Source: Leptolyngbyaceae cyanobacterium JSC-12
Lineage (GTDB): Bacteria; Cyanobacteriota; Cyanobacteriia; Leptolyngbyales; Leptolyngbyaceae
NCBI GenBank assembly: GCA_000309945.1
Contig: CM001633.1
Span: 4,877,793-4,941,792 of the forward strand
DNA: 64,000 nucleotides
Direction: 5' to 3'
In this document: in pieces, positions 1 through 64,000 of the stretch
Layout of the letters: each line of letters opens with the position of its first letter
Numbering within the stretch: the first letter of the stretch is position 1
Notes under the pieces: model-generated
What the model was told of the DNA's origin: nothing
The model's database searches: none
The model's input: the letters and a program-made list of their open reading frames with translations, nothing else
Program-made: the position numbers and the translations under genes

Positions 1-715
1 CCACCTCATTTACGTTTTCCGACAGGTGCGTATGCAAGTACACATCTGGAAACTCTTCCAGCAATTTCCCTGCCAATTGCAATTGTTCATTCGTAGATGT
101 GATGGCAAAGCGAGGTGTTACTGCATACAGCAACCGTCTAGTTTTGTGCCACTTCTGAATCAGCGCTTTACTTTCCTGATACGCCCTCTCGGCAGTGTCG
201 GTGAGAAAATCAGGGGCGTTCCGATCCATCATCACTTTGCCTGCGATCATGCGCAGATTGCGCCGACTGGCTTCCTCAAAAAATGCCTCTGCCGACTGCG
301 GATGAACAGTTGCAAACACCAGGGCAGTTGTGGTGCCATTTCGCATCAACTCATCCAGAAAAATGGTGGCGACCTTCTGGGCGTAGGATTTGTCCTGAAA
401 TTTGCCCTCTGCTGGAAAAGTGTATTTGTTCAGCCATTCCAACAGTTGTTCCCCGTAAGCTGCCAGCACTTCCACCTGCGGGAAATGAATATGGGTATCG
501 ATGAATCCGGGCAAAATCAGGCGATCGCGATAATCAACCGTGGGAATTTCCGCATAGGTCGCCTTTAAATCCTCATAAGCGCCCAAAGCTTTGATCTTGC
601 CGTCTTCCAGCACCATTAGCCCATCCGCAAAATAGCGAACGCTTTCGGCTTCTGGCACAAAAAATGGATCGGCAATGAAATCGAGAAATGAACTGCGAAA
701 GGCTTGGAGTCCCAC
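1..715 (-). CDS. guaD: Guanine deaminase (5' part, cut by window edge)
   Basis: Reading the minus strand from GTG at 715 gives an amidohydrolase N-terminus of about 238 residues that runs off the window. It has PGFIDTHIHFPQ (the HxH metal-binding motif of the amidohydrolase superfamily) near residue 65, then YGEQLLEWLNKYTFP and MRNGTTTALVF, which are hallmarks of bacterial guanine deaminases. Such enzymes hydrolyse guanine to xanthine and ammonia in purine salvage. An in-frame TAG lies four codons upstream of the GTG and no ATG occurs in between, so GTG is the only sensible start. The C-terminal half with the later metal ligands is not visible, so integrity of the whole enzyme cannot be judged. 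A general cytosine/triazine-type deaminase is the alternative, but the motif wording favours guanine deaminase. Confidence 0.85.
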   Translation of the reverse strand, partial: MGLQAFRSSFLDFIADPFFVPEAESVRYFADGLMVLEDGKIKALGAYEDLKATYAEIPTVDYRDRLILPGFIDTHIHFPQVEVLAAYGEQLLEWLNKYTFPAEGKFQDKSYAQKVATIFLDELMRNGTTTALVFATVHPQSAEAFFEEASRRNLRMIAGKVMMDRNAPDFLTDTAERAYQESKALIQKWHKTRRLLYAVTPRFAITSTNEQLQLAGKLLEEFPDVYLHTHLSENVNEV

Positions 716-1034
716 GGGATTTTGTGACTAAAAAACGATGTTCCTGATTCTACTCCTGTTTGGAATATTTAGTTTGTTACCATCGCAGCCACAGCGATCA
801 AGAGTAGTGGAAATAAGAAGCTGGAATCTTTATGGGGGTAAGTGTCTTATCCCTGGTTTCCAGAAAACCTATTTCATGGGGTTTTGATCAAATTCAAATG
901 CCCCTTGCGGGTACTCACAGCAGTCATTCTCTTTGAATACAGTAGAAAAGGTAGGAAATTCAAAGGTCTTCGTATTTTCCAATCGAAAGCACTTCTCATT
1001 CTGCTTCAACCCCCTGAAACTCAAGGAAGCAATT
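716..1034. other. Intergenic region between divergent genes
   Basis: This stretch separates the guanine deaminase gene from the divergent membrane-protein gene and must hold promoters for both. No conserved gene, hairpin or operator stands out. The reading frame of the downstream gene is open back to 933, but that extension has no Shine-Dalgarno support. Confidence 0.5.
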
Positions 1035-2609
1035 ATGACTGACCAGCAACAGCATCAGGTTGGCACTCACGTTGCTCAATGTAAAGTTATTGCAAATATC
1101 GAAAGTGTACGAGAGACCCTCACCAAGAAACTGAAGCAATATTCTGAGAGTAAACTACGTCAAAAAACAGACCTTCAAATTAGGGAAGATGAACGATTTC
1201 AGCGAGAAATTGCTAGATTAATAGTATTACTTCAAAGAACTGAACGGTTGGTGATTAGGACATCATCAAAAAATAGTCGAAAATTAGGTGAACTCAACAA
1301 TCTCGTCAGTTCTTTAAAGATCGGAATTTCAACCTTATTTGATACCCCGCCTAATATTGAACTATCTCGTCAAATTCGACTTACGGTTGAGCAGGAGATT
1401 ATTAGAAACGAAAACCCTCCAGTTTTTCGTCTCATTGCCAGACGATTTTCCTATGCCTGGCACTCTCCTTCTACGCCACTCAAAGTTATTCATGGACTCC
1501 TGTTTTCTTTTCTCGTCATTTTTGGTGGACTGTTTACACTTGCAATATTTCAGTACGCTGTGTATCGATCGCACACTTCAGTGGTGAGTTATTCAGAACT
1601 CAAAGAGCTTACAGAAGCACAGCAAGGTGAATTGGCTCGAAAAATAAAAGAATTAAACTCTAAAATTGTCAGCAAACGAAAAGATTTACTTGGGTCAACA
1701 AAAGTAACAAGCCAGGTAGTTGTTAACCCTAAGATTACAAATGCCTCACAAGATTCTTATACTCGTGGAGAATTACTTGAGTTGGAAGAGGATAAGAAAC
1801 TTCTCGGTGAGCGGAAGATAGAGCTTAAACAAAACTTGCTAAGAAGTAAGCCCAGTTCAACTCAGGAGTTTTTGGCAAATTTTTTTGATATTGGAATTTC
1901 TAAAACATTAAGCCAAATTTTATGGGTTGCCGCTGCTGGAACACTAGGCAGCATCATTAGTATTTTGATTCGAGTCATCGATGAGTTTAATAATAAAGAA
2001 TATCAAGACCGTCTGACCCCTTTCTTTTTAGGCTTTTTTAAGCCAGTGATTGGAGCTTCATTTGGGGTGCTATTTCTAGCCATTTATAATGCTGAATTCG
2101 TGAATATTCCATTCATCACTCGAACAAACCAAACTTCAACCCCACTTGCTTCTAAAACTCCTGTTGCAGTAAATCAGAATTCCTCCACTTTTGATACAGA
2201 GCGAAGTGAAACTGGTATGATTAATTTTGAACAGATAAATAGACAATTAAATACAGTGAATAATGCCAGTTCCAGCCTGATTCTCAGCAAGAATTTAGAA
2301 GCGGAGAAGGAACGCAAAGAGGTTTTTTTCTTATTTGCGATCGCGTTCGTTGTGGGTTTTAGTGAACGCTTAGCGAAGGATACAATCGGTCGAATTGATG
2401 GCAGCAATGTAGGCTCTGATAAGTCGAATGATTCAGGCTCCAGTTTTCCTCGAATTATCGTGGTTCGCTCTAGTAAATCTCGCTCAACAAAACCTGGTCA
2501 GATTGATTCTTGCTCAAATGAATTTCAGCCAACTCAAAAACAATTAGAAAGTGATCTGGATCAAAATCAAGATTTGAATGAAGAAACACGCGATGAACGC
2601 AGCGAATAG
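1035..2609 (+). CDS. Membrane protein with coiled coil and about four transmembrane helices
   Basis: Not recognised as a named protein. The ATG at 1035 is preceded by AAGGAAG, so it is preferred over the in-frame ATG at 933; the product has 524 residues. The N-terminal ~150 residues are charged and helical. One hydrophobic helix follows (IHGLLFSFLVIFGGLFTLAI), then a charged coiled-coil stretch rich in Glu/Lys, then two helices separated by a short charged loop, then a fourth segment around FLFAIAFVVGFSERLAKD and a polar tail. The GFSERLAKD motif after the last helix recurs in uncharacterised bacterial membrane proteins. The gene is AT-rich compared with its neighbours, which might indicate recent acquisition. 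Its 3' end overlaps the convergent downstream gene by 43 bp. A structural or sensory role at the membrane is only a guess. Confidence 0.75.
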   Translation: MTDQQQHQVGTHVAQCKVIANIESVRETLTKKLKQYSESKLRQKTDLQIREDERFQREIARLIVLLQRTERLVIRTSSKNSRKLGELNNLVSSLKIGISTLFDTPPNIELSRQIRLTVEQEIIRNENPPVFRLIARRFSYAWHSPSTPLKVIHGLLFSFLVIFGGLFTLAIFQYAVYRSHTSVVSYSELKELTEAQQGELARKIKELNSKIVSKRKDLLGSTKVTSQVVVNPKITNASQDSYTRGELLELEEDKKLLGERKIELKQNLLRSKPSSTQEFLANFFDIGISKTLSQILWVAAAGTLGSIISILIRVIDEFNNKEYQDRLTPFFLGFFKPVIGASFGVLFLAIYNAEFVNIPFITRTNQTSTPLASKTPVAVNQNSSTFDTERSETGMINFEQINRQLNTVNNASSSLILSKNLEAEKERKEVFFLFAIAFVVGFSERLAKDTIGRIDGSNVGSDKSNDSGSSFPRIIVVRSSKSRSTKPGQIDSCSNEFQPTQKQLESDLDQNQDLNEETRDERSE

Positions 2610-2908
2610 GTATTGGAATTACTTTTACAGTCTTGAATAATTCGGTTTAGTCTTGCATCCTGTACTTTGCCTGTGCGAGCAATTTCCTCATTCAAACGTT
2701 GAAATTGTTGGTAAGTATATTGTCCTTGAATGCCCGAAATGATGCAGCGGCAGACAGCGCGAATTTGCCCTGCTTGTCTACCTGAGCAACTGCTAATATA
2801 TTGCTCCACAACATCTCTAGGATAAGTGGTACGTTGTTGAGCGATCGCTGTAGTCATAGGAGCGATGATAACTACCAGGCTAATGAACGAAATATAGAGG
2901 GGGCGCAT
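2567..2908 (-). CDS. Small secreted cysteine-containing protein
   Basis: A 113-residue product with a classic signal peptide: Met-Arg, a hydrophobic core (ISFISLVVIIAPMTTAIA) and a likely cleavage after AIA-Q. The mature part has four cysteines, including a CRC pair inside VCRCIISGIQ, which suggests disulfides in the periplasm. The family is not recognised with certainty. It resembles short periplasmic proteins in which a conserved C..C pair precedes an IxxIQxxYTYxxF segment. The last 43 bp overlap the end of the convergent membrane-protein gene, so the two stop codons cross over. Function unknown. Confidence 0.65.
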   Translation of the reverse strand: MRPLYISFISLVVIIAPMTTAIAQQRTTYPRDVVEQYISSCSGRQAGQIRAVCRCIISGIQGQYTYQQFQRLNEEIARTGKVQDARLNRIIQDCKSNSNTYSLRSSRVSSFKS

Positions 2909-3016
2909 TGCAAAACAAATCTCCAGGGCAATTCTTTATCTACGAATGTTGACTCTTGGAGGAAGTAAAAAGTTTCCTATCCGAGTCCATCTAACAATAT
3001 TCTTCGGTTTTAACAC

Positions 3017-3055
3017 AATAAAAAGGTGAGCAAAAGTAATCCAATGCCCACCTCA
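3017..3055 (-). terminator. Probable rho-independent terminator of gltBD
   Basis: Minus-strand transcript reads AGGTGGGC at 3054-3047, a 14-nt loop, and GCTCACCT at 3032-3025. These pair over eight positions with one G-U wobble. A T-rich run (TTTTTATTG) follows directly. It sits about 30 nt after the gltD stop codon. Confidence 0.7.
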
Positions 3056-3082
3056 CAATCTTGATGCCGATGATGCTTAGTG

Positions 3083-4561
3083 CTAAGGGAGATCGGTATG
3101 TCCCATCAAAAAGCGATCGCACTCCCGTGCCACTTCTCGCCCTTCGTTGATTGCCCACACTACCAGACTTTGACCTCGACGACAATCGCCCGCTGCAAAG
3201 ACCTTTGGCAGGCTGGTAGCATATTTGCCATACTCGGCTTTAATGTTGCTGCGAACGTCTTTCTCCAATCCCAAAGCATCCACTAAAGGCTGTTCTGGAC
3301 CGAGAAAACCCATTGCCAGCAGAACGAGTTGTGCTGGGATCACTCGCTCTGTTCCAGGAACATGTTTCGGGACAAACGCACCTTTTTCGTTGCGCTCCCA
3401 TTGCACCTGAACAGTATGAACTGCCTTTACGTGACCGTTTTCATCTCCTTCAAACTTAGTTGCTGTCGTGATGTACACGCGCGGATCTGCCCCAAATTTG
3501 GCAGCGGCTTCCTCTTGTCCGTAGTCCATCTTGTAAACTTTGGGCCATTCGGGCCAGGGGTTGTCGGCTGCCCGTTGCATTGGTGGCTGGGGCATGATTT
3601 CTACCTGGGTAACGCTATTACAACCATGTCGCATTGAGGTGCCCACACAGTCTGTTCCTGTATCGCCGCCGCCGATAATCACTACGTCCTTGCCAGCCGC
3701 AGAAAGGGGTGTTTCGGTTTTGTCCAACACGGCTTTAGTATTGGCAGTCAGGAAATCCATGGCAAAGTGAATCCCTTTCAGATCTCGCCCTTCAATCGGC
3801 AGATCGCGGGGCTTGGTAGCTCCGGTACATAGCACCACGGCATCAAAATCATTCAGGAGTTGCTCCGCTGAAATGTCCTTACCGATTTCGGTGTTGCAGA
3901 CAAATTTCACGCCTTCCGCTTCCAGTAGCTTGAGGCGGCGCATCACGACCTGTTCCTTATCCAGTTTCATGTTAGGGATGCCATACATGAGCAAACCACC
4001 GGGGCGATCGGCGCGTTCATACACCGTGACCCAATGTCCTGCTGTGTTGAGTTGTGCTGCTGCTGACAGCCCTGCAGGACCGGAACCCACCACTGCTATC
4101 TGCTTCCCAGTCCGCTTAGTGGGTGTTTGTGGCGCAATCCAGCCATTCTCCCACCCTTTTTCGATGATGGAATACTCGATATTTTTGATGGTGACAGGCG
4201 GATTGTGAATCCCTAATACACAAGACCCTTCGCAGGGAGCCGGACACACCCGCCCGGTGAATTCGGGGAAGTTGTTGGTTTTATGGAGGCGATCAAGTGC
4301 CTCTTTCCACAAGCCGCGATAGACGAGATCATTCCATTCTGGGATCAAGTTGTTGATGGGGCAACCGCTTGCCATGCCACTGATCAGGGTGCCGGTATGG
4401 CAGAAGGGAGTGCCGCAATCCATACAGCGTGCGCCCTGGTTGCGTAACCGTTCTTCTGGCATGGGGAGGTGGAATTCGTCCCAGTTGCGAATGCGAGCGA
4501 GTGGTTCTAATTCAGAAGGAGCTTCGCGCAGAAATTCAATAAAGCCAGTGGGTTTGCCCAT
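3083..4561 (-). CDS. gltD: Glutamate synthase (NAD(P)H) small subunit
   Basis: The 492-residue product is the beta subunit of glutamate synthase. It takes electrons from NAD(P)H through FAD and Fe-S centres to the large subunit, which makes two glutamates from glutamine and 2-oxoglutarate. Visible signatures are the N-terminal Cys cluster (CMDCGTPFC, then [14 protein letters not shown]) that ligates Fe-S centres, the FAD-binding [12 protein letters not shown], the NAD(P)H-binding [13 protein letters not shown], and a closing [13 protein letters not shown] motif. The ATG at 4561 starts [10 protein letters not shown], the family N-terminus, behind GAGAGAGAA; an in-frame ATG 45 nt upstream is not needed. 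It lies 208 bp downstream of gltB on the same strand, consistent with a gltBD operon ended by the terminator at 3017-3055. Confidence 0.95.
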
Positions 4562-4769
4562 AGTGTTCTCTCTCTCGATCTTTGGAATCGTGAAAAATCG
4601 AAACATTATTTATAGTGATTTCCAGGCAGTCATTCAATTGGAGTGAATGACTAACATTTCATTTCCACCTTTTTGCAATTCATAATCAACGGGTTGAATG
4701 GATACAGCATAGTTTTTTCGAAGGTGATAGAACAAAGCTTCACCAAAAAATCGGAGATCTGAGGGCAGG

Positions 4770-7700
4770 TTAGCTGCCGCCAATGCGGGCGACATCGCGG
4801 GCATTGGCTTCAAAGGCGGCAGAGAGGGCTTCGTCGCCAGTGAGACCAGAAGCGATCGCCTCCTTGATTGCCTGCAACACCCGCTTGTAGTCCTTGGGCA
4901 TCACCTTCACAAATTTGGGCAGCATGGCATCCCAGTTTGTCAAGATAGATGCGGCTCTTTCGCTCTGGGTATAGTTAGCGTGATTTTGGATCAGTTGGTG
5001 CAGTTCAGCAATTTCCTCCGGATCGTCTACAGTTTCCAGTCCCACCATTTGCATGTTGCAACGGGTAGCAAAGTCGCCCGCTTCGTCCAGGATGTAGGCA
5101 ATTCCGCCACTCATCCCAGCGGCAAAGTTGCGTCCGGTTGGTCCCAAGATCACAGCTTTTCCACCCGTCATGTATTCACAACCATGATCCCCAACGGCTT
5201 CTACTACTGCATTCACGCCAGAGTTACGAACGCAGAACCGCTCTCCCGCTACGCCACGAATGTAAACCTCGCCGGAAGTAGCACCATACAGCGCGACATT
5301 ACCGACGATGATGTTGTGTTCGGCCACGAAGCTGGAGTTTTTGGGCGGGTAGAGAATCAGCTTGCCACCACTCAAGCCTTTACCAAAATAATCGTTAGCA
5401 TCGCCTTCCAGTTCCAGGGTTACGCCTTTCGGCACGAAAGCACCAAAACTTTGCCCAGCACTACCCTGAAAGTGGAGATGTACTGTATCTTCGGGTAAAC
5501 CGTGCCAGTGGCGTTTAGTGATTTCGTTGCCGAGAATTGTTCCCACTGTGCGGTTGACGTTCTTGATGGGGAGGGTTGCAGTGACTTTTTCACCCTGCTC
5601 GATCGCTGGTTTGCACAGATCCAACAAAGTGGTGATATCGAGGGATTTGTCTAACCCATGATCCTGCGGAATCTGGCAGTAGCGTCCAATTGTGGGTGGC
5701 ACATCCGGTTGGTAAAGAATTGGCGAAATATCCAACCCTTTCGCTTTCCAGTGGGCGATCGCTTGCTTTGCCTCTAACACATCAGTCCGCCCAACCATTT
5801 CATTCAGCGTCCGGAAGCCCAGTTCCGCCATGATTTCCCGCACTTCCTGAGCAACGAATTTCATGAAATTGACCGTGTGTTCGGGATCGCCGATAAAGTT
5901 TTGCCGTAGGCGAGGATCTTGGGTCGCAACCCCAGCCGGACAGGTGTTGAGATGGCAAACTCGCATCATAATGCAGCCAAGAGTGACGAGGGGAGCCGTA
6001 GCAAACCCAAACTCCTCCGCGCCAAGGAGTGTCGCAATCACCACATCCCGCCCCGTCTTCATTTGTCCGTCGGTTTCAACCACAATGCGCGATCGCAAAT
6101 CATTCAATACCAACGTTTGATGAGTTTCTGCCAGTCCCAGTTCCCACGGCAGTCCAGCGTGTTTGATCGAGGTTTGCGGTGAGGCACCTGTGCCACCATC
6201 AAAACCGGAAATCAGCACTACATCGGCATGGGCTTTGGCTACACCCGCAGCGACTATTCCCACCCCAACTTCTGACACTAGTTTGACGCTGATCCGCGCT
6301 TCTCGGTTAGCATTCTTCAAGTCATGAATCAGTTGTGCCAGGTCTTCGATTGAGTAAATGTCGTGGTGGGGCGGGGGTGAAATTAATCCCACACCAGGCG
6401 TGGAGTGGCGCACTTTGGCAATCCAGGGATACACTTTCTTGCCAGGGAGTTGTCCACCCTCACCAGGTTTTGCGCCCTGTGCCATTTTGATTTGAATTTC
6501 CTGTGCCTGAGACAGGTAGAGACTGGTCACGCCGAAACGCCCGGATGCCACCTGTTTGATGGCACTATTTTTAGAATCTCCCTGCTCATTTGTCCAGGTA
6601 TATCGTTCTGGATCTTCGCCCCCTTCGCCCGTGTTGGATTTGCCCCCAATCCGGTTCATAGCGATCGCTAAGGCTTCGTGAGCTTCTTTGGAAATCGAAC
6701 CGTAACTCATTGCTCCCGTCTTAAAGCGACGCATAATGGCTTCAATCGGTTCAACTTCTTCAATTGGAATTGCTTTGCGTTGCTTAAATTGAAGTAGTCC
6801 GCGCAGCGTGAAATATTTTTGGTTTTGTTCATTCACGAGGCGAGCATAGGTCTTATACAGGTCATAGCTCCCTGTGCGAACTGCTTTTTGCAATGAGTGA
6901 ATTGTTTCAGGACTGAAGAGATGGGCTTCTCCTTCCTTGCGCCACTGGTACTCGCCGCCTACATCCAGCGTGTGACCATTGACTTCGCGATCAGGAAAGG
7001 CATGACTGTGCCGCAAAATTGCTTCCTGAGCGATTACATTCAAGTCTGCGCCTTCAATCCGGGAGGCAGTCCAGGTGAAATACTTGTTGACAACTGAGTG
7101 ATCCAGCCCGATCGCTTCAAAAATTTGAGCACCGCGATAACTCTGGATCGTCGAAATGCCAATTTTGGAGGCAACCTTTACTACACCCTTTGTTGCCGCT
7201 TTGATGTAGTTTTTGATGGCGGTGGGGTAATCTACGCCAACTAATAAACCCTGTTCGATCATCTCCTTGATTGACTCAAATGCCAGGTAGGGATTAATCG
7301 CGCAGCAGCCATAGCCAATCAAGGTCGCAAAGTGATGTACTTCACGAGGTTCACCAGATTCCAGAACAAGCCCAACACGAGTACGAGTTCCGTTGCGAAT
7401 TAAGTGATGATGCAATCCAGCAACAGTGAGCAGAGCCGGAATTGGCGCATGATCCCGATCCACACCGCGATCGCTCAATATCAAAATAGTTACCCCATCT
7501 GCGATCGCCTCATCCGCCTGAATACAAATGGATTGAATAGCGGATTCCAATCCCTCAACGCCTGCTTTCGGATCAAATAAAGAGGTAATTGTGATGGACT
7601 TAAATCCATCTTGATTCAATCCTTTCAACTTCGCGAGTTCAGTATTGGTGAGAATCGGAGTCTTCAGGCGAATTAGGCGGCAACTTTCCGGTTCCGGCTT

Positions 7701-9368
7701 CAGTAGATTTTTTTCGGCTCCCAGTGTCGTTTCGGCTGATGTAATAATCTCCTCCCGAATTGAGTCAATCGGGGGATTCGTTACCTGGGCAAACAGTTGT
7801 TGAAAGTAGTCATACAGTAGTTTGGGACGATCGCTGAGCACCGCCAGCGGTGTATCAGCACCCATTGAACCCACAGCTTCTACGCCATCTCGCGCCATTG
7901 GGGTCAACAGAATTCGTAAATCTTCGAAGGTATAGCCAAATGCTGTTTGTAGGTTGATGGTGGAGGGAAGTGAGGGGGGGAGGGAGTGGGAAGGTGGGGG
8001 ATCATCAGGCAGTTGGGATAAATCAACCAGGTGTTGGTTCAACCATTCGCGATAGGGTTGAGCAGTGGCAATAGAGTTTTTGATTTCCTCATCCGCCACA
8101 ATCCGCCCTTCTTCCATATTCACCAGGAACATCCGCCCTGGTTGCAGGCGACCTTTATAAGCAACCCGTTCTGGCTCAATCGGTAAAACTCCCGCTTCCG
8201 ATGCCATGATCACTAGATCATCCTTCGTCACGTAATAACGGGAAGGACGCAAGCCGTTGCGATCCAGAACTGCGCCTATCATCGTGCCATCGGTAAATGC
8301 GATCGAGGCTGGACCATCCCAAGGTTCCATTAAGCAAGAGTGATATTCGTAAAATGCCTTCTTCTCATCACTCATGGACTCATGCGCTGTCCAGGGTTCC
8401 GGAATCATCATCATTACCGCATGAGGCAAACTCCGACCTGCCAGTGTCAATAACTCCAGCGCATTGTCAAAAATGAGTGAATCACTACCATCAATATTGA
8501 TGACAGGTTGAATTTTTTTGATGTCCTCGCCAAAGAGTTCTGACTCAAATAAGGATTGGCGGGCATGCATCCAGTTGATGTTCCCACGCAGAGTGTTGAT
8601 TTCGCCATTGTGGGCAATGTAGCGGTAGGGATGCGATCGCTCCCAGCTTGGAAATGTGTTGGTGCTAAAGCGAGAATGCACCAGTGCCAGTGCACTTTCC
8701 AGATCAGGATCCTGCAGATCAGGGTAATACTGACCCACCTGGACCGGCATCAGCATTCCTTTGTAAACAATTGTGCGACAGGAAATACTCGCCGGATACC
8801 AGTAGGGATCAATCTTGGGCGCACGAATCGCATTGTGCGATCGCTTACGGATGATGTACAACTTTCGCTCAAAAGCCAAATCATCGAGCAAATCTGGACT
8901 GCGTTGAATGAACACCTGCTGCATAAAGGGTTCGCTGGATTTTGCTGTATTCCCCAAAGAGGAATTGTCCGTTGGTACATTCCGCCAGCCAATGACTTGC
9001 AGACCTTCTTCCATCACGACTTGCTCAAACGCCTGTCGTCCAGCAGCCCGTTCAACTGCATTTGGGGAAGAGTAGATCATCCCCACACCATACTGTCCAA
9101 CGTCTGGCAGCACAATATTGTCTGTGGCTGCAACTTTCTTTAAGAAACGATGGGGAATCTGCATCAAAATTCCAGCTCCATCCCCCGTGTTGATCTCAGC
9201 ACCAACGGCTCCGCGATGATCAATGTTTAACAAAATAGTTAACGCTTGTTCAACGATGTCGTGCGACTTTTGCCCCTTCATGTGGACGATAAAACCCACA
9301 CCACAAGCATCGTGTTCAAATTGTGGATCGTATAAACCCTGTTTGGAAGGTAATAGATGGTTGTTCAT
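4770..9368 (-). CDS. gltB: Glutamate synthase large subunit
   Basis: About 1532 residues, full length for the GOGAT alpha subunit. The N-terminus carries [10 protein letters not shown] with Cys22, which becomes the N-terminal nucleophile of the class II glutaminase domain after propeptide removal. A central domain and an FMN-binding synthase domain follow ([24 protein letters not shown]). The [3Fe-4S] cysteines appear in [19 protein letters not shown], and the C-terminal beta-helix repeats ([28 protein letters not shown]) are present. Adjacency to gltD marks it as the NAD(P)H type rather than the ferredoxin-dependent GlsF. The start is placed at ATG 9368 because the frame upstream only offers TTG. 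An unusual Pro/Ser-rich insert (around [17 protein letters not shown]) lies near 7965-8005, encoded by a very G-rich tract. Confidence 0.95.
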
Positions 9369-9829
9369 TGGGGTGCCTAAACGTGGCGAAAGGAACAAAG
9401 ATGGATGGAGAATAAAGAGGGATGAATTAAACCTTTTGCAAAAAGCATATTTTCACTAATTAAGTTATCGCTTTAGTCAGAAAACTCAGGTTCAAAAGAC
9501 CAATTCAAAAACTAGGCCTGAGTAAGTTTTCTGACTCACCCTCACCAAACTTTACATGGCGAAGACGACTACAACTTCTTTGATCCAAATCTTGCATTAA
9601 GCAACAGGTTTACTCCAGCTTGTTTGAATTTTCCATCAAACAATACTTGAGAGGGCTAGTCTTAAGGAAATTGTCAGATCTGATAAGTCAGAAATGTGTT
9701 TATTTCATGACATTCTGAGCAGGGTTAGCATATTGCAAAGCTTGCTTCCAATGTCAAGTTTTGCTTTTTATCAGGTTTACAATATGTAGTCTTTTTCGCT
9801 CTAGTAGTGTGCTTTGGTCGATGCTTACT
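9369..9829. other. gltB leader and upstream gap
   Basis: A 461-bp gap between gltB and the next minus-strand gene. Besides the inverted repeat at 9476-9535 it is AT-rich and carries no supported gene. No convincing NtcA site (GTA-N8-TAC) was seen by eye, although one might be expected for a nitrogen-assimilation gene. Confidence 0.4.
9476..9535 (-). promoter_or_regulatory. Large inverted repeat in the gltB upstream region
   Basis: GTCAGAAAACTCAGG at 9476-9490 is matched by CCTGAGTAAGTTTTCTGAC at 9517-9535. The arms pair over 15 bp with a four-base bulge and a 26-nt loop. It lies 108-167 nt upstream of the gltB ATG. It could fold in the leader RNA or serve as a protein site. It is not followed by a T-tract, so it is not a simple terminator. 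Confidence 0.5.
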
Positions 9830-10045
9830 TTAGTAGCTGTCATCCTGGCCATCAATTGATCGCATTCCGAGTAAGTGATTTGCTTCCGTCAGTCGATCAG
9901 CGATCGCTTGTCGCCACCGTAAACTGACTCTAGAGTCGGCTAGCACGTCTTGGGCAAGCTGCCGATAAAATGCACTACTAACAATATCAACACTTTCGAG
10001 TAACCGAAGATTATCGTAAGCCGTTTGAGGAGAAACTGGCATCAT
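9830..10045 (-). CDS. Small conserved-type hypothetical protein (71 aa)
   Basis: A soluble, mostly helical 71-residue product with no signal peptide or transmembrane segment. Start is one of two adjacent ATGs (10045 or 10042) behind a good GAGGA Shine-Dalgarno about 7 nt upstream, which is the main evidence that it is translated. The sequence is acidic and charged (RLTEANHLLGM near the end). I do not recognise the family. It stands alone, far from gltB. Confidence 0.6.
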   Translation of the reverse strand: MMPVSPQTAYDNLRLLESVDIVSSAFYRQLAQDVLADSRVSLRWRQAIADRLTEANHLLGMRSIDGQDDSY

Positions 10046-10359
10046 GGTTCTATCCTCGCAGCATTTTTCAAGTAGAGCGTTGGGATGAAGTTTTTAACCC
10101 CTTCACTTAATCATTGCTACATAAGTTCGGAATCAGTCCTCAACTTCACAGTTCGTGTTACTTCTTTACTCCAATTCAAAATTGGTGATGTTTTTTAATT
10201 TGGTTTTTCACTTGCGTTTAAGAGGATGCTTTAAAGGCCCGGTTTCTAGTGATTTGGACGACTAAAGTCGTTACTACAAACAGAAGAATACGAATGAATG
10301 CGGCTGTTTTTGGGTTTGTCGTGATGGTTTTAACCATCCCCACCCTTTTCAAACACCCT
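10046..10359. other. Intergenic region with a short palindromic repeat
   Basis: No gene visible. It contains the palindrome ACGACT-AA-AGTCGT at 10258-10271, followed by TACTACAAAC. Similar short sequences recur in cyanobacterial intergenic DNA as far as I recall, so this may be one copy of a small interspersed repeat. Confidence 0.4.
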
Positions 10360-10644
10360 CTAATAATGCTGAGTGATTTGCAATAGAGACTGAATCAAAT
10401 CGTGGTATTCCTGTTTATGAATTGAACCTTTATCATGCAATTCTGAAAGACAGCAATCAATGGCATGAAAGGCGGTTTCTGTGCTAATCCAGCGCTTGCC
10501 TGAAGTAATGGCTTGTTCTGGAGTGTCGTAATTATCGATAGATGTGACAGAAGCCCCGATAGGAAGAATCACTTGCCATTTCCAGCGATCGCTCAAGGCA
10601 ATGGGCAAAATGTGAATGCCGTAATAGTTATCACCCATAACCAT
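10360..10644 (-). CDS. Hypothetical protein (94 aa)
   Basis: A 94-residue soluble product starting MVMGDNYYGIHILPIAL, with the first in-frame ATG at 10644 and a second two codons later. The middle holds WKWQVILPIGASVTSIDNYDTPEQAI and the C-terminus is helical and ends near the stop with LLQITQHY. The pattern of a short beta-rich half and a helical half resembles small conserved cyanobacterial proteins, but I do not recognise a named family. It lies 73 bp downstream of the GST gene on the same strand and might be co-transcribed. Function unknown. Confidence 0.6.
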   Translation of the reverse strand: MVMGDNYYGIHILPIALSDRWKWQVILPIGASVTSIDNYDTPEQAITSGKRWISTETAFHAIDCCLSELHDKGSIHKQEYHDLIQSLLQITQHY

Positions 10645-10717
10645 ACCCGTCAGGAACTTAAGATGATCTTAAAGTTTACCTGACGAATACAGTTGATAGC
10701 AGAAAACCGAGCAAGGC

Positions 10718-11422
10718 TTACTTCTGGGATGAGATGGATGCTGCTGTTTGACCAAACAGGATGCTTTGGCTTTCCTCGTTTACGGTTGGCCGATTGCTGT
10801 AAGGTTGCCCTTTTTCGTAGGCACGAATCACTGCTGGGCGATCACGCAGAGTGTTAAACCAGCGGTGCAGATTGGGGAAATCCTCTAAGCACTGCTGCTG
10901 TCGCTCGTAGGGTACAATCCACGGGTAACAGGCCATATCGGCAATAGAATAGTTGCCTGCGATATAATCTCGCCCCTCTAACTGACGATTTAGTACGCCG
11001 TACAGTCGATTGGTTTCTTTGACATAACGGTCAATGGCGTACGAGATTTTTTCGGGAGCATACTGAGCAAAGTGATGGTTTTGCCCTGCCATGGGTCCTA
11101 GTCCACCCACTTGCCAGAACAACCACTCCATCACTGTTTTGCGATCGCGCAGGTTCGATGGCAAGAATTTTCCGGTTTTTTCCGCCAGATACAGCAGAAT
11201 TGCTCCTGACTCAAACACCGAAATCGGTTCTCCGCCGTCAACTGGAGAAAAATCAATAATCGCAGGCATACGGTTGTTCGGGGCAATCTTGAGGAAATCA
11301 GGTTTGAACTGATCACCTGCACCAATGTTCACAGGTACAATGCGATACTCCAGTTCAGCCTCTTCCAGAAAAATAGTGATTTTGTGCCCGTTGGGGGTGG
11401 GCCAATAATACAGTTCAATCAT
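10718..11422 (-). CDS. Glutathione S-transferase (YfcG/YghU-like)
   Basis: The 234-residue product has the thioredoxin-fold N-terminal domain (MIELYYWPTPNGHKITIFLEE) and the glutathione-binding NNRMPAIID and FESGAILLYLAEKTG motifs. A helical C-terminal domain follows with YSIADMACYPW, the conserved Asp-containing N-capping region of GSTs. The PNGHK start and overall layout are those of the Nu-class group (E. coli YfcG, YghU), which have disulfide-bond reductase activity. The start codon is 5 nt after the stop of the old-yellow-enzyme gene, so the two form an operon. Together they suggest detoxification of electrophiles. The substrate is unknown. Confidence 0.9.
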   Translation of the reverse strand: MIELYYWPTPNGHKITIFLEEAELEYRIVPVNIGAGDQFKPDFLKIAPNNRMPAIIDFSPVDGGEPISVFESGAILLYLAEKTGKFLPSNLRDRKTVMEWLFWQVGGLGPMAGQNHHFAQYAPEKISYAIDRYVKETNRLYGVLNRQLEGRDYIAGNYSIADMACYPWIVPYERQQQCLEDFPNLHRWFNTLRDRPAVIRAYEKGQPYSNRPTVNEESQSILFGQTAASISSQK

Positions 11423-11427
11423 GATGT

Positions 11428-12534
11428 TTAGGCTGATTGCATTTCAAGGAATGGGTAATCGGTGTAGCCGTGCTCGTCGCCGCCGTAAAAAGTGGTGCGA
11501 TCGTAGGGGGTGAGTGGTGCATTCAGGGCAAAGCGTTTGGGCAAATCGGGGTTAGAGATGAACAGTCTGCCGTAGGCGATCAGGTCGGCATCTCCTGCTT
11601 TTAAGGTGTTCTCACCTGTCTCGCGATTGTGTCCACCCGCGCTGATCAGTGTTCCAGTGTAAATCATCCGGAAGTAGTGGGTGCTGAGTGACATATCAGG
11701 ATTTTCTTCATCTCGATTGCCCTGGACTCGTGGCTCCACCAGATGCAAATATGCCAGGTTCAAGGAATTTAATGCTTCCACCACATAGGTAAATAAGGCT
11801 TTGGGGTCAGAGTCAGACATGCTACCAAAGATGCCGCTGGGGGATAGGCGCAGTCCCACGCGATCGCTACCCCAGACCTCTACCACTGCTTCCATAACCT
11901 CCAGCAAAAAGCGTGCCCGGTTAGCGATCGATCCCCCATAGCGATCGCTGCGCTGGTTGGAGCCATCATGCAAAAACTGATCGATCAAATATCCATTGGC
12001 TCCATGAACTTCAACGCCGTCAAATCCTGCTGCCAGGGCGTTTTTAGCTGCTTGACGGTATTGCTCAACAATTCTAGGAATTTCTTCGGTTGCTAAAGCA
12101 CGCGGTGTAACAAATGGCTGTGGACCAGAAAATGTACTGGCTTCACCCGCTGGAGCGATCGCACTAGGAGCCACAGGCAATTCCCCATTCGGCTGCAACG
12201 ATGGGTGAGAAATTCTGCCCACATGCCAGAGTTGCTGAAAAATGACTCCATGATTTTCGTGAACCGCCTCTGTGACCAATTTCCACCCTTCGACCTGTTC
12301 CACAGAATGGATTCCGGGCGTGCTGGGATATCCTTGTCCCTGGGGTGAAATCTGGGTCGCTTCCGACACAATCAACCCAGCAGAGGTGCGTTGTTTGTAG
12401 TATTCAGCATTCAATGGGTGAGGAATATTACCTGCGCCTGCCCGATTGCGCGTGAGTGGTGCCATCACCATGCGATTTTTGAGCGTGTAAGGTCCAAGCT
12501 GAAAGCTTTCCAGTAATTTGAGCGAATCGTGCAC
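11428..12534 (-). CDS. nemA: Alkene reductase, old yellow enzyme family (NemA-like)
   Basis: A 368-residue FMN-dependent ene-reductase, normal length for the family. Signatures: LKNRMVMAPLTRNRA at the N-terminus, QQLWHVGRISHPSLQPNG (active-site region), then GFDGVEVHGANGYLIDQFLHDGSN and NQRSDRYGGSI, which are diagnostic of N-ethylmaleimide/12-oxophytodienoate reductases. These reduce activated C=C bonds with NADPH. It is the first gene of a pair with the GST gene 5 nt downstream, and both products handle electrophilic compounds. No regulator of the NemR type is adjacent. Three GATAACT repeats lie just upstream and could be part of its control region. The gene symbol reflects family, not proven function. 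Confidence 0.92.
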   Translation of the reverse strand: MHDSLKLLESFQLGPYTLKNRMVMAPLTRNRAGAGNIPHPLNAEYYKQRTSAGLIVSEATQISPQGQGYPSTPGIHSVEQVEGWKLVTEAVHENHGVIFQQLWHVGRISHPSLQPNGELPVAPSAIAPAGEASTFSGPQPFVTPRALATEEIPRIVEQYRQAAKNALAAGFDGVEVHGANGYLIDQFLHDGSNQRSDRYGGSIANRARFLLEVMEAVVEVWGSDRVGLRLSPSGIFGSMSDSDPKALFTYVVEALNSLNLAYLHLVEPRVQGNRDEENPDMSLSTHYFRMIYTGTLISAGGHNRETGENTLKAGDADLIAYGRLFISNPDLPKRFALNAPLTPYDRTTFYGGDEHGYTDYPFLEMQSA

Positions 12535-12561
12535 AATAAATCCTCTAGAAGTAAAGTTGAT

Positions 12562-12596
12562 GATAACTAGAGATAACTGAAGAGTAAGGGATAACT
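12562..12596 (-). promoter_or_regulatory. Three short direct repeats upstream of the alkene reductase gene
   Basis: GATAACT occurs at 12562-12568, 12572-12578 and 12590-12596, 28-62 nt before the start codon. The first copy also forms a small inverted repeat with AGTT just before it. The clustering in the likely 5' leader suggests a regulator or RNA-level site, but the motif is short. Confidence 0.3.
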
Positions 12597-12739
12597 AAAG
12601 AACACCCTAAGCAGTGCACAGTACAGGCGGTACTCGCAATACAGTGTGCGAAATATCCGAAATATCAGTGGGGGAACAGGTTGTTACAACTGCGATATAT
12701 TTTAACTTTTTGCGAAACAAGCTATGAATCAACCAAATG

Positions 12740-13250
12740 AACTACCCCGCTGCAAGCAGACGGGGTATCAGAATCAAAAAAGAGTAAGCTGCTCATCTCG
12801 GTGTAGCTTGAGATATTCGTTACCCTGATTTTTGACGTAGTTCGCAATCATCCCTTCATCCCCGTGTTTCCCAACTGTACTTGCAAAATAGCCATCACTC
12901 CAAAACTCTCCACCCCATAGCTTTTGCTTCACCTGAGGACAACGCCGAAACACTTCCCTTGCGGTCAAACTCTTGATCATTTTGACCAATTTGGTCACGC
13001 TGTATGTCGGCACCGATTGGACTAAAAAGTGCACATGGTCTTTGTCTACACCGATTTCTATAAATTTAATCTCGTAGCGTTTCTCAATCTCCAGGCAAAC
13101 TTCTCGCAAAACTTCATCGACCTGTTCATCAAACACAGCCCGCCGATACTTTGCTGGAAACACAAGGTGGTATAGCAAAACCGTAACGTTATGACTTTTG
13201 TGGATGTACTCGCTCATCCCTGCATTTTACGCTGCAGAGCAGCGGGGAAT
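12740..13250 (-). mobile_element. IS200-type insertion sequence (single transposase gene)
   Basis: A compact element with one TnpA gene flanked by fold-back ends, as in IS200/IS605 elements, which lack terminal inverted repeats. The right-end hairpin is TACCCCG (12743-12749) pairing with CGGGGTA (12761-12767). The left-end hairpin is CGCTGC-AGA-GCAGCG (13230-13244). Exact cleavage points cannot be seen, so the limits are approximate. The transposase is intact and could be active. It lies between the alkene reductase promoter and a broken Nudix gene. Confidence 0.75.
12774..13217 (-). CDS. tnpA: IS200 family transposase TnpA
   Basis: A 147-residue Y1 (HUH) transposase, which cuts and joins single-stranded DNA. 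The metal-binding HUH motif is HVHFLVQ and the catalytic tyrosine is in IANYVKNQG near residue 128. The start MSEYIHKSHNVTVLLYHLVF and the segment WSDGYFASTVG are typical of the family. No TnpB gene is nearby, so this is the IS200 rather than the IS605 arrangement. The reading frame is complete. Confidence 0.93.
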   Translation of the reverse strand: MSEYIHKSHNVTVLLYHLVFPAKYRRAVFDEQVDEVLREVCLEIEKRYEIKFIEIGVDKDHVHFLVQSVPTYSVTKLVKMIKSLTAREVFRRCPQVKQKLWGGEFWSDGYFASTVGKHGDEGMIANYVKNQGNEYLKLHRDEQLTLF

Positions 13251-13268
13251 TGACCCATAGAGATTAAA

Positions 13269-13683
13269 ATGCGAGTTAGCGTTGGAGCATATATCCTTCG
13301 CAAATGTTCTGGAGGAAGTTGTCAACTACTGCGGTTTTGTCATCCCGATTGGCCGGAGCTCCGTTGCAAATTCCAGGTGGTGGAGTGGACTCTGGAGAAT
13401 CGTTAGAACAAGCACTACATCAAGAGATTTGGGAGGAATCTGGCTTAAAATATCTCATAGTGATTCGTAAACTGGGAGTTGCTGAAATTTGCTGATGTCA
13501 ACTGTACAATCTGGTTTCACAACGTCATTGCTATTTGTTAGAAGCAACCTATGACACACCTGATACTTGAGAACACACGATTCAAGGAGATGAGATTGAC
13601 AGAGGAATGATTTTTCTACTTTTAGCATCAACCCACTCTAGACCTTCCAGGCAGTTGTTATCCAACGATTGGTTAGAATCTAG
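13269..13683 (+). pseudogene. Broken Nudix hydrolase gene
   Basis: From ATG 13269 the frame reads MRVSVGAYILRK, a typical Nudix start, but it loses the family pattern within about 60 bp. A different frame then gives LQIPGGGVDSGESLEQALHQ followed by EIWEESGL, a Nudix box (G-x5-E-x7-xE-x2-EE-x-G) in which the usual Arg is Gln. A stop at about 13493 interrupts it, and the remainder (CYLLEATYDTPDT, then an in-frame TGA where Trp would fit, then GDEIDRGMIF) continues in pieces. At least two frame changes and one nonsense codon are needed to read it through. The intact ancestor would have hydrolysed a nucleoside-diphosphate-linked substrate. The IS200 element sits immediately upstream. Confidence 0.75.
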
Positions 13684-13759
13684 GTGTTGAGAATGCTCTG
13701 ACGGATTCCTCCACAAACAACACAAATTTAAGTGATGTTGGGTATTTGCAGGCTAGCCC

Positions 13760-13789
13760 GCGATCGCCAATGCTCAGGTTCGCGATCGC
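13760..13789. repeat. Paired HIP1 sites
   Basis: Two GCGATCGC octamers lie at 13760-13767 and 13782-13789 just past the stop codon of the YciI-like gene. Each is self-complementary and they can pair with each other, with flanking GCC/GGC bases extending the stem. HIP1 is an abundant cyanobacterial octamer; this spacing may create a 3'-end hairpin. Confidence 0.45.
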
Positions 13790-13795
13790 ATAGGC

Positions 13796-14065
13796 TCAAA
13801 TTGCTTGAATCCACTCTTTTACCTCGTAATCTGTCCAGATGCCATTTTGCCAGTAGGGGTCAGATTCAATCAAATCGCGAACGACTGCTTCTGTTTCGGC
13901 TTCGTAAATACCAAAACATTTTGTTAGATCCTTTGTTGGACCAATTGTCTTCAAAACTCCTGACTCTTTTTGTTTCGCGAGTCCATCCAGATGCGCTTGG
14001 CGATACGGGGTACGCTTTTCTAGCACATTGTCGCAATAAGTGCCCCACATGATGTATTTCGGCAT
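13796..14065 (-). CDS. YciI-like family protein
   Basis: An 89-residue protein of the YCII/dimeric alpha-beta barrel type: MPKYIMWGTYCDNVLEKRTP at the start, then RQAHLDGLAKQKESGVLKTIGPT, and the C-terminal DLIESDPYWQNGIW, the DPY/DP motif common in this family. Members are small cytoplasmic proteins of uncertain role; some have weak lyase or hydrolase activity. Its ATG is 2 nt after the pheT stop codon, so it is translated from the pheT message. A functional link to tRNA charging is not implied. Confidence 0.8.
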   Translation of the reverse strand: MPKYIMWGTYCDNVLEKRTPYRQAHLDGLAKQKESGVLKTIGPTKDLTKCFGIYEAETEAVVRDLIESDPYWQNGIWTDYEVKEWIQAI

Positions 14066-14067
14066 AG

Positions 14068-16512
14068 TTAACTTCTCAGATCAACACGGAATTTTTCGAC
14101 CAGAGTTTCGCGCACTTTTTGATGCGCGGGTTCAATGTCCTCATCGGTGAGGGTGCGATCGCTGGCTCGATAAACTAAGCGAAACGCCAGACTGCGTTGC
14201 CCTTCTGGAACATTTTTGCCGCGATATTCATCAAACAGCTCAACCGATTCCAGCAGGCTGCCCGCTGCTTTACGAATGGAGCGATCAATTTCAGCAACGG
14301 AATACTGAGTGGGGACGAAGAAGGCAATGTCGCGATCAGAGGCAGGGTAAGGAGAGTAGGGCTTGAACGTGGGCACTAGCACATCTTCTTGATCCATCTC
14401 GCTGAGCAACACATTCATATCTAGTTCAAAGGCATAAACCTCATCGGGGAAGCCCCGCTCTAGTCGTAGTTGGGGATGGAGTTGCCCAAAGGTACCAAGG
14501 CGATTGCCCCGCAACCATAGGGAAGCCGTGCGTCCAGGGTGGAGTCGTTCGTCGCGGCGATCAGGCTGGTACTCAACGGTCAAACCCAGGCGATGGAAGG
14601 CACTTTCCAATAGTCCTTTGGCTTCAAACCAGGTCATGGGTCGGTCGCGTCCACTTTGCGCCCATTTGCCTTGGGTCGGGTCGCCGCCTAAAATACCCGC
14701 GATCGCTTCTGATTCACTCAAGCCATCTTCTTCTAGCCAGAAAATATGCCCAATCTCAAAGCCATTGAGTGCACCATTGCCCTGTTCCAGGTTGTATTGG
14801 AAGGCATCGATTAATCCGCTGAGGAGATCGGTTCTCAGGGCAGAATAATCAGGGAAGAGGGGATTTCTCAACACAATCTGGCGATCCTGACCGGGCTTCA
14901 CTAGAGAATAATGTGCTAGTTCCGTTAAACCCACTGCCCGAAATACTTCCCGCAGCTTGCGCGTGAGGGCTTGTTCAACTGACAAATAGCCTGGTTCCGT
15001 TTTGTCGGGCAGGGTTTCGCAGAAATTGTTATAGCCGTAGAGCCGAGCAATTTCTTCAATTAAATCAATCTCTCGTTCCAGGTCACGATAACGGTAGGGA
15101 GGAACGGTCACACTCCAAACATCACCATTTTTTAGAGGTGAAACTTCGCAACCCAATGCTTTGAGAATGCGTTCTACTTCAGCAGGTTGCAGATCGCCCA
15201 CGTCTTCCCCAATAGTCACAGGTCCCAAAATCTGGTTGACGCGATCAATCCGCAGTTCAATTGATCGTGTTGCTCCCACGCTGCTGCGAGTATCGGCGAC
15301 TTCTTGTGTTGCGATTGTGCCACCTGCAAACTCGGTAATTAATGCCACAGCGCGACGGCAGGCTACATCCAGTTCTGCCTGGTTAATCCCCCGTTCATAC
15401 CGGGCAGAAGCTTCGGTTCGCAACCCCTGCGATCGCGCCGAACGGCGAATGGCGGCAGAGTCAAACAAAGCTGCCTCCAGCATTAAGTTAGTTGTTGCAG
15501 CATGAACTTCCGTGTCTTCGCCGCCCATTACTCCCGCCAGTGCCACAGGCTGGTTGTTAGCGGTGATTAATAACGCTTGCTCACTCAGCGATCGCGTTTG
15601 TCCATCAAGCGTTTTCAAGGTTTCTCCCGCCTCAGCAAAGCGTACTCCAATTTGCAGGGCTTTACCATTGCCAACTGTCTGGAGGCGATCGCGATCAAAA
15701 GCATGAAGTGGCTGCCCCCATTCCAGCAAAATATAGTTGGTAATATCTACCACATTATTAATTGGACGAATGCCGGAAGCCTGCAAGCGTTGCTGAAGCC
15801 AGAGCGGAGAGGGAGCGATCGTCACATTTTCAATCACAGTACCAATGTAAGTTGGACATGCCTGTGGTTCCAAGATCTTTAAAGTCAGCGCTTTCGGATT
15901 CGACTCAACCACCAGGTCAGGTGGCTCTGGCAACCGCAGGTCTGCCCCTGTCAAAGCGGTGATTTCTCGCGCAATGCCCACCATACTCAAGGCATCTGCC
16001 CGGTTCGCAGTAGAGGTTAAATCCAGAATCACATCATCCAGCCCCAATAAAGGACGGACATCCATGCCAGGCTTTAAGTCCGCTTGCTCAAAACTGTGAA
16101 TCCCAGCCGATTCTTTTGCCAACCCCAATTCTGCCAGTGAACAGATCATCCCTTCTGACGCAACGCCGCGGAGCTTGGCAGGTTTAATTTTTAAGCCAGC
16201 ATCGCCCACTTTTGGCAAAAACGTACCTAGTGTAGCAACGGGAACATATAACCCCGCTTTCACATTTGCAGCACCACAAACAATGGTAGAAGGTGTTTCT
16301 GTTCCAATATCCACCTGACACACGCTCAATTTGTCTGCGTTGGGGTGTTGTTCCCGTTCCAAGACCTTGCCAACCACCACTCCGTCTGCCCAGGTACGAC
16401 GGTCTTCAATCTCTTCGACTTCAAATCCTGCCATTGTTAGCATCTCTGCCAACTCTTCTGCCGACAGGTTGATGTCAACCAGTTCTCGCAACCAGTTCAA
16501 AGAAATACGCAT
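14068..16512 (-). CDS. pheT: Phenylalanyl-tRNA synthetase beta subunit
   Basis: An 814-residue protein of the normal bacterial PheT length. The domains in order are an N-terminal [14 protein letters not shown] segment, the EMAP/tRNA-binding domain ([22 protein letters not shown]), the B3/4 editing domain, the B5 domain with the [12 protein letters not shown] motif near residue 460, a catalytic-like core, and the C-terminal FDX-ACB anticodon-binding domain ([12 protein letters not shown] to the end). With PheS it charges tRNA-Phe in the cytoplasm. pheS is not in the window, so the subunit genes are separated, as is common in cyanobacteria. Start ATG 16512 has AAAGG about 6 nt upstream. Followed by a YciI-like gene after 2 nt. 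Confidence 0.96.
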
Positions 16513-16955
16513 GAATGCCTTTGCCTAACTACGTCAGCCCACTTATTCTATCCTTCTCCTGGCTCCTGATTTCTACTTCCTGAACTCCCCTTATATTCTG
16601 ACGCCTGACTTCTACTTTCCTCCATCCCCTTGCGTTCCTCTAAATACCTTTCATTTAGAAATATTCTCTAACCTTGCACTATGCAAATTCTTAAGTTTGG
16701 ATAGGATTAGAGGTAGTTCCTGTTAGATAAGCTTTGTTTTAGGGCATGTTAGTCGTAAGGGTGTATCCTGTCGAGTAGTTGTAATCCGTGAATTTATGGG
16801 GATTTACGATTCCTTGAACTAAACGCTGTTTTTGCTTTAGTGATTCTTCAAACGACTTCCCGAAGGAATAGCACTCTAACTTAGCGATTCTGTTTGGATA
16901 ATAACAACAGGACGTTAGTGTTCCCAGCAATTGACCCAAGAGCGAGTGAAGCTGA
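16513..16955. other. Intergenic region between divergent pheT and kinase genes
   Basis: The first ~120 bp are pyrimidine-rich with loosely repeated CTGACTTCTACTTC-like words, as often seen in degenerate cyanobacterial spacer repeats. A 66-codon minus-strand frame at 16739-16939 has no Shine-Dalgarno or recognisable composition and is not called. Promoters for both genes must lie here. Confidence 0.4.
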
Positions 16956-18581
16956 ATGAGCTACTGCTTGAATCTAGCCTGCCCAAACCCTCAAAACCTC
17001 ACCCACACTGAACTTTGTCAGGCATGTGGTTCCAAGTTGCTGCTTCGCGATCGCTACCGGATTATTCAGGCGCTTGGGCAAGGCGGGTTTGGTGCGACCT
17101 TTTTAGCAGTGAACGAGAGTTTACCAGGTCAGCCTAGCTGCGTTATCAAGCAACTTCGTCCCAATGCCAATGCTCCCCATGTAATGGATATGGCGCGGGA
17201 GTTATTCAAGCGAGAAGCAGAAACTCTTGGTCGAATCGGTACTCATCCTCAAATTCCTTCGTTGCTTGATTATTTTGAAGAGAACGAAACCTTTTATCTA
17301 GTGCAGGAATATGTTAGCGGTTCTACCCTCCAGCAAGAGGTAAAACGAGATGGTCCGTTGAGCGAGCTCCAGGTTAAGCAGTTTTTGGGTGAAATTCTGC
17401 CAGTTTTAGACTACATTCATCAGCGCGGAGTTATCCATCGGGACATTAAACCCGCCAATATGATCCGAAGGGCACAGGATCAAAAGCTTGTACTGATTGA
17501 CTTTGGCGCAGTGAAGTATCAAAGTGCCCAGCAATCCTCTACTTCTGACCAAACGGCGCTGACTTCCTACGCGATCGGGACGCCAGGATTTGCCCCCCCT
17601 GAGCAAATGTCTATGCGTCCAGTTCCCGCTAGTGACATTTACGCACTGGGGGTAAGTTGCATTTATTTGATTACAGGAAAATCTCCCAAAGAACTGGATT
17701 ACGACTCCACCACGGGAGAGTTGATTTGGGAGAAGCACGTACATGCTAGTCCGCAGTTCATCAAAGTCTTAAGCAAGATGCTGGAGATTTCGGTGAAACA
17801 GCGCTACAAGAGTGCTCAAGAGGTTTATAACGCAGTGGATCTTGTAGACCATGAAGATGCTTTGGCAGAAGGCATCAACAATGTGGAAGTGAGGAATATT
17901 GCCACTGCACGTCGAGGACTTGACTATCGCGGGCCTGATTCAGGAGGGACACCAACTTCCCCTGCAGCTCGCATGGCGATGCAAATTCGGACTCGTCAGG
18001 GTCGGTTTGACTCATCCACATTTCAGTCTAGTTGGGGTCGTGGTCGAGCAGTCGATTCTGGCAGACTAAGTGGAGGAATCGCTTCCCGGGGCAGAAACTC
18101 CGCTGGACGAGCAAAAGACGGGGCAGCGGAGGAGAAGAAGAAATTACCCACCCGGCTCGACGCAGAAGGCTTGCAAAATTACTACAACAAAGGCAAGCGA
18201 GACTTTGCCAGTCATGACTTGCGATCGCTGTCTTTGCCCAAGGCCAATCTTGTAGGTGCTAACTTCCATCAATCCAATCTGGGCAAAATCAATCTGCAAG
18301 GTGCGAATTTACACAATGCTGATTTTGGTCGAGCTAGTCTCACCCACGCTAACCTGCGCGATGCCACTTTGACGAAAGCTTATCTCAGTTATGCTGACCT
18401 GGAAGGGGCTGATTTACGGGGGGCTGATCTGAGTGGGGCTTATTTACTCAATGCCAATCTACGGGGAACTAATCTCTGTGGTGCCAATCTGTCGGGTGCA
18501 CGGATGACAGAAGAACAACTGGCAATGGCGCGAACAAACTTTTTAACGGTGCGACCCAATGGCAAGCGGGGCATTTGGTAA
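16956..18581 (+). CDS. spkB: Ser/Thr protein kinase with Cys motif and pentapeptide repeats (SpkB type)
   Basis: The 541-residue product starts with a zinc-ribbon-like Cys set (Cys4, Cys9, Cys21, Cys24). A Hanks-type kinase domain follows: glycine loop LGQGGFGATF near residue 40, catalytic Lys in CVIKQLRP, catalytic loop HRDIKPANMI, metal loop IDFGAVKY and the PP-E of the activation segment. After a basic low-complexity linker, residues ~415-525 are pentapeptide repeats of the A(D/N)LxX type. The Cys motif plus kinase plus pentapeptide order is that of Synechocystis SpkB, which acts in oxidative-stress signalling. Catalytic residues are intact. The ATG at 16956 places the Cys motif at the very N-terminus, as in that family. 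Partner proteins are not evident. Confidence 0.9.
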   Translation: MSYCLNLACPNPQNLTHTELCQACGSKLLLRDRYRIIQALGQGGFGATFLAVNESLPGQPSCVIKQLRPNANAPHVMDMARELFKREAETLGRIGTHPQIPSLLDYFEENETFYLVQEYVSGSTLQQEVKRDGPLSELQVKQFLGEILPVLDYIHQRGVIHRDIKPANMIRRAQDQKLVLIDFGAVKYQSAQQSSTSDQTALTSYAIGTPGFAPPEQMSMRPVPASDIYALGVSCIYLITGKSPKELDYDSTTGELIWEKHVHASPQFIKVLSKMLEISVKQRYKSAQEVYNAVDLVDHEDALAEGINNVEVRNIATARRGLDYRGPDSGGTPTSPAARMAMQIRTRQGRFDSSTFQSSWGRGRAVDSGRLSGGIASRGRNSAGRAKDGAAEEKKKLPTRLDAEGLQNYYNKGKRDFASHDLRSLSLPKANLVGANFHQSNLGKINLQGANLHNADFGRASLTHANLRDATLTKAYLSYADLEGADLRGADLSGAYLLNANLRGTNLCGANLSGARMTEEQLAMARTNFLTVRPNGKRGIW

Positions 18582-18689
18582 CTGTATGGCATACCCAAAC
18601 GCAACAATTGACAACATTGAGCAAACTTAAACTCTCTATTCGTTGCCGTTGGTGTTGCTGGCAGTGGCTATCGCCTATGGATTTGTGGT

Positions 18690-18878
18690 TTGATTAGCAT
18701 AGATGGCTATTTACTGTGGCTCACCTTGAAAGAGCTGGGATTAGATGACAGTGCTGCAACTTTCTTTGGTGTGTTGTTTGTAGGGTTAGTGACGTTGTTT
18801 AGCGTGGCAGCGATCGCGATCGGCATTAGCACTGCTCACATCCCGACTGATCGCGAATGGTTGCTCGAACAAAATTAA
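18690..18878 (+). CDS. Possible small membrane protein, or 3' remnant of one
   Basis: The frame encodes a hydrophobic peptide with FFGVLFVGLVTLFSVAAIA as a clear transmembrane helix, ending STAHIPTDREWLLEQN. No ATG exists in frame; the only start is TTG at 18690, without a Shine-Dalgarno. The frame is open upstream to about 18630, and an adjacent frame there reads as hydrophobic (LPLVLLAVAIAYGFVV), so a frameshift may have broken a longer two-helix protein. Real but uncertain. Confidence 0.4.
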   Translation: MISIDGYLLWLTLKELGLDDSAATFFGVLFVGLVTLFSVAAIAIGISTAHIPTDREWLLEQN

Positions 18879-18930
18879 CTCGATGTTTCAAGAATTAATG
18901 CAGAATAACCTCTCGATTCGGCATACTGGG

Positions 18931-18968
18931 GCATCATAAACAGCAAATACTCACTCCCTCTGGAGACT
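18931..18968 (+). repeat. 38-bp direct repeat, copy 1
   Basis: Begins GCATCATAAACAGCAAATAC and ends CTGGAGACT. It is identical over 38 bp to copy 2 at 19003-19040, with 34 bp between the copies. The copy contains the same GGAG that serves as Shine-Dalgarno for glgX in copy 2. Confidence 0.9.
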
Positions 18969-19002
18969 GAAAGGTTTGATTGTCTTATACGCTTCATGAA
19001 TT

Positions 19003-19040
19003 GCATCATAAACAGCAAATACTCACTCCCTCTGGAGACT
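19003..19040 (+). repeat. 38-bp direct repeat, copy 2 (includes glgX ribosome binding site)
   Basis: Identical to copy 1. Its GGAG at 19034-19037 lies about 10 nt before the glgX ATG at 19048, so the repeat includes the leader and ribosome binding site of glgX. Confidence 0.9.
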
Positions 19041-19047
19041 CTGAACA

Positions 19048-21150
19048 ATGGGAAAGCCTGGTAAAGAGATGCAACCGGGTCGAAGTTTTCCGCTAGGGGC
19101 AACAGTTTACCCGGAGGGTGTTAACTTCTGCATCTACTCGAAGAGTTGCGACGCGGTAGAACTGTTGCTGTTTGATACTGCGGATGCTCCTAAACCCAGC
19201 CGCATTATTCTGCTTGATCCTAAACGCAACCGCACTTTTTACTACTGGCATGTCTTTGTACCTGGTATTCAAGCTGGGCAGGTCTACGCTTATCGAGTGT
19301 ATGGACCCTTTGCTCCAGAAAAAGGGCATCGCTTTGATAGTACCAAAGTCCTGCTCGACCCCTATGCCAGAGCCGTTGTGGGCTGGGAGCACTACAGTCG
19401 GGAAGCAGCCATTCGTCCTGGCGATAATTGTCCTCAATCGTTGCGGAGTGTTGTGCTCGATCCCACCACCTATGATTGGGAAGGTGATACCCCCCTCTGC
19501 CTGCCATACTCGCAAAGTGTAATTTACGAGATGCATGTGGCAGGGTTTACGCGCCATCCTAACTCGGGTGTAGAAGCCTCGAAGCGAGGAACCTATGCTG
19601 GCTTGATTGAAAAAATTCCCTACTTGAAGCAGTTAGGCATTACAGCTGTGGAACTCATGCCTATTCATGAGTTTGATGAGCAAGATGCCCGCCCTGGTTT
19701 GAAAAACTACTGGGGTTATAGCACCCTTGCCTTTTTTGCCCCCCATCGTGCCTACAGTTCGTCGAAATGTCCACTAGGGGCAGTGGATGAGTTTCGCGAC
19801 ATGGTGAAAGCGTTTCACAAAGCTGGCATTGAAGTGATTTTGGATGTGGTATTTAACCATACGGCAGAGGGGAACCACGAGGGTCCAACGCTATCGTTTC
19901 GAGGGCTGGAAAACCGGGCCTATTACATTCTGGAGAAAAATCCAGCCTACTATAGTAACTATAGTGGTTGCGGTAACACGGTAAAGGCAAATCATGAAGT
20001 GGTGGCGCGGCTGATTCTCGATTGCTTGCGCTACTGGGTGGATGTAATGCACGTGGATGGATTTCGGTTTGACCTGGCATCCTGCCTATCGCGCGGCAAG
20101 ACGGGACACCCACTGGATGATCCACCGTTGCTCTGGTCGATTGAGTCTGATCCAGTGCTGGCAGGTATTAAGATCATTGCAGAAGCCTGGGATGCAGGTG
20201 GGTTGTATCAGGTGGGGTCGTTTATTGGCGATCGCTTTGCTGAGTGGAATGGGCCGTTTCGGGATGATATTCGACGGTTTGTCAAGGGTGACCCTGGCAT
20301 GGTAGATGAACTGGCTGCCCGCATTCTAGGCAGTCCAGATATTTATAAGCAGCCTGATCGCGAACCGAATCGCAGCATCAACTTTGTTACCTGCCATGAT
20401 GGCTTCACGTTGAATGATCTAGTGTCTTACAACGAGAAACACAACGAAGACAATGGAGAAGACAGCCGCGATGGAGCTAATGATAACTACAGTTGGAACT
20501 GTGGTGTCGAGGGGCCGACTAACGATCCAGCAATTGAAGCCCTGCGACAAAAACAAATCAAAAATCTGTTGACGGCATTGTTCTTTTCTCAAGGAACGCC
20601 GATGCTACTCATGGGGGATGAGGTGCGGCGATCGCAGCGGGGCAACAATAACGCTTATTGTCAAAACAACGAAATTAGCTGGTTTGATTGGAGCCTAGTA
20701 GACAGACACCAGGATTTGCTACGCTTTGTTAGCGGAGTAATTCACTTCATACAATCGTTGGAACTGCTGCAACACGAGACACTACTAGATGTTGTTCCTG
20801 TTCACCCACCCAAACCATTTAGTGCACATAAGCCTTACGTTGTGTGGCATGGGGTGAAATTGAACCAACCGGACTGGGGTTATCATTCCCACAGCCTTGC
20901 TTTTAGTCTGTATCATCCCGACGCCAAGGAGCATTTGCACATTATTTTGAATGCTTATTGGGAACCATTGAAGTTTGAACTACCCAATCTCAAGCGAGGA
21001 ATTGCCTGGCACCGAATTGTCGATACCAGTCTTCCTGCTCCAGACGATTTTCAACCGCCAGATCAAGCTCCTCGCATCAAAGGAACGAGTTATCTAGTAA
21101 GCGATCGCTCGTCTGTTGTGTTGATGGCGTTCCCACCGCGCAAGGCATAA
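19048..21150 (+). CDS. glgX: Glycogen debranching enzyme (isoamylase type)
   Basis: A 700-residue GH13 enzyme that cleaves alpha-1,6 branches in glycogen. It has an N-terminal CBM48-like domain (FPLGATVYPEGVNFCIYS), then the TIM-barrel motifs: DVVFNHTAEGN, VDGFRFDLAS (catalytic nucleophile Asp), IIAEAWDAGG (acid/base Glu) and FVTCHDGFTLNDLVSYN (third catalytic Asp), all intact. GNNNAYCQNNEISWFDW is diagnostic of GlgX/TreX. The ATG at 19048 has GGAG upstream. It is followed 131 bp later by a phosphoketolase-like gene on the same strand, a plausible carbon-catabolism pairing. Confidence 0.95.
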   Translation: MGKPGKEMQPGRSFPLGATVYPEGVNFCIYSKSCDAVELLLFDTADAPKPSRIILLDPKRNRTFYYWHVFVPGIQAGQVYAYRVYGPFAPEKGHRFDSTKVLLDPYARAVVGWEHYSREAAIRPGDNCPQSLRSVVLDPTTYDWEGDTPLCLPYSQSVIYEMHVAGFTRHPNSGVEASKRGTYAGLIEKIPYLKQLGITAVELMPIHEFDEQDARPGLKNYWGYSTLAFFAPHRAYSSSKCPLGAVDEFRDMVKAFHKAGIEVILDVVFNHTAEGNHEGPTLSFRGLENRAYYILEKNPAYYSNYSGCGNTVKANHEVVARLILDCLRYWVDVMHVDGFRFDLASCLSRGKTGHPLDDPPLLWSIESDPVLAGIKIIAEAWDAGGLYQVGSFIGDRFAEWNGPFRDDIRRFVKGDPGMVDELAARILGSPDIYKQPDREPNRSINFVTCHDGFTLNDLVSYNEKHNEDNGEDSRDGANDNYSWNCGVEGPTNDPAIEALRQKQIKNLLTALFFSQGTPMLLMGDEVRRSQRGNNNAYCQNNEISWFDWSLVDRHQDLLRFVSGVIHFIQSLELLQHETLLDVVPVHPPKPFSAHKPYVVWHGVKLNQPDWGYHSHSLAFSLYHPDAKEHLHIILNAYWEPLKFELPNLKRGIAWHRIVDTSLPAPDDFQPPDQAPRIKGTSYLVSDRSSVVLMAFPPRKA

Positions 21151-21281
21151 GCAATAGTCAATGGATTTTGTTGCAAGAATCGTATTCGTCCTATCAACTT
21201 TTTTGCAGCCTTCGCTGTGTACTATAGATTGAGCGATTGTAACCAAACATTGCTCTTCATTCTTGCACCAGGTATCTCAGC

Positions 21282-23492
21282 ATGACGGCAGTTACTTCTA
21301 ACCTCCAGTCCGCTCCCGCCTTTTGCGAGGGGATTCAGTATTTCGGCGACTCATTTCCAGAGTTTGATCAGTACAGTAAAGCCCCCGTGATTGCAGAAGG
21401 CGAGACTGCGATCACGAACCCAACCGATCCGTCTGCCGTTTACCAAACCTTACTCTATGCCGATGCCCTACGCTACCTGACGCTACAGATCACGGGTAGT
21501 AAAGCATCGGGGCATCCAGGTGGATTTGCCAGCCAAGCAGAAGCCTATGCTGCTCTAGTAATGCTGGGACACAAAAACTTTGTCACGGAAGTGGGTCATC
21601 ACGCCCCTGGTTTCTACAGTGCCATGTTTCTTGATTGCTCTCTGGAGGACATGGGGATCGAAACGGTACAACAACTGCGCGATCGCTTCCGGGAACGCCA
21701 CGGCTTACTCGGTCACCTTTCCGGTCAAATCCCTGGGTTGCTGGCTCCTGCCGGACCGCTGGGACAAGGGCAGCACTTTGCCATGGCAGGTGCCAAACTC
21801 CATCCTGACAAACTATTTCCCTTCACAGTCGGCGATGGCGGCTTGGGTGAACCCTACATCATGAGTTCCTTCGGGCATTTCCATACTGCCTATCCCAATG
21901 TCACTAACTTTTTGCCTGTCCTGGTTTGGAATGGCTACTCCCAAGAACACCACAGCATGGTGTCTACTTTGTCTAACGAGCGGATGATTGCCTACTGGCA
22001 GGGCAATGGCTTTGAAGAAGTCGTGTTAGTTGATGCTAAAGACTTTGACGATCGCAATCAAGTTGGCGACTTTGTAGACAGCACTGCATTTTCCTTTGGG
22101 CAGCGCTTGGAGTTTATGAAAGCCATTTTGGTTGGCGCAGATAAGGCTGCGCGATCGGCACTGGGCGGCAAACTCACCGTCTTTATTATCAAACAACTCA
22201 AAGGGGCTGGGGTTCATGCTCGCGGGGCAAAATCCCACAATCTGTATGGACATCACACCCTAGACAACCCTGATATTGTCAACGCACTCAAAGCTCGCGC
22301 TCTACCTCCCGCAGCCTGGGAACTGGTTCGTACTAACTGTACCCGCGCCAATGGGGGACCTGCCAGCAAAACCGTTGTCACTGAATTTGTGCTCCCTCTC
22401 CCTGACTTAGGTTCATTGCCGCTAGAAGAGTACCCCATCGGTGGCGATTCCAAAGTTTCCACCACCTCTATGGGCAGGCTTGTCGCCTACGTCGGACAGA
22501 CCGACCCCGGTTACCTAGTCACGAATGCTGATGGCAACGAAGCTTCCGGCATTGCTAACATTAACCAGGCATTGAAAATTATCCACCCAGTTGAAGACCC
22601 TCTCTACAATCAAAAACCAGGTGGGCAGGTATATGAACCGTTGAGCGAAGATGCCTGCGCCGGACTCGCGGCTGGGCTGGCATTATTTGGCTCTCGGACG
22701 CTCTGGTGCTCCTACGAATCCTTTGCTGTCAACGGCTTACCCATCTGGCAAACAGTGACTCAAGCAATGGCAGAATTGCGCCGCCCCACCCCGTCAACCA
22801 TTACCCTGTTCACCGCAGGAGCATTAGAACAGGGACGCAACGGTTGGACGCACCAACGCCCAGAAATCGAGGCTTACTTTGCGGCAATGATGCGAAATGG
22901 GAATGTGTTTCCTCTATTTCCTCCGGATGCCAACAGCATTCAAGTTTGCTACGAGTGGGGTTTGAGTACCCAAAATAAAGGGATTGTCATTACTGCCAGT
23001 AAATCGCCCCTACCCATTCGCACGACATTGGCACAAACTCGGCAGGCATTACAGGATGGTGGCTTAGTGCTGCACGAGAACCAGGGCAGGCAGACGATTG
23101 TATTTGCAGTGATTGGAGACATGATTCTAAATCCTGTCTTTGAAGCGGTAAAGCAACTTGAAGCTCAAGGTGTGGGTGTCCGTGTAGTGTCTGTGATTAG
23201 CCCTCGTCGCCTCTATCGTCCTGCGGATGTTGCCTGGGAGATTTGTAGCGAGCCAGATAGTGGTTTTATTGATGACGCGACCTTCGATCGCTTCTTTAGC
23301 GGGGATGCCCTGATTGGGGTGACGGGGGGAGCTAGTGCCATGCTTGAACCTATCATGCTGCGGAGCACCGCTAAACGGGATACATTTGCCTGGAAACGAG
23401 GGGAAACCACTGCCAGCCCTGGTGAATTGATGGCACTTAATGGTATTACCCCTGAGAAATTGGCGAAACGAGCAATCGAACTGGTAGGTTAA
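21282..23492 (+). CDS. Divergent phosphoketolase/transketolase-family enzyme
   Basis: A 736-residue thiamine-diphosphate enzyme related to phosphoketolase, which would split xylulose-5-P or fructose-6-P with phosphate to acetyl-P. The TPP motif is visible as VGDGGLGEPYIMSS followed by VLVWNGYSQ. ASGHPGGFASQAEAY and GHLSGQIPG replace the usual phosphoketolase N-terminal wording. Later SYESFAVNGLP, GWTHQRPEI and LFPPDANSIQ match the pattern of phosphoketolase pyrimidine and C-terminal domains. Canonical enzymes are near 790-800 residues, so this is shorter and divergent. It resembles the second phosphoketolase-like protein of cyanobacteria (Synechocystis Sll0529 group, from memory). Activity on sugar phosphates is inferred, not shown. 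Downstream of glgX, suggesting glycogen-derived carbon use. Confidence 0.75.
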   Translation: MTAVTSNLQSAPAFCEGIQYFGDSFPEFDQYSKAPVIAEGETAITNPTDPSAVYQTLLYADALRYLTLQITGSKASGHPGGFASQAEAYAALVMLGHKNFVTEVGHHAPGFYSAMFLDCSLEDMGIETVQQLRDRFRERHGLLGHLSGQIPGLLAPAGPLGQGQHFAMAGAKLHPDKLFPFTVGDGGLGEPYIMSSFGHFHTAYPNVTNFLPVLVWNGYSQEHHSMVSTLSNERMIAYWQGNGFEEVVLVDAKDFDDRNQVGDFVDSTAFSFGQRLEFMKAILVGADKAARSALGGKLTVFIIKQLKGAGVHARGAKSHNLYGHHTLDNPDIVNALKARALPPAAWELVRTNCTRANGGPASKTVVTEFVLPLPDLGSLPLEEYPIGGDSKVSTTSMGRLVAYVGQTDPGYLVTNADGNEASGIANINQALKIIHPVEDPLYNQKPGGQVYEPLSEDACAGLAAGLALFGSRTLWCSYESFAVNGLPIWQTVTQAMAELRRPTPSTITLFTAGALEQGRNGWTHQRPEIEAYFAAMMRNGNVFPLFPPDANSIQVCYEWGLSTQNKGIVITASKSPLPIRTTLAQTRQALQDGGLVLHENQGRQTIVFAVIGDMILNPVFEAVKQLEAQGVGVRVVSVISPRRLYRPADVAWEICSEPDSGFIDDATFDRFFSGDALIGVTGGASAMLEPIMLRSTAKRDTFAWKRGETTASPGELMALNGITPEKLAKRAIELVG

Positions 23493-23513
23493 TCATGGCT
23501 AAACAAGATTGCT

Positions 23514-23900
23514 TTAAGCCTGCTCCACGGCAACTTCAATCGCATCCACTCTGGGAACTTTAATAATGTGATAAGGACGTGTTGTCATGATCTGCACAGC
23601 ACTTGTAGGTTGGCTATAGCGAATCTTAAGAACCAGCAGCGGGTAATTGCTTTGCTTGGTTGTCCGGGTTTCCACACTAACAATTTCGACTGCATAGCCG
23701 GTGGTTGGTTTTTCACTCGTAAAAACGGCAATTACTTGTTCGCAATCAAAATTGATGGGTGGTAAGGGGACTGGTGATTGTTTGGAAGTGTGTCCCTGCC
23801 AAACCTGCTGCCATTGTTCCTGAGTGTTGATCACGATCTGACTGGTAAATGGATAAGTGCTATCCGTTCCACGAGCGATGGTTGCGATGTCCAACTGCAT
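23514..23900 (-). CDS. PrcB C-terminal-domain-like protein
   Basis: A 128-residue protein whose core ITNxQEQWQQVW plus FDCEQVIAVFTSEKPTTGYAVEI matches the PrcB C-terminal domain pattern (hydrophobic strand, then K-P-T-x-G-Y-x-V-E-I). In Treponema denticola PrcB is a lipoprotein that associates with the PrtP protease and PrcA; this copy has no signal peptide or lipobox. It is the last gene of a set transcribed from a serine protease gene, 16 bp after the stop of the middle gene, so a role in a protease complex is a reasonable inference. The C-terminal part carries a conserved-looking TTRPYHIIKVPR stretch. Confidence 0.7.
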   Translation of the reverse strand: MQLDIATIARGTDSTYPFTSQIVINTQEQWQQVWQGHTSKQSPVPLPPINFDCEQVIAVFTSEKPTTGYAVEIVSVETRTTKQSNYPLLVLKIRYSQPTSAVQIMTTRPYHIIKVPRVDAIEVAVEQA

Positions 23901-23916
23901 TTTGTGGCTCCTCTAG

Positions 23917-24219
23917 CTAGATTTCATCCACCACTTCATCCCTCTCATCGATGGTGTCTGCCTCTAGACAAATTTCGACAAAGGCAACTTTGCCAGCCAA
24001 GACTTGAACCGAGATGCGATCGCTTTCCACGTTGTTGCCAAATGCCATCAGTCCATACATTCCAGGTTGCAGATCACCAAAGGCGAAGGTGCCGTCTACA
24101 TCAGTAATAGCTGCAATGTCGGAGTGGTTTGATCCAAACACAATCACTACATTGACATCCGAAATCGGGGTACCTGCAGCATTTTTGATGATTCCTTCGA
24201 TCGCTCCTGTACACTTCAT
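23917..24219 (-). CDS. Carboxypeptidase-regulatory-like (beta-sandwich) domain protein
   Basis: A 100-residue protein made of one transthyretin-like fold: AIEGIIKNAAGTPISDVNVVI, then TDVDGTFAFGDLQPGMYGL, the hallmark T-D-x-x-G-x-F and L-x-P-G-x-Y motifs. It ends with an acidic tail. The start is ATG 4219+20000 (24219), set by a strong AGGAGG about 7 nt before it; the frame is open further upstream but without support. No signal peptide. It lies between the protease gene and the PrcB-like gene. Such domains usually bind or stabilise partner proteins; here the protease is the obvious candidate. Confidence 0.75.
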   Translation of the reverse strand: MKCTGAIEGIIKNAAGTPISDVNVVIVFGSNHSDIAAITDVDGTFAFGDLQPGMYGLMAFGNNVESDRISVQVLAGKVAFVEICLEADTIDERDEVVDEI

Positions 24220-24235
24220 CTTCCATCCTCCTAAA

Positions 24236-24294
24236 CTCAGTAAGAAAACCGGAGGAACTGGCATACAGGATTGAATCTGACACCAGTTCCTCCG
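24236..24294 (-). terminator. Terminator-like hairpin inside the protease operon
   Basis: On the minus strand CGGAGGAACTGG (24294-24283) pairs perfectly with CCAGTTCCTCCG (24261-24250) across a 21-nt loop, followed by GTTTTCTTA. It lies just after the protease stop codon and before the Shine-Dalgarno of the next gene. It could end most transcripts or protect the upstream message. Confidence 0.6.
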
Positions 24295-24302
24295 AATTAA
24301 GG

Positions 24303-25637
24303 TTAGACTCCACCTTCTGTACGCCAGCGCTTCAAGTTATTGAAGACGGGCTGGGTAATGCGGGTTGCAGAGTTGCCAGCAGGAGAGCCATTGGTGTGAA
24401 TACCCACCACAATCCGCTTCCCATCGGTGCCGCGAACCCAAACAGGTGAGCCGCTTTGTCCACCAGCCGTATCGATATCGTAGGTAATAGTACGAGGTTG
24501 GACTGATTTTGCCTTGCGTCCGTGGAACCACATCGTTCCGGCTGGCTTGTCGCCAGGATATCCTGCTGTGTTGAGTTTCTTATTTAGCAGATTGGCGTTT
24601 GAGTAGGAAGCAAAGCCAAAGGACCCAATTTCAGTGGAAACGGCTGCACTCTTGGGTAGAATAATTGCTCCATAGTCATAGTTTCTGGACTTGCTGTTTA
24701 CCCATCCTTTCACTGAACGGAAGGACGTTGCCGTGAATGACTTAAAGGGTTCAGCTTTCTCGTTCCGACCAGGGGTAACCATGATTTGTCGCGCCCAGCC
24801 ACCCTGACCATGAATGTAGACACAGTGACCAGCGGTGATAATGGTTCGTGGTCCGACAAAGAACCCGGTACCTAGGTAAGATCTACCATTTGCAGCTTGA
24901 ATCTTCAGATGGCAGATGCGCTTAAAGGGAATGATTTTGGTATCCATCACCCGCACGCGATCGTCGGTTCCAATCACAACCTCTAGGGATTCTAGTTGTT
25001 GTTCTAGTTCAGCCAGAACGGCTTCATCAATTGCTTCATTGCTTTCTTGATCCGTTTCCCGACGGCGTGTGGGTTTGATGCCTAAGCCCCTTAAACGAGC
25101 CAAAATCGCACGCAATCTGGGGCTGAGTGCAGCAGCGCCTTGCTGGGCAACAACACTTGCCAGAGCGGGAATTGCGGCTTTCACGAGGGGAGCCGCGATC
25201 GCCGCGATCGCCGGAAAAAACTCCTCACTGGTCTCAGCGTTAGCATAATACGCCTCAATCAGCGTTTCTTCTCCCATAGACTCGGTTCGTTGGTTGGCAT
25301 CCCAACCCGGTACCGATTCAAACAGCGATTCAGCATCAGATGATTCATCCAATTCATCCTTTTTGGTTGGCAACGTCACTATTGGTGGGTTGCTGACAGA
25401 GACATGATTATCCGCCTCTTGGGCGGCAGTCGTTTCCTCACCCGTTTCTCCGGTTTCGGTTTCAGCCGCGTCGCTAGGGCTAGAAACTTCATCAACCACG
25501 GTTTCACTACTATCAGACTCGGCATAAGCTCGAGCTCCACTCATTACACTCCCCATTGGTTGACCAGATAAAGGCTGGTCTGCATCAAGCGCATCTCTGT
25601 AAGTAATGCTTACCCGATTTGTTGTTCCGGTGGGCAT
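24303..25637 (-). CDS. Leaderless V8/trypsin-like serine protease with acidic N-terminal region
   Basis: A 444-residue protein with a C-terminal S1-family (V8/glutamyl endopeptidase-like) protease domain. The catalytic triad is complete: His271 in ITAGHCVY, Asp321 in NYDYGAII and Ser395 in GGQSGSPVW. Residues ~1-160 are low-complexity and acidic (many Glu, Ser, Thr, Asp), followed by an alanine-rich stretch (AAIAAPLVKAAIPALASVV) that may be a hydrophobic anchor or propeptide. There is no classic signal peptide. ATG 25637 is chosen because AAGGAG precedes it; an ATG 57 nt upstream lacks one. First gene of a three-gene set with partner-type proteins downstream. It might be activated by removal of the N-terminal region; that is inference. 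Confidence 0.85.
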   Translation of the reverse strand: MPTGTTNRVSITYRDALDADQPLSGQPMGSVMSGARAYAESDSSETVVDEVSSPSDAAETETGETGEETTAAQEADNHVSVSNPPIVTLPTKKDELDESSDAESLFESVPGWDANQRTESMGEETLIEAYYANAETSEEFFPAIAAIAAPLVKAAIPALASVVAQQGAAALSPRLRAILARLRGLGIKPTRRRETDQESNEAIDEAVLAELEQQLESLEVVIGTDDRVRVMDTKIIPFKRICHLKIQAANGRSYLGTGFFVGPRTIITAGHCVYIHGQGGWARQIMVTPGRNEKAEPFKSFTATSFRSVKGWVNSKSRNYDYGAIILPKSAAVSTEIGSFGFASYSNANLLNKKLNTAGYPGDKPAGTMWFHGRKAKSVQPRTITYDIDTAGGQSGSPVWVRGTDGKRIVVGIHTNGSPAGNSATRITQPVFNNLKRWRTEGGV

Positions 25638-26346
25638 GGTAGTTGCTCCTTCAGTAGATTTATTCTGATTGTTTTGAGGGTTTGATGACCTCATGTCACC
25701 AACTTAAAGGAGACAAAATTTGTGTAACAGTCACATAATTTTAGTCAGCAAGAAAAAGTAAGCTATCTGCATGTCAACATTTTATGTGACTACAAATTTT
25801 GTTGAATTAGTGATAGAGCTACCGGCATAAAATCTGATTGTTTAACGTGGTATTATTTGACGAGTATAGCTCCGCTTAACAAGCCTTCTTAAAATCCTTT
25901 CTGTACCTGATCTTGAGTAATTAATCTACTAGTTATAAATCTCAGTATTGAGTGATTTGAAGTGTCTAAAATTACAAGAAAGAATGAGACTGATAATCAA
26001 TAATATTGGTTGAACAATTTGATTAAAACTAAGAATCTACCTACTTTAATAAAGTACCCTTAAGGGTGATAAAGCTTTAGTCTTTACCAATTAAATTAAG
26101 GTTATTGTTTAATGCTCAAGTTGGATTAACTAGCCCAGTAAATCAATAAGAATCAATAAAAAATCCATGAGTTAATCCTAAACATCTAGTATTAAGTCAG
26201 AGCATTTGCATAGGATTTTAAATTTTTTAACGGATAGAAAATAGTTTTCCTAAGGGATGGTTTGGACTTATCCCTTGCGACTATGAGAAATATTTGCGTG
26301 TTAGAGTCAAAAATAATGAAGCGATTTGCATAGTTAGAGGACTATT
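25638..26346. other. Long AT-rich intergenic region between divergent protease and LuxR-type genes
   Basis: About 700 bp without a supported gene, clearly more AT-rich than its flanks. It holds the promoters of both divergent genes. I see no tRNA, no long inverted repeat and no phage attachment site. Its size and composition are unusual for this compact window. Confidence 0.5.
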
Positions 26347-26784
26347 ATGATGCCCTTAAATATTGCCCATCTTGCTGCCTCGTTAAACCCTCAGGAGCCG
26401 CCTGAACCTGAAGTAGAAAGGTTGCTTAAAGAACTGGTAGATCAGGTGAATGCAACTATTACCCTAAAAGAATCGCAAAGCCCTAATTTAATGGAAGATC
26501 AGGTAATGTTTGAATCATGCATCGATGGATTGCACTATCAACTGGTGCGCTGTCGGCCGAAAACTAATCAACCATTGAATTTGAGTCCTCGTGAACTGGA
26601 GATTGCGAGTCTAATCGCTCAGGGATTTCCGAACAAATGCATTGGTCGCACGCTCAACATTAGTCCTTGTACAGTGTCTACTCATCTGCGGCGAATTTTT
26701 GGAAAATTGGGAGTAACATCGAGAGCAGCTATGATTGCTCGCTTGATGGAAGAGAACCTGTTGCGAGATATTGCCAGAAATTAA
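26347..26784 (+). CDS. LuxR-type helix-turn-helix transcription factor
   Basis: A 145-residue protein with a C-terminal GerE/LuxR HTH (residues ~77-138): LSPRELEIASLIAQGFPNKC, then IGRTLNISPCTVSTHLRRIF and KLGVTSRAAMIARL. The N-terminal ~75 residues show no receiver or autoinducer-binding domain, so it is a short stand-alone regulator whose input is unknown. Two in-frame ATGs (26347, 26350) follow GAGGA. It is transcribed away from the protease operon across a 700-bp gap and may regulate it or the following M15-like gene; only position supports this. Confidence 0.85.
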   Translation: MMPLNIAHLAASLNPQEPPEPEVERLLKELVDQVNATITLKESQSPNLMEDQVMFESCIDGLHYQLVRCRPKTNQPLNLSPRELEIASLIAQGFPNKCIGRTLNISPCTVSTHLRRIFGKLGVTSRAAMIARLMEENLLRDIARN

Positions 26785-26971
26785 TGCGGTTAAAGTATCA
26801 TCCATTTTTTGCTGCGAAATAGATTTACTGGAAGTGGTCTAAGTTAGCTTGCGATAGAACAGTAGAAGACATCCATAATCGACTCAGGAATGGAGTACGA
26901 AAATGTGAGTAAAACTCGCAACAACCTTTACATTTTCAACTGAATTCCTGATTGATTTCTCAAGATCGCGT

Positions 26972-27005
26972 ATTTTAAGTACAGGTGTATTTTAAGTACA
27001 GATGT
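26972..27005 (+). repeat. 17-bp tandem repeat, two copies
   Basis: ATTTTAAGTACAGGTGT at 26972-26988 is followed directly by ATTTTAAGTACAGATGT at 26989-27005, one mismatch. It lies 50-83 nt upstream of the M15-like gene, in the probable promoter or leader. Confidence 0.8.
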
Positions 27006-27054
27006 ATTTTTTCTGAATGGTGACGCGATCGCTGCTTAACCCCTCTCTGATGCT

Positions 27055-28689
27055 ATGCAAACTCTGACTGCTGTGCAACGTGATATGGTGTATGCCCAGG
27101 AGGCAACCCGAACAGGGATTCATAAACCCTTGCTAGCTGCACTGTACGAAGTGCAGCAGCAACCCTTACTGACAGATGGCGAAATGGGGTTAGGTATTGC
27201 GCCTGCGAATCGGATTGCGCTAGAAGCGGTAAGTACCTTTGCTGGACAGGTTCATTTTGCAGCGAACACGATACGAAGTCTGACTCAGGTTCTGATTGAC
27301 CAGGCATGGAAAGACGCAGACCTTTGGCACAGTGAGCAGGGGCGCTACAGTGATCGCTTTCTGCAGCGAGTGGCAAGCGGTTTTGTGCCCGCGTCAGCAG
27401 ATGGGGATGCAGCTCAGCTTGAGTTGTGTGATTTCAACGAATTGCATCGAATATATTTACGCTTTGCCGCCGCTGATTGGCAGGAAATGGGCAAGTTGCA
27501 ATCCCAATCATTTGTTGATGATGCACTGCGATCGCTAATTCGACCATTGCTCAACCAATACTTAGGGTTGGAAAGTCAGCGAGCGGGGTTGTTAGAAGCA
27601 GTACGACTCTGGCAGGGGTTGGACAAACGAGACGACGCGATCGCTTACCTGGCAAAAGAATTAGCCTTACCCCTTGACAGTGCTCTCGTATTTTTTCTGC
27701 GGCAAGCACTGGCTAATTACTCCGCCTATCCCCATCAGCGGGAAGCCTTGGTTCAACTGGTACGACTCTGGCATCAATTTGAGTCACGAGAAGCCACCAT
27801 TTTGCATCTTCAGCATCGCCAATTTCCGTTTGATGTTATTCTCGACACGGCTCTTATGACCTTTGTGCAGCGGTTGCCCTATCTATTTCAAGGCAACGGA
27901 CAACAGCGTAATGCGCTTGTAGAAGGATTCCGCCAATGGCAACAGTTGGAAAGTCGCCCCGATGCCCTGGTCGCTCTGGGAGTTGATCCTGAATTGTTTA
28001 CCGGAACAGTGCTGACTCGAGCCGAAATGGATCAAGCTACTCATCAAATCGATCGCGCTTTAATTGAGTTTATTCGGCAAATTCCAGCAATTTACACAGG
28101 GTCATCCCATCAACGGGAATCACTCCTATATCTAGGACAACTTTGGTATGGCTCAACCACCCAACCTGCCACCATTCAAGCTTTATTAGATGACTTAAAA
28201 CGGGCTGAAACTGCTCGCAGAGAGGGTGTTGATGCGATCCCAAAGCCCATTCCCTCGCCCCCGCCGGATGCGCCCCCGCGCTGGACTCCCGATACCATCT
28301 ATCCCCATGCAACGATTTTGCCTTATGGCAGTTTTACCTGGGCAGAAGCCACGAGTGGTGGACTATATCTTCCGCCCAATCAGGCAGTCGTGGAGATGAT
28401 TATTCAGATGGCAGAGCACCTGCAGCATCTCCGCGATCGCATCGGTCGCCCCCTATCGATATTGCGCTGGTACTGCCCTGTCGAAGCCGATACTGTCTCT
28501 ACTCAATTTCCCAACCATCGCCATGCTCTGGGAGATGCTGTCTTGTTTTACTGTGATGGGTTGACTGGGCGTGAGCTTTATTGGTTCCTGCATCCCTGGT
28601 GGAGTGGTGGATTAGGTCATCATATCCGCTACCCCTACTTGTGTTACGTTGACGGCAGGAGCGATCGCGTCCGTTGGCTACAACGTTAA
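27055..28689 (+). CDS. Repeat protein with degenerate M15-type peptidase domain
   Basis: A 544-residue protein. Residues ~165-375 contain about four copies of a ~60-residue helical unit centred on QRxALLExxRLWQxLxSRxxAI. Residues ~410-544 resemble an M15A (D-Ala-D-Ala carboxypeptidase-like) domain: FTWAEATSGGLYLP, SILRWYCPVEA, HRHALGDAVLFYCDG, then HPWWSGGLGHH and PYLCYVDGR. In active M15_3 enzymes a zinc motif H-x-x-G-x-A-x-D is expected; here His490 is present but the Asp position is Leu497, so zinc binding and catalysis are doubtful. It may bind peptidoglycan without cutting it. No signal peptide. The N-terminal part reads like a phage/muramidase-associated domain (IHKPLLAALYEVQQQP). Confidence 0.7.
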   Translation: MQTLTAVQRDMVYAQEATRTGIHKPLLAALYEVQQQPLLTDGEMGLGIAPANRIALEAVSTFAGQVHFAANTIRSLTQVLIDQAWKDADLWHSEQGRYSDRFLQRVASGFVPASADGDAAQLELCDFNELHRIYLRFAAADWQEMGKLQSQSFVDDALRSLIRPLLNQYLGLESQRAGLLEAVRLWQGLDKRDDAIAYLAKELALPLDSALVFFLRQALANYSAYPHQREALVQLVRLWHQFESREATILHLQHRQFPFDVILDTALMTFVQRLPYLFQGNGQQRNALVEGFRQWQQLESRPDALVALGVDPELFTGTVLTRAEMDQATHQIDRALIEFIRQIPAIYTGSSHQRESLLYLGQLWYGSTTQPATIQALLDDLKRAETARREGVDAIPKPIPSPPPDAPPRWTPDTIYPHATILPYGSFTWAEATSGGLYLPPNQAVVEMIIQMAEHLQHLRDRIGRPLSILRWYCPVEADTVSTQFPNHRHALGDAVLFYCDGLTGRELYWFLHPWWSGGLGHHIRYPYLCYVDGRSDRVRWLQR

Positions 28690-28797
28690 TTTGTTGTAAA
28701 ATACCCATTTATTTTCATAAAATCCGCTACATCGTTGATGTCTACTCCCGTGTTTGGGGAACCATACACCTAGATACAATTCTCTAAGAAAGCCGCT

Positions 28798-29592
28798 ATG
28801 TCAGCTCCTATTGTTTTCACGGCACCGTTACTAGCTCAAGCTGGCAACAAAACCACAAAACCCACCACATCCCCTTCAGCCGCTGAGACTGCTGCTTCTG
28901 CTACCTGTAACAGCCAACCCTGGATGTTTGCAACGGGTGGATTATTCTTACTCCTTGTGGCTCTTGGTGTTTTCTCCAAAATCAGTGCCGACAAAGTTGC
29001 AAAACAGCTGAAGTTTGAAACCTTTAAAAATCGTGAACTTCAGAAAAAGCTGAAGTATGCTGCCGAAACTATCGGCAAAATGGAACGCAACCCCGACCTC
29101 ATCCATTCACGAGAATTTAACCTCGACTATCTGCGAATGCGGATGGAAGAAGAACTATTTCATTTCTCGATCCTCAACCAAATTAAAATTAAGGTCAAAG
29201 AAAAAATCAGTGTGGCACTACGTCCTGGACAGGCGAATCAGGGTGAAATTGGGATTGCCAGTACTGGACGGCACATTGATGAAGTCTTCGATGTGGAGTA
29301 CGAACCAGGCGATATGCCCAAAGGTACCAAACGAGTTCTGTTCCGCATCCAAATCAAGATCTTTAAGCTGCCAACCCAGCCCACCTCTGTCACCATCAAT
29401 CAAATTATTGATTGCATTGAAACTTACCTCAGCCCCACTGGGGATCACGACACCTGGCAACCCACAATTCAGGGTCGTATTGCCAATATGCATTGGGATC
29501 AAAAAGCTAAGCCTACCCCACTATTGGTGTTGGAACAAACCCAGGAAGGTTCAAACGTCACCTTCAGAACCACCCGCATGGCTCATAACTAG
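28798..29592 (+). CDS. Membrane-anchored hypothetical protein (264 aa)
   Basis: One transmembrane helix (MFATGGLFLLLVALGVF, residues ~42-58) follows a Thr/Ala/Ser-rich N-terminus; a long helical segment (KISADKVAKQLKFETFKNRE) and a mixed alpha/beta domain follow, ending near VTFRTTRMAHN. The soluble domain contains ESIxNxIx-like helical parts and a GDHDTWQPTIQGRIANMHWD stretch. I do not recognise the family, though similar proteins appear to be widespread in cyanobacteria. It stands alone, 137 bp before devB. The ATG at 28798 lacks a strong Shine-Dalgarno. Confidence 0.7.
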   Translation: MSAPIVFTAPLLAQAGNKTTKPTTSPSAAETAASATCNSQPWMFATGGLFLLLVALGVFSKISADKVAKQLKFETFKNRELQKKLKYAAETIGKMERNPDLIHSREFNLDYLRMRMEEELFHFSILNQIKIKVKEKISVALRPGQANQGEIGIASTGRHIDEVFDVEYEPGDMPKGTKRVLFRIQIKIFKLPTQPTSVTINQIIDCIETYLSPTGDHDTWQPTIQGRIANMHWDQKAKPTPLLVLEQTQEGSNVTFRTTRMAHN

Positions 29593-29728
29593 ATGTTGTT
29601 CAGGTTCAAGCCTAAAGTTTTCCTGGAGAAACCAGCAGTTTTCAAGTTGAACGTGGTTCACTTCTTTCCCCAAGACTCCGCAATTGTGTCAAAATCGTTA
29701 AACAAAGTCGCACAAAAAACTACTTTGC

Positions 29729-30868
29729 GTGAGTCCCTTGGGTGAAAAACAACTATTGAAATCCGGAAAGTGGATTGCTGTCTTGATTGCAGCCGCACTT
29801 GGAGTTGCAGGGTTGGGGATTGTTATGGCGCTGCGCCCGTCGTCAACCAGTCAGGCTCCAACTACTTCGCCATCACCTACGGAATCCACAACTGAAAATG
29901 CAATTACAGCATTGGGTCGTTTGGAGCCAGAAGGGGAGGTTATTAAACTGGCAGCGCCTTCTGGTGGAGGCTCAGCAACGCCCATTTTTGGCACGCCTCG
30001 CATCACTCGATTGTTGGTAAAAGAGCGATCTGAAGTAAAGGCTGGGCAACCAATCGCTGTTTTGGACACCTATGATCGTTTGATGGCAGCCGGACTCAAA
30101 GCTGAGGCCGAAGTGCAAGAAGCCCAAACTCGCCTTGCGCAAGTGCAGGCTGGGGCAAAACGGGGAGATATTGAAGCTCAAAGAGCCACGGTTGAGGCGC
30201 GGCTGGCAAATGTGGCACGATTGGAATCGGAAGTTCAAACGACCCGATGGGAAGCTGAACGCTATCAAAATCTTTTTCGCTCAGGTGCGGTGTCCGAGCA
30301 GGAAGCCAGAAACCGCCAGTTAAAATACACAACGACTGTTCGACAGTTGGAACAGGCAAAGCGGGAACTGGAGGAGGCACAAAATACGTTGAAGAGCGTT
30401 GCTGAAGTTCGTCCAACAGATGTTCAACAGGCACAGGCAGCGGTCAATGTTGCAGTCGCAAATTTGCAGCGAGCAAAAGCCGATTTAGAAGCTTCTATTG
30501 TGCGATCGCCAATCAACGGTCAGATCATCAAAATTCACACCCGTGAAGGTGAACAGGTCAGCAGTAATGGCATTGCTGAAATTGGTAACATTACGCAAAT
30601 GATGGCAGTTGCCGAGGTATACGAGACTGATATCCAGAGAGTCAGAAAGGGGCAACGAGCAACAATCACTGGTAGCGCCTTTCCTGGAGAAATTAGCGGC
30701 ACCGTTGAACAAATTGGCTTGCTAATTCAGAAAAATGACGTGCTGAATACTGATCCGGCTGCTGATACGGATGTGCGTGTGGTTGAGGTTAAGATTCGCC
30801 TGGATGACAGTCGTCTTGTTTCTGGACTCACCAACTTGCAGGTTAAGGTTAAGATTCAGCCTGATTAA
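29729..30868 (+). CDS. devB: HlyD/DevB-type membrane fusion protein
   Basis: A 379-residue periplasmic adaptor with an N-terminal membrane anchor (WIAVLIAAALGVAGLGIVMAL), a lipoyl-like half motif (LGRLEPEGEVIKLAAP), a long coiled-coil hairpin (residues ~100-230, rich in Ala/Glu/Gln) and the second lipoyl half (IVRSPINGQIIKIHTREGEQV), then a beta-barrel. This is the DevB pattern from heterocyst glycolipid exporters. Start is GTG 29729; no ATG fits. devC follows after 2 nt, so the two are translationally coupled. In the DevBCA system DevB joins the inner-membrane permease to TolC. The exported substrate here is unknown. Confidence 0.88.
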   Translation: MSPLGEKQLLKSGKWIAVLIAAALGVAGLGIVMALRPSSTSQAPTTSPSPTESTTENAITALGRLEPEGEVIKLAAPSGGGSATPIFGTPRITRLLVKERSEVKAGQPIAVLDTYDRLMAAGLKAEAEVQEAQTRLAQVQAGAKRGDIEAQRATVEARLANVARLESEVQTTRWEAERYQNLFRSGAVSEQEARNRQLKYTTTVRQLEQAKRELEEAQNTLKSVAEVRPTDVQQAQAAVNVAVANLQRAKADLEASIVRSPINGQIIKIHTREGEQVSSNGIAEIGNITQMMAVAEVYETDIQRVRKGQRATITGSAFPGEISGTVEQIGLLIQKNDVLNTDPAADTDVRVVEVKIRLDDSRLVSGLTNLQVKVKIQPD

Positions 30869-30870
30869 TC

Positions 30871-32028
30871 ATGTTTGCGATTCCCCTAGCCTGGTTACAG
30901 CTTAAGCGTGAAAAAATTCGTCTCCTGATTGCTCTGGCTGGAATCGGGTTTGCTGTGATTTTGATGTTTATTCAGTTGGGCTTTCAGGATGCGCTGTTTG
31001 ATAGTGCTGTCAGGCTCCACCAAAATCTGCAAGGTGACATTTTTCTAATCAGTCCGCAATCTACTTCGCTGATTGCCATGCGGAGTTTTTCTCAGCGGCG
31101 ACTGTATCAGGCTTTGGGGTTTCCAGGGGTTGAATCCATCAGTCCCATTTACTTAGATTTTGCTCTGTGGAAAAATCCAACCAACCAGCGTACACGTGGC
31201 ATTTTGGTGATTGGCTTTGATCCTGCCGACGCAGTCTTCAGTCAGGAGTTAGTTCCGAATGTGGCACCGATCAAACTCCCTGACGTGGTGTTGTTTGATC
31301 GCAAGTCTCGTGCAGAGTTTGGTCCGATTGCTGATTTGTTCGCAGCAGGTAAACCCGTACAAACTGAGGTTGCAGGGCGTAGGGTAACCGTTGGGGATTT
31401 GTTCGAACTTGGAGCATCCTTTGGAGCCGATGGTAATATCATTACCAGCGATTTGAACTTTATTCGGATTTTTGATCGTCGCAATAAAGGGTTAATTGAT
31501 GTAGGCGCTGTGAAGCTCAAACCTGGTGCCAATCTCGAAACCATCTTGCCAGCAATGAGGGCACAACTTCAGGATGTGACGAATGATGTGAAGGTTCTCT
31601 CAAAGGAAGAGTTTATTCAGTTTGAGCAAAATTATTGGCGCAGCAGCACGGCGATTGGGTTTATCTTTACCCTGGGAACTGCAATCGGGTTTCTGGTAGG
31701 TACAATTATCGTTTACCAGATTTTATATACCGATATCACAGACCACTTGCCGGAATATGCCACGCTTAAAGCAATGGGCTATAAGAACTTTTACTTGCTG
31801 AACCTGGTCTTTCAGGAGGCAATTATTTTGGCAGTGTTGGGCTACATTCCGGGGTTTTTGATGGCGTTGGGGTTGTATAAATTGACGCGCAATGCCACCT
31901 CATTACCGATCGCGATGACCGTAGAGCGAGGCATTCTTGTATTTGTGCTGACAGTGCTCATGTGCGTAATTTCAGGGGCGATCGCAGTTCGCAAAGTGCA
32001 AGATGCTGATCCTGCTGATATTTTTTAG
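30871..32028 (+). CDS. devC: DevC-type ABC transporter permease
   Basis: A 385-residue FtsX-like permease. The N-terminal helix (LIALAGIGFAVILMFIQLGFQDALF) is followed by a large periplasmic domain, then three further helices (IGFIFTLGTAIGFLVGTIIV; LNLVFQEAIILAVLGYIPGF; ILVFVLTVLMCVISGAIAV). The end AVRKVQDADPADIF is characteristic of DevC. It starts 2 nt after devB. The expected third gene, devA (ATPase), is not downstream; dps follows instead. DevC needs an ATPase, which must be encoded elsewhere. Confidence 0.9.
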   Translation: MFAIPLAWLQLKREKIRLLIALAGIGFAVILMFIQLGFQDALFDSAVRLHQNLQGDIFLISPQSTSLIAMRSFSQRRLYQALGFPGVESISPIYLDFALWKNPTNQRTRGILVIGFDPADAVFSQELVPNVAPIKLPDVVLFDRKSRAEFGPIADLFAAGKPVQTEVAGRRVTVGDLFELGASFGADGNIITSDLNFIRIFDRRNKGLIDVGAVKLKPGANLETILPAMRAQLQDVTNDVKVLSKEEFIQFEQNYWRSSTAIGFIFTLGTAIGFLVGTIIVYQILYTDITDHLPEYATLKAMGYKNFYLLNLVFQEAIILAVLGYIPGFLMALGLYKLTRNATSLPIAMTVERGILVFVLTVLMCVISGAIAVRKVQDADPADIF

Positions 32029-32070
32029 TCCTGAGAGTTTCCTTTGCTATCAAATCAAGTTGTCAAGTTG

Positions 32071-32085
32071 TACTCATAACGAGTA
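32071..32085. promoter_or_regulatory. Palindrome upstream of dps
   Basis: TACTC-ATAAC-GAGTA is a perfect 5-bp inverted repeat with a 5-bp spacer, 77-91 nt upstream of the dps start. It may be an operator for a redox or iron regulator such as a Fur/PerR family protein. It does not match a textbook Fur box closely. Confidence 0.35.
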
Positions 32086-32161
32086 TGATTTATTAAGAGG
32101 CAGAAAACTAGCGCTACGACGATTAGCCCATAAATTGCATTCAAAGATTTTAGGAGACACT

Positions 32162-32641
32162 ATGACAACGACATTGCAAGCCACAACAACCAATTTGGTC
32201 AAGGCGCTCAATCGGCAACAAGCGAATACACTGGTTGCTTATCTCAACTACAAAAAATATCATTGGTCAACCTATGGACCCTTGTTTCGCGACTTGCATC
32301 TTTTGTTTGAGGAGCAGGGGGCTGAGGTCTTCGCTATGCTAGATGAACTGGCAGAACGCAGTTTGATGATTGATGGCTCGCCAGTTGCTGATCCTGGTGA
32401 TTATCTGCCGATCGCAACCGTCAAAGCCTCTGTGGGTAAGTTATCAGTGAGCGAAATGGTGCAAGAAGCGATCGCTACCCATGAACTCATCATCCGTGAA
32501 ATGCACGATGATGCTGAAGTTGCTGCTAATGCAGGCGACATTGGCACTGCAGATCTGTATACTCGCCTGGTGCAAGTTCACCAGAAGCATCGCTGGTTCC
32601 TGAAAGAAATTCTGAAAAAAGGCGATGGCTTGGTCTTGTAA
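32162..32641 (+). CDS. dps: Dps-family ferritin-like DNA-protection protein
   Basis: A 159-residue protein beginning MTTTLQATTTNLVKALNRQQ at ATG 32162, which has AGGAG 8 nt upstream; the longer frame from 32003 has no such support. The intersubunit ferroxidase residues of Dps are visible in YHWSTYGPLFRDLHLLFEEQ (His, His and downstream Asp/Glu). The dodecamer stores iron and removes hydrogen peroxide. Cyanobacterial Dps proteins of this type often work under oxidative stress. The devC gene lies 133 bp upstream, so separate control is likely. Confidence 0.93.
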   Translation: MTTTLQATTTNLVKALNRQQANTLVAYLNYKKYHWSTYGPLFRDLHLLFEEQGAEVFAMLDELAERSLMIDGSPVADPGDYLPIATVKASVGKLSVSEMVQEAIATHELIIREMHDDAEVAANAGDIGTADLYTRLVQVHQKHRWFLKEILKKGDGLVL

Positions 32642-32761
32642 AAATGGAGGATAGAGAGTGTAGGGTATTGAGAGACGGGTAATGGGTGATAGGTAATAGG
32701 CTAAATCATTCATGCCATTTCCAGTTTCCCACTCCTGCTCTCAAATTCTTAACCACTTTCT

Positions 32762-33613
32762 ATGTTCCAACCTCCTACTTTAGTCAATGAATCCCGTTGC
32801 TTCGGTGGCACTCTTGGCTTTTATAAGCACATGTCTGAACAATGCCGATGTGAGATGCGATTCTCAGTGTATCAGCCGCCCCAGGCAGCATCTCAATCTG
32901 TTCCTGTGCTGTATTTTTTATCAGGGTTAACCTGCACCGAAGAGAACTTTATGGCAAAAGCAGGAGCGCAACGGCTAGCAGCTATGTATGGCTTAATCCT
33001 GGTTGCACCTGATACTAGCCCTCGTAATACTGGAACTCCTGGTGAAGACAACGACTGGGATTTTGGCACGGGGGCTGGTTTTTATGTGGATGCAACCCAG
33101 TCTCCGTGGAGTCAGCATTATCGGATGTATAGCTACGTGGTCGAAGAGCTACCAGTCTTGATCGCAAAGCATTTTCCAGTGTGCAGCGATCGCCAAGGAA
33201 TTTTCGGACACTCAATGGGTGGTCATGGTGCGTTAGTCTGCGCGTTACGCAATCCAGATCAGTTTCAGTCAGTGTCAGCCTTTGCGCCGATTTGTGCACC
33301 GATGCAATGTCCCTGGGGGCAAAAAGCCTTTACTCACTATTTAGGGGAGAACCAGGAGCAATGGTGTACATATGATGCCCACGAATTGGTCTTGCAGGCA
33401 AGATTTCCTGGGGTGATTTTGATTGACCAGGGAACCGCCGATACGTTTTTGACTTCCCAACTTATGCCACACATCTTTAAGCAAGCTTGTGCTGAAGTGG
33501 AGCAGCCCTTAAATTTACGCATGCAAGAAGGCTACGACCATAGTTATTACTTCGTTGCAACGTTTATAGAAGATCATATTCGGCATCATGCCAAAATGCT
33601 GATGGCAGCTTAA
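32762..33613 (+). CDS. fghA: S-formylglutathione hydrolase
   Basis: A 283-residue alpha/beta-hydrolase of the esterase D family. VLYFLSGLTCTEENFMAKAG, the acyl-binding PDTSPR and GEDNDWDFGTGAGFY, and the nucleophile motif GHSMGGHGAL are diagnostic; the acid lies in LIDQGTADTFL and the catalytic His in YDHSYYF. It hydrolyses S-formylglutathione to formate and glutathione in formaldehyde detoxification. No glutathione-dependent formaldehyde dehydrogenase gene is adjacent. Confidence 0.94.
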   Translation: MFQPPTLVNESRCFGGTLGFYKHMSEQCRCEMRFSVYQPPQAASQSVPVLYFLSGLTCTEENFMAKAGAQRLAAMYGLILVAPDTSPRNTGTPGEDNDWDFGTGAGFYVDATQSPWSQHYRMYSYVVEELPVLIAKHFPVCSDRQGIFGHSMGGHGALVCALRNPDQFQSVSAFAPICAPMQCPWGQKAFTHYLGENQEQWCTYDAHELVLQARFPGVILIDQGTADTFLTSQLMPHIFKQACAEVEQPLNLRMQEGYDHSYYFVATFIEDHIRHHAKMLMAA

Positions 33614-33966
33614 AACTGTTGAAACATCAAGTTTATGGCTATGACTTTAGACTCATTGATATTAAAGGTAGATAAAATAGGTCATATGTTGTGGATAACA
33701 TCAGTTCGTTAAATAGATAAGTAAAGTTTACTTTAGAGCGTTTATCTGAACTTTATCAGATGATTGATGAATCTTCTTCTTCTTCTTCTGAGTTGCTAAC
33801 AACTATGCTAAAAGAGTCAGACGTTATATCAAAAGTTTTACAGATAGCTATTCGAAAATTGATGCATCTTAAGTGAGAATTTGAGGCTTTTGCAAGATGA
33901 ATTGAAAGGGGAAGTTTTGGGGACTGCCCTGATTTTTGTATAAATGCAGATTGTATAGAAGCAGGT
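33614..33966. other. Intergenic region with a TCT microsatellite
   Basis: Six tandem TCT units lie at 33772-33789. A short plus frame from ATG 33760 (38 codons, with a run of serines) uses them but has no ribosome site and no homolog I recognise. Nothing else is visible. The flanking genes converge here. Confidence 0.45.
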
Positions 33967-36375
33967 TTAAGACTGCGATCGCACCCGCACTCGAACAAAT
34001 TTTAGTCCAGTTACTCCCTGTAAAGGCTCTACTATTCCTTTCTCAAACTTCTCTTCGACCAAGCCTTCCCGCACAAGATAGTGAAGATATTGTTGATATT
34101 CTTCTAACTCTTCACTCGTGGAATATACCAGAGTTAACATTCCAGGTTGAGTGATACGAGTTTGAGTTTGTTCATCAATTGCTTTATCAATTCGCTTTTT
34201 CACAATTTCGTAACGGGTGTCACGAGTACCCCGAACATCAAACAATTTTTCGGTGGTTTCATCATGAAAAATATCAACAGTAGAGTCTTGAACTAATACA
34301 AGATGAGTAACTTGCATTCTCGTTGTGTGATCGGCTTGAAATTTCAGCGCTGCACGGGCACAGTCACACATGGCACGAAGTTGTTCGTATCGCAAACTGC
34401 GAAGCTGAAACTTACCAAATTTAGGATCAATAGATTGTCCAGCATAAATCATGTGATCAATACCGTCGGTGGTTTCAATATCACAATAATGAGGGGTGAT
34501 TTGCTGCATACGATGTTGCCAGCGCTCCCAGGTTTCCCTTAAGCAGGTATTTATTTGGCTGATGGTTTGGTCGTATTCTGCACGAGCAACGTAGACACAC
34601 TGATGCTCGTTATTGCAGGCAGATTGATAGGTTTGAATTGCTGCGATCGCGCCTTCGCCACACTGCGCAAAATAATCGAAATAGACTTCCAGATGATTTC
34701 GCAGATATCGAATTTCAGCTACTTCAGCATCAACTGTTACCTTTTCTTGAATCCGCTGCATTCGTTCTAGCAAATCGAGCCGCAGTTGCTCACTTAGGGC
34801 ACTGGCTTCTTCTGCACAAACTGCTTCCACCACTGCCATTCCCAGGCGCAGTTGTTCTAATAAGTCTGCCTGGATGGCGCGGTTCCGAGCGTCAGATGAT
34901 CCTCGGATATCCGAAATGCCATACAGCGGGTAAACATTGTTAAATACAATTGGCTCAGGTGGTAGCCCCATGCTGCGGCGTTCTGCTTCCTGCATAAATC
35001 GCCACTCTACAGCAGGGTGAATGTTGGTGATGAAGCGTTGTTGTACCAGTTGCCGTTGAGCGGAGGTAAGGGCGCGAGTAAATGCAGGAATAAGTTGCTC
35101 AGCATGGCAGGCATCCAGCCCATCAAAATGGTTGGGGCGATCGCTGAGCAACCCAATTAAACCAACAATCTGAACTTGGCGCTCGTTCTGCTTAGAAGCC
35201 CGAGTTTCTGCACGAGGAATGACTGTTTGAGCAATTAGGGGAATCATCAGCAAGGAACGCACGCCTTGAGCGACTAACTGCCGTCCCAACTCTGTGCGAC
35301 ACTCACGTGCCAAATCCCGAATTCCCATGACTTGGTTCAACTGCAACGCTTTCATGGCGTGGGAATCACGAATGGCATCTAATGGGTAGGTTGTGGCATC
35401 CATTTCGTGGCGATCGCTACCCATAAATACCCGAATTTGATCTTTTTCGATTGTGAGGATGATAGTGTTATCTGTACGAAACAGCGATTTCAACTGTCGA
35501 TTGACTAATCGAAACTTGTGAGGACGTAAGATTGAGTCGCGATCAATTAATAGTTGGGTGATCCGGCGAATGGTTTCCCGCACAGTTACATCCAACCCTT
35601 CTAGCAATAACTGTCCCTCGACTCGGTAATTGGTTAGAGAAAATCGCTGCTCTAGCTCTTGCAGTTGTTGGGGATCGTTTAGCCACCTGTCTAACTCATC
35701 CAGAGTCATGGCTGCCAGGTGTAAATCGGCAAATTCGTCCAGATCTGGGTTTAGTCGAGTAATTTGTAGATTTTCAGACCGTAACCAAAATTCAACATAG
35801 CGTGGTTCAGCTTGTAAAGAACTCGATAAGGAAACCATTGCTGGGGTTTCCAGCAAGCGGCAACTACTAGGATCGATGTTATAAAATTTCTCTAGTATAA
35901 AATGCAGCAAATGCCGTCGATATAACCGCAAAACTGCGGCATAGTCTTTCTCGGCAAGCTGTTGCTTCAAGATAGCACTTAAGTTTAACTCTTCATCTTT
36001 CACAAGTGGGTGCGATCGCACGGGTATTCCTAACTGCTGACAAAAATATTCATTGGCATACTGAAGTGTCAGGTTTGTAGGATTGATGACTGCAATTAAC
36101 AATTGACTACACCGATGCAGCGTGTGCAACCATTTTGATTGTTCAACCCATGCCTGGATTTGCTCAAGTTCCATAGAATTGGGTAACTGAGCTTGTAAAG
36201 TCTGCAAACATCGCTGCAGATCCAGCATATTTGAATTGAAGGTTAATGCAGTAATGCGCTGTAGTTCATCGGTCTCTGAATAGGACGAAGATTCAGAAGT
36301 ATGCATAGAAGGGAGGATTTGAGGAAGGAATTGACCATTAGTAGATGCATCTGGTTTTGGTAGCGTAACACCCAT
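33967..36375 (-). CDS. Large GAF-domain protein of unknown function
   Basis: An 802-residue soluble protein. Residues ~85-175 resemble a PAS-like region (LLIAVINPTNLTLQYANEYFC), and residues ~280-460 resemble a GAF domain, with a metabolite-binding-type hydrophobic core and RECRTELGRQLVAQGVRSLL. Then comes the segment PIVFNNVYPLYGISDIRGSS, a motif found in a conserved group of bacterial GAF proteins. No kinase, cyclase or HTH output is visible. Start ATG 36375 has AAGGAA about 8 nt upstream. It appears intact. A regulatory or signalling role is likely, substrate unknown. Confidence 0.75.
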   Translation of the reverse strand: MGVTLPKPDASTNGQFLPQILPSMHTSESSSYSETDELQRITALTFNSNMLDLQRCLQTLQAQLPNSMELEQIQAWVEQSKWLHTLHRCSQLLIAVINPTNLTLQYANEYFCQQLGIPVRSHPLVKDEELNLSAILKQQLAEKDYAAVLRLYRRHLLHFILEKFYNIDPSSCRLLETPAMVSLSSSLQAEPRYVEFWLRSENLQITRLNPDLDEFADLHLAAMTLDELDRWLNDPQQLQELEQRFSLTNYRVEGQLLLEGLDVTVRETIRRITQLLIDRDSILRPHKFRLVNRQLKSLFRTDNTIILTIEKDQIRVFMGSDRHEMDATTYPLDAIRDSHAMKALQLNQVMGIRDLARECRTELGRQLVAQGVRSLLMIPLIAQTVIPRAETRASKQNERQVQIVGLIGLLSDRPNHFDGLDACHAEQLIPAFTRALTSAQRQLVQQRFITNIHPAVEWRFMQEAERRSMGLPPEPIVFNNVYPLYGISDIRGSSDARNRAIQADLLEQLRLGMAVVEAVCAEEASALSEQLRLDLLERMQRIQEKVTVDAEVAEIRYLRNHLEVYFDYFAQCGEGAIAAIQTYQSACNNEHQCVYVARAEYDQTISQINTCLRETWERWQHRMQQITPHYCDIETTDGIDHMIYAGQSIDPKFGKFQLRSLRYEQLRAMCDCARAALKFQADHTTRMQVTHLVLVQDSTVDIFHDETTEKLFDVRGTRDTRYEIVKKRIDKAIDEQTQTRITQPGMLTLVYSTSEELEEYQQYLHYLVREGLVEEKFEKGIVEPLQGVTGLKFVRVRVRSQS

Positions 36376-36713
36376 GATTCATTGTTCCTTTTAAGCAAAT
36401 GAAATTAACGTCATTACTCATGAGTGGAATCATGGATTATGCCAGTATGTACGGATTGGATACTAAAGATCACTCAAATGTGGGAGATAGTTGCGATCGC
36501 CTCTTTATGTTCCTTTTTAAAGGCATCCCTGGGTTTGAGTTGTTTTTTGTCCTGACATTTCATCCACATTTCACATCTTTCCGGTGGTTAGCTCCGTCCG
36601 GCAACCCAAAGCGCTAATCTGGAAACAAGTGATTGTAAACTGTTACATTACTGCTTATTCAGCCGCCATTAGGCAAACGCTATCCTTAACTTACCAGACA
36701 TCCCAGCACCATC
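36376..36713. other. Intergenic region before ffh
   Basis: Contains one HIP1 octamer and a short plus-strand frame (36399-36617) that shows no ribosome site or motif. It must hold the ffh promoter and that of the divergent GAF gene. No other structure was seen. Confidence 0.4.
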
Positions 36714-38177
36714 ATGTTTGAAGCGCTTTCTGAACGTTTAGAATCAGCCTGGAAAACGCTACGCGGTCAGGACAAAATCTCCGAGTCCAACATTAAAGAA
36801 GCCGTGCGGGAAGTGCGGCGAGCTTTGTTGGAAGCAGATGTTAACCTTCAAGTGGTCAAAGACTTTGTAGCGGGGGTAGAAAGAAAAGCCCAGGGCGCAG
36901 AAGTTATTAAGGGGGTGCGTCCGGATCAGCAGTTTGTTGAAATTGTTTACACCGAACTGGTTCAAGTAATGGGGGAGACAAACTCGCCTCTGGCAGAGGT
37001 TGAACCTGCTCCCACAATTGTCTTAATGGCAGGGTTACAGGGGACTGGAAAAACCACAGCAACTGCAAAGCTAGCCCTGCACTTGCGCAAGGAGAATCGT
37101 AGCACGATGCTGGTTGCCACAGATGTGTATCGTCCTGCCGCGATCGACCAGCTTATTACGTTGGGTAAACAAATCGATGTGCCTGTGTTTGAACTTGGTA
37201 AAGATGCGAACCCCGTTGAGATTGCCCGTCAAGGAGTTGAAAAAGCGAAAGCCGATGGGATCAATACTGTCATCATTGACACGGCTGGTCGCCTCCAAAT
37301 TGACCAGGATATGATGGCAGAACTGGCACAAATTAAGGAAGCCGTTCAGCCTCACGAAGTCTTGCTGGTTGTGGATGCTATGACCGGGCAAGAAGCGGCA
37401 AATCTGACCCGCACCTTCCATGAGCAAATTGGCATTACTGGAGCCATCCTCACCAAAATGGATGGTGATACACGCGGTGGAGCAGCCCTCTCCGTCCGAC
37501 AAATCTCTGGACAACCCATCAAGTTTATTGGAACGGGGGAAAAAGTAGAAGCCCTTCAACCCTTCTATCCAGATCGCATGGCATCGCGCATTTTGGGGAT
37601 GGGTGATGTCTTAACGTTAGTCGAAAAAGCTCGTGAGGAAGTTGATCTTGTAGAAGCTGAAAAAATGCAGGAGAAAATTCTCTCTGCCAAGTTTGACTTT
37701 ACAGACTTTCTCAAGCAAACCCGTTTACTCAAAACCATGGGATCTCTTGGCGGCATTATGAAGCTGATCCCAGGAATGAACAAAATTAGCAGCGATCAGC
37801 TTGAAAAAGGTGAGTCTGAGTTGAAGAAGGCAGAGTCGATGATCAACTCGATGACGCCAGAAGAGCGCAAAAATCCTGATCTCCTGGCGAGTTCTCCAAG
37901 CCGCCGCCGTCGAATTGCCCGTGGCTCTGGTTACCGGGAAGCAGACGTGAGCGATCTGGTAAACAAGTTTCAAAAGATGCGGAACATGATGCAGATGATG
38001 GGCAAAGGTCAGTTTCCTGGGATGCCTGGAATGGCAGGAGGTGCTGGCGACATGAACCCAATGGCAGGGAACGCTTATAGAGGTGGACAACCTGGATGGC
38101 GTGGTTATCCAGGCGGGGGGGCACCCGCTAAGAAAAAGAAAAAGGAGAAGAAGAAGAAGGGCTTCGGCACTTTGTAG
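36714..38177 (+). CDS. ffh: Signal recognition particle protein
   Basis: A 487-residue SRP54 homolog. The N domain starts MFEALSERLESAWKTLRGQD. GTPase motifs follow: AGLQGTGKTTATAKLA (P-loop), DVYRPAAIDQL, DTAGRLQID, and TKMDGDTRGGAALS. The M domain has the methionine-rich MRNMMQMMGKGQFPGMPGMA and a basic tail ending KKKKKEKKKKGFGTL. It binds 4.5S RNA and signal peptides and targets proteins to the membrane with FtsY. Length is normal. It converges with the HTH gene at 38232. Confidence 0.96.
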   Translation: MFEALSERLESAWKTLRGQDKISESNIKEAVREVRRALLEADVNLQVVKDFVAGVERKAQGAEVIKGVRPDQQFVEIVYTELVQVMGETNSPLAEVEPAPTIVLMAGLQGTGKTTATAKLALHLRKENRSTMLVATDVYRPAAIDQLITLGKQIDVPVFELGKDANPVEIARQGVEKAKADGINTVIIDTAGRLQIDQDMMAELAQIKEAVQPHEVLLVVDAMTGQEAANLTRTFHEQIGITGAILTKMDGDTRGGAALSVRQISGQPIKFIGTGEKVEALQPFYPDRMASRILGMGDVLTLVEKAREEVDLVEAEKMQEKILSAKFDFTDFLKQTRLLKTMGSLGGIMKLIPGMNKISSDQLEKGESELKKAESMINSMTPEERKNPDLLASSPSRRRRIARGSGYREADVSDLVNKFQKMRNMMQMMGKGQFPGMPGMAGGAGDMNPMAGNAYRGGQPGWRGYPGGGAPAKKKKKEKKKKGFGTL

Positions 38178-38231
38178 CAGTAGTAGGTCTCTCAGCGATC
38201 GCAATCCTATTGAAAGCATACAAAGCCAGAC

Positions 38232-38852
38232 TCAAGCCCCTTGTCTTTTCCGGCTACGAGTTGCACGTGCCTTAGATTGGGCTTCCTTAGCTGTCTTGGT
38301 GGCCGTTGAGCGAGTTTGTTTGGTCACAGGTTGTTTTACCGTCGCTTCAGTTCCGGTTTTTGTTTTGGCGGCGACTGTTGCTTTCCCACGTCCGCGAGTA
38401 GTCTTTGTTGCGGTTGCATTTTCACTACTCGCAGAAGGCTGGGTTGAGTTTTTAGCGCCTCCTAAACTCTTGGTAGATGATCGTGACTTTGCAACTTCAG
38501 CCGTGGAAGATGTTGGCATTTCCACATCTGCTCTTGTTTTCCGACCTCTGTGAGTTCCGGTTTTTGCAGATTGTTCTTTGGTACTTCGCCGCCGCCCTGA
38601 AGGAACATAGTTTTTGAGTGTGAATGCGCTAATTTTAATCCCCTTTTCTGTTAGCATTGCGGCTAACTCTTGATAGCTATACCCTTTAGCCAGTGCCCCT
38701 CTAACAGAGTCACGCATCAGGTCGATCGCCTCTCTCAGCGATAATTCCTCTTTAGGCTTTTCTGGTAACGATTGCAGGAACGCATTCGTGTCCTTAATCG
38801 AAGCTTGTTTAACCGCGGCTGCTTTAGGCCTCTTAGTCGTCACTGGTGCCAT
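38232..38852 (-). CDS. HTH DNA-binding protein with histone H1-like basic tail
   Basis: A 206-residue protein. Residues ~35-85 form a helical domain (LSLREAIDLMRDSVRGALAK, then GYSYQELAAMLTEKGIKIS and AFTLKNYVP) that reads as a helix-turn-helix. From about residue 90 to the end it is composed almost only of Lys, Arg, Ala, Ser, Thr and Gly, like histone H1 tails and other chromosome-binding proteins. The domain resembles those of plasmid-type TraM/MobC-like or nucleoid proteins. No gene partner is evident. Likely a nucleoid-associated or regulatory DNA-binding protein; the exact family is not recognised. Confidence 0.7.
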   Translation of the reverse strand: MAPVTTKRPKAAAVKQASIKDTNAFLQSLPEKPKEELSLREAIDLMRDSVRGALAKGYSYQELAAMLTEKGIKISAFTLKNYVPSGRRRSTKEQSAKTGTHRGRKTRADVEMPTSSTAEVAKSRSSTKSLGGAKNSTQPSASSENATATKTTRGRGKATVAAKTKTGTEATVKQPVTKQTRSTATKTAKEAQSKARATRSRKRQGA

Positions 38853-39252
38853 TTTCTTGATTACCTTGAAGCGAGTTGTATCTAAATAATTCTATGCCCA
38901 AACTCTTGACTTGGATACAGCTTTCTAATGCATTGATATTCAAGAAAACCAAGCCAAACACTCGCATTTCTAACTCAGCGAATTGGTTTGTTCGTGCTCT
39001 AGATAGAACTTGAGCAATGGAACATCAGGTATTAGTCAAATTGCTTCTATCGCTGCTTGGAGGCTTAAATACAATTCTTCAACGATTGATGATAATAGCA
39101 GGTTAGTTTTTGCTTCTAATCTGAATCCAAAACAAACTGCACTAGGTCAAACTATCATCCTCTTACAAGGCTATTTAAGTACTTACGTACTGATAAGTGA
39201 TTGGCTGAGTTTAGTTGCACATCTCTATAGAATCGTCTTAAAGGTCTGGTAG
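38853..39252. other. Intergenic region upstream of the ppk1 remnant
   Basis: AT-rich DNA with no recognisable gene. It does not read as the N-terminal part of polyphosphate kinase in any frame I checked, so the 5' end of that gene seems to have been lost or replaced here. A short frame at 39010-39252 has no supporting feature. Confidence 0.4.
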
Positions 39253-40409
39253 TGTGTCCTGTGGAAGCGCTATTTTCTGGAATGACTGTTCAAGAGTATG
39301 GCTTCTTCCGTATTACCCATGATGCCGATTTGGAGGGGCAAGAATACGAGACAGATGATTGATTGCTGGCGATCAAGCAGGAACTACGAAAGCGTCGGCT
39401 GGGCGGCTCTGCAGTATGGCTTGAGATCCAATTCACAATGCCCGATTCGTTACGTATTCCATTAGTTGAGGAGTTTCAACTTACTGCAAATGATGTCTAT
39501 GAAGTAGATGGAATTCTTAATCTCAAGGATTTGTTTTCATTTCTGTCATTGCCTCTCCCGGAACTTAAAGATGCACCCTGGGTGCCGATAATTCCACCCA
39601 GACTTAAGCAGGTGAACAAATTTGAAACGGAAGAAGCATTTGAAAAACAAGAAACCTTAGAGGATATTTTCTCGGTCATTCGTCAGGGCGATATCTTAGT
39701 GCATCATCCTTATGAATCGTTTACTGCAACGGTTCAGCACTTTATTACTCAAGCAGCATCGAATCCAAAAGTCCTGGCAATTAAGATGACGCTGTATCGT
39801 ACATCTGGTGACTCGTCGATTGTCAGAGCGCTCATTTCTGCTGCTGAAAATGGCAAACAGGCTGGAGTGTTAGTCGAACTAAAGCTCGATTTGATGAAGC
39901 CAACAATATTGCTTGGGCGCGTAGACTTGAGGCGGCTGGAGTGAATGATGAATGCCCTCGTTGATCCTGCAATAATCCGCACGCTTTATGAAGCCTCGCA
40001 AGCAGGCGTTGAAATTGATCTAGTGGTTCGTGGAATATGTTGTTTACGTCCAAGTCTTCCTGGCATCAGCGAAACGATTCGAGTCGTTAGTATTGTAGGG
40101 CGGTTTTTGGAACACTCCCGCATTTTCTGGTTCCATAACAATCGACAAGAAGAATTCTATATTGGGAGTGCTGATTGGATGACCCGCAATCTCGATCGCC
40201 GCGTAGAAGCCGTTATTCCAGTTGAAGATCCTAAACTGGTTCAGCAACTCAAAGACGTCATGACGATTTTGATGGCAGATAATCGTCACGCCTGGGATTT
40301 GCAATCCGATGATACCTATATTCAACGCCAACCCACTGCCGACGAGGAAGAACGCAGTGCTCAAGTCATTTTGATGCAGAAAGCAATAGCAGCCTCTGAG
40401 CAAGAGTAA
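39253..40409 (+). pseudogene. ppk1: Polyphosphate kinase remnant (truncated, frameshifted, internal deletion)
   Basis: The frame from about 39253 reads FSGMTVQEYGFFRITHDADL, matching the PPK1 N-terminal region, but a TGA stop follows at 39358. Translation reopens at once with LLAIKQELRKRRLGG and continues through EVDGILNLKDLFSF, SLPLPELKDAPW and VLAIKMTLYRTSGDSSIVRAL, all PPK1 hallmarks. At about 39890 a one-base deletion shifts the frame. The following frame (from 39945) reads [20 protein letters not shown] to the normal C-terminus, but it joins directly after RRLEAAGV: the segment that should contain the catalytic histidines (KTH and the NYNPKTA region) is missing. So 5' truncation, stop, frameshift and an active-site deletion have all occurred. 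Function is lost. Confidence 0.88.
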
Positions 40410-40453
40410 GGAATCTTGCTATTCTGGAAAAGCTCCTAAATTCCCACGCGATT

Positions 40454-41809
40454 GTGTCTCAAGATCCACGCCTGCTTGCTTTATCGGCACTTCGAGAAAT
40501 TCAACGAGGAGCTTTTGCCGATGTTGTATTAGACAATCTCTTACAGCAAGTAAGGTTGAATTCTCCCGATAAACGTCTACTAACTGAACTGGTTTATGGA
40601 ATTATTCGGCAGCAGCGCACCCTCGATGCGTTGATCGATCAATTGGGTAAAAAGCGGAGTCATCAACAGCCCCCCGATTTGCGACGAATTCTGCACTTGG
40701 GGCTATATCAACTGCGGTATCTTACTCATATCCCAGTTTCTGCGGCAGTGAATACAACTGTAGAACTGGCAAAAAAGAGCGGTTTTGCAGGACTTTCAGG
40801 CGTGGTCAATGGTTTGTTACGTCAGTACGATCGCCTGGCTGCTTCTGCTATCGATCCGCTTATCTTACCCAGCCATCCCACTCAGCATCTTGGCATTCTC
40901 TACAGCTACCCCGACTGGATTGTGGATATCTGGTTGCAGCAATTTGGATGGTCGGAAACGGAGCAACTTTGCCGCTGGCTGAATCAGCCCCCTTCGATTG
41001 ATTTGCGGGTAAATCGGCTGAAGACTACGGTGGAAAATGTAGAAGCTGCTATGCAAACAGCAGGTGTGAAGGTTGTGCGAGTTCCGCCGCTCCCCTATGC
41101 TCTGCGACTAGTGGAACATGTGGGACGAATTCAAGACTTGCCAGGGTTTCAGGATGGTTGGTGGGTGGTTCAGGATTGCAGTGCTCAACTAGTGAGTTAT
41201 CTACTTGATCCCCAACCGGGTGAAGTTGTGATTGATGCCTGCGCGGCCCCCGGTGGCAAAACGACTCACATTGCCGAATTGATGAATGATCAGGGAACGG
41301 TGTGGGCGTGTGATAAAACTTCCTCTCGGCTTAAGAAATTAGAGCAAAATTGCGATCGCCTCCAGCTTCAGTCCATCCGCATTCATCATGGGGATAGTCG
41401 TGTCTTACCCCGGTTCAATCAGCCAGCTGATCGAGTTTTGCTAGATGCCCCTTGCTCTGGTTTAGGTACTTTGCATCGTCATGCAGACGCTCGCTGGCGA
41501 CAAACTCCTGATACAGTGAACCAACTGGTTTCTTTGCAATGCGCGCTCTTAGAACAAGCTGCCTCCTGGATCAAAGCCAATGGTGTCTTAGTCTATGCAA
41601 CCTGCACCTTGCATCCTGCTGAAAACGAACAAATCATTCAGCAGTTTTTAGAAACGCATCCCGACTGGCAACTAGTGGTTCCATCTGCCTCATCCCTGGT
41701 TTCCAAGTTTGCAACTGGAGATGGATGGATCAAAATCTTGCCCCATCACCATGCAATGGATGGCTTTTTCATGGCACGCCTAGAACGACAAGGTGGACTC
41801 AAACCCTAA
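40454..41809 (+). CDS. rsmB: 16S rRNA (cytosine-967-C5)-methyltransferase
   Basis: A 451-residue NOL1/NOP2/Sun-family enzyme that methylates C967 of 16S rRNA with SAM. The N-terminal NusB-like RNA-binding part is seen in LALSALREIQRGAFADVVLD and LLTELVYGIIRQQRTLD. The methyltransferase domain has VIDACAAPGGKTTHIAELM (SAM motif I), LLDAPCSGLGTLHRHADARW (first Cys) and YATCTLHPAENE (catalytic Cys). Start is GTG 40454; no ATG fits the family's N-terminus. It lies 44 bp after the ppk1 remnant. Confidence 0.94.
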   Translation: MSQDPRLLALSALREIQRGAFADVVLDNLLQQVRLNSPDKRLLTELVYGIIRQQRTLDALIDQLGKKRSHQQPPDLRRILHLGLYQLRYLTHIPVSAAVNTTVELAKKSGFAGLSGVVNGLLRQYDRLAASAIDPLILPSHPTQHLGILYSYPDWIVDIWLQQFGWSETEQLCRWLNQPPSIDLRVNRLKTTVENVEAAMQTAGVKVVRVPPLPYALRLVEHVGRIQDLPGFQDGWWVVQDCSAQLVSYLLDPQPGEVVIDACAAPGGKTTHIAELMNDQGTVWACDKTSSRLKKLEQNCDRLQLQSIRIHHGDSRVLPRFNQPADRVLLDAPCSGLGTLHRHADARWRQTPDTVNQLVSLQCALLEQAASWIKANGVLVYATCTLHPAENEQIIQQFLETHPDWQLVVPSASSLVSKFATGDGWIKILPHHHAMDGFFMARLERQGGLKP

Positions 41810-41892
41810 AACTTACAGCAATTTTTGATTACTTTTGCTGGACTGCCCTATGTTAACGGTAGCCACTTGTTGAAGTACAGGGAGTGTCACAC

Positions 41893-42309
41893 ATGACAAC
41901 AGCCAGCCCAAATACAAAAACCTTGATGAAAATCTTGATTGGAACCGCGTGGATTGATGGCAAGATTCAGCCAGAAGAACGAGAGTATTTGCATCGCATT
42001 GCTCAGGAGAAAGGCATTGCAGAGGAACCAGATATTCAACCTCTGCTGTATGAATTTAGACCAGTGCCACCGGAAGAATGTTACGGATGGGTCAAACAAT
42101 ATCTGGGCGATCGCCCCACGTCCGAATCGTGTCAACAATTATTAGAAGCAATTAGCGGTCTGATTTATAGCGACGGAGAAGTTGCCACTGAAGAGGCAAA
42201 ACTGCTGGCTGAACTTCAAAACATGGAAGCAGGGAACGAGAATACCAGTAATTCAGTCATCAGCGCGATTCGCAACCTGTATCAACGTTGGGTTGCCAAA
42301 CTAGACTAG
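41893..42309 (+). CDS. TerB-like (tellurite-resistance family) protein
   Basis: A 138-residue helical protein of the TerB/DjlA-N type: TLMKILIGTAWIDGKIQPEE with the DGxIxxxE motif near residue 20, then ISGLIYSDGEVATEEAKLLA, a second copy of the same motif. The two acidic motifs are typical metal-associated sites in this family. Start ATG 41893 is preferred because GGAG lies about 10 nt upstream; GTG 41884 in frame is the alternative. Its role is not known in cyanobacteria. It stands alone. Confidence 0.75.
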   Translation: MTTASPNTKTLMKILIGTAWIDGKIQPEEREYLHRIAQEKGIAEEPDIQPLLYEFRPVPPEECYGWVKQYLGDRPTSESCQQLLEAISGLIYSDGEVATEEAKLLAELQNMEAGNENTSNSVISAIRNLYQRWVAKLD

Positions 42310-42414
42310 TCAAGGTCAGGTGTAGGCTGAATTGCGAGCGTCTCCATTTCCCACACCTGATCTGACTTGCAGCCACGTATGTGATTACCTGGCTCATCTA
42401 TTGCCCAAATTTGC

Positions 42415-42630
42415 TTATACTCCTGGATTTTCAGTATCTTTTATCTCTGGAACGATATCAGGACGTGCCTTATCTTCCCAACCTACGGGACGCTTGGAGT
42501 TGTACCAGGCAATAGAACCGATGCTCACGGCTGCCAGGAAGCCAACAACATATACGGCTGTAAACCAGGTCGGGAATTGCCCGCCTTGCTTAACAGGAAC
42601 TTCCATGAATAAACTCAGTAACAGATCCAT
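42415..42630 (-). CDS. Small single-helix photosystem II-associated-type membrane protein (possibly Psb35-related)
   Basis: A 71-residue protein with one transmembrane helix (WFTAVYVVGFLAAVSIGSIAW) flanked by VPVKQGGQFPT and WYNSKRPVGWEDKARPD. Start ATG 42630 has AAAGGAG about 8 nt upstream, which beats the earlier in-frame codon. The pattern IGSxAWYNSKRPxGWE is conserved in small cyanobacterial membrane proteins; I recall this as related to Psb35 (PSII assembly), but I am not certain. It lies 3' of the Hlip gene on the same strand, separated by a terminator, so it is probably transcribed independently. Confidence 0.7.
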   Translation of the reverse strand: MDLLLSLFMEVPVKQGGQFPTWFTAVYVVGFLAAVSIGSIAWYNSKRPVGWEDKARPDIVPEIKDTENPGV

Positions 42631-42745
42631 ATAAGGCACTCCTTTGCATCTAGATAGTTTACTGAATCTTTAATCGATTACAGACCTGAGTATATCAAGC
42701 CATCTCCTCCAGGTCTGATGCTCTGCTCGGTCCAGAGCAATAAGC

Positions 42746-42784
42746 CATCAAAATAAACAGGGATACTAATAGCAGCATCCCTGT
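42746..42784 (-). terminator. Rho-independent terminator of the Hlip gene
   Basis: On the minus strand ACAGGGAT (42784-42777) pairs with ATCCCTGT (42764-42757), eight perfect base pairs with a 12-nt loop, followed by TTATTTT. It lies about 70 nt after the hli stop codon. Confidence 0.75.
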
Positions 42785-42853
42785 CATTGAACATCATTCA
42801 AAGTCGTTGCCTGCAACATTAACAGCGAATGATTAAGCAGGATGAAAATGTGA

Positions 42854-43024
42854 CTAACCTAAACCTAACCAAGACAACAGACCTTGACCAGTAACATATT
42901 CAATGGCTAGGGCTAAAGCAAAGCCAATCATAGCTGCACGACCATTTAAACGTTCAGCGTACTCATTGAAACCAAATTTAGGTTCAGACACTTTTGGAGA
43001 AACAGTCGGTTGTTGTTGAGTCAT
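42854..43024 (-). CDS. hli: High-light-inducible protein (Hlip, CAB/ELIP/HLIP family)
   Basis: A 56-residue one-helix protein with the chlorophyll-binding motif: ERLNGRAAMIGFALALAIEY, including E-x-x-N-G-R-x-A-M-x-G-F. Hlips bind chlorophyll and carotenoid, dissipate excess energy and protect photosystem II assembly intermediates. Start ATG 43024, since the upstream frame offers only TTG. A possible HLR1 (RpaB-binding) element lies about 73 bp upstream. A terminator follows. Confidence 0.95.
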   Translation of the reverse strand: MTQQQPTVSPKVSEPKFGFNEYAERLNGRAAMIGFALALAIEYVTGQGLLSWLGLG

Positions 43025-43469
43025 GTCCTTTACCCCAGTAGATACTTTACACAATCGAGAACGATGAGCCTGTAACTGAAAGCGATCGCCTCGCTTGTTA
43101 CATTTCTTTACTTTTCATCTTTATTGTAGAAATAAATTGTGATTCGTCAACGGTCAAACCCAAAATTTGTAGAAATCTGTCAGCCTTGACCTCACCTGAC
43201 CTATCACCCTATCCCGGTAAACCGCCTCTTCTAGTACGGATATTTCAACCGGAATCTCTCTTGTGATAGCCCTCAAGCTGATCGGAAGACGGTAGATTAA
43301 TAGAGGGAACGAATTTATAACTCTTAACAAAAGGTTATCGTTTCTCAGAAACTCAGGTTAACCCTGTAAGTTAGTAACTACCCAGCGCATCCAAATCGGG
43401 TGCCAAGCGGTAGACGATGTGCTCCTAAGCTCATCACCTCGATTTGACACGTCTGGTAGGCACTGTCTT
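43025..43469. other. Divergent regulatory region between hli and the DUF1517 gene
   Basis: Over 440 bp without a gene. It contains one HIP1 site, the HLR1-like element and AT-rich DNA. The frame upstream of the DUF1517 start is open but unsupported. Confidence 0.5.
43097..43114 (+). promoter_or_regulatory. HLR1-like element (RpaB binding)
   Basis: GTTACATTTCTTTACTTT matches the HLR1 pattern of two TTACA-type hexamers separated by four bases, with one mismatch in the second half. HLR1 is bound by RpaB and controls high-light genes such as hliA and psaD. It lies about 73 bp upstream of the hli ATG, in the orientation opposite to the gene. Confidence 0.4.
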
Positions 43470-44441
43470 ATGTTTAACAAGCTCATCTCCCACATCAAGC
43501 CGTTGCTCAAGCCGTTAATTGTCATTACTTTGATTGTGGCGATCGCATTTGGTCATGCAAATGATGCTTTAGCGGCGGCAGGTGGTGGTCGAATTGGTGG
43601 CGGATCATTCCGCGCGCCAACTCCTAGCCGCACCTACTCTGCACCCCGCACCTACGCGCCTCCTGGTGGTGGTTATTACCCCGGTGGGGGCATTGGTTTC
43701 CCATTTGTATTTCCCACTTTTTGGCTTTGGGGTGGCGGCGGCAGTCTATTCACTTTATTGATTTTCTTTGCAGTAGCTAGTTTCCTGGTATCGAGTTTCC
43801 GTCGTGCTCGGGAAGATAACGAGATTGGTTATGATCCAGTTGCCAACTCAACTATCAGCATCGCTCGGTTGCAGGTTGGGCTACTGGCGGATGCCCGCGA
43901 ACTGCAAGCAGACCTGAATAAAATAGCGCTATCAGCAGACACGAGTTCATCGGCTGGTTTAACCCAGGTGCTTCAGGAAACAACACTGGCGTTGTTACGT
44001 CATCCCGAATACTGGACTCATGCAAGTTCAACGGTTGAGCAGGCACGATTAGCAGGAGCAGAGGCAGAATTCAACCGAATGCTACTGACAGAACGCAGCA
44101 AATTCAGTCGTGAAATGCTTTCTAATGTAAATAACCAATTGAGACAAGCGCCGATCGATGCCGTTGTGGTTGGGGATGATGAAACGGGTTCGTTAACTAC
44201 TCAATCTTTGAACGCTCCAGGTGAGTACATCGTCGTGACATTGTTAACAGGTGTGCAGGGCAACTTGAAACTGCCAGCAATCAATAACGCTGAGGATTTG
44301 CGTCAGGCGTTAGGGGTTTTGGGAGGAATTGCTAGCGACCGCTTATTGGCTCTTGAAGTTCTGTGGACTCCTCAGGCTGAAGGAGATGTTCTCACCAGAG
44401 ATGATCTGATTGTTGAATATCCAAATCTCAAGCTGATTTAA
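43470..44441 (+). CDS. DUF1517 family membrane protein
   Basis: A 323-residue protein. A hydrophobic N-terminal helix (LIVITLIVAIAFGHANDALA) looks like a signal peptide, followed by Gly/Pro/Tyr-rich repeats (residues ~25-80: GGGRIGGGSFRAP and similar) and a second hydrophobic helix (SLFTLLIFFAVASFLVSSF). The rest is a soluble domain typical of DUF1517, which is widespread in cyanobacteria and plastids. Start ATG 43470 lies just after an open stretch lacking a ribosome site. Role unknown; a thylakoid or lumenal location is plausible. A strong terminator follows. Confidence 0.85.
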   Translation: MFNKLISHIKPLLKPLIVITLIVAIAFGHANDALAAAGGGRIGGGSFRAPTPSRTYSAPRTYAPPGGGYYPGGGIGFPFVFPTFWLWGGGGSLFTLLIFFAVASFLVSSFRRAREDNEIGYDPVANSTISIARLQVGLLADARELQADLNKIALSADTSSSAGLTQVLQETTLALLRHPEYWTHASSTVEQARLAGAEAEFNRMLLTERSKFSREMLSNVNNQLRQAPIDAVVVGDDETGSLTTQSLNAPGEYIVVTLLTGVQGNLKLPAINNAEDLRQALGVLGGIASDRLLALEVLWTPQAEGDVLTRDDLIVEYPNLKLI

Positions 44442-44536
44442 CTCTGCATACGGAACCTTCTTATCCATGTCCAAATTTGTAGCTTTTTCTTAGAAAAACC
44501 TCCAGGTTTCAAGTTGGATGTGGTTTAGGTTTGAGT

Positions 44537-44578
44537 GCTCAAAGGGAGGCTTCTTGCCTCCCTTTGAGCGTTTCTTGA
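44537..44578 (+). terminator. Rho-independent terminator of the DUF1517 gene
   Basis: GCTCAAAGGGAGGC (44537-44550) pairs perfectly over 14 bp with GCCTCCCTTTGAGC (44556-44569), with loop TTCTT. A weak T-rich tail (GTTTCTT) follows. Confidence 0.75.
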
Positions 44579-44703
44579 TGCAACCTTAATATATTCAGGC
44601 AATTTCTAAATTTGAATTACTCACCGCCTGTGTTGTACTAAAAAGCAAGGGAACACTATTCAAAGCAATCAAAATTAAAACAGTCAAACTTAGGAGGTGC
44701 CCC

Positions 44704-45726
44704 TTGAGTCGGATTGGAGTTGTGGCAATTGGGCGTAATGAAGGGGATCGTCTACGCCGTTGTTTGAAGTCGGTCGTGCAAAGGGTTGCCCAGGTTGTTT
44801 ATGTGGACTCTGGTTCGACAGATGGAAGTGTGGAATTTGCGCGATCGCTTGAGGTAGAAGTTGTGGAACTGGATATATCCATTCCATTCACTGCTGCCCG
44901 TGCTCGCAACGCTGGATTTGAGCGATTAATGGAACTGCATCCACAAATAGACTACGTCCAGTTTGTAGACGGAGATTGTGAAATTGTTGATGGTTGGTTA
45001 GAGCGGGCACAGCAAGAACTCGATACCCGCCCAGAGATTGTGGTTGTATGCGGTCGTCGCAGAGAGCGGTTTCCAGAAGCCACACTTTACAATCGCCTTT
45101 GCGATATTGAATGGAATACTCCCGTTGGAGAGACAAAAGCCTGTGGTGGCGATGCCATGATGCGTGTATCTGCACTGCGAGCCGTCAACGGATACAATGC
45201 CACTTTGATTGCAGGCGAAGAACCTGAACTGTGTGTGCGGTTGCGGCAGAATGGTGGCAAAATTTTTCGCCTTGATGCCGAAATGACCTTACACGATGCC
45301 GAAATGACTCGATTCAGTCAGTGGTGGAAGCGGTCAGTTCGTGCGGGATATGCCTACGCTGAAGGAGCTTGGCTCCACGGTGCTCCACCTGAACGACATT
45401 GGGTTAAAGAAACACGTAGCATTCGACTCTGGGGCTTGTTGATCCCAGCAGTGGCTCTATTCTCAGCTTTACCTAGCAAAGGACTGAGCCTGATATTACT
45501 GGCAGCATATCCTTTGATGGCATATCGAATCTATCAATATGCTTGTCAGGCTGGACTAGCTCCGCGCGATGCGTGGTTATTTGGCGCGGCTTGCATGTTG
45601 GCAAAGCTCCCCCAAGCTCAAGGACAACTCAGATTTTATTGGGGCAAACTGCTAAAGCAACCTTCCAAACTCATCGAGTACAATACGCCGTCACAAGCGA
45701 ATTTTGCTGCTAAAGATTTATCGTAG
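44704..45726 (+). CDS. Family 2 glycosyltransferase
   Basis: A 340-residue GT-A enzyme starting SRIGVVAIGRNEGDRLRRCL. The donor-binding region has VVYVDSGSTDGSVEFARSL, and the metal-binding acidic motif is FVDGDCEIVDG. The acceptor region is AGEEPELCVRLRQNGG, and a C-terminal hydrophobic helix (SLILLAAYPLMAYRIYQYA) suggests membrane association. Start is TTG 44704 directly behind a near-perfect AGGAGGT at 44692-44698. No ATG lies in frame nearby. It is the first gene of the polysaccharide region. Confidence 0.9.
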   Translation: MSRIGVVAIGRNEGDRLRRCLKSVVQRVAQVVYVDSGSTDGSVEFARSLEVEVVELDISIPFTAARARNAGFERLMELHPQIDYVQFVDGDCEIVDGWLERAQQELDTRPEIVVVCGRRRERFPEATLYNRLCDIEWNTPVGETKACGGDAMMRVSALRAVNGYNATLIAGEEPELCVRLRQNGGKIFRLDAEMTLHDAEMTRFSQWWKRSVRAGYAYAEGAWLHGAPPERHWVKETRSIRLWGLLIPAVALFSALPSKGLSLILLAAYPLMAYRIYQYACQAGLAPRDAWLFGAACMLAKLPQAQGQLRFYWGKLLKQPSKLIEYNTPSQANFAAKDLS

Positions 45727-46030
45727 AAGACAATTTAATGTTTTTTGTGTAAAGCGCTGAAAAGGATTCGTGGAAGTATCTGAAATCAGGGTGTAATGTT
45801 TTGATACCCGTGATTTTGGTGAGTATCGTTTAATACTTTCTTCTACGGTTGAAACACAATTACCTAATTCAAAAGAACTATCCAGTGAATAATTAATAAT
45901 TTAATAGATTGCTGGTTGGTTTACTGCATTGGTTAACTGTTTCAATAGTTGCGAAGTTTTGGTAAGCCGAATGGGCACTATACATTAAAGGCAACTTCTA
46001 GCCCATGAGTTTATAGGAAATTTGGGTGAA
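45727..46030. other. Intergenic region
   Basis: AT-rich spacer between two glycosyltransferase genes; no gene or hairpin stands out. It likely holds the promoter of the fused transferase gene. Confidence 0.4.
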
Positions 46031-47668
46031 ATGGCTAATTATTCCTTGGGTTCAATTCTGTTGCGTGAAGGCTTAATTACTGAGAGCCAGCTAAACTCTG
46101 CCTTAGAAAAACAATTTCAACAAGTTGAAACGGTTGGTTGGCAGTTGCTTGGAGATATTCTCGTAGACGCAGGCGCAATTAGTAGAACAGAATTACAAGG
46201 CGCACTGGATAGACAAGCGAAACTTTATGACTTGCAGTTTTTTAATGCTGCTCCCCACCCTTCAACAATTAGTTTGAGAAAACGTTTCATTGATATCGCT
46301 GGCGCGATCGCAGGGTTAAGCCTGACGGCAATTGTTCTACCGTTGGTTGCGATCGCCATTTATATCAATTCCCCAGGCCCCGTTTTTGTAGCCCAACCAC
46401 GAGTTGGTTTACGCGGCAAACATTTTCTCCTCTGGCGGTTTCGTACCACAACTCCCAATGCAGAAGCTTTAAGACTACACGTTGCCCATAAGAAAGGGCA
46501 TAAGCTGTTTAATCCAATTGATGAACCTGGTATTACATTTGTCGGCAAGATCTTGCGTCGGTTTTATTTGGATGAACTTCCGCAGTTTTTCAACGTTTTA
46601 ATGGGTGATATGAGCCTGGTTGGAACCCGCCCTCCCACTCTCGATGAAGTTAAACTCTATTCCACAAGCGATTGGCAACGGTTAGTTGTAAAACCTGGCA
46701 TTACAGGGCAGTGGCAAATCAGCCACCGAAAATATCGTATGAGTTTTGAAGAAGTATTAAAAATTGACTTTTCCTATATTGATGGGTGGAGCCAACGGCA
46801 AGACCTTAAGATTCTAATTAAAACAGTCCTTCATGTGCTGTTAAGCCCGGTGCGTGCTTTCTATCCGCGATCAACCGCTCCCGCTTATAGCGACTACGTT
46901 AATATTCTCAATGTTTCACTTGATAATGTCTCTGCTATGCAGTTGTTAGAACGGTTGCAGCAGGGAGTTGTTTTCACTCCAAATGTGGATCATTTAATGA
47001 AGCTACAAAAAGATCCTGAGTTTTTTAAGACCTATTTGAATGCAGATTATCGAGTATGTGATAGTCAAATTCTAATGTACGCTGCCCGGTTTCTCGGCAC
47101 CCCCTTAAAAGAAAAAATTTCAGGTTCGGATCTTTTCCCAACGTTTTGTCGATTTCACCGAAACAATGAGGAAATTACTATTTTTCTTTTAGGAGGTGCT
47201 GAAGGGGTGGCTGATCGCGCCAGAACCAAAATAAATAGCAAAATTGGTCGAGAAATTATTGTTGGTGCGCATTCTCCCTCCTTTGGTTTTGAGAAAAATC
47301 AGCAGGAATGTTTAGAAATCATCGAAATGGTAAACCAATCTCGGGCAACGGTTCTTGCTGTAGGGGTTGGAGCACCAAAACAAGAAAAATGGATCGACAA
47401 ATACAAGCATCAATTTACCCACGTCAAAATCTTTTTTGCCGTAGGTGCCACTATTGATTTTGAAGCTGGAACAGTGAAGCGGGCACCTGTTTGGATGAGC
47501 AAATTGGGAATTGAATGGCTTTACCGCATCTATGCGGATCCAAAGCGTCTATGGAAGCGTTATCTGGTAGAGGATCTGCCTTTCTTCTGGTTACTCTTGA
47601 GGCAAAAGTTAGGCAGATACAATCCTCCCCCCTTTGGTTCTTGCGAAGATTTCTTGACACATAAGTAG
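46031..47668 (+). CDS. Three-domain fusion: MshEN-like + phosphoglycosyl transferase + WecG/TagA glycosyltransferase
   Basis: 545 residues. Residues ~1-75 resemble the MshEN (type II secretion ATPase N-terminal) module: LGSILLREGLITESQLNSAL and LGDILVDAGAISRTELQGAL, two copies. Residues ~85-280 are a monotopic phosphoglycosyl transferase: hydrophobic anchor IAGAIAGLSLTAIVLPLVAI, SPGPVFVAQPRVGLRGK, and RRFYLDELPQFFNVLMGDMS with the catalytic Asp-Glu pair, then LVGTRPPT and KPGITGQWQ. Residues ~290-545 are a WecG/TagA/CpsF glycosyltransferase: VVFTPNVDHLMKL and GVGAPKQEKWIDKY, VGATIDFEAGTVKRAP. It could make the lipid-linked first sugar and add the second. Two starts are possible: ATG 46031 or TTG 46022; ATG is chosen. 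Confidence 0.85.
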   Translation: MANYSLGSILLREGLITESQLNSALEKQFQQVETVGWQLLGDILVDAGAISRTELQGALDRQAKLYDLQFFNAAPHPSTISLRKRFIDIAGAIAGLSLTAIVLPLVAIAIYINSPGPVFVAQPRVGLRGKHFLLWRFRTTTPNAEALRLHVAHKKGHKLFNPIDEPGITFVGKILRRFYLDELPQFFNVLMGDMSLVGTRPPTLDEVKLYSTSDWQRLVVKPGITGQWQISHRKYRMSFEEVLKIDFSYIDGWSQRQDLKILIKTVLHVLLSPVRAFYPRSTAPAYSDYVNILNVSLDNVSAMQLLERLQQGVVFTPNVDHLMKLQKDPEFFKTYLNADYRVCDSQILMYAARFLGTPLKEKISGSDLFPTFCRFHRNNEEITIFLLGGAEGVADRARTKINSKIGREIIVGAHSPSFGFEKNQQECLEIIEMVNQSRATVLAVGVGAPKQEKWIDKYKHQFTHVKIFFAVGATIDFEAGTVKRAPVWMSKLGIEWLYRIYADPKRLWKRYLVEDLPFFWLLLRQKLGRYNPPPFGSCEDFLTHK

Positions 47669-47681
47669 TGCAAGTATGGTG

Positions 47682-48137
47682 TTAAGATTTGCTCTTCCTG
47701 GTTGCTTGCTCAAAACTGTGGTAAGCACGTTTATATTGACCTAACCTTTGTAAGGCAACCCCTTGAAACAACCAGGCTTCATGGTTGTCGGGGTTTATCG
47801 CAAGCGCACGATCGCAACTTTCTAGTGCTTCCTGGCTTCGATTCAAATAAAGCAGTACAACTCCCCGAAAGACCCAGGCAGCGCAGTCATTAGGTTCCAG
47901 TTCCAGGCAGCGCTCAAAGCTGGCTAGGGCGTCCTGGTAATGTCCGAGATTTGCCAGGGCGTCTCCCTGATGATACCAAGTCAAGGAATTGTTGGAATTC
48001 AGGTGAATTGCACGGTCATAAGCAGTCAGTGCTCGCTCGTAAAAACCATCTTCTGCCCAGCTCAGTCCTTGATTAAACCAAAAATCTGCAGTCTTTGAAT
48101 CAAACTCTGTAGAAGCTTTTGCAGCACGTGAGTGCAT
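47682..48137 (-). CDS. TPR protein
   Basis: A 151-residue protein built from about three tetratricopeptide repeats (WFNQGLSWAEDGFYERALTA, WYHQGDALANLGHYQDALAS, AWVFRGVVLLYLNRSQEALE, AWLFQGVALQRLGQYKRAYH). TPRs mediate protein-protein contacts. No signal peptide. It converges with the fused transferase gene, 13 bp away. Partner unknown. Confidence 0.85.
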   Translation of the reverse strand: MHSRAAKASTEFDSKTADFWFNQGLSWAEDGFYERALTAYDRAIHLNSNNSLTWYHQGDALANLGHYQDALASFERCLELEPNDCAAWVFRGVVLLYLNRSQEALESCDRALAINPDNHEAWLFQGVALQRLGQYKRAYHSFEQATRKSKS

Positions 48138-48416
48138 ATCAATGTCCTATTAACTTGGCGTCAACCACTTACTCAGGTGTTAGTGACAATATTAGGGCAA
48201 CTATCAACTGGTAGAGCCACCTTAATGACATTCTGCACATCCTTGCGTGCAACAGATATGCCCCAAAGATGTCATTCTCTGTCAAAACAGCTAGCCGATT
48301 TTAACAGGCGGCTCAATCAATTGCGATAAAATTGTAAACTTACGTCAAATTCCTACTGGTGTGCTGTGACATAAACCCTATGAAACGGCAAAGGCATGAA
48401 CGATTGGGCAATGAAC

Positions 48417-49481
48417 ATGAGTAAGCAGATTATTGGGCTTTTGTTTGGTGGACGTTCTGGAGAGCATGAGGTGTCAATTTCCTCTGCTCGCGCGATCGCC
48501 AAAGCGCTAACAGATGAACACAACCAGGCGAAATACAAGCTATTACCAATTTACATCCAGAAAAATGGAGCTTGGTGCGGAGCCGAACTGGCACAACAGG
48601 TTTTGCTATCAGGAATTCCACTTGCAACCGAAGATTCATCGCTGAATGGTTTATCTGACCAGCGTTGGCAATTTCCTCAAGAAGCGAGTGATGTTGATGT
48701 TTGGTTTCCCATATTACATGGTCCCAACGGGGAGGATGGGACTGTTCAAGGTTTACTGAAGTTAATGCAAGTCCCCTTTGTGGGATCAGGTGTCTTAGGC
48801 TCAGCAATTGGCATGGATAAAATTGCTATGAAGCAAGTGTTTGCTCAAGCAGGGTTACCCCAGGTGAAGTACGTTACCGTAACACGATCGCAAATTTGGT
48901 CAAATCCCTGTGTATATTCCAAACTTTGTGATGATGTTGAGGCAGCCCTTGGTTACCCGTGTTTTGTAAAACCTGCAAACTTAGGGTCATCCGTTGGCAT
49001 TTCAAAAGTGCGGAACCGGTCTCAGTTAGAAACTGCCTTAGACAGTGCTGCTAGCTACGATCGCCGCATTATTGTGGAAGCCGGCGTGACAGCACGGGAA
49101 GTGGAATGTGCTGTGTTAGGGAACGATCAGCCTAAAGCATCCCTTATTGGAGAAATCACTTACCAGAGCGATTTTTATGACTACGAGACAAAATATACCC
49201 AGGGGAAGGCAAATCTTATGATTCCGGCAAATTTACCCGACGCGATCGCTGAGCAAATCCGCGAGATGGCAATTCAGGCGTTTATGGCAGTCGATGGGGC
49301 TGGACTGGCACGAGTCGATTTTTTCTACGTGGAAGCAACCCAAGAGGTGTTAATTAACGAAATCAATACACTGCCAGGATTTACAGCAACAAGTATGTAC
49401 CCCCAACTGTGGGAAGCCAGCGGAGTTTCCTTCCCTACTCTTGTTGATCAATTGATTCAACTGGCGCTTGAAAGACAGTAA
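48417..49481 (+). CDS. ddl: D-alanine--D-alanine ligase
   Basis: A 354-residue ATP-grasp ligase that makes D-Ala-D-Ala for peptidoglycan. Motifs: [81 protein letters not shown] and [16 protein letters not shown] (metal- and product-binding). Upstream in-frame ATGs at 48396 and 48411 exist; ATG 48417 gives the usual [12 protein letters not shown] start, but no Shine-Dalgarno decides it. It is inserted between polysaccharide genes and is likely transcribed alone. Confidence 0.95.
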
Positions 49482-50007
49482 ATTTTTTAGGTGTGTTTGG
49501 TATCTTGCTCTATAAACTTTTTGAGAGTATTGCAGATTATAGATACTCTGTTAGTTCTGTTTCAATTTGGGCACTTTAAAGACAGGTTTATCAGGCTGGG
49601 GGCTTTTCAGTTTTCTTGTAATAATTGTTGCTTAAATGAACTTGTCTTACTGAGAAGTCACCAGTTGTATCCAACATAGGTTGGTTATTGTTGAAGATAG
49701 TCCTGCAAGTTTAAATACATTAAATTTCACTGTATTTACTGATGGTATATACGCCAAAACCTTAACCGATTTAGATTCTTAGAAGGATATTTAATTTAAT
49801 TCCTAGATAGAGTGTGATTTTTTTTACTCAATATGTTTTCTGAAAATTTATTTTTTCGTGAAGCTCCGATTGACAACTTTGGTTCTCAACCGCTTTAAAG
49901 CTATAACGCTTACAGCGATCGCTATTGTGCGGATTGGAGAAATCCGAGAATGAAACCTGTAAGATGCTTGAACAGTTGCTATCTCTCGACCTTATAAGGA
50001 AGTTCAA
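49482..50007. other. Intergenic region before rfbC
   Basis: Over 500 bp of AT-rich DNA with no supported gene. It contains one HIP1-like site (GCGATCGC at about 49916) and a good AAGGAAG just before rfbC. It marks the start of the rhamnose transcription unit. Confidence 0.45.
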
Positions 50008-50553
50008 ATGAATATCTTGCCCACAGAGATTCCGGATGTTCTGATCATTGAACCACGAGTTTTTCAAGATGACCGGGGCTTTTTCCTGGAAAGCTACAAT
50101 GAGCGAGCTTTTGCTGAAAAGGCAGGAATTACAGATCGGTTTGTTCAAGACAATCATTCCCGGTCAACTCAACACGTCCTCAGAGGTTTGCATTACCAGA
50201 TAGAGCAGGCTCAAGGAAAACTTGTCCGTGCAATTGTGGGTTCAATTTTTGACGTGGCAGTGGATCTTCGCAAGCAATCACCAACATTTGGACAATGGGT
50301 TAGTTGCTTGTTGACTGCTGAGAATAAGCGGATGTTTTGGGTGCCACCCGGTTTCGCCCATGGTTTTTTAGTCGTTTCAGAGGTTGCAGAGGTGCTTTAT
50401 AAGGCGACTGATTTCTATGCTCCTCAGCACGAACGATGCGTTTTATGGAACGACCCAGATTTGGCGATCGCCTGGCCCCTGTCGGCTGAACCCATCCTTT
50501 CTGCTAAAGACCAGGCAGGCAAATCATTAGAACTTGCAGACGTATATCTCTAA
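50008..50553 (+). CDS. rfbC: dTDP-4-dehydrorhamnose 3,5-epimerase
   Basis: A 181-residue cupin enzyme, normal RmlC length. Motifs: VLIIEPRVFQDDRGFFLESY, VQDNHSRSTQHVLRGLHYQ (catalytic His in the LRGLHYQ motif), VRAIVGSIFDVAVDLRKQSP and FWVPPGFAHGFLVVSE. It inverts C3 and C5 of dTDP-4-keto-6-deoxyglucose. Start ATG 50008 follows AAGGAAG. rfbA starts 23 bp downstream, so the two form an operon. Confidence 0.96.
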   Translation: MNILPTEIPDVLIIEPRVFQDDRGFFLESYNERAFAEKAGITDRFVQDNHSRSTQHVLRGLHYQIEQAQGKLVRAIVGSIFDVAVDLRKQSPTFGQWVSCLLTAENKRMFWVPPGFAHGFLVVSEVAEVLYKATDFYAPQHERCVLWNDPDLAIAWPLSAEPILSAKDQAGKSLELADVYL

Positions 50554-50576
50554 AATCCACCTATCCCTAACACACC

Positions 50577-51650
50577 ATGAAAGCAATCATTTTAAGCGGC
50601 GGTAAAGGCACACGTTTACGCCCTTTAACTTATACGGGTGCAAAGCAACTCGTGCCTGTAGCCAACAAGCCTATTCTCTGGTATGGTATCGAATCGATTG
50701 TAAGAGCTGGTGTTACAGACATCGGCATTATCATCAGTCCTGAAACTGGAGAAGAGGTTAAGGCAAAAACTGGAAACGGTGAGCAGTTTGGTGCAAACAT
50801 CACCTACATCTTGCAAGATCAACCTGCCGGTTTGGCTCATGCGGTTAAGGTTGCCCGTCCTTTTCTGGGTGATTCACCATTCGTGATGTACCTGGGAGAT
50901 AACCTGATTCAAAATGAACTCGGGCAATTCATAACAAACTTCAAAGAGCAGCACATGGATGCTCTAATCATGTTGCGTCCAGTTGCTAACCCAACAGCAT
51001 TCGGTGTCGCAGAAGTGGACGCTCAAGGGCGAGTGCTCCACCTGGTTGAAAAGCCCAAAGTTCCACCATCTAATTTGGCTTTGGTTGGTATCTATTTCTT
51101 TGCGAATACTATTCATGAGGCAATTGATCGAATCCAGCCTTCTGCACGTGGAGAACTTGAAATTACGGATGCAATTCAGAATTTGATCGACCACCAAAAG
51201 CATGTGGAAGCTCGGCAGATTGAGGGATGGTGGCTTGATACTGGGAAGAAAGACGATTTGCTAGAAGCGAACCAAATTGTTCTTGATACCTGTTTGCAGT
51301 CTGCCATTTGGGGTGAAGTGGATGCTCACAGTCAAATATCAGGACGGGTTCAAGTTGGGGAGGGAACCAAACTGAGCAACTGCACGATACGTGGTCCCGT
51401 TATCATCGGTAAAAACTGCCATTTAGAAAATTGCTTTATTGGTCCCTACAGTAGCGTTGCAGATGAGGTTACCTTAATTGATGCTGATTTAGAGCATAGT
51501 GTAATTCTTCGTGGTGCGAAAGTTGTTGGGATTCAACAACGAATTGTTGATAGTGTTGTTGGGCAACGAGCACAACTGAAACTGGCTCCCCAACGCCCTA
51601 AAGCTCTACGTTTCATGATTGGGGATGATTCGCAAATTGAACTGGCTTAG
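50577..51650 (+). CDS. rfbA: Glucose-1-phosphate thymidylyltransferase (long form)
   Basis: A 357-residue protein of the long RmlA type, with an extended C-terminal beta-helix unlike the short ~290-residue enterobacterial form. N-terminal nucleotidyltransferase motifs: MKAIILSGGKGTRLRPLTYT, KQLVPVANKPILWYGIE, QPAGLAHAV and YLGDNLIQ. The C-terminal part has hexapeptide-like repeats (KLSNCTIRGPVIIGKNCHLE). It makes dTDP-glucose from glucose-1-P and dTTP, the first step to dTDP-rhamnose. Confidence 0.95.
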   Translation: MKAIILSGGKGTRLRPLTYTGAKQLVPVANKPILWYGIESIVRAGVTDIGIIISPETGEEVKAKTGNGEQFGANITYILQDQPAGLAHAVKVARPFLGDSPFVMYLGDNLIQNELGQFITNFKEQHMDALIMLRPVANPTAFGVAEVDAQGRVLHLVEKPKVPPSNLALVGIYFFANTIHEAIDRIQPSARGELEITDAIQNLIDHQKHVEARQIEGWWLDTGKKDDLLEANQIVLDTCLQSAIWGEVDAHSQISGRVQVGEGTKLSNCTIRGPVIIGKNCHLENCFIGPYSSVADEVTLIDADLEHSVILRGAKVVGIQQRIVDSVVGQRAQLKLAPQRPKALRFMIGDDSQIELA

Positions 51651-51942
51651 TCAGGTAACCACTTTTAGTCAAGAAATTTCTAAAGTCGCATCAGTTCATA
51701 GAACCATTGCAAGATATTTCTGCGATCGCTTTGCTTCTTTTTTTGGTGGGATTCGTTTTTGCAATGTGTTTCTATGACTGATCGACTTTCTTTTGGCTCC
51801 TGAGGCATGACTTTATAAAAGTTTTATCGATTATTTGTCATGAGATCAGGAAATTGTGGGATTTTCTAACTTGTTTAGGGAATGTTAAGCCCAGGCTAGT
51901 TCAGATTTGTTGCATTGCTTATGAACAAGGCTGGTTGATTAC

Positions 51943-52986
51943 ATGCATTGGACCGTTGCTGCCCCCTTTATTCATAATCCCGATGTTGACGGTGATTGGT
52001 TGATTCCTTACATTCCAGGCGATCGCCATCACTTCAGCATTATTCCTCACAGCGAACCGTTGGCAAACTGGCATAACCAATCCCTGTCTGTAACCAGCTA
52101 TCGCCAATGGCTCAAGTACCTGGATCAGGCGAAAGACGCTGTCCATCAAACCCGAGGAGGTGTTATCACGGTGTTTCCCCAACTTGCCTCTGCAGTTGGA
52201 ATTCATCAACAACTGGCGCGGAAGCAGATTCCAATTGTTGCCTGGTTATTCAATGTTGGTATTTGTTATCCAGGAATACGCCGTCGGCTAGCACAGATTA
52301 GCCTCAAAAATGTTTCGCACTTTGTTGTCCACACTCGTCGAGAGTGCGAAATTTACAGTAAATGGTTGGGGTTTCCTAAAGAGCGATTTGAGTTTATTCC
52401 TTACCAATCTGCAGAAATTCCTGTGATTTATGAAGAAAACGATGTTGAACCCTTTATCGTAGCAATTGGATCCGCTCATCGAGATTTCCCAACATTATTT
52501 AAAGTTGTTGAAAAGTTAAAGCTGCCAACTGTGGTGGCATCTGGACCGCGATCGCTGGCAGGATTAAGCATTCCGTCCCAAGTTCAAACTCCCTTTGGGA
52601 TTGGCAAGAAAGAATGTCTAAGGCTTGCCCAAGAAGCAAGGATTAACGTTATTCCCCTCCGCCCGAATGAATTAGTAACAGCAGCAGGACAGGTAACAAT
52701 TGTTGAAGCCATGCGAATGGGGCGAGCTATCATCGCTACTCGTTGTAATGGGGCAGAAGATTATATTATTCACGGTGAAACAGGATTATTAGTTGAGCCA
52801 GAATCATCTGATGATTTGAGACAAGCGATTGAGATGCTCTGGAACGATGAGGCATTGCGAAATCGCTTAGGACAGGCTGCACGACACTATGCCTCTAAGC
52901 ACTTTTCAGATGAAGCAGTTGGCAGATCTCTGGGTAAAATTCTCGATCACCTGGCAGATTCCTATCCGTATCAAACTCCACCCTAA
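51943..52986 (+). CDS. Glycosyltransferase, GT4-like
   Basis: A 347-residue GT-B enzyme. The C-terminal donor domain shows IVAIGSAHRDFPTLFKVVEK, PFGIGKKECLRLAQEARINV, then VEAMRMGRAIIATRCNGAED and GETGLLVEPESSDDL, the E-x7-E-type signature of GT4. The N-terminus (MHWTVAAPFIHNPDVDGDWL) is not typical of other families. It likely transfers a sugar to a growing repeat unit. No strong ribosome site is seen before ATG 51943. Confidence 0.85.
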   Translation: MHWTVAAPFIHNPDVDGDWLIPYIPGDRHHFSIIPHSEPLANWHNQSLSVTSYRQWLKYLDQAKDAVHQTRGGVITVFPQLASAVGIHQQLARKQIPIVAWLFNVGICYPGIRRRLAQISLKNVSHFVVHTRRECEIYSKWLGFPKERFEFIPYQSAEIPVIYEENDVEPFIVAIGSAHRDFPTLFKVVEKLKLPTVVASGPRSLAGLSIPSQVQTPFGIGKKECLRLAQEARINVIPLRPNELVTAAGQVTIVEAMRMGRAIIATRCNGAEDYIIHGETGLLVEPESSDDLRQAIEMLWNDEALRNRLGQAARHYASKHFSDEAVGRSLGKILDHLADSYPYQTPP

Positions 52987-53131
52987 ATGGGTAGGGTAGA
53001 GAGTTTTAATGTTTGAAAGACATGTCAAATTAAAAGCCTCACGACAATTAAGAGCTTACTTTCCTGCACTATTACTAAGTTAAGCATTTGAGCTTACTTG
53101 ATCTGACAAAGATACAGCTAGGAGCACTTGA

Positions 53132-54442
53132 ATGAGCGTGGTCAACTTAAAAGTTTTGATGATTGCCGAGCATTGCAACCCAGATTGGGCATCTGTACCT
53201 CTAGTTGCCTACAATTTTTACCACGAAATTAGTCAAATTGCTGACGTTACACTTGTAACCCATGGAAGAAATCGAGAAGGGTTTGAGCGGCATAATGTTC
53301 ATGCCAATATTACTTACATTGATGAAAGTTCGCTAGCCCAAAAATATCATCAGTTAATTAGTAATTTAATTGAAAAGGGACGAGCGAATTGGCCGTTATA
53401 CCTGGCGTTGTCGTATCCTATCTATGCAGAATTTAATCAAAAAGTTTATAACCTTTTCAGTAAAGAAGTTAGAGCCGGTAAATATGACATTGTGCATGCA
53501 ATTACTCCAGTCATGCCACGTTATCCAGTTTCAATGATTAGAGCATGTGAGCAAACTCCATTACTGCTAGGACCTGTAAACGGAGGAGTACCTTTTCCAG
53601 AGGGTTTTCAGGAGACAGCGAAGAAAGAAAAAGCTTTTTGGAATTTTTTGAAGCCATTTGGTCGTTATTTGTTACCAGGGTATGTGGAGACCTATAAAAA
53701 GGCGGATCGAATTCTATCAGGTTCAACATACACTCTAAATATGTTGAAGCAACTGTTTGCAATTGAAGATGATAGAATCGAGCTTTTTTTTGAGAATGGG
53801 ATTTCAAAGAACTTTTTCAAACCAGTTGATAGGAACTCAAGCACTGACAAGGTGGAACTCCTGTTTGTGGGTCGGCTTGTGCCCTATAAGGGGGCTGATT
53901 TAGTCATAGAAGCGGTTGGTCAACTGAATCCAGCTTTGCAACAAAGGATTTCTCTCACCATTGTGGGAGATGGTTCCGAAAGAGGCGAATTAGAAAACCG
54001 TGTTGCTGAACTTGATCTACAAGAAACTGTGAAGTTTGTGGGTTGGGTGAAGCAACAGGAGACTTATGAGTATTACAGTAAGTCTGATATCTTTTGTTTT
54101 CCGTCTGTGCGGGAATTTGGTGGGGCTGTGGTGATGGAGGCGATGGCATGTGGGCTGCCTTGTATCGTAGTCAACAATGGTGGCATCGCTGAATATGTTA
54201 CTGAAGAGACAGGGTTCAAGATTGAGCCTGTTTCGAGAGAGTTTGTCATTCAAGAAATGGCAGGTAAAATTCAACAACTGGTTGAAGATCAGGGGTTGCG
54301 ATCGCAAATGTCCCAGAAAGCGGTTGAACGAGCTAAGGAATTTGAATGGAGCGTGAAGGCAAAGCAAATTGTTGAAATCTATACTGAACTTTTAGTACAG
54401 AAACAGCTTCAAGTCAGATCCAAAGTTTCTTTAAGTGTTTAA
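53132..54442 (+). CDS. Glycosyltransferase, GT4 family
   Basis: A 436-residue GT-B enzyme starting VNLKVLMIAEHCNPDWASVP. The C-terminal domain has LLFVGRLVPYKGADLVIEAV, TIVGDGSERGELENRVAELD, FVGWVKQQETYEYYSKSDIF, and CFPSVREFGGAVVMEAMACG followed by a conserved GxEx pattern and NNGGIAEYVTEETGF. Start ATG 53132 follows AGGAG. It sits between two genes of the rhamnose/polysaccharide set. Confidence 0.92.
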   Translation: MSVVNLKVLMIAEHCNPDWASVPLVAYNFYHEISQIADVTLVTHGRNREGFERHNVHANITYIDESSLAQKYHQLISNLIEKGRANWPLYLALSYPIYAEFNQKVYNLFSKEVRAGKYDIVHAITPVMPRYPVSMIRACEQTPLLLGPVNGGVPFPEGFQETAKKEKAFWNFLKPFGRYLLPGYVETYKKADRILSGSTYTLNMLKQLFAIEDDRIELFFENGISKNFFKPVDRNSSTDKVELLFVGRLVPYKGADLVIEAVGQLNPALQQRISLTIVGDGSERGELENRVAELDLQETVKFVGWVKQQETYEYYSKSDIFCFPSVREFGGAVVMEAMACGLPCIVVNNGGIAEYVTEETGFKIEPVSREFVIQEMAGKIQQLVEDQGLRSQMSQKAVERAKEFEWSVKAKQIVEIYTELLVQKQLQVRSKVSLSV

Positions 54443-54543
54443 GTCTTCAAAATATTGAAGTTAGCTGAGTTCGCTCTGTTTAAGTAATTCATTATATAAG
54501 CTATCCGTCTTCAACTGTTATTGAGAGCTAAAGTAGGTAAACA

Positions 54544-55638
54544 ATGACTTTTTCTGAACACCATCAATCTTCGAAACAGGAACGTTGCCTGATTGTGACA
54601 GGTGGGGCTGGCTTCATTGGTGCCAACTTTGTTCACTACTGGTGTGCAAAATATCCCAATGATCGGGTTATCGTCCTTGATGCTCTAACCTACGCAGGGA
54701 ATCGTCAAACTCTGGTTGCATTGGATGCTCATCCAAATTTTCGGTTTGTTAAAGGAGATATTTGCGATCGCTCCCTCGTAGATTCTCTTGTTCAAGAAGA
54801 ACAGGTGGATACGATTGTTCACTTTGCGGCGGAATCTCATGTTGATCGCTCCATTCTGGGGCCTGGTGCGTTCGTACAAACCAATGTGGTAGGAACCTTC
54901 ACGCTGCTAGAATCCTTCCGGCAGCATTGGCTCACCAGCGATCGTCCCAGTCATTATCGCTTCCACCATGTGTCTACTGATGAAGTGTATGGCAGCTTAG
55001 GCCCGGATGATCCTGCATTCTCAGAAACCACTCCATATGCGCCCAATAGCCCATATTCAGCCTCTAAAGCAGGGAGTGATCATTTAGTTCGGGCTTATCA
55101 CCACACTTATGGGCTGCCCACTACAATGACCAACTGTTCCAACAACTATGGTCCCTATCATTTCCCAGAAAAGCTGATTCCCCTCATGTGTATTAACATC
55201 TTGCTAGGGAAACCACTGCCTGTCTACGGGGATGGACTAAATATTCGCGACTGGCTGTACGTGAAAGATCATTGCAGCGCGATTGATGCTGTGCTGGAAC
55301 GAGGTGTCGTTGGTGAAACCTACAACGTCGGTGGCAACAACGAAGTCAAGAACATTGATCTTGTGCATATGTTGTGCGAACTCATGAATGAACTGGCACC
55401 TAAACTTCCTGTGCGACCTGCTCAAGAATTGATTACGTTTGTGAAAGACCGTCCGGGGCACGATCGCCGGTATGCAATTAATTCCACCAAGCTACAAACA
55501 GAACTTGGTTGGACTCCGTCTGTCACTGTACAGGAAGGATTGCGCCAAACTGTGGAATGGTACTTGGAGAACGAAGGCTGGTGGCGTCCGCTGTTATCAG
55601 AAGAATACCAGGCTTATTACAGCAAAGTTTATGCATAA
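54544..55638 (+). CDS. rfbB: dTDP-glucose 4,6-dehydratase
   Basis: A 364-residue extended SDR enzyme. It has the NAD-binding TGGAGFIGANFVHYW motif, the catalytic TDE triad region HVSTDEVYGSLG, YSASKAGSDHLVRAYHHTYG (catalytic Tyr and Lys), and TNCSNNYGPYHFPEKLIPLM. It turns dTDP-glucose into dTDP-4-keto-6-deoxyglucose. Its TAA overlaps the ATG of the next gene by one base (TAATG), so the two are coupled. Confidence 0.96.
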   Translation: MTFSEHHQSSKQERCLIVTGGAGFIGANFVHYWCAKYPNDRVIVLDALTYAGNRQTLVALDAHPNFRFVKGDICDRSLVDSLVQEEQVDTIVHFAAESHVDRSILGPGAFVQTNVVGTFTLLESFRQHWLTSDRPSHYRFHHVSTDEVYGSLGPDDPAFSETTPYAPNSPYSASKAGSDHLVRAYHHTYGLPTTMTNCSNNYGPYHFPEKLIPLMCINILLGKPLPVYGDGLNIRDWLYVKDHCSAIDAVLERGVVGETYNVGGNNEVKNIDLVHMLCELMNELAPKLPVRPAQELITFVKDRPGHDRRYAINSTKLQTELGWTPSVTVQEGLRQTVEWYLENEGWWRPLLSEEYQAYYSKVYA

Positions 55639-56693
55639 TGAGTACTGACTTGACATTGGCTCCACTTCCTTATCCCGTTTACTTTGTTCGCAATGATCCT
55701 GCCCTGTGCGAAGCTTTAGCTGATGTTTCTACAATGCCGCCATTTGAGCAATTCTACCGGCCTGAATGGGGAGGAAGTAGTTCATGGATTGTGCAAACCT
55801 ATCTCCAGTTAAAGTGCCGGGGATTGGATGTGTATTTGGTGTCGCATTTTGTTCCCGGTGCCATTTGTGTCGTGTCTCGTGAAGAATTGATGAAGCGGCA
55901 ACTACTACGGTGTTGTTTGCCCTTCAACTGCTATTTGGTTGTTTGTCAGCAGGATCGCCCTCGTCCTTTCATCTGTGAACAGCGAATTGTGCAGAACCGG
56001 GCGAACATTTTGAGCGAGCACGATCATTACATGCCGCACTGGTGTCAACCAGACTTGAAAGCCCGCAACCCAGAACGAGGCGATCGCGTAGAGAATGTGG
56101 TCTTTAAGGGACGTTGGTATTACCTGCCAGAATCTTACAAAAGCGACCACTTTATTTCCCAATTGAATACTTTAGGGTTCAAATTCTCGACCGATGCCGA
56201 TCATCATGTGAATTTGCGCGATTGGACAGATTATTCTGAGGCTGATGTGCTTCTGGCAGTCCGCGATCGCTCCAGTTTGTATTTAGACTCGAAACCACCT
56301 ACCAAGTTAATTAATGCGTGGCTGGCTGGCTGTCCGGCTCTATTGGGTCCAGAGCCTGCCTATCGGGAACTGCGCCAATCAGAATTAGACTATATCGAAG
56401 TCACGAGTCCGGAGGACGTCCTGCATGCGTTGCAGCGGCTACGAACTGAGCCTGGGTTGTATCAGGCGATGGTTGCAAATGGCTGGCAACGAGCCAAAGC
56501 TTTTACACCAAGCATGATTGCTACTCTTTGGCGCGATCTATTAGCTGGCGCGATCGCAACTGGGTATAAGCAATGGCAACATCAACCATTCATCTGGCAG
56601 GTTGTAGGGCGTCCGCTTCAGTTTGGCTATCGCTTAATCAAGCAAGAAAGAGAGCGTCGCCATTTCAACCTGTTAACAGGACGCAAACGCTAA
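55638..56693 (+). CDS. Probable glycosyltransferase (unclassified, GT-B-like C-terminus)
   Basis: A 351-residue protein starting MSTDLTLAPLPYPVYFVRND, whose ATG shares its A with the rfbB stop codon. The middle has AICVVSREELMKRQLLRCC and a GGDRVENVVFKGRWYYLPES-like motif; the C-terminal half has KLINAWLAGCPALLGPEPAY and SPEDVLHALQRLRTEP, resembling the donor-binding part of GT-B enzymes. No exact family was recognised. Coupling to rfbB and its neighbours suggest polysaccharide assembly. Confidence 0.75.
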   Translation: MSTDLTLAPLPYPVYFVRNDPALCEALADVSTMPPFEQFYRPEWGGSSSWIVQTYLQLKCRGLDVYLVSHFVPGAICVVSREELMKRQLLRCCLPFNCYLVVCQQDRPRPFICEQRIVQNRANILSEHDHYMPHWCQPDLKARNPERGDRVENVVFKGRWYYLPESYKSDHFISQLNTLGFKFSTDADHHVNLRDWTDYSEADVLLAVRDRSSLYLDSKPPTKLINAWLAGCPALLGPEPAYRELRQSELDYIEVTSPEDVLHALQRLRTEPGLYQAMVANGWQRAKAFTPSMIATLWRDLLAGAIATGYKQWQHQPFIWQVVGRPLQFGYRLIKQERERRHFNLLTGRKR

Positions 56694-56955
56694 CCTGAAA
56701 GCCATTGACTAGTAAATCTACGGAATTGATAGGTAGAAAGCTGAATCAAAGATAGATGACAAAGTGCTTTTACTGAGGTAGCGTTTACACCAAATTATTT
56801 ACGATAAAGGACAACTAGCACCGTGTGAGGTGTTTTAACGCACCGTTTGTCAAGCGATCGTCGCTTCCCATGCCTTGCTTCTCACTTATTAGGCAAGTAT
56901 TCTGTTCGGTTAAGACGTACATTCTTTTTTCATTACAGTTGAGCTACCAGTGTCC

Positions 56956-58080
56956 ATGAATCAAACACTCTCCTGGGGACTCATTGTTGCGACCTACCAA
57001 CGTGAGCAAATCTTACCTCAGTGCTTAAAGCTGGCGGTTGAACAAACTCGTAAGCCCATTGAGATTATTGTGGTTGATGCCAGTGACAACTGGGAAAGCA
57101 CACGAGAGAAGATCATGGCAGAGATTGCCATTGCTGCGCCTGAGATTCGCTGGGTCTACACAGCGGCTAAGCAACGGGGCTTACCCCTCCAGCGCAATCA
57201 AGGCTTGGATTTAGCAACGGCAGATATTTTGTTTTTCCTCGATGATGACTCGTTGATGTATCCCGATTGTGCTGAGGAAATTCTGAAAGTATATGAAGCA
57301 GATACCAATCGGATTGTGGCGGGTGTTCAGGCAGCGTTAGTGGATGAGATGCCAACTGATGTGGTGGTTGAAGACGAGCAAAAACCTGTTGGTTGGAAGA
57401 TCGAACAGTGGATTCCAGGCATTGTTAAGCTACAGCGTTTTATCTGGAAGCACATTTTCTTGATGAACAATGAAGTGTTGTGTGTTCCCTATTATGGTGA
57501 CTTTCCAAGCTACGAAGTGCCCCAGCCATTTCGTGATCTCAATGCTTACTTCATGCGGATCTTCCACGGCTGTCGGATGACGTTTCGGCGAGAGATGATT
57601 GCCAAAGAACGATTTGAACCTTTGCTGTTGTACTACGCGCTCAACGAAGATATGGATGCTAGCTACCGCGTTTCCAGGCATGGACTGTTGCTAGAAGCTG
57701 GAAATGCCAGGCTCCACCATTATCAGAGCAATAGTGGTCGATTGTCTCGATTTGTCGTAACATCGCTTTCTGCGCTTAATCAAGCTGTGTGTATCCGGCG
57801 ATACTCTAATGATCTGAAGCGTGATTGCGTTCGGTTTTATATTTTGACAAGCCGCCGCGTAGTAGCTGAATTTTTCAAAGATGTCTTAAGTCGCCGTTGG
57901 ACCTTTCCCCAACTACGTGGCATTATGGCTGCATTTCGTTATGCGCCTGCCATTTTTACATTGCCAGAAGATGAATTAGTTGACTGGTATCCACGATTGC
58001 AACAGGAATTTGTGACTCAGGGAAAACCGCCATCTCTGGATAAAAACTGGTCGATTCAAACGGCGACTGCCCGCAGTTAA
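56956..58080 (+). CDS. Family 2 glycosyltransferase
   Basis: A 374-residue GT-A enzyme: SWGLIVATYQREQILPQCLK, then EIIVVDASDNWES, RGLPLQRNQGLDLATADILF with the acidic FLDDDS, and a C-terminal acceptor region (LNEDMDASYRVSRHGLLLE). ATG 56956 is chosen; GTG 56950 is also possible. It is the last polysaccharide gene of the region. Confidence 0.9.
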   Translation: MNQTLSWGLIVATYQREQILPQCLKLAVEQTRKPIEIIVVDASDNWESTREKIMAEIAIAAPEIRWVYTAAKQRGLPLQRNQGLDLATADILFFLDDDSLMYPDCAEEILKVYEADTNRIVAGVQAALVDEMPTDVVVEDEQKPVGWKIEQWIPGIVKLQRFIWKHIFLMNNEVLCVPYYGDFPSYEVPQPFRDLNAYFMRIFHGCRMTFRREMIAKERFEPLLLYYALNEDMDASYRVSRHGLLLEAGNARLHHYQSNSGRLSRFVVTSLSALNQAVCIRRYSNDLKRDCVRFYILTSRRVVAEFFKDVLSRRWTFPQLRGIMAAFRYAPAIFTLPEDELVDWYPRLQQEFVTQGKPPSLDKNWSIQTATARS

Positions 58081-58097
58081 CAGGCGGTTGAATGATT

Positions 58098-58481
58098 TTA
58101 GTCCTGAATATATTCCTGATTGTTGAGTAGGGCTGCTTCTGCGCGTTGAAACTCGCGACCCAGATAAGATGCATGATCCAGGCGTGTGACTGGGCAAGGG
58201 CGGGTTTGTTCAAACAGTTGCACGCAAATTTCTTTCGCAGTTCTACCGCTAAAGACACGAGTTGGAACTCGTTCAACTTTGGTGTCGCACGGAATTGGCT
58301 TACCTGTTTCGGGATCACAGGCTAGCCCGCGCTCATCAATAACATTAGTGAAATGGTTTGCCCGAATAAGGTGTTCGTTGCGATCAACGTAGATAATAAA
58401 GTAACCGCCTGGATCTAGGTCAATATGCCGCTTAGAGAGTTCTTGGTCGAGATCGATCGCTTGGGTCATGATCTGATTCAT
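58098..58481 (-). CDS. DUF4346 family protein
   Basis: A 127-residue product (start at ATG 58481 is a guess; 58526 and 58469 are alternatives). Key text: RHIDLDPGGYFIIYVDRNEH, then HFTNVIDERGLACDPETGKP, VFSGRTAKEICVQLFEQ and RPCPVTRLDHASYLGREFQ, the pattern of DUF4346 (related to part of tetrahydromethanopterin methyltransferase). Function in cyanobacteria is unknown. The stop is 17 bp from the convergent GT gene. Confidence 0.75.
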   Translation of the reverse strand: MNQIMTQAIDLDQELSKRHIDLDPGGYFIIYVDRNEHLIRANHFTNVIDERGLACDPETGKPIPCDTKVERVPTRVFSGRTAKEICVQLFEQTRPCPVTRLDHASYLGREFQRAEAALLNNQEYIQD

Positions 58482-58708
58482 ATCACGCGCTGATTTTGAA
58501 CATGAATTAGGTATTGTCCTTCCCATCTTAGACGTTTATGATCAAAGGCTGACGGTTTACAATTTCGTAATCTTTAGCAGGCTTCACCTGTCTTTTATTA
58601 TTTTCTTCCTGATTTTCATCGTTCGTTGAATGCAATTTGGCTGCTATCGAGTCATGCTTGGGGAAGACAGGTTTAGCTCCCGTAAATATTTTGAAGGAAG
58701 GCTAATTC

Positions 58709-59260
58709 ATGATTGACTCCTTCATTCCATCTGATCTTGCCGTTGCCCCAAATCCACCTGGATTGGCATCGAGCTTAAAACTAGTCACTGTTCCAGTGGA
58801 TGCGTATAATTTTTTTGAGTTTTGGATGCCGTCTGAGGACGCAAGCCTGATTGCTGAAGAGGCAATGTTACTCAAGGATGATCGCTTGCGGCTGGAAGAG
58901 ATTTGTGGCAAGTTGATGTGGTTATTGGGGGCTGATTTACTCTCTGGGGATAAGATTTGTACTCAAGAGCCACTGTATGACTGGCAGAGTTTGGTGCGGC
59001 TTATTCACCAATCAGGTCGGCATTTTGATGCGATTACAATTCATTACTCGCCTCAAACAATCCATCCGTCTGATACTGAGGGCGATCGCCCCCGCGCCTG
59101 GACCATAGCTCCCTCAACTTGGTCTATTTCGTTTTTAGAATTTAATCCCGTTGAGCGGGGTTATCAGGTAAACCCTTTACCATTAAGTTTGGCAATTACC
59201 TACGGACGACCCATTACCAGAATACTGGAAACGGCAGGAGTTGGAATGCGGTATACCTGA
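58709..59260 (+). CDS. Hypothetical protein (183 aa)
   Basis: A soluble 183-residue protein with ribosome site GAAGGAAGG 10 nt before ATG 58709. It has FFEFWMPSEDASLIAEEAML and LSGDKICTQEPLYDWQSLVR, and a C-terminal beta-rich part with SISFLEFNPVERGYQVN. No family recognised. It precedes the nucleoside hydrolase gene by 23 bp, suggesting an operon, but a functional link is unproven. Confidence 0.7.
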   Translation: MIDSFIPSDLAVAPNPPGLASSLKLVTVPVDAYNFFEFWMPSEDASLIAEEAMLLKDDRLRLEEICGKLMWLLGADLLSGDKICTQEPLYDWQSLVRLIHQSGRHFDAITIHYSPQTIHPSDTEGDRPRAWTIAPSTWSISFLEFNPVERGYQVNPLPLSLAITYGRPITRILETAGVGMRYT

Positions 59261-59283
59261 AGGGATTGTATTGTGTATAAGTC

Positions 59284-60222
59284 ATGGCGGCTAAACCAAT
59301 CATTGTGGATTGTGATCCGGGGGCAGATGATGCGATCGCTTTGTTTCTGGCGCTAGCTTTTCCAGACCAATTAAATCTGATAGGGATTACGACTGTTGCA
59401 GGAAATGTTCCCCTACTATTGACTCAAACTAATGCTCGGAAGCTCTGTGACTTAACGGGTCGGGGAAACATTCCTGTATTTGCTGGCTGTCCCCGTCCTC
59501 TCCTGCGTCCCTTGATTACGGCGGAAGAGGTGCATGGCAAAACAGGGCTGGATGGTATTAACTTGCCATCGCCCACAGTGCCTCTGCAAACTGAGCATGC
59601 TGTTGAATTTTTAATTCGCTGTCTATCAAGTGCGCCCAAACCTGTAACGCTGGCGACCCTAGGACCTCTAACTAATCTAGCGGTTGCCTTGATTCAGCAA
59701 CCTGCGATCGCTGACAGAATTCAAGAAGTGGTAATCATGGGTGGAGCAGTGACGCACGGAAACATTACGCCCTCAGCAGAATTTAATATCTATGTCGATC
59801 CTCATGCAGCTCAGGTGGTGTTGAGATCTGGCTTACCACTAACATTGATTCCCCTCGATGTAACCCATCAGGTGATTGCCACTCCAGAGCGGATGCAAGC
59901 AATAACCGCGGTTAACAACTCGGTGAGTGGTGCGGCTGTTGGATTACTCAAACACTATGGGGAGTACGACATGAAGCGCTATGGTACTCCAGGTGCGTTT
60001 TTGCACGATCCCTGTGTGATTGCGTACCTGCTCAAACCAGAATTATTTACAATTCGCCCTTGCTACGTAGAAGTTGAGCTTATTAGTGATTTAACGCTGG
60101 GGCGAACCGTGGTTGATCTCTGGCAGTCTACTTCCCATTCGCCCAATGTCAGACTTGTAGAGACGGTTGATGCTGAAGCCTTCTTCCAGTTGCTTATTCA
60201 GGCTTTAGCAGCCTACGGATAG
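59284..60222 (+). CDS. Nucleoside hydrolase (inosine-uridine type)
   Basis: A 312-residue protein with the defining Asp cluster VDCDPGADDAIALFLAL near the N-terminus (Ca2+ binding), then GITTVAGNV, TLATLGPLTNLAVAL, EVVIMGGAVTHGNITPSAEFN and HDPCVIAYLL. It hydrolyses the N-glycosidic bond of nucleosides to ribose and base in nucleoside salvage. Length is normal. It overlaps the 3' end of the next convergent gene by 29 bp. Confidence 0.93.
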   Translation: MAAKPIIVDCDPGADDAIALFLALAFPDQLNLIGITTVAGNVPLLLTQTNARKLCDLTGRGNIPVFAGCPRPLLRPLITAEEVHGKTGLDGINLPSPTVPLQTEHAVEFLIRCLSSAPKPVTLATLGPLTNLAVALIQQPAIADRIQEVVIMGGAVTHGNITPSAEFNIYVDPHAAQVVLRSGLPLTLIPLDVTHQVIATPERMQAITAVNNSVSGAAVGLLKHYGEYDMKRYGTPGAFLHDPCVIAYLLKPELFTIRPCYVEVELISDLTLGRTVVDLWQSTSHSPNVRLVETVDAEAFFQLLIQALAAYG

Positions 60223-60883
60223 CTGTCTCAGTGTCAGTCCGGTTGTTAACTAGATGCACCATTTGGCGGTATCGCCACTGGAGTAACAGTGCCACAGTAA
60301 TTTGCTTAAATGCCCAGTACAAGCCGGTGAGTACACTGAAGCTGAGAGTGATGATCAGTAGCGATCGCCCATCAGTCAAGTCTTTAGCCAGTTCAACCAG
60401 AACCGATACAGGGTGAGCAACAAGATCCCAACTGTTGAATCGCCCAAACCGTCCCAAGTAAACACCAACAGCACTTAACCCATGCAGCACTAGCTCAACA
60501 GGCAGCACAAATTGCTTCAAGCCCTGACGATTCAGATAATGCTCCAAATTAATTAATGACACAACATAAGCTTCAAACCCAAACAGCAAAAACAATGTAA
60601 ATTTGGGGAGAACCACCAGCGTGTTTACCAGGAGAACGTCTGTACGTTTAATTTCTTCAACTAGATGAATTAAATCAGTTAGGACATAAGGGGCATTGGG
60701 CAAAAAGGCAATGAATACCGCTATCCCCATCCACCAGGCAATAGATCGATACAACGCCACCCGAAATAGCCAAATACTCAGAACCCACGGGATTAGGGCT
60801 AAAAATAAATTCCATGCCATCCAACGGTAAGCAAACGGCAACACCTGCCAAATTGTCATCCATGTCATGCTTTCAGCGCTCAT
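60194..60883 (-). CDS. DUF1361 family membrane protein
   Basis: A 229-residue multi-pass membrane protein with six or so helices (for example WNLFLALIPWVLSIWLF; GIAVFIAFLPNAPYVLTDLI; NTLVVLPKFTLFLLFGFEAY). The motifs LPNAPYVLTDLIHL and YLGRFGRFNSWD are diagnostic of DUF1361, whose function is unknown. Its 3' end overlaps the nucleoside hydrolase gene by 29 bp on the opposite strand. No ribosome site decides the start. Confidence 0.85.
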   Translation of the reverse strand: MSAESMTWMTIWQVLPFAYRWMAWNLFLALIPWVLSIWLFRVALYRSIAWWMGIAVFIAFLPNAPYVLTDLIHLVEEIKRTDVLLVNTLVVLPKFTLFLLFGFEAYVVSLINLEHYLNRQGLKQFVLPVELVLHGLSAVGVYLGRFGRFNSWDLVAHPVSVLVELAKDLTDGRSLLIITLSFSVLTGLYWAFKQITVALLLQWRYRQMVHLVNNRTDTETAIRRLLKPE

Positions 60884-61081
60884 GCAAATCAGTCATCACC
60901 GAATGAAACCCCTCTGGTTTTAGCAAATTTAATAGCGAGATGTGAATTTTACTAAGCACCAGAGTTTAAGCTATGAATCGTACTGCTTATGTATTCGCTC
61001 AGCAAATGGTTGTAGAGTGTTTCACAATAGTAAACAAGTCACGGACGAACAACCCGCTATCACTTTTTAGAGTTCCCCTTG

Positions 61082-63076
61082 ATGAGTAACTCCGCTTCCA
61101 TTCTGGAAGAACTGCTGAAAGCCTCACCCGGTCTGAGATCTCAGATTTACTTCAAGTCATCTCTGACAGCGCTTTCCCATGCAATGGAAGATCAGGTTTT
61201 GGCAGGGAGCGATCGCCCTTTGGTGATTGCGAATTTTCAGCGAGAACGTTTTTATCGGCAGGAAGCTAACCGCTATTTGCGAATTTCTGAGCGCACTGAT
61301 CAGGTATATGTCCTTGCAGCACCCGAAACCGACTTCAAAAATCAGTCTAATCATTATGAAACCGTTGCCTTTGAACCAACCGATGCCTTAGCACAAGAGT
61401 GGCACCTGGTGGTTTTAGGTCCAAATTACGCCTCCTGTCTTCTCTGTCGAGAACGGCAAGGAATGGGAGTTCCAGAAGTGTCTGTGCAACTGGGCCCTGA
61501 CCAGGCACGGCGATTTGAAGGAATCTGGACGTTTGATCGGCAAATAGTTTGTCAGGCTGCTACCCTTTTGCTTGATCGCATCTTGGAGTATCGCCCAGAA
61601 CTGGCGAAAAAAGTTGACCAGGCAAAGACAAGTCTGCTGAAACCGACCAACTCCCGCTTCAACAATGTAGATCCTGGTCCCTTTGCTGAACGATTGGTAA
61701 CTTATTTGCAGGCTGGACAATATAAACTACTGAAAGCTTACCGCTCTATCGCCAGCCAGGAGCAAAAAGAACGTCTGGTTAACTCTATTACGGCTGCCAT
61801 TCGGCGATCGCTCAATCCTGACGATATTCTCAGTGTTGCTGTTCGAGAGTTAGGGCAGACATTACGCGCCTGCCGCTGTTTAATTTATCGTTGCAAAGCT
61901 ACGGATACCGCTATCAAAATCCAGCATGAATACCTCAGCGGAGATGTGTTATCCCTGGTGGGGCAATCCTGGAATTTGGCAGACAATCCGCTGTTTCAAG
62001 CGGTAGTCAAGTATCAGGAACGAATGTATGTGCAAGATGCCCAGGAAGAACAATGGACGCTTGGTGATCAGGAGGTTGCAGGTGCTCCAATGCAGGCGCA
62101 TCAGTGGCAAATTGGCTCCTGGCTAATGGTTCCTGTAGTGCATCAAAATCGTCTGCTGGGTATGGTGGAAGTCCATCATTCTGGACTGCCCTATGATTGG
62201 AATAATGACAGTCTGGAGTTGATTGAAGCGATCGCCACTCAGATTGGGGTTGCCCTGATCCAGGCAGAAGCCTACGCTAACTTAGAAGATTTCAACCAGC
62301 AACTAGAAGCGCTTGATCGAACTCGCAGTAACCTGATTGCCATCACCGGGCACGAACTTCGCACGCCGCTGTCCACTATCCAGGTCTGTCTTGAGAGCCT
62401 TGCTAGCGAACCGGATATGCCCATCGAACTGCGACAAGTGATGTTGCAATCGGCGCTAACGGACGCAGAACGGATGCGGAAACTCATTCAAGACTTTCTC
62501 ACCCTGTCACAGTTAGAAAGTGGTCGGGTGGAATGGCATTTGGAACCGCTACCCGTTCAGGAATGTGTGGATTTAGCACTCAGTAGCCTGCGAACACGGC
62601 AAATGAATGACGCTTTGCCTGAAATTACGGCTCAAGTCTCGCCAGAACTACCATTGGTCAAAGCTGATGGGGAGTGGGTGGTAGAAGTCCTCTCAAAATT
62701 GCTGGATAACGCCTGCAAATTTACTGACCCTACGGGAAAGGTCATTATCCAGGCCCACCCTAATGGTGGGCAAATGGTCGAAGTAACGGTCGCGGATACG
62801 GGACGCGGCATTGAACCAAATCGCCTGGAAGCAGTGTTCGATCGCTTCTACCAGGAAGAGGGTGCCCTACGGCGATCGGCAGGTGGGACAGGTTTGGGAC
62901 TTGCCATTTGTCGTCAGATTGTCACAGGTTTAGGTGGACAAATTTGGGCAGAATCTGAAGGAAAAGACCGGGGTAGCAAATTCCACCTTACCTTGCCTGT
63001 TTTCCAGTCCGATGATGAAGAAAAGCCGCCCAAACCTAATCGAGAAAAAGGGCGCACCTCGAAGCCAAAACGATAA
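61082..63076 (+). CDS. Hybrid-type sensor histidine kinase with DICT and GAF domains
   Basis: A 664-residue kinase. Residues ~1-150 match the DICT sensory domain often found in cyanobacterial kinases (SHAMEDQVLAGSDRPLVIANF and LLCRERQ region). A GAF domain follows (residues ~230-400; VVHQNRLLGMVEVHHSGL, LIEAIATQIGVALIQAEAYA). The dimerisation helix has GHELRTPLSTIQVCLESL with phospho-acceptor His424. The ATPase domain has LLDNACKFTDPTGKVI (N box), VADTGRGIEPNRLEAV and GTGLGLAICRQI (G boxes). The start may be TTG 61079 or ATG 61082. No response regulator is adjacent. It probably senses a cofactor or light-linked signal. Confidence 0.9.
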   Translation: MSNSASILEELLKASPGLRSQIYFKSSLTALSHAMEDQVLAGSDRPLVIANFQRERFYRQEANRYLRISERTDQVYVLAAPETDFKNQSNHYETVAFEPTDALAQEWHLVVLGPNYASCLLCRERQGMGVPEVSVQLGPDQARRFEGIWTFDRQIVCQAATLLLDRILEYRPELAKKVDQAKTSLLKPTNSRFNNVDPGPFAERLVTYLQAGQYKLLKAYRSIASQEQKERLVNSITAAIRRSLNPDDILSVAVRELGQTLRACRCLIYRCKATDTAIKIQHEYLSGDVLSLVGQSWNLADNPLFQAVVKYQERMYVQDAQEEQWTLGDQEVAGAPMQAHQWQIGSWLMVPVVHQNRLLGMVEVHHSGLPYDWNNDSLELIEAIATQIGVALIQAEAYANLEDFNQQLEALDRTRSNLIAITGHELRTPLSTIQVCLESLASEPDMPIELRQVMLQSALTDAERMRKLIQDFLTLSQLESGRVEWHLEPLPVQECVDLALSSLRTRQMNDALPEITAQVSPELPLVKADGEWVVEVLSKLLDNACKFTDPTGKVIIQAHPNGGQMVEVTVADTGRGIEPNRLEAVFDRFYQEEGALRRSAGGTGLGLAICRQIVTGLGGQIWAESEGKDRGSKFHLTLPVFQSDDEEKPPKPNREKGRTSKPKR

Positions 63077-63151
63077 CCGAAAAGAAGGAAGAAACAGAGA
63101 GTCAAAAGTCAGAAGGATTTTGATTGTCGATTTCCTTAGGGCGAAACTAAA

Positions 63152-63166
63152 GAACTGTTACAGTTC
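63152..63166. promoter_or_regulatory. Palindrome upstream of psaD
   Basis: GAACTG-TTA-CAGTTC is a perfect 6-bp inverted repeat, 69-83 nt before the psaD ATG. It includes TGTTACA, a half-site of the HLR1/RpaB motif, which commonly controls psaD. The second half-site is not obvious. Confidence 0.4.
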
Positions 63167-63234
63167 CCAAAGAAGTCAGTAGTAGTGCACAGAGGGAGTG
63201 ATAGGATTCCGTAAAACCCTAAGAGAGAACTCCA

Positions 63235-63654
63235 ATGGCAGAAACTCTTACTGGACAACCCCCCATTTTCGGTGGTAGCACCGGTGGACTACTGACAAAA
63301 GCACTTGTTGAAGAAAAATACGCCATTACCTGGTCAAGCCCTAAGGAGCAGGTATTTGAAATGCCGACTGCTGGTGCTGCTGTGATGCGACAAGGTGACA
63401 ACCTGTTGTATCTGGCTCGCAAAGAGCAGTGTTTAGCTCTGGGGACCCAACTGAAGACCAAGTTTAAAATCGATTACAAGATTTACCGGGTCTTCCCCAA
63501 TGGAGACATTCAATATCTCCACCCAGCGGATGGTGTTTATCCTGAAAAGGTCAATCCTGGTCGTGTTGCGGTGAATAGTGTTCCTCGCAATATTGGCAAG
63601 AATCCTGACCCAGCGAAGCTCAAGTTTAGTGGTGTTGCCCCTTACAACGCCTAA
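63235..63654 (+). CDS. psaD: Photosystem I subunit II (PsaD)
   Basis: The 139-residue product matches PsaD along its whole length: [80 protein letters not shown] and [20 protein letters not shown]. PsaD forms the stromal docking site for ferredoxin on photosystem I. A strong terminator follows 24 bp after the stop. A palindrome with an RpaB-like half-site lies upstream. Confidence 0.98.
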
Positions 63655-63678
63655 CCTAAGAGCATCAATCTAATTTGA

Positions 63679-63717
63679 AAGCTCCAGGAAATTAATTCCT
63701 GGAGCTTAATTTTTTTT
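63679..63717 (+). terminator. Rho-independent terminator of psaD
   Basis: AAGCTCCAGGAA (63679-63690) and TTCCTGGAGCTT (63696-63707) form a perfect 12-bp stem with loop ATTAA, followed by AATTTTTTTT (63708-63717). Confidence 0.95.
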
Positions 63718-63778
63718 GGGTTGGGTAAGCTTCTGTTGTGTTTGATGCGGTAATGGCAATCAGCCTATCTTTCCCAAA

Positions 63779-63970
63779 CTAGGCTGTTTCTAGCCAGTCA
63801 AAAATTTTATCTAGTTGCTCAATGGACACTAGCCCATACTGCCAGAGCACCATGGGAAACAGATTGGGAGTGCGTTCTTCGTGGCGTAGGGCAATTTGAA
63901 TGGATTCAGTTGGAATCAACAACTCTTCTTGGAGGAAGCGGATGAGACGTGTGAAGAGGGCAGAGTTCAT
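63779..63970 (-). CDS. DUF2949 family small protein
   Basis: A 63-residue helical protein: RLIRFLQEELLIPTESIQIA, then LFPMVLWQYGLVSIEQLDKI. This pattern (LxxFLxEELxIP and LPxxLWQYGLVxLxQLDxIxDW) is the DUF2949 family of cyanobacteria, of unknown function. It is complete within the window. It faces psaD tail-to-tail across the psaD terminator. Confidence 0.8.
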   Translation of the reverse strand: MNSALFTRLIRFLQEELLIPTESIQIALRHEERTPNLFPMVLWQYGLVSIEQLDKIFDWLETA

Positions 63971-64000
63971 AGCAACGAGAGGATGAGATTTGGCTGAGGG

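Follow-up and report, generated by a model that had tools for sequence, protein, structure and literature searches.

A variant MshEN-type domain fused to a phosphoglycosyl transferase and a WecG/TagA glycosyltransferase in cyanobacteria: a candidate cyclic-dinucleotide input to exopolysaccharide synthesis

Can a protein that begins the assembly of an exopolysaccharide carry its own sensor for a cyclic dinucleotide? The question is raised by a gene of Leptolyngbyaceae cyanobacterium JSC-12, located in a stretch of 64,000 nucleotides that is referred to here as the window and whose numbering is used throughout. An earlier note on this DNA had described one protein composed of an MshEN-like part, a phosphoglycosyl transferase (PGT) with an Asp-Glu pair and a WecG/TagA domain. 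It had further proposed that c-di-GMP controls the protein and that this single protein both starts a lipid-linked oligosaccharide and adds its second sugar.

A three-domain gene and its relatives

The fused MshEN-PGT-WecG protein is encoded on the plus strand at 46031..47668 by a single open frame of 545 residues plus stop. Two starts are possible, 46022 (TTG) and 46031 (ATG), and the frame runs without internal stop to its end at 47668; the position of the ATG is occupied by Met in 16 of 16 aligned relatives. Profile searches and alignments of this frame confirmed the three domains, their order, the D181-E182 pair and their encoding by one gene. The predicted structure of the full-length protein has a pLDDT of 87.1 and a pTM of 0.57. 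A survey of 388 cyanobacterial genomes of the class at a threshold of E<=1e-110, of the kind that the earlier note had called for, recovered the whole three-domain ORF in eight genomes from two families, namely G000, G002, G011, G013 and G015 in one and G204, G234 and G245 in the other. In a further case, G001, the end of a contig cuts the gene after the MshEN domain and most of the PGT. The gene of G002 (locus L009) is intact, 87% identical and flanked by the same neighbours as in the window. An assembly chimaera or a frameshift joining separate genes, the latter being what the note had held capable of undoing its description, might be suspected because 20 of the 29 loci examined have a WecG with neither of the two other domains. 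However, two separate genes were rejected because the frame is unbroken and full-length copies recur in the eight genomes of two families, and the linker can be aligned among relatives; such an origin is vanishingly improbable. The three-domain architecture is real, rare and conserved.

Related architectures were also recovered. MshEN-WecG proteins without the PGT are present in 7 of the 388 genomes, all belonging to one sister genus, and Stenomitos frigidus (L010) is a case of this architecture. MshEN-PGT proteins without WecG occur in at least 4 of 291 genomes (five genes), and the order WecG-MshEN in at least 3 of 291 (G212, G125, G116), both counts being lower bounds because these architectures were classified only where loci were present. 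In the WecG-MshEN proteins the MshEN motifs are C-terminal, the MshE-related model giving 88 and 98 bits for the two that were scanned, and the domain has been joined separately to another WecG family. A differently drawn set of 244 genomes of the phylum gave two matches to the MshEN profile at E<=1e-12, the window and G419, the latter in two shorter frames. Outside the close relatives, a PGT and a WecG in one ORF (E<=1e-3) were found in none of the 76 loci L013-L088, which are among the best 80 of 279.

The PGT tree comprised 50 rows, taken at E<1e-25 after removal of identical ones and including 13 loci of other phyla picked by hand. All 14 MshEN-linked rows lie on one side of a branch supported at 99/99, and inside this side the three-domain PGTs and the truncated G001 form a branch (100/96). 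The WecG tree (47 rows) groups the f1 fusions with the MshEN-WecG genus and two WecG-only genomes (94/84), and places the f26 fusions apart from f1 with moderate support (91/74, 92/86). An XssM-like gene is followed by the fusion in the window, G002, G013 and G015, and by WecG alone in G019; in the sister genus, four loci have Ddl ahead of MshEN-WecG, and in the window Ddl is also found downstream of the fusion. This shared gene order supports one locus. The f26 fusions have no XssM-like or Ddl neighbours. One fusion followed by losses, two fusions and gene transfer are all compatible with these data. In the simplest reading MshEN-PGT would have come first, WecG would then have joined it and the PGT would have been lost in two lineages. 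MshEN-WecG was also considered as the ancestral form and is disfavoured, since the PGT tree favours MshEN-PGT first with later loss of the PGT.

The MshEN-type domain and its putative ligand site

The N-terminal domain comprises residues 1-66, with a core at 5-62 (46031..46228, plus strand), and was identified through the NCBIfam model NF053729 ("cyclic di-GMP-binding domain-containing protein, MshE-related") and through fold matches to 5htl and 8pdk. The protein scores 46.2 bits with this model (cut-off 38); the match is split into two stretches, both of which in the genome search fall on positions 2-26, within the first half of the profile. The model is matched by 16 of 16 relatives at E<=0.01, and one fused relative (L120), taken as a whole protein, reaches 36.9, slightly below the cut-off. 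The NfrB and PRK15489 models are likewise matched by all 16 MshEN domains of the group. Comparison of the N-terminus with PDB sequences (phmmer) returned PilF (8.7e-6), PilB (1.5e-4) and MshE (3.3e-4). A Pfam search of the fused protein gave no MshEN-type model at E<=10, with DUF4388 matched below its own cut-off, so that a Pfam test alone would have told against the earlier note.

The AlphaFold2 model of residues 1-85, obtained with three input sequences (mean pLDDT 78.9), contains the four helices of the MshEN_N fold. It best matches c-di-GMP-bound MshE (5htl_B, Z 9.8, rmsd 2.7, 60 aligned), followed by three c-di-GMP-bound PilF GSPII-B entries (Z 9.3-9.7, 57-58 aligned) and, more weakly, by Xanthomonas PilB (Z 6.5-6.8) and a fourth PilF entry, 9glg (Z 6.2), the first unrelated fold standing at Z 4.8, on a scale where, as the tool warns, helical bundles without kinship may reach about 13. 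Foldseek gave a best E of 0.036 for the predicted fold. With Z values of this modest size, the assignment is carried by the identity of 37-39% over the structure-aligned part together with the sequence searches. Hence NCBIfam, the PDB sequences and the predicted fold agree on the domain type, Pfam being blank, and the description of MshEN as a c-di-GMP module in other proteins proved correct. The domain itself is common, since NF053729 exceeds its cut-off at one further place in the genome of the fusion and in 5 of 14 control genomes.

The two half-motifs for c-di-GMP, SLGSILLREGLITESQLNSALEKQ (motif I, residues 5-28, 46043..46114, plus strand) and LLGDILVDAGAISRTELQGALDRQ (motif II, residues 39-62, 46145..46216, plus strand), are separated by a spacer of 10 residues (46115..46144, plus strand) in place of the canonical five. 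The spacer includes a near-invariant Trp37, found in 19 of 21 relatives, and has 10 residues in the relatives as well, or 11 in L145. These 21 sequences are nine three-domain proteins (one cut by a contig end), seven MshEN-WecG and five MshEN-PGT proteins; L123 was omitted, its N-terminus being identical to that of L010. The Arg at the first position of the 24-residue motifs is replaced by Ser in motif I and by Leu in motif II, so that of the accepted R, K or L only the Leu of motif II fits. At the same position of motif I the relatives have S, A, T, F, V or C, and none of the 21 has R, K or L; in motif II they have L (18), M (1) or R (2). The LG, the two Leu and the Gln of each motif are all present in the window protein. 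All 21 relatives have Gly7, Leu21, Leu25, Gln28 and Gly41; L40 and Q62 are kept in 19 and L6, L55 and L59 in 18. The equivalents of Gly18 and Gly47 are poorly kept (10/21 and 13/21), and an Ala of motif II takes the place of the consensus L/V/I.

Conservation is concentrated at the contacts. Over the 12 contact columns, the two lost Arg positions included, mean entropy is 0.49 against 1.79 elsewhere, and 0 of 20000 random sets were as extreme, with the same outcome (0/20000) when the two Arg positions were left aside; among the 28 polar positions, conservation is highest for the two Gln, at the sites that contact ribose and phosphate (43 of 20000 randomly drawn pairs were as extreme), and the Leu contacts are less striking when set against hydrophobic columns only (456/20000), all of these counts being guides only, as related sequences are not independent. 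The dN/dS of the MshEN domain is 0.087 for the pair G204-G234 and 0.199 for G000-G015.

The weight of these residues may be judged from characterized domains. In MshE, the effect exceeds tenfold for every conserved hydrophobic residue, whereas changes of Arg9, Asp12 or Gln32 cost about fivefold at most (PMC5013675), so that a kept Gln is a hint and no proof. In PilF GSPII-B, which has Lys and Leu at the Arg positions and binds with a Kd of 6 nM, replacement of Gln by Glu produced 158- and 77-fold losses, and its authors widened position 1 of the consensus to R/K/L (PMC11731258). PilF GSPII-A does not bind while keeping the fold; it has lost both Gln and carries Ser at position 1 of motif II, and reverting to this Ser, with Ala also kept at the third position, abolished the binding that had been regained (PMC12002112). 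Judged from the sequence, the variant MshEN has about an even chance of binding c-di-GMP, a coin toss, and c-di-GMP control of the fused protein is plausible. The earlier proposal of such control thus stands as to the domain type and the retained Gln, Gly and most Leu contacts, and suffers from the absence of both Arg of the RLG motifs and from the Ser in motif I.

The same substitutions would agree with a domain that, within this clade, has kept the MshEN fold but no longer binds nucleotides, and whose present role is structural or one of protein docking, for instance in contacts with an XssM-like partner or a co-polymerase, or at a dimer interface. The doubled spacer and the variable equivalents of G18 and G47 point in this direction, and GSPII-A offers a precedent for a retained fold without binding (PMC12002112). 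However, Q28 and Q62 have persisted in the relatives while other polar positions drift, as they have not in GSPII-A, and GSPII-B combines a Leu in motif II with tight binding (PMC11731258). A docking role is a distinct possibility, to which we give clearly less than even weight. It is quite improbable that the modified pocket reads another ligand, such as a cGAMP-type dinucleotide or a uridine nucleotide. MshEN also binds cGAMP, more weakly than c-di-GMP (PMC5013675), UMP sensing has been proposed for the extra domain of WbaP (PMC10942596), and both position 1 and the spacer are variant; nevertheless, the sequence suggests no named alternative, and the Gly and Gln contact sites are as in c-di-GMP binders.

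The two transferase domains and their probable pathway

The second domain, a monotopic PGT (Bac_transf), covers residues 84-270 (46280..46840, plus strand) and matches PF02397 with 180.2 bits against a cut-off of 27 (E 3.6e-53). Its alignment with WbaP (2.1e-27) runs through DELPQ, where the putative catalytic pair D181-E182 (46571..46576, plus strand) is aligned in conserved columns. The 95 other PGTs share 37 positions at a level of 92% or more, and the domain keeps 33 of these, including D181-E182 and R176. The latter lies five residues ahead of the dyad, by counting at the place of Arg88 of PglC, and is a Gln in L091; Arg88 and Arg145 of PglC matter for undecaprenyl phosphate (PMC10519829). 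The four lost positions are R136, T140, E165 and G167, where K, M, D and R are found in 95 of 95 others. All six PGTs of the window's family deviate at 136, 140 and 167, and the four residues are retained by all five MshEN-PGT proteins and by two of the three f26 fusions. In the third f26 fusion (L121), known from a single genome of 82% completeness in which an error is possible, the dyad is Asp-Lys instead of Asp-Glu, the Lys of KFR is changed to Ala and a loop is shortened.

The fused PGT is 86, 71, 67 and 67% identical to those of G002, G011, G015 and G013, respectively, and the stand-alone STAS-PGT is 96, 85, 87 and 83% identical in the same genomes; the fused domain has therefore accumulated two to three times as many differences. 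Its dN/dS is 0.056 for G000-G002, where dS (1.48) is near saturation, and 0.083 for G204-G234 (dS 0.78). The low dN/dS and the faster divergence together indicate that the PGT is constrained, yet less than usual.

This mixed picture bears on the proposal of a single protein for the start of the oligosaccharide and the addition of its second sugar. Instead, the fused PGT could be degenerate, a membrane anchor only, leaving WecG as the sole catalytic output; a stand-alone PGT would then feed WecG, and MshEN would gate the second sugar rather than initiation, an arrangement that fits either opinion on ligand binding. The residues altered where all other PGTs agree, the faster divergence, the Asp-Lys of L121, the PGT-less MshEN-WecG proteins of the sister genus and the six PGT domains in the genome of the fusion (the fused one and five others) all speak for it, and to that extent weaken the earlier proposal. 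Against it stand the 33 retained positions, with the Asp-Glu pair on which that proposal relied, the dN/dS values, which indicate that selection still acts on the PGT, and the intact residues in most f26 fusions and in the MshEN-PGT proteins. We consider an anchor without activity possible, though on balance doubtful. With the PGT apparently under relaxed constraint, control may be exerted at the WecG step.

The WecG/TagA domain occupies residues 289-536 (46895..47638, plus strand), with a Pfam core at 338-511, and matches Glyco_tran_WecG (PF03808) with 198.8 bits against a cut-off of 27.4 (E 7.2e-59), TIGR00696 with 124.6 against 69, and 7mpk at 1.3e-35. All 18 conserved positions are kept. 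D344 (47060..47062, plus strand), aligned in a conserved column with the Asp of VPDGSG in 7mpk, is presumably the catalytic base. The dN/dS is 0.021 for G000-G002, with dS (2.19) again near saturation, and 0.048 for G204-G234. The sugar that WecG adds, and the step at which it does so, are inferred.

Kinship with genes of Synechocystis pSYSM points to a pathway for the fusion, XssN and XssP being the closest characterised proteins found. WecG is related to XssN (61%) and the PGT to XssP (47%), and the upstream gene on the same strand (44704..45726, plus strand), a family 2 glycosyltransferase (Glycos_transf_2), is related to XssM (61% over 330 aa). The three homologues lie together and adjacent in the window, the Xss names being assigned through the gene order of the cluster and the locus tags given in PMC8205485. 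A genome-wide search located XssK-like (33%) and XssB-like (43-44%) proteins at other places in the genome. In Synechocystis, knock-out of xssM, xssN or xssP abolished bloom formation and suppressed EPS accumulation, and XssP is termed a priming transferase (PMC8205485). XssP and all four of the other cyanobacterial PGTs that were scanned carry an N-terminal STAS domain, so that a signalling-type domain in front of a PGT is not rare in cyanobacteria, and MshEN looks like a swap for the STAS part. Most likely, the fused protein contributes the initial steps of an exopolysaccharide made by the Wzx/Wzy route. Downstream of the fusion, dTDP-rhamnose genes (named by eye) and glycosyltransferases were observed in the window. 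No GGDEF or EAL gene was recognised near the fusion among the ORFs of 24-64 kb, inspected mostly by eye; the genome encodes 9 GGDEF domains.

Proposed mechanism and relation to known systems

The reading that we prefer, tentatively and at somewhat less than an even chance, is that of a glycosyltransferase, bound to the membrane and fused to a sensor, that would carry out the opening steps towards a synechan-like exopolysaccharide of the Wzx/Wzy type and in which MshEN would bind a cyclic dinucleotide as input. The monotopic PGT would sit in the inner leaflet and, if active, transfer a sugar-1-phosphate to undecaprenyl phosphate, and the adjacent WecG/TagA domain would add the next sugar to the lipid-linked one. 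Held beside the PGT, WecG would act on an intermediate that need not leave the protein. The N-terminal MshEN bundle would receive the input, a cyclic dinucleotide, most likely c-di-GMP, in its modified pocket, and the bound domain would shift transferase activity in one or other direction. A more detailed version, which we regard as unlikely, holds that Leu and perhaps the spacer Trp replace the stacking of Arg, that the variant MshEN gates the entry steps of the Wzx/Wzy route and that control has moved to WecG from a PGT decaying into an anchor.

If this more detailed version is true, it would be, as far as the literature search reaches, the first case of a polysaccharide-initiating enzyme with cyclic-dinucleotide control of its own. 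That search found no MshEN-PGT or MshEN-WecG protein named in titles and abstracts. A survey of PGT fusions is reportedly in print. Control by c-di-GMP is well described for synthase-type polysaccharides. Post-translational control of the Wzx/Wzy route has been called incompletely understood in a 2025 report, in which a response regulator acts on the initiating PGT (PMC12802240). With a sensor placed on the initiating enzyme, such control could be tested directly in vitro, using a single soluble domain and a single membrane protein, and the series STAS-PGT, MshEN-PGT, MshEN-PGT-WecG, MshEN-WecG and WecG-MshEN could indicate which step the signal controls. Moreover, the system may be relevant to the way in which slime production is turned on in cyanobacterial mats and blooms.

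MshEN can occur in fusion with glycosyltransferases, according to a paper that also names exopolysaccharide synthesis in Methylobacillus (PMC5013675). In NfrB of E. coli, c-di-GMP and MshEN control a family 2 glycosyltransferase (PMC8669469); both proteins join MshEN to a glycosyltransferase of polysaccharide synthesis, but the MshEN of NfrB is C-terminal and fully conserved, whereas that of the fusion is N-terminal, variant and joined to a PGT and a WecG/TagA domain. With MshE and PilF GSPII-B the fusion shares the predicted fold, the LG and Q positions and the Leu clusters, and differs from them in having no Arg or Lys in motif I, no C-terminal MshEN subdomain, no ATPase and a 10-residue spacer with Trp. 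TagA/TarA (7mpk) is of the WecG/TagA family, and its C-terminal E-W-R-P-R positions are kept in the fusion, but it is a stand-alone protein of 244 residues, whereas here the WecG domain is part of a larger one. In the synechan cluster of Synechocystis PCC 6803, XssP, with its STAS domain, and XssN are the products of two genes, in place of the one gene with MshEN described here. In the large PGTs of the WbaP type, too, the initiating transferase is accompanied by an extra domain, for which a regulatory role has been proposed (PMC10942596); WbaP has a transmembrane bundle and a DUF, the fusion a 66-residue MshEN and a second transferase. The fusion belongs, as a variant, with the MshEN-regulated glycosyltransferases such as NfrB and with the regulated PGTs such as WbaP and EpsZ.

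WecG-MshEN proteins and other carriers of MshEN

In a separate family of WecG proteins the MshEN domain is located at the C-terminus, where four near-canonical half-motifs were detected by profile scan in proteins L153 and L156 and likewise read by eye in the WecG protein L199. If c-di-GMP controls any of these transferases, these three are likelier cases than the fused protein of the window. At the opposite, N-terminal end, WecG proteins of other cyanobacteria (L011, L012, L106, L110, L113 and L129) carry an LYxxFRxAVLxSSAN-type motif, present by eye in one to three copies.

MshEN was also observed joined to an M23-type peptidase region in cyanobacterial proteins, in L148 by profile scan, with matches to MepM-like models, and in L151 and L155 by eye. 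Such fusions would connect the MshEN motif with cell-wall cutting. Small MshEN proteins of 70-98 residues (L150, L152, L158 and L160) end in a W/R-R-G-W-like tail that, by eye, is common to them and to the C-termini of the FHA-MshEN protein L149 and of the WecG-MshEN proteins.

A split polyphosphate-kinase-like sequence

The window sequence at 39363-40409, named by eye as polyphosphate-kinase-like, is formed by two in-line ORFs (39363-39944 and 39945-40409), and its counterpart in the close relative L009 is a single ORF of 721 aa. The window sequence is possibly a broken gene.

Fusions of the priming transferase

Domain scans placed Alg14-like, GT28 C-terminal, STAS and PGT domains within a single protein of 666 aa (L187), and Alg14-like, STAS and PGT domains within another of 743 aa (L173:8762-10993), the gene of which adjoins a WecG-MshEN gene. 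Both represent a further type of starter fusion.

A literature search on the cyanobacterial STAS-PGT fusion found no publication. By eye, STAS also precedes PGT in L180, L181, L184, L185, L189 and L196. Pfam placed STAS N-terminal to PGT in three cyanobacterial proteins, namely L179, L191 from the same genome as the window, and XssP (L217), the priming PGT of the synechan cluster of Synechocystis PCC 6803.
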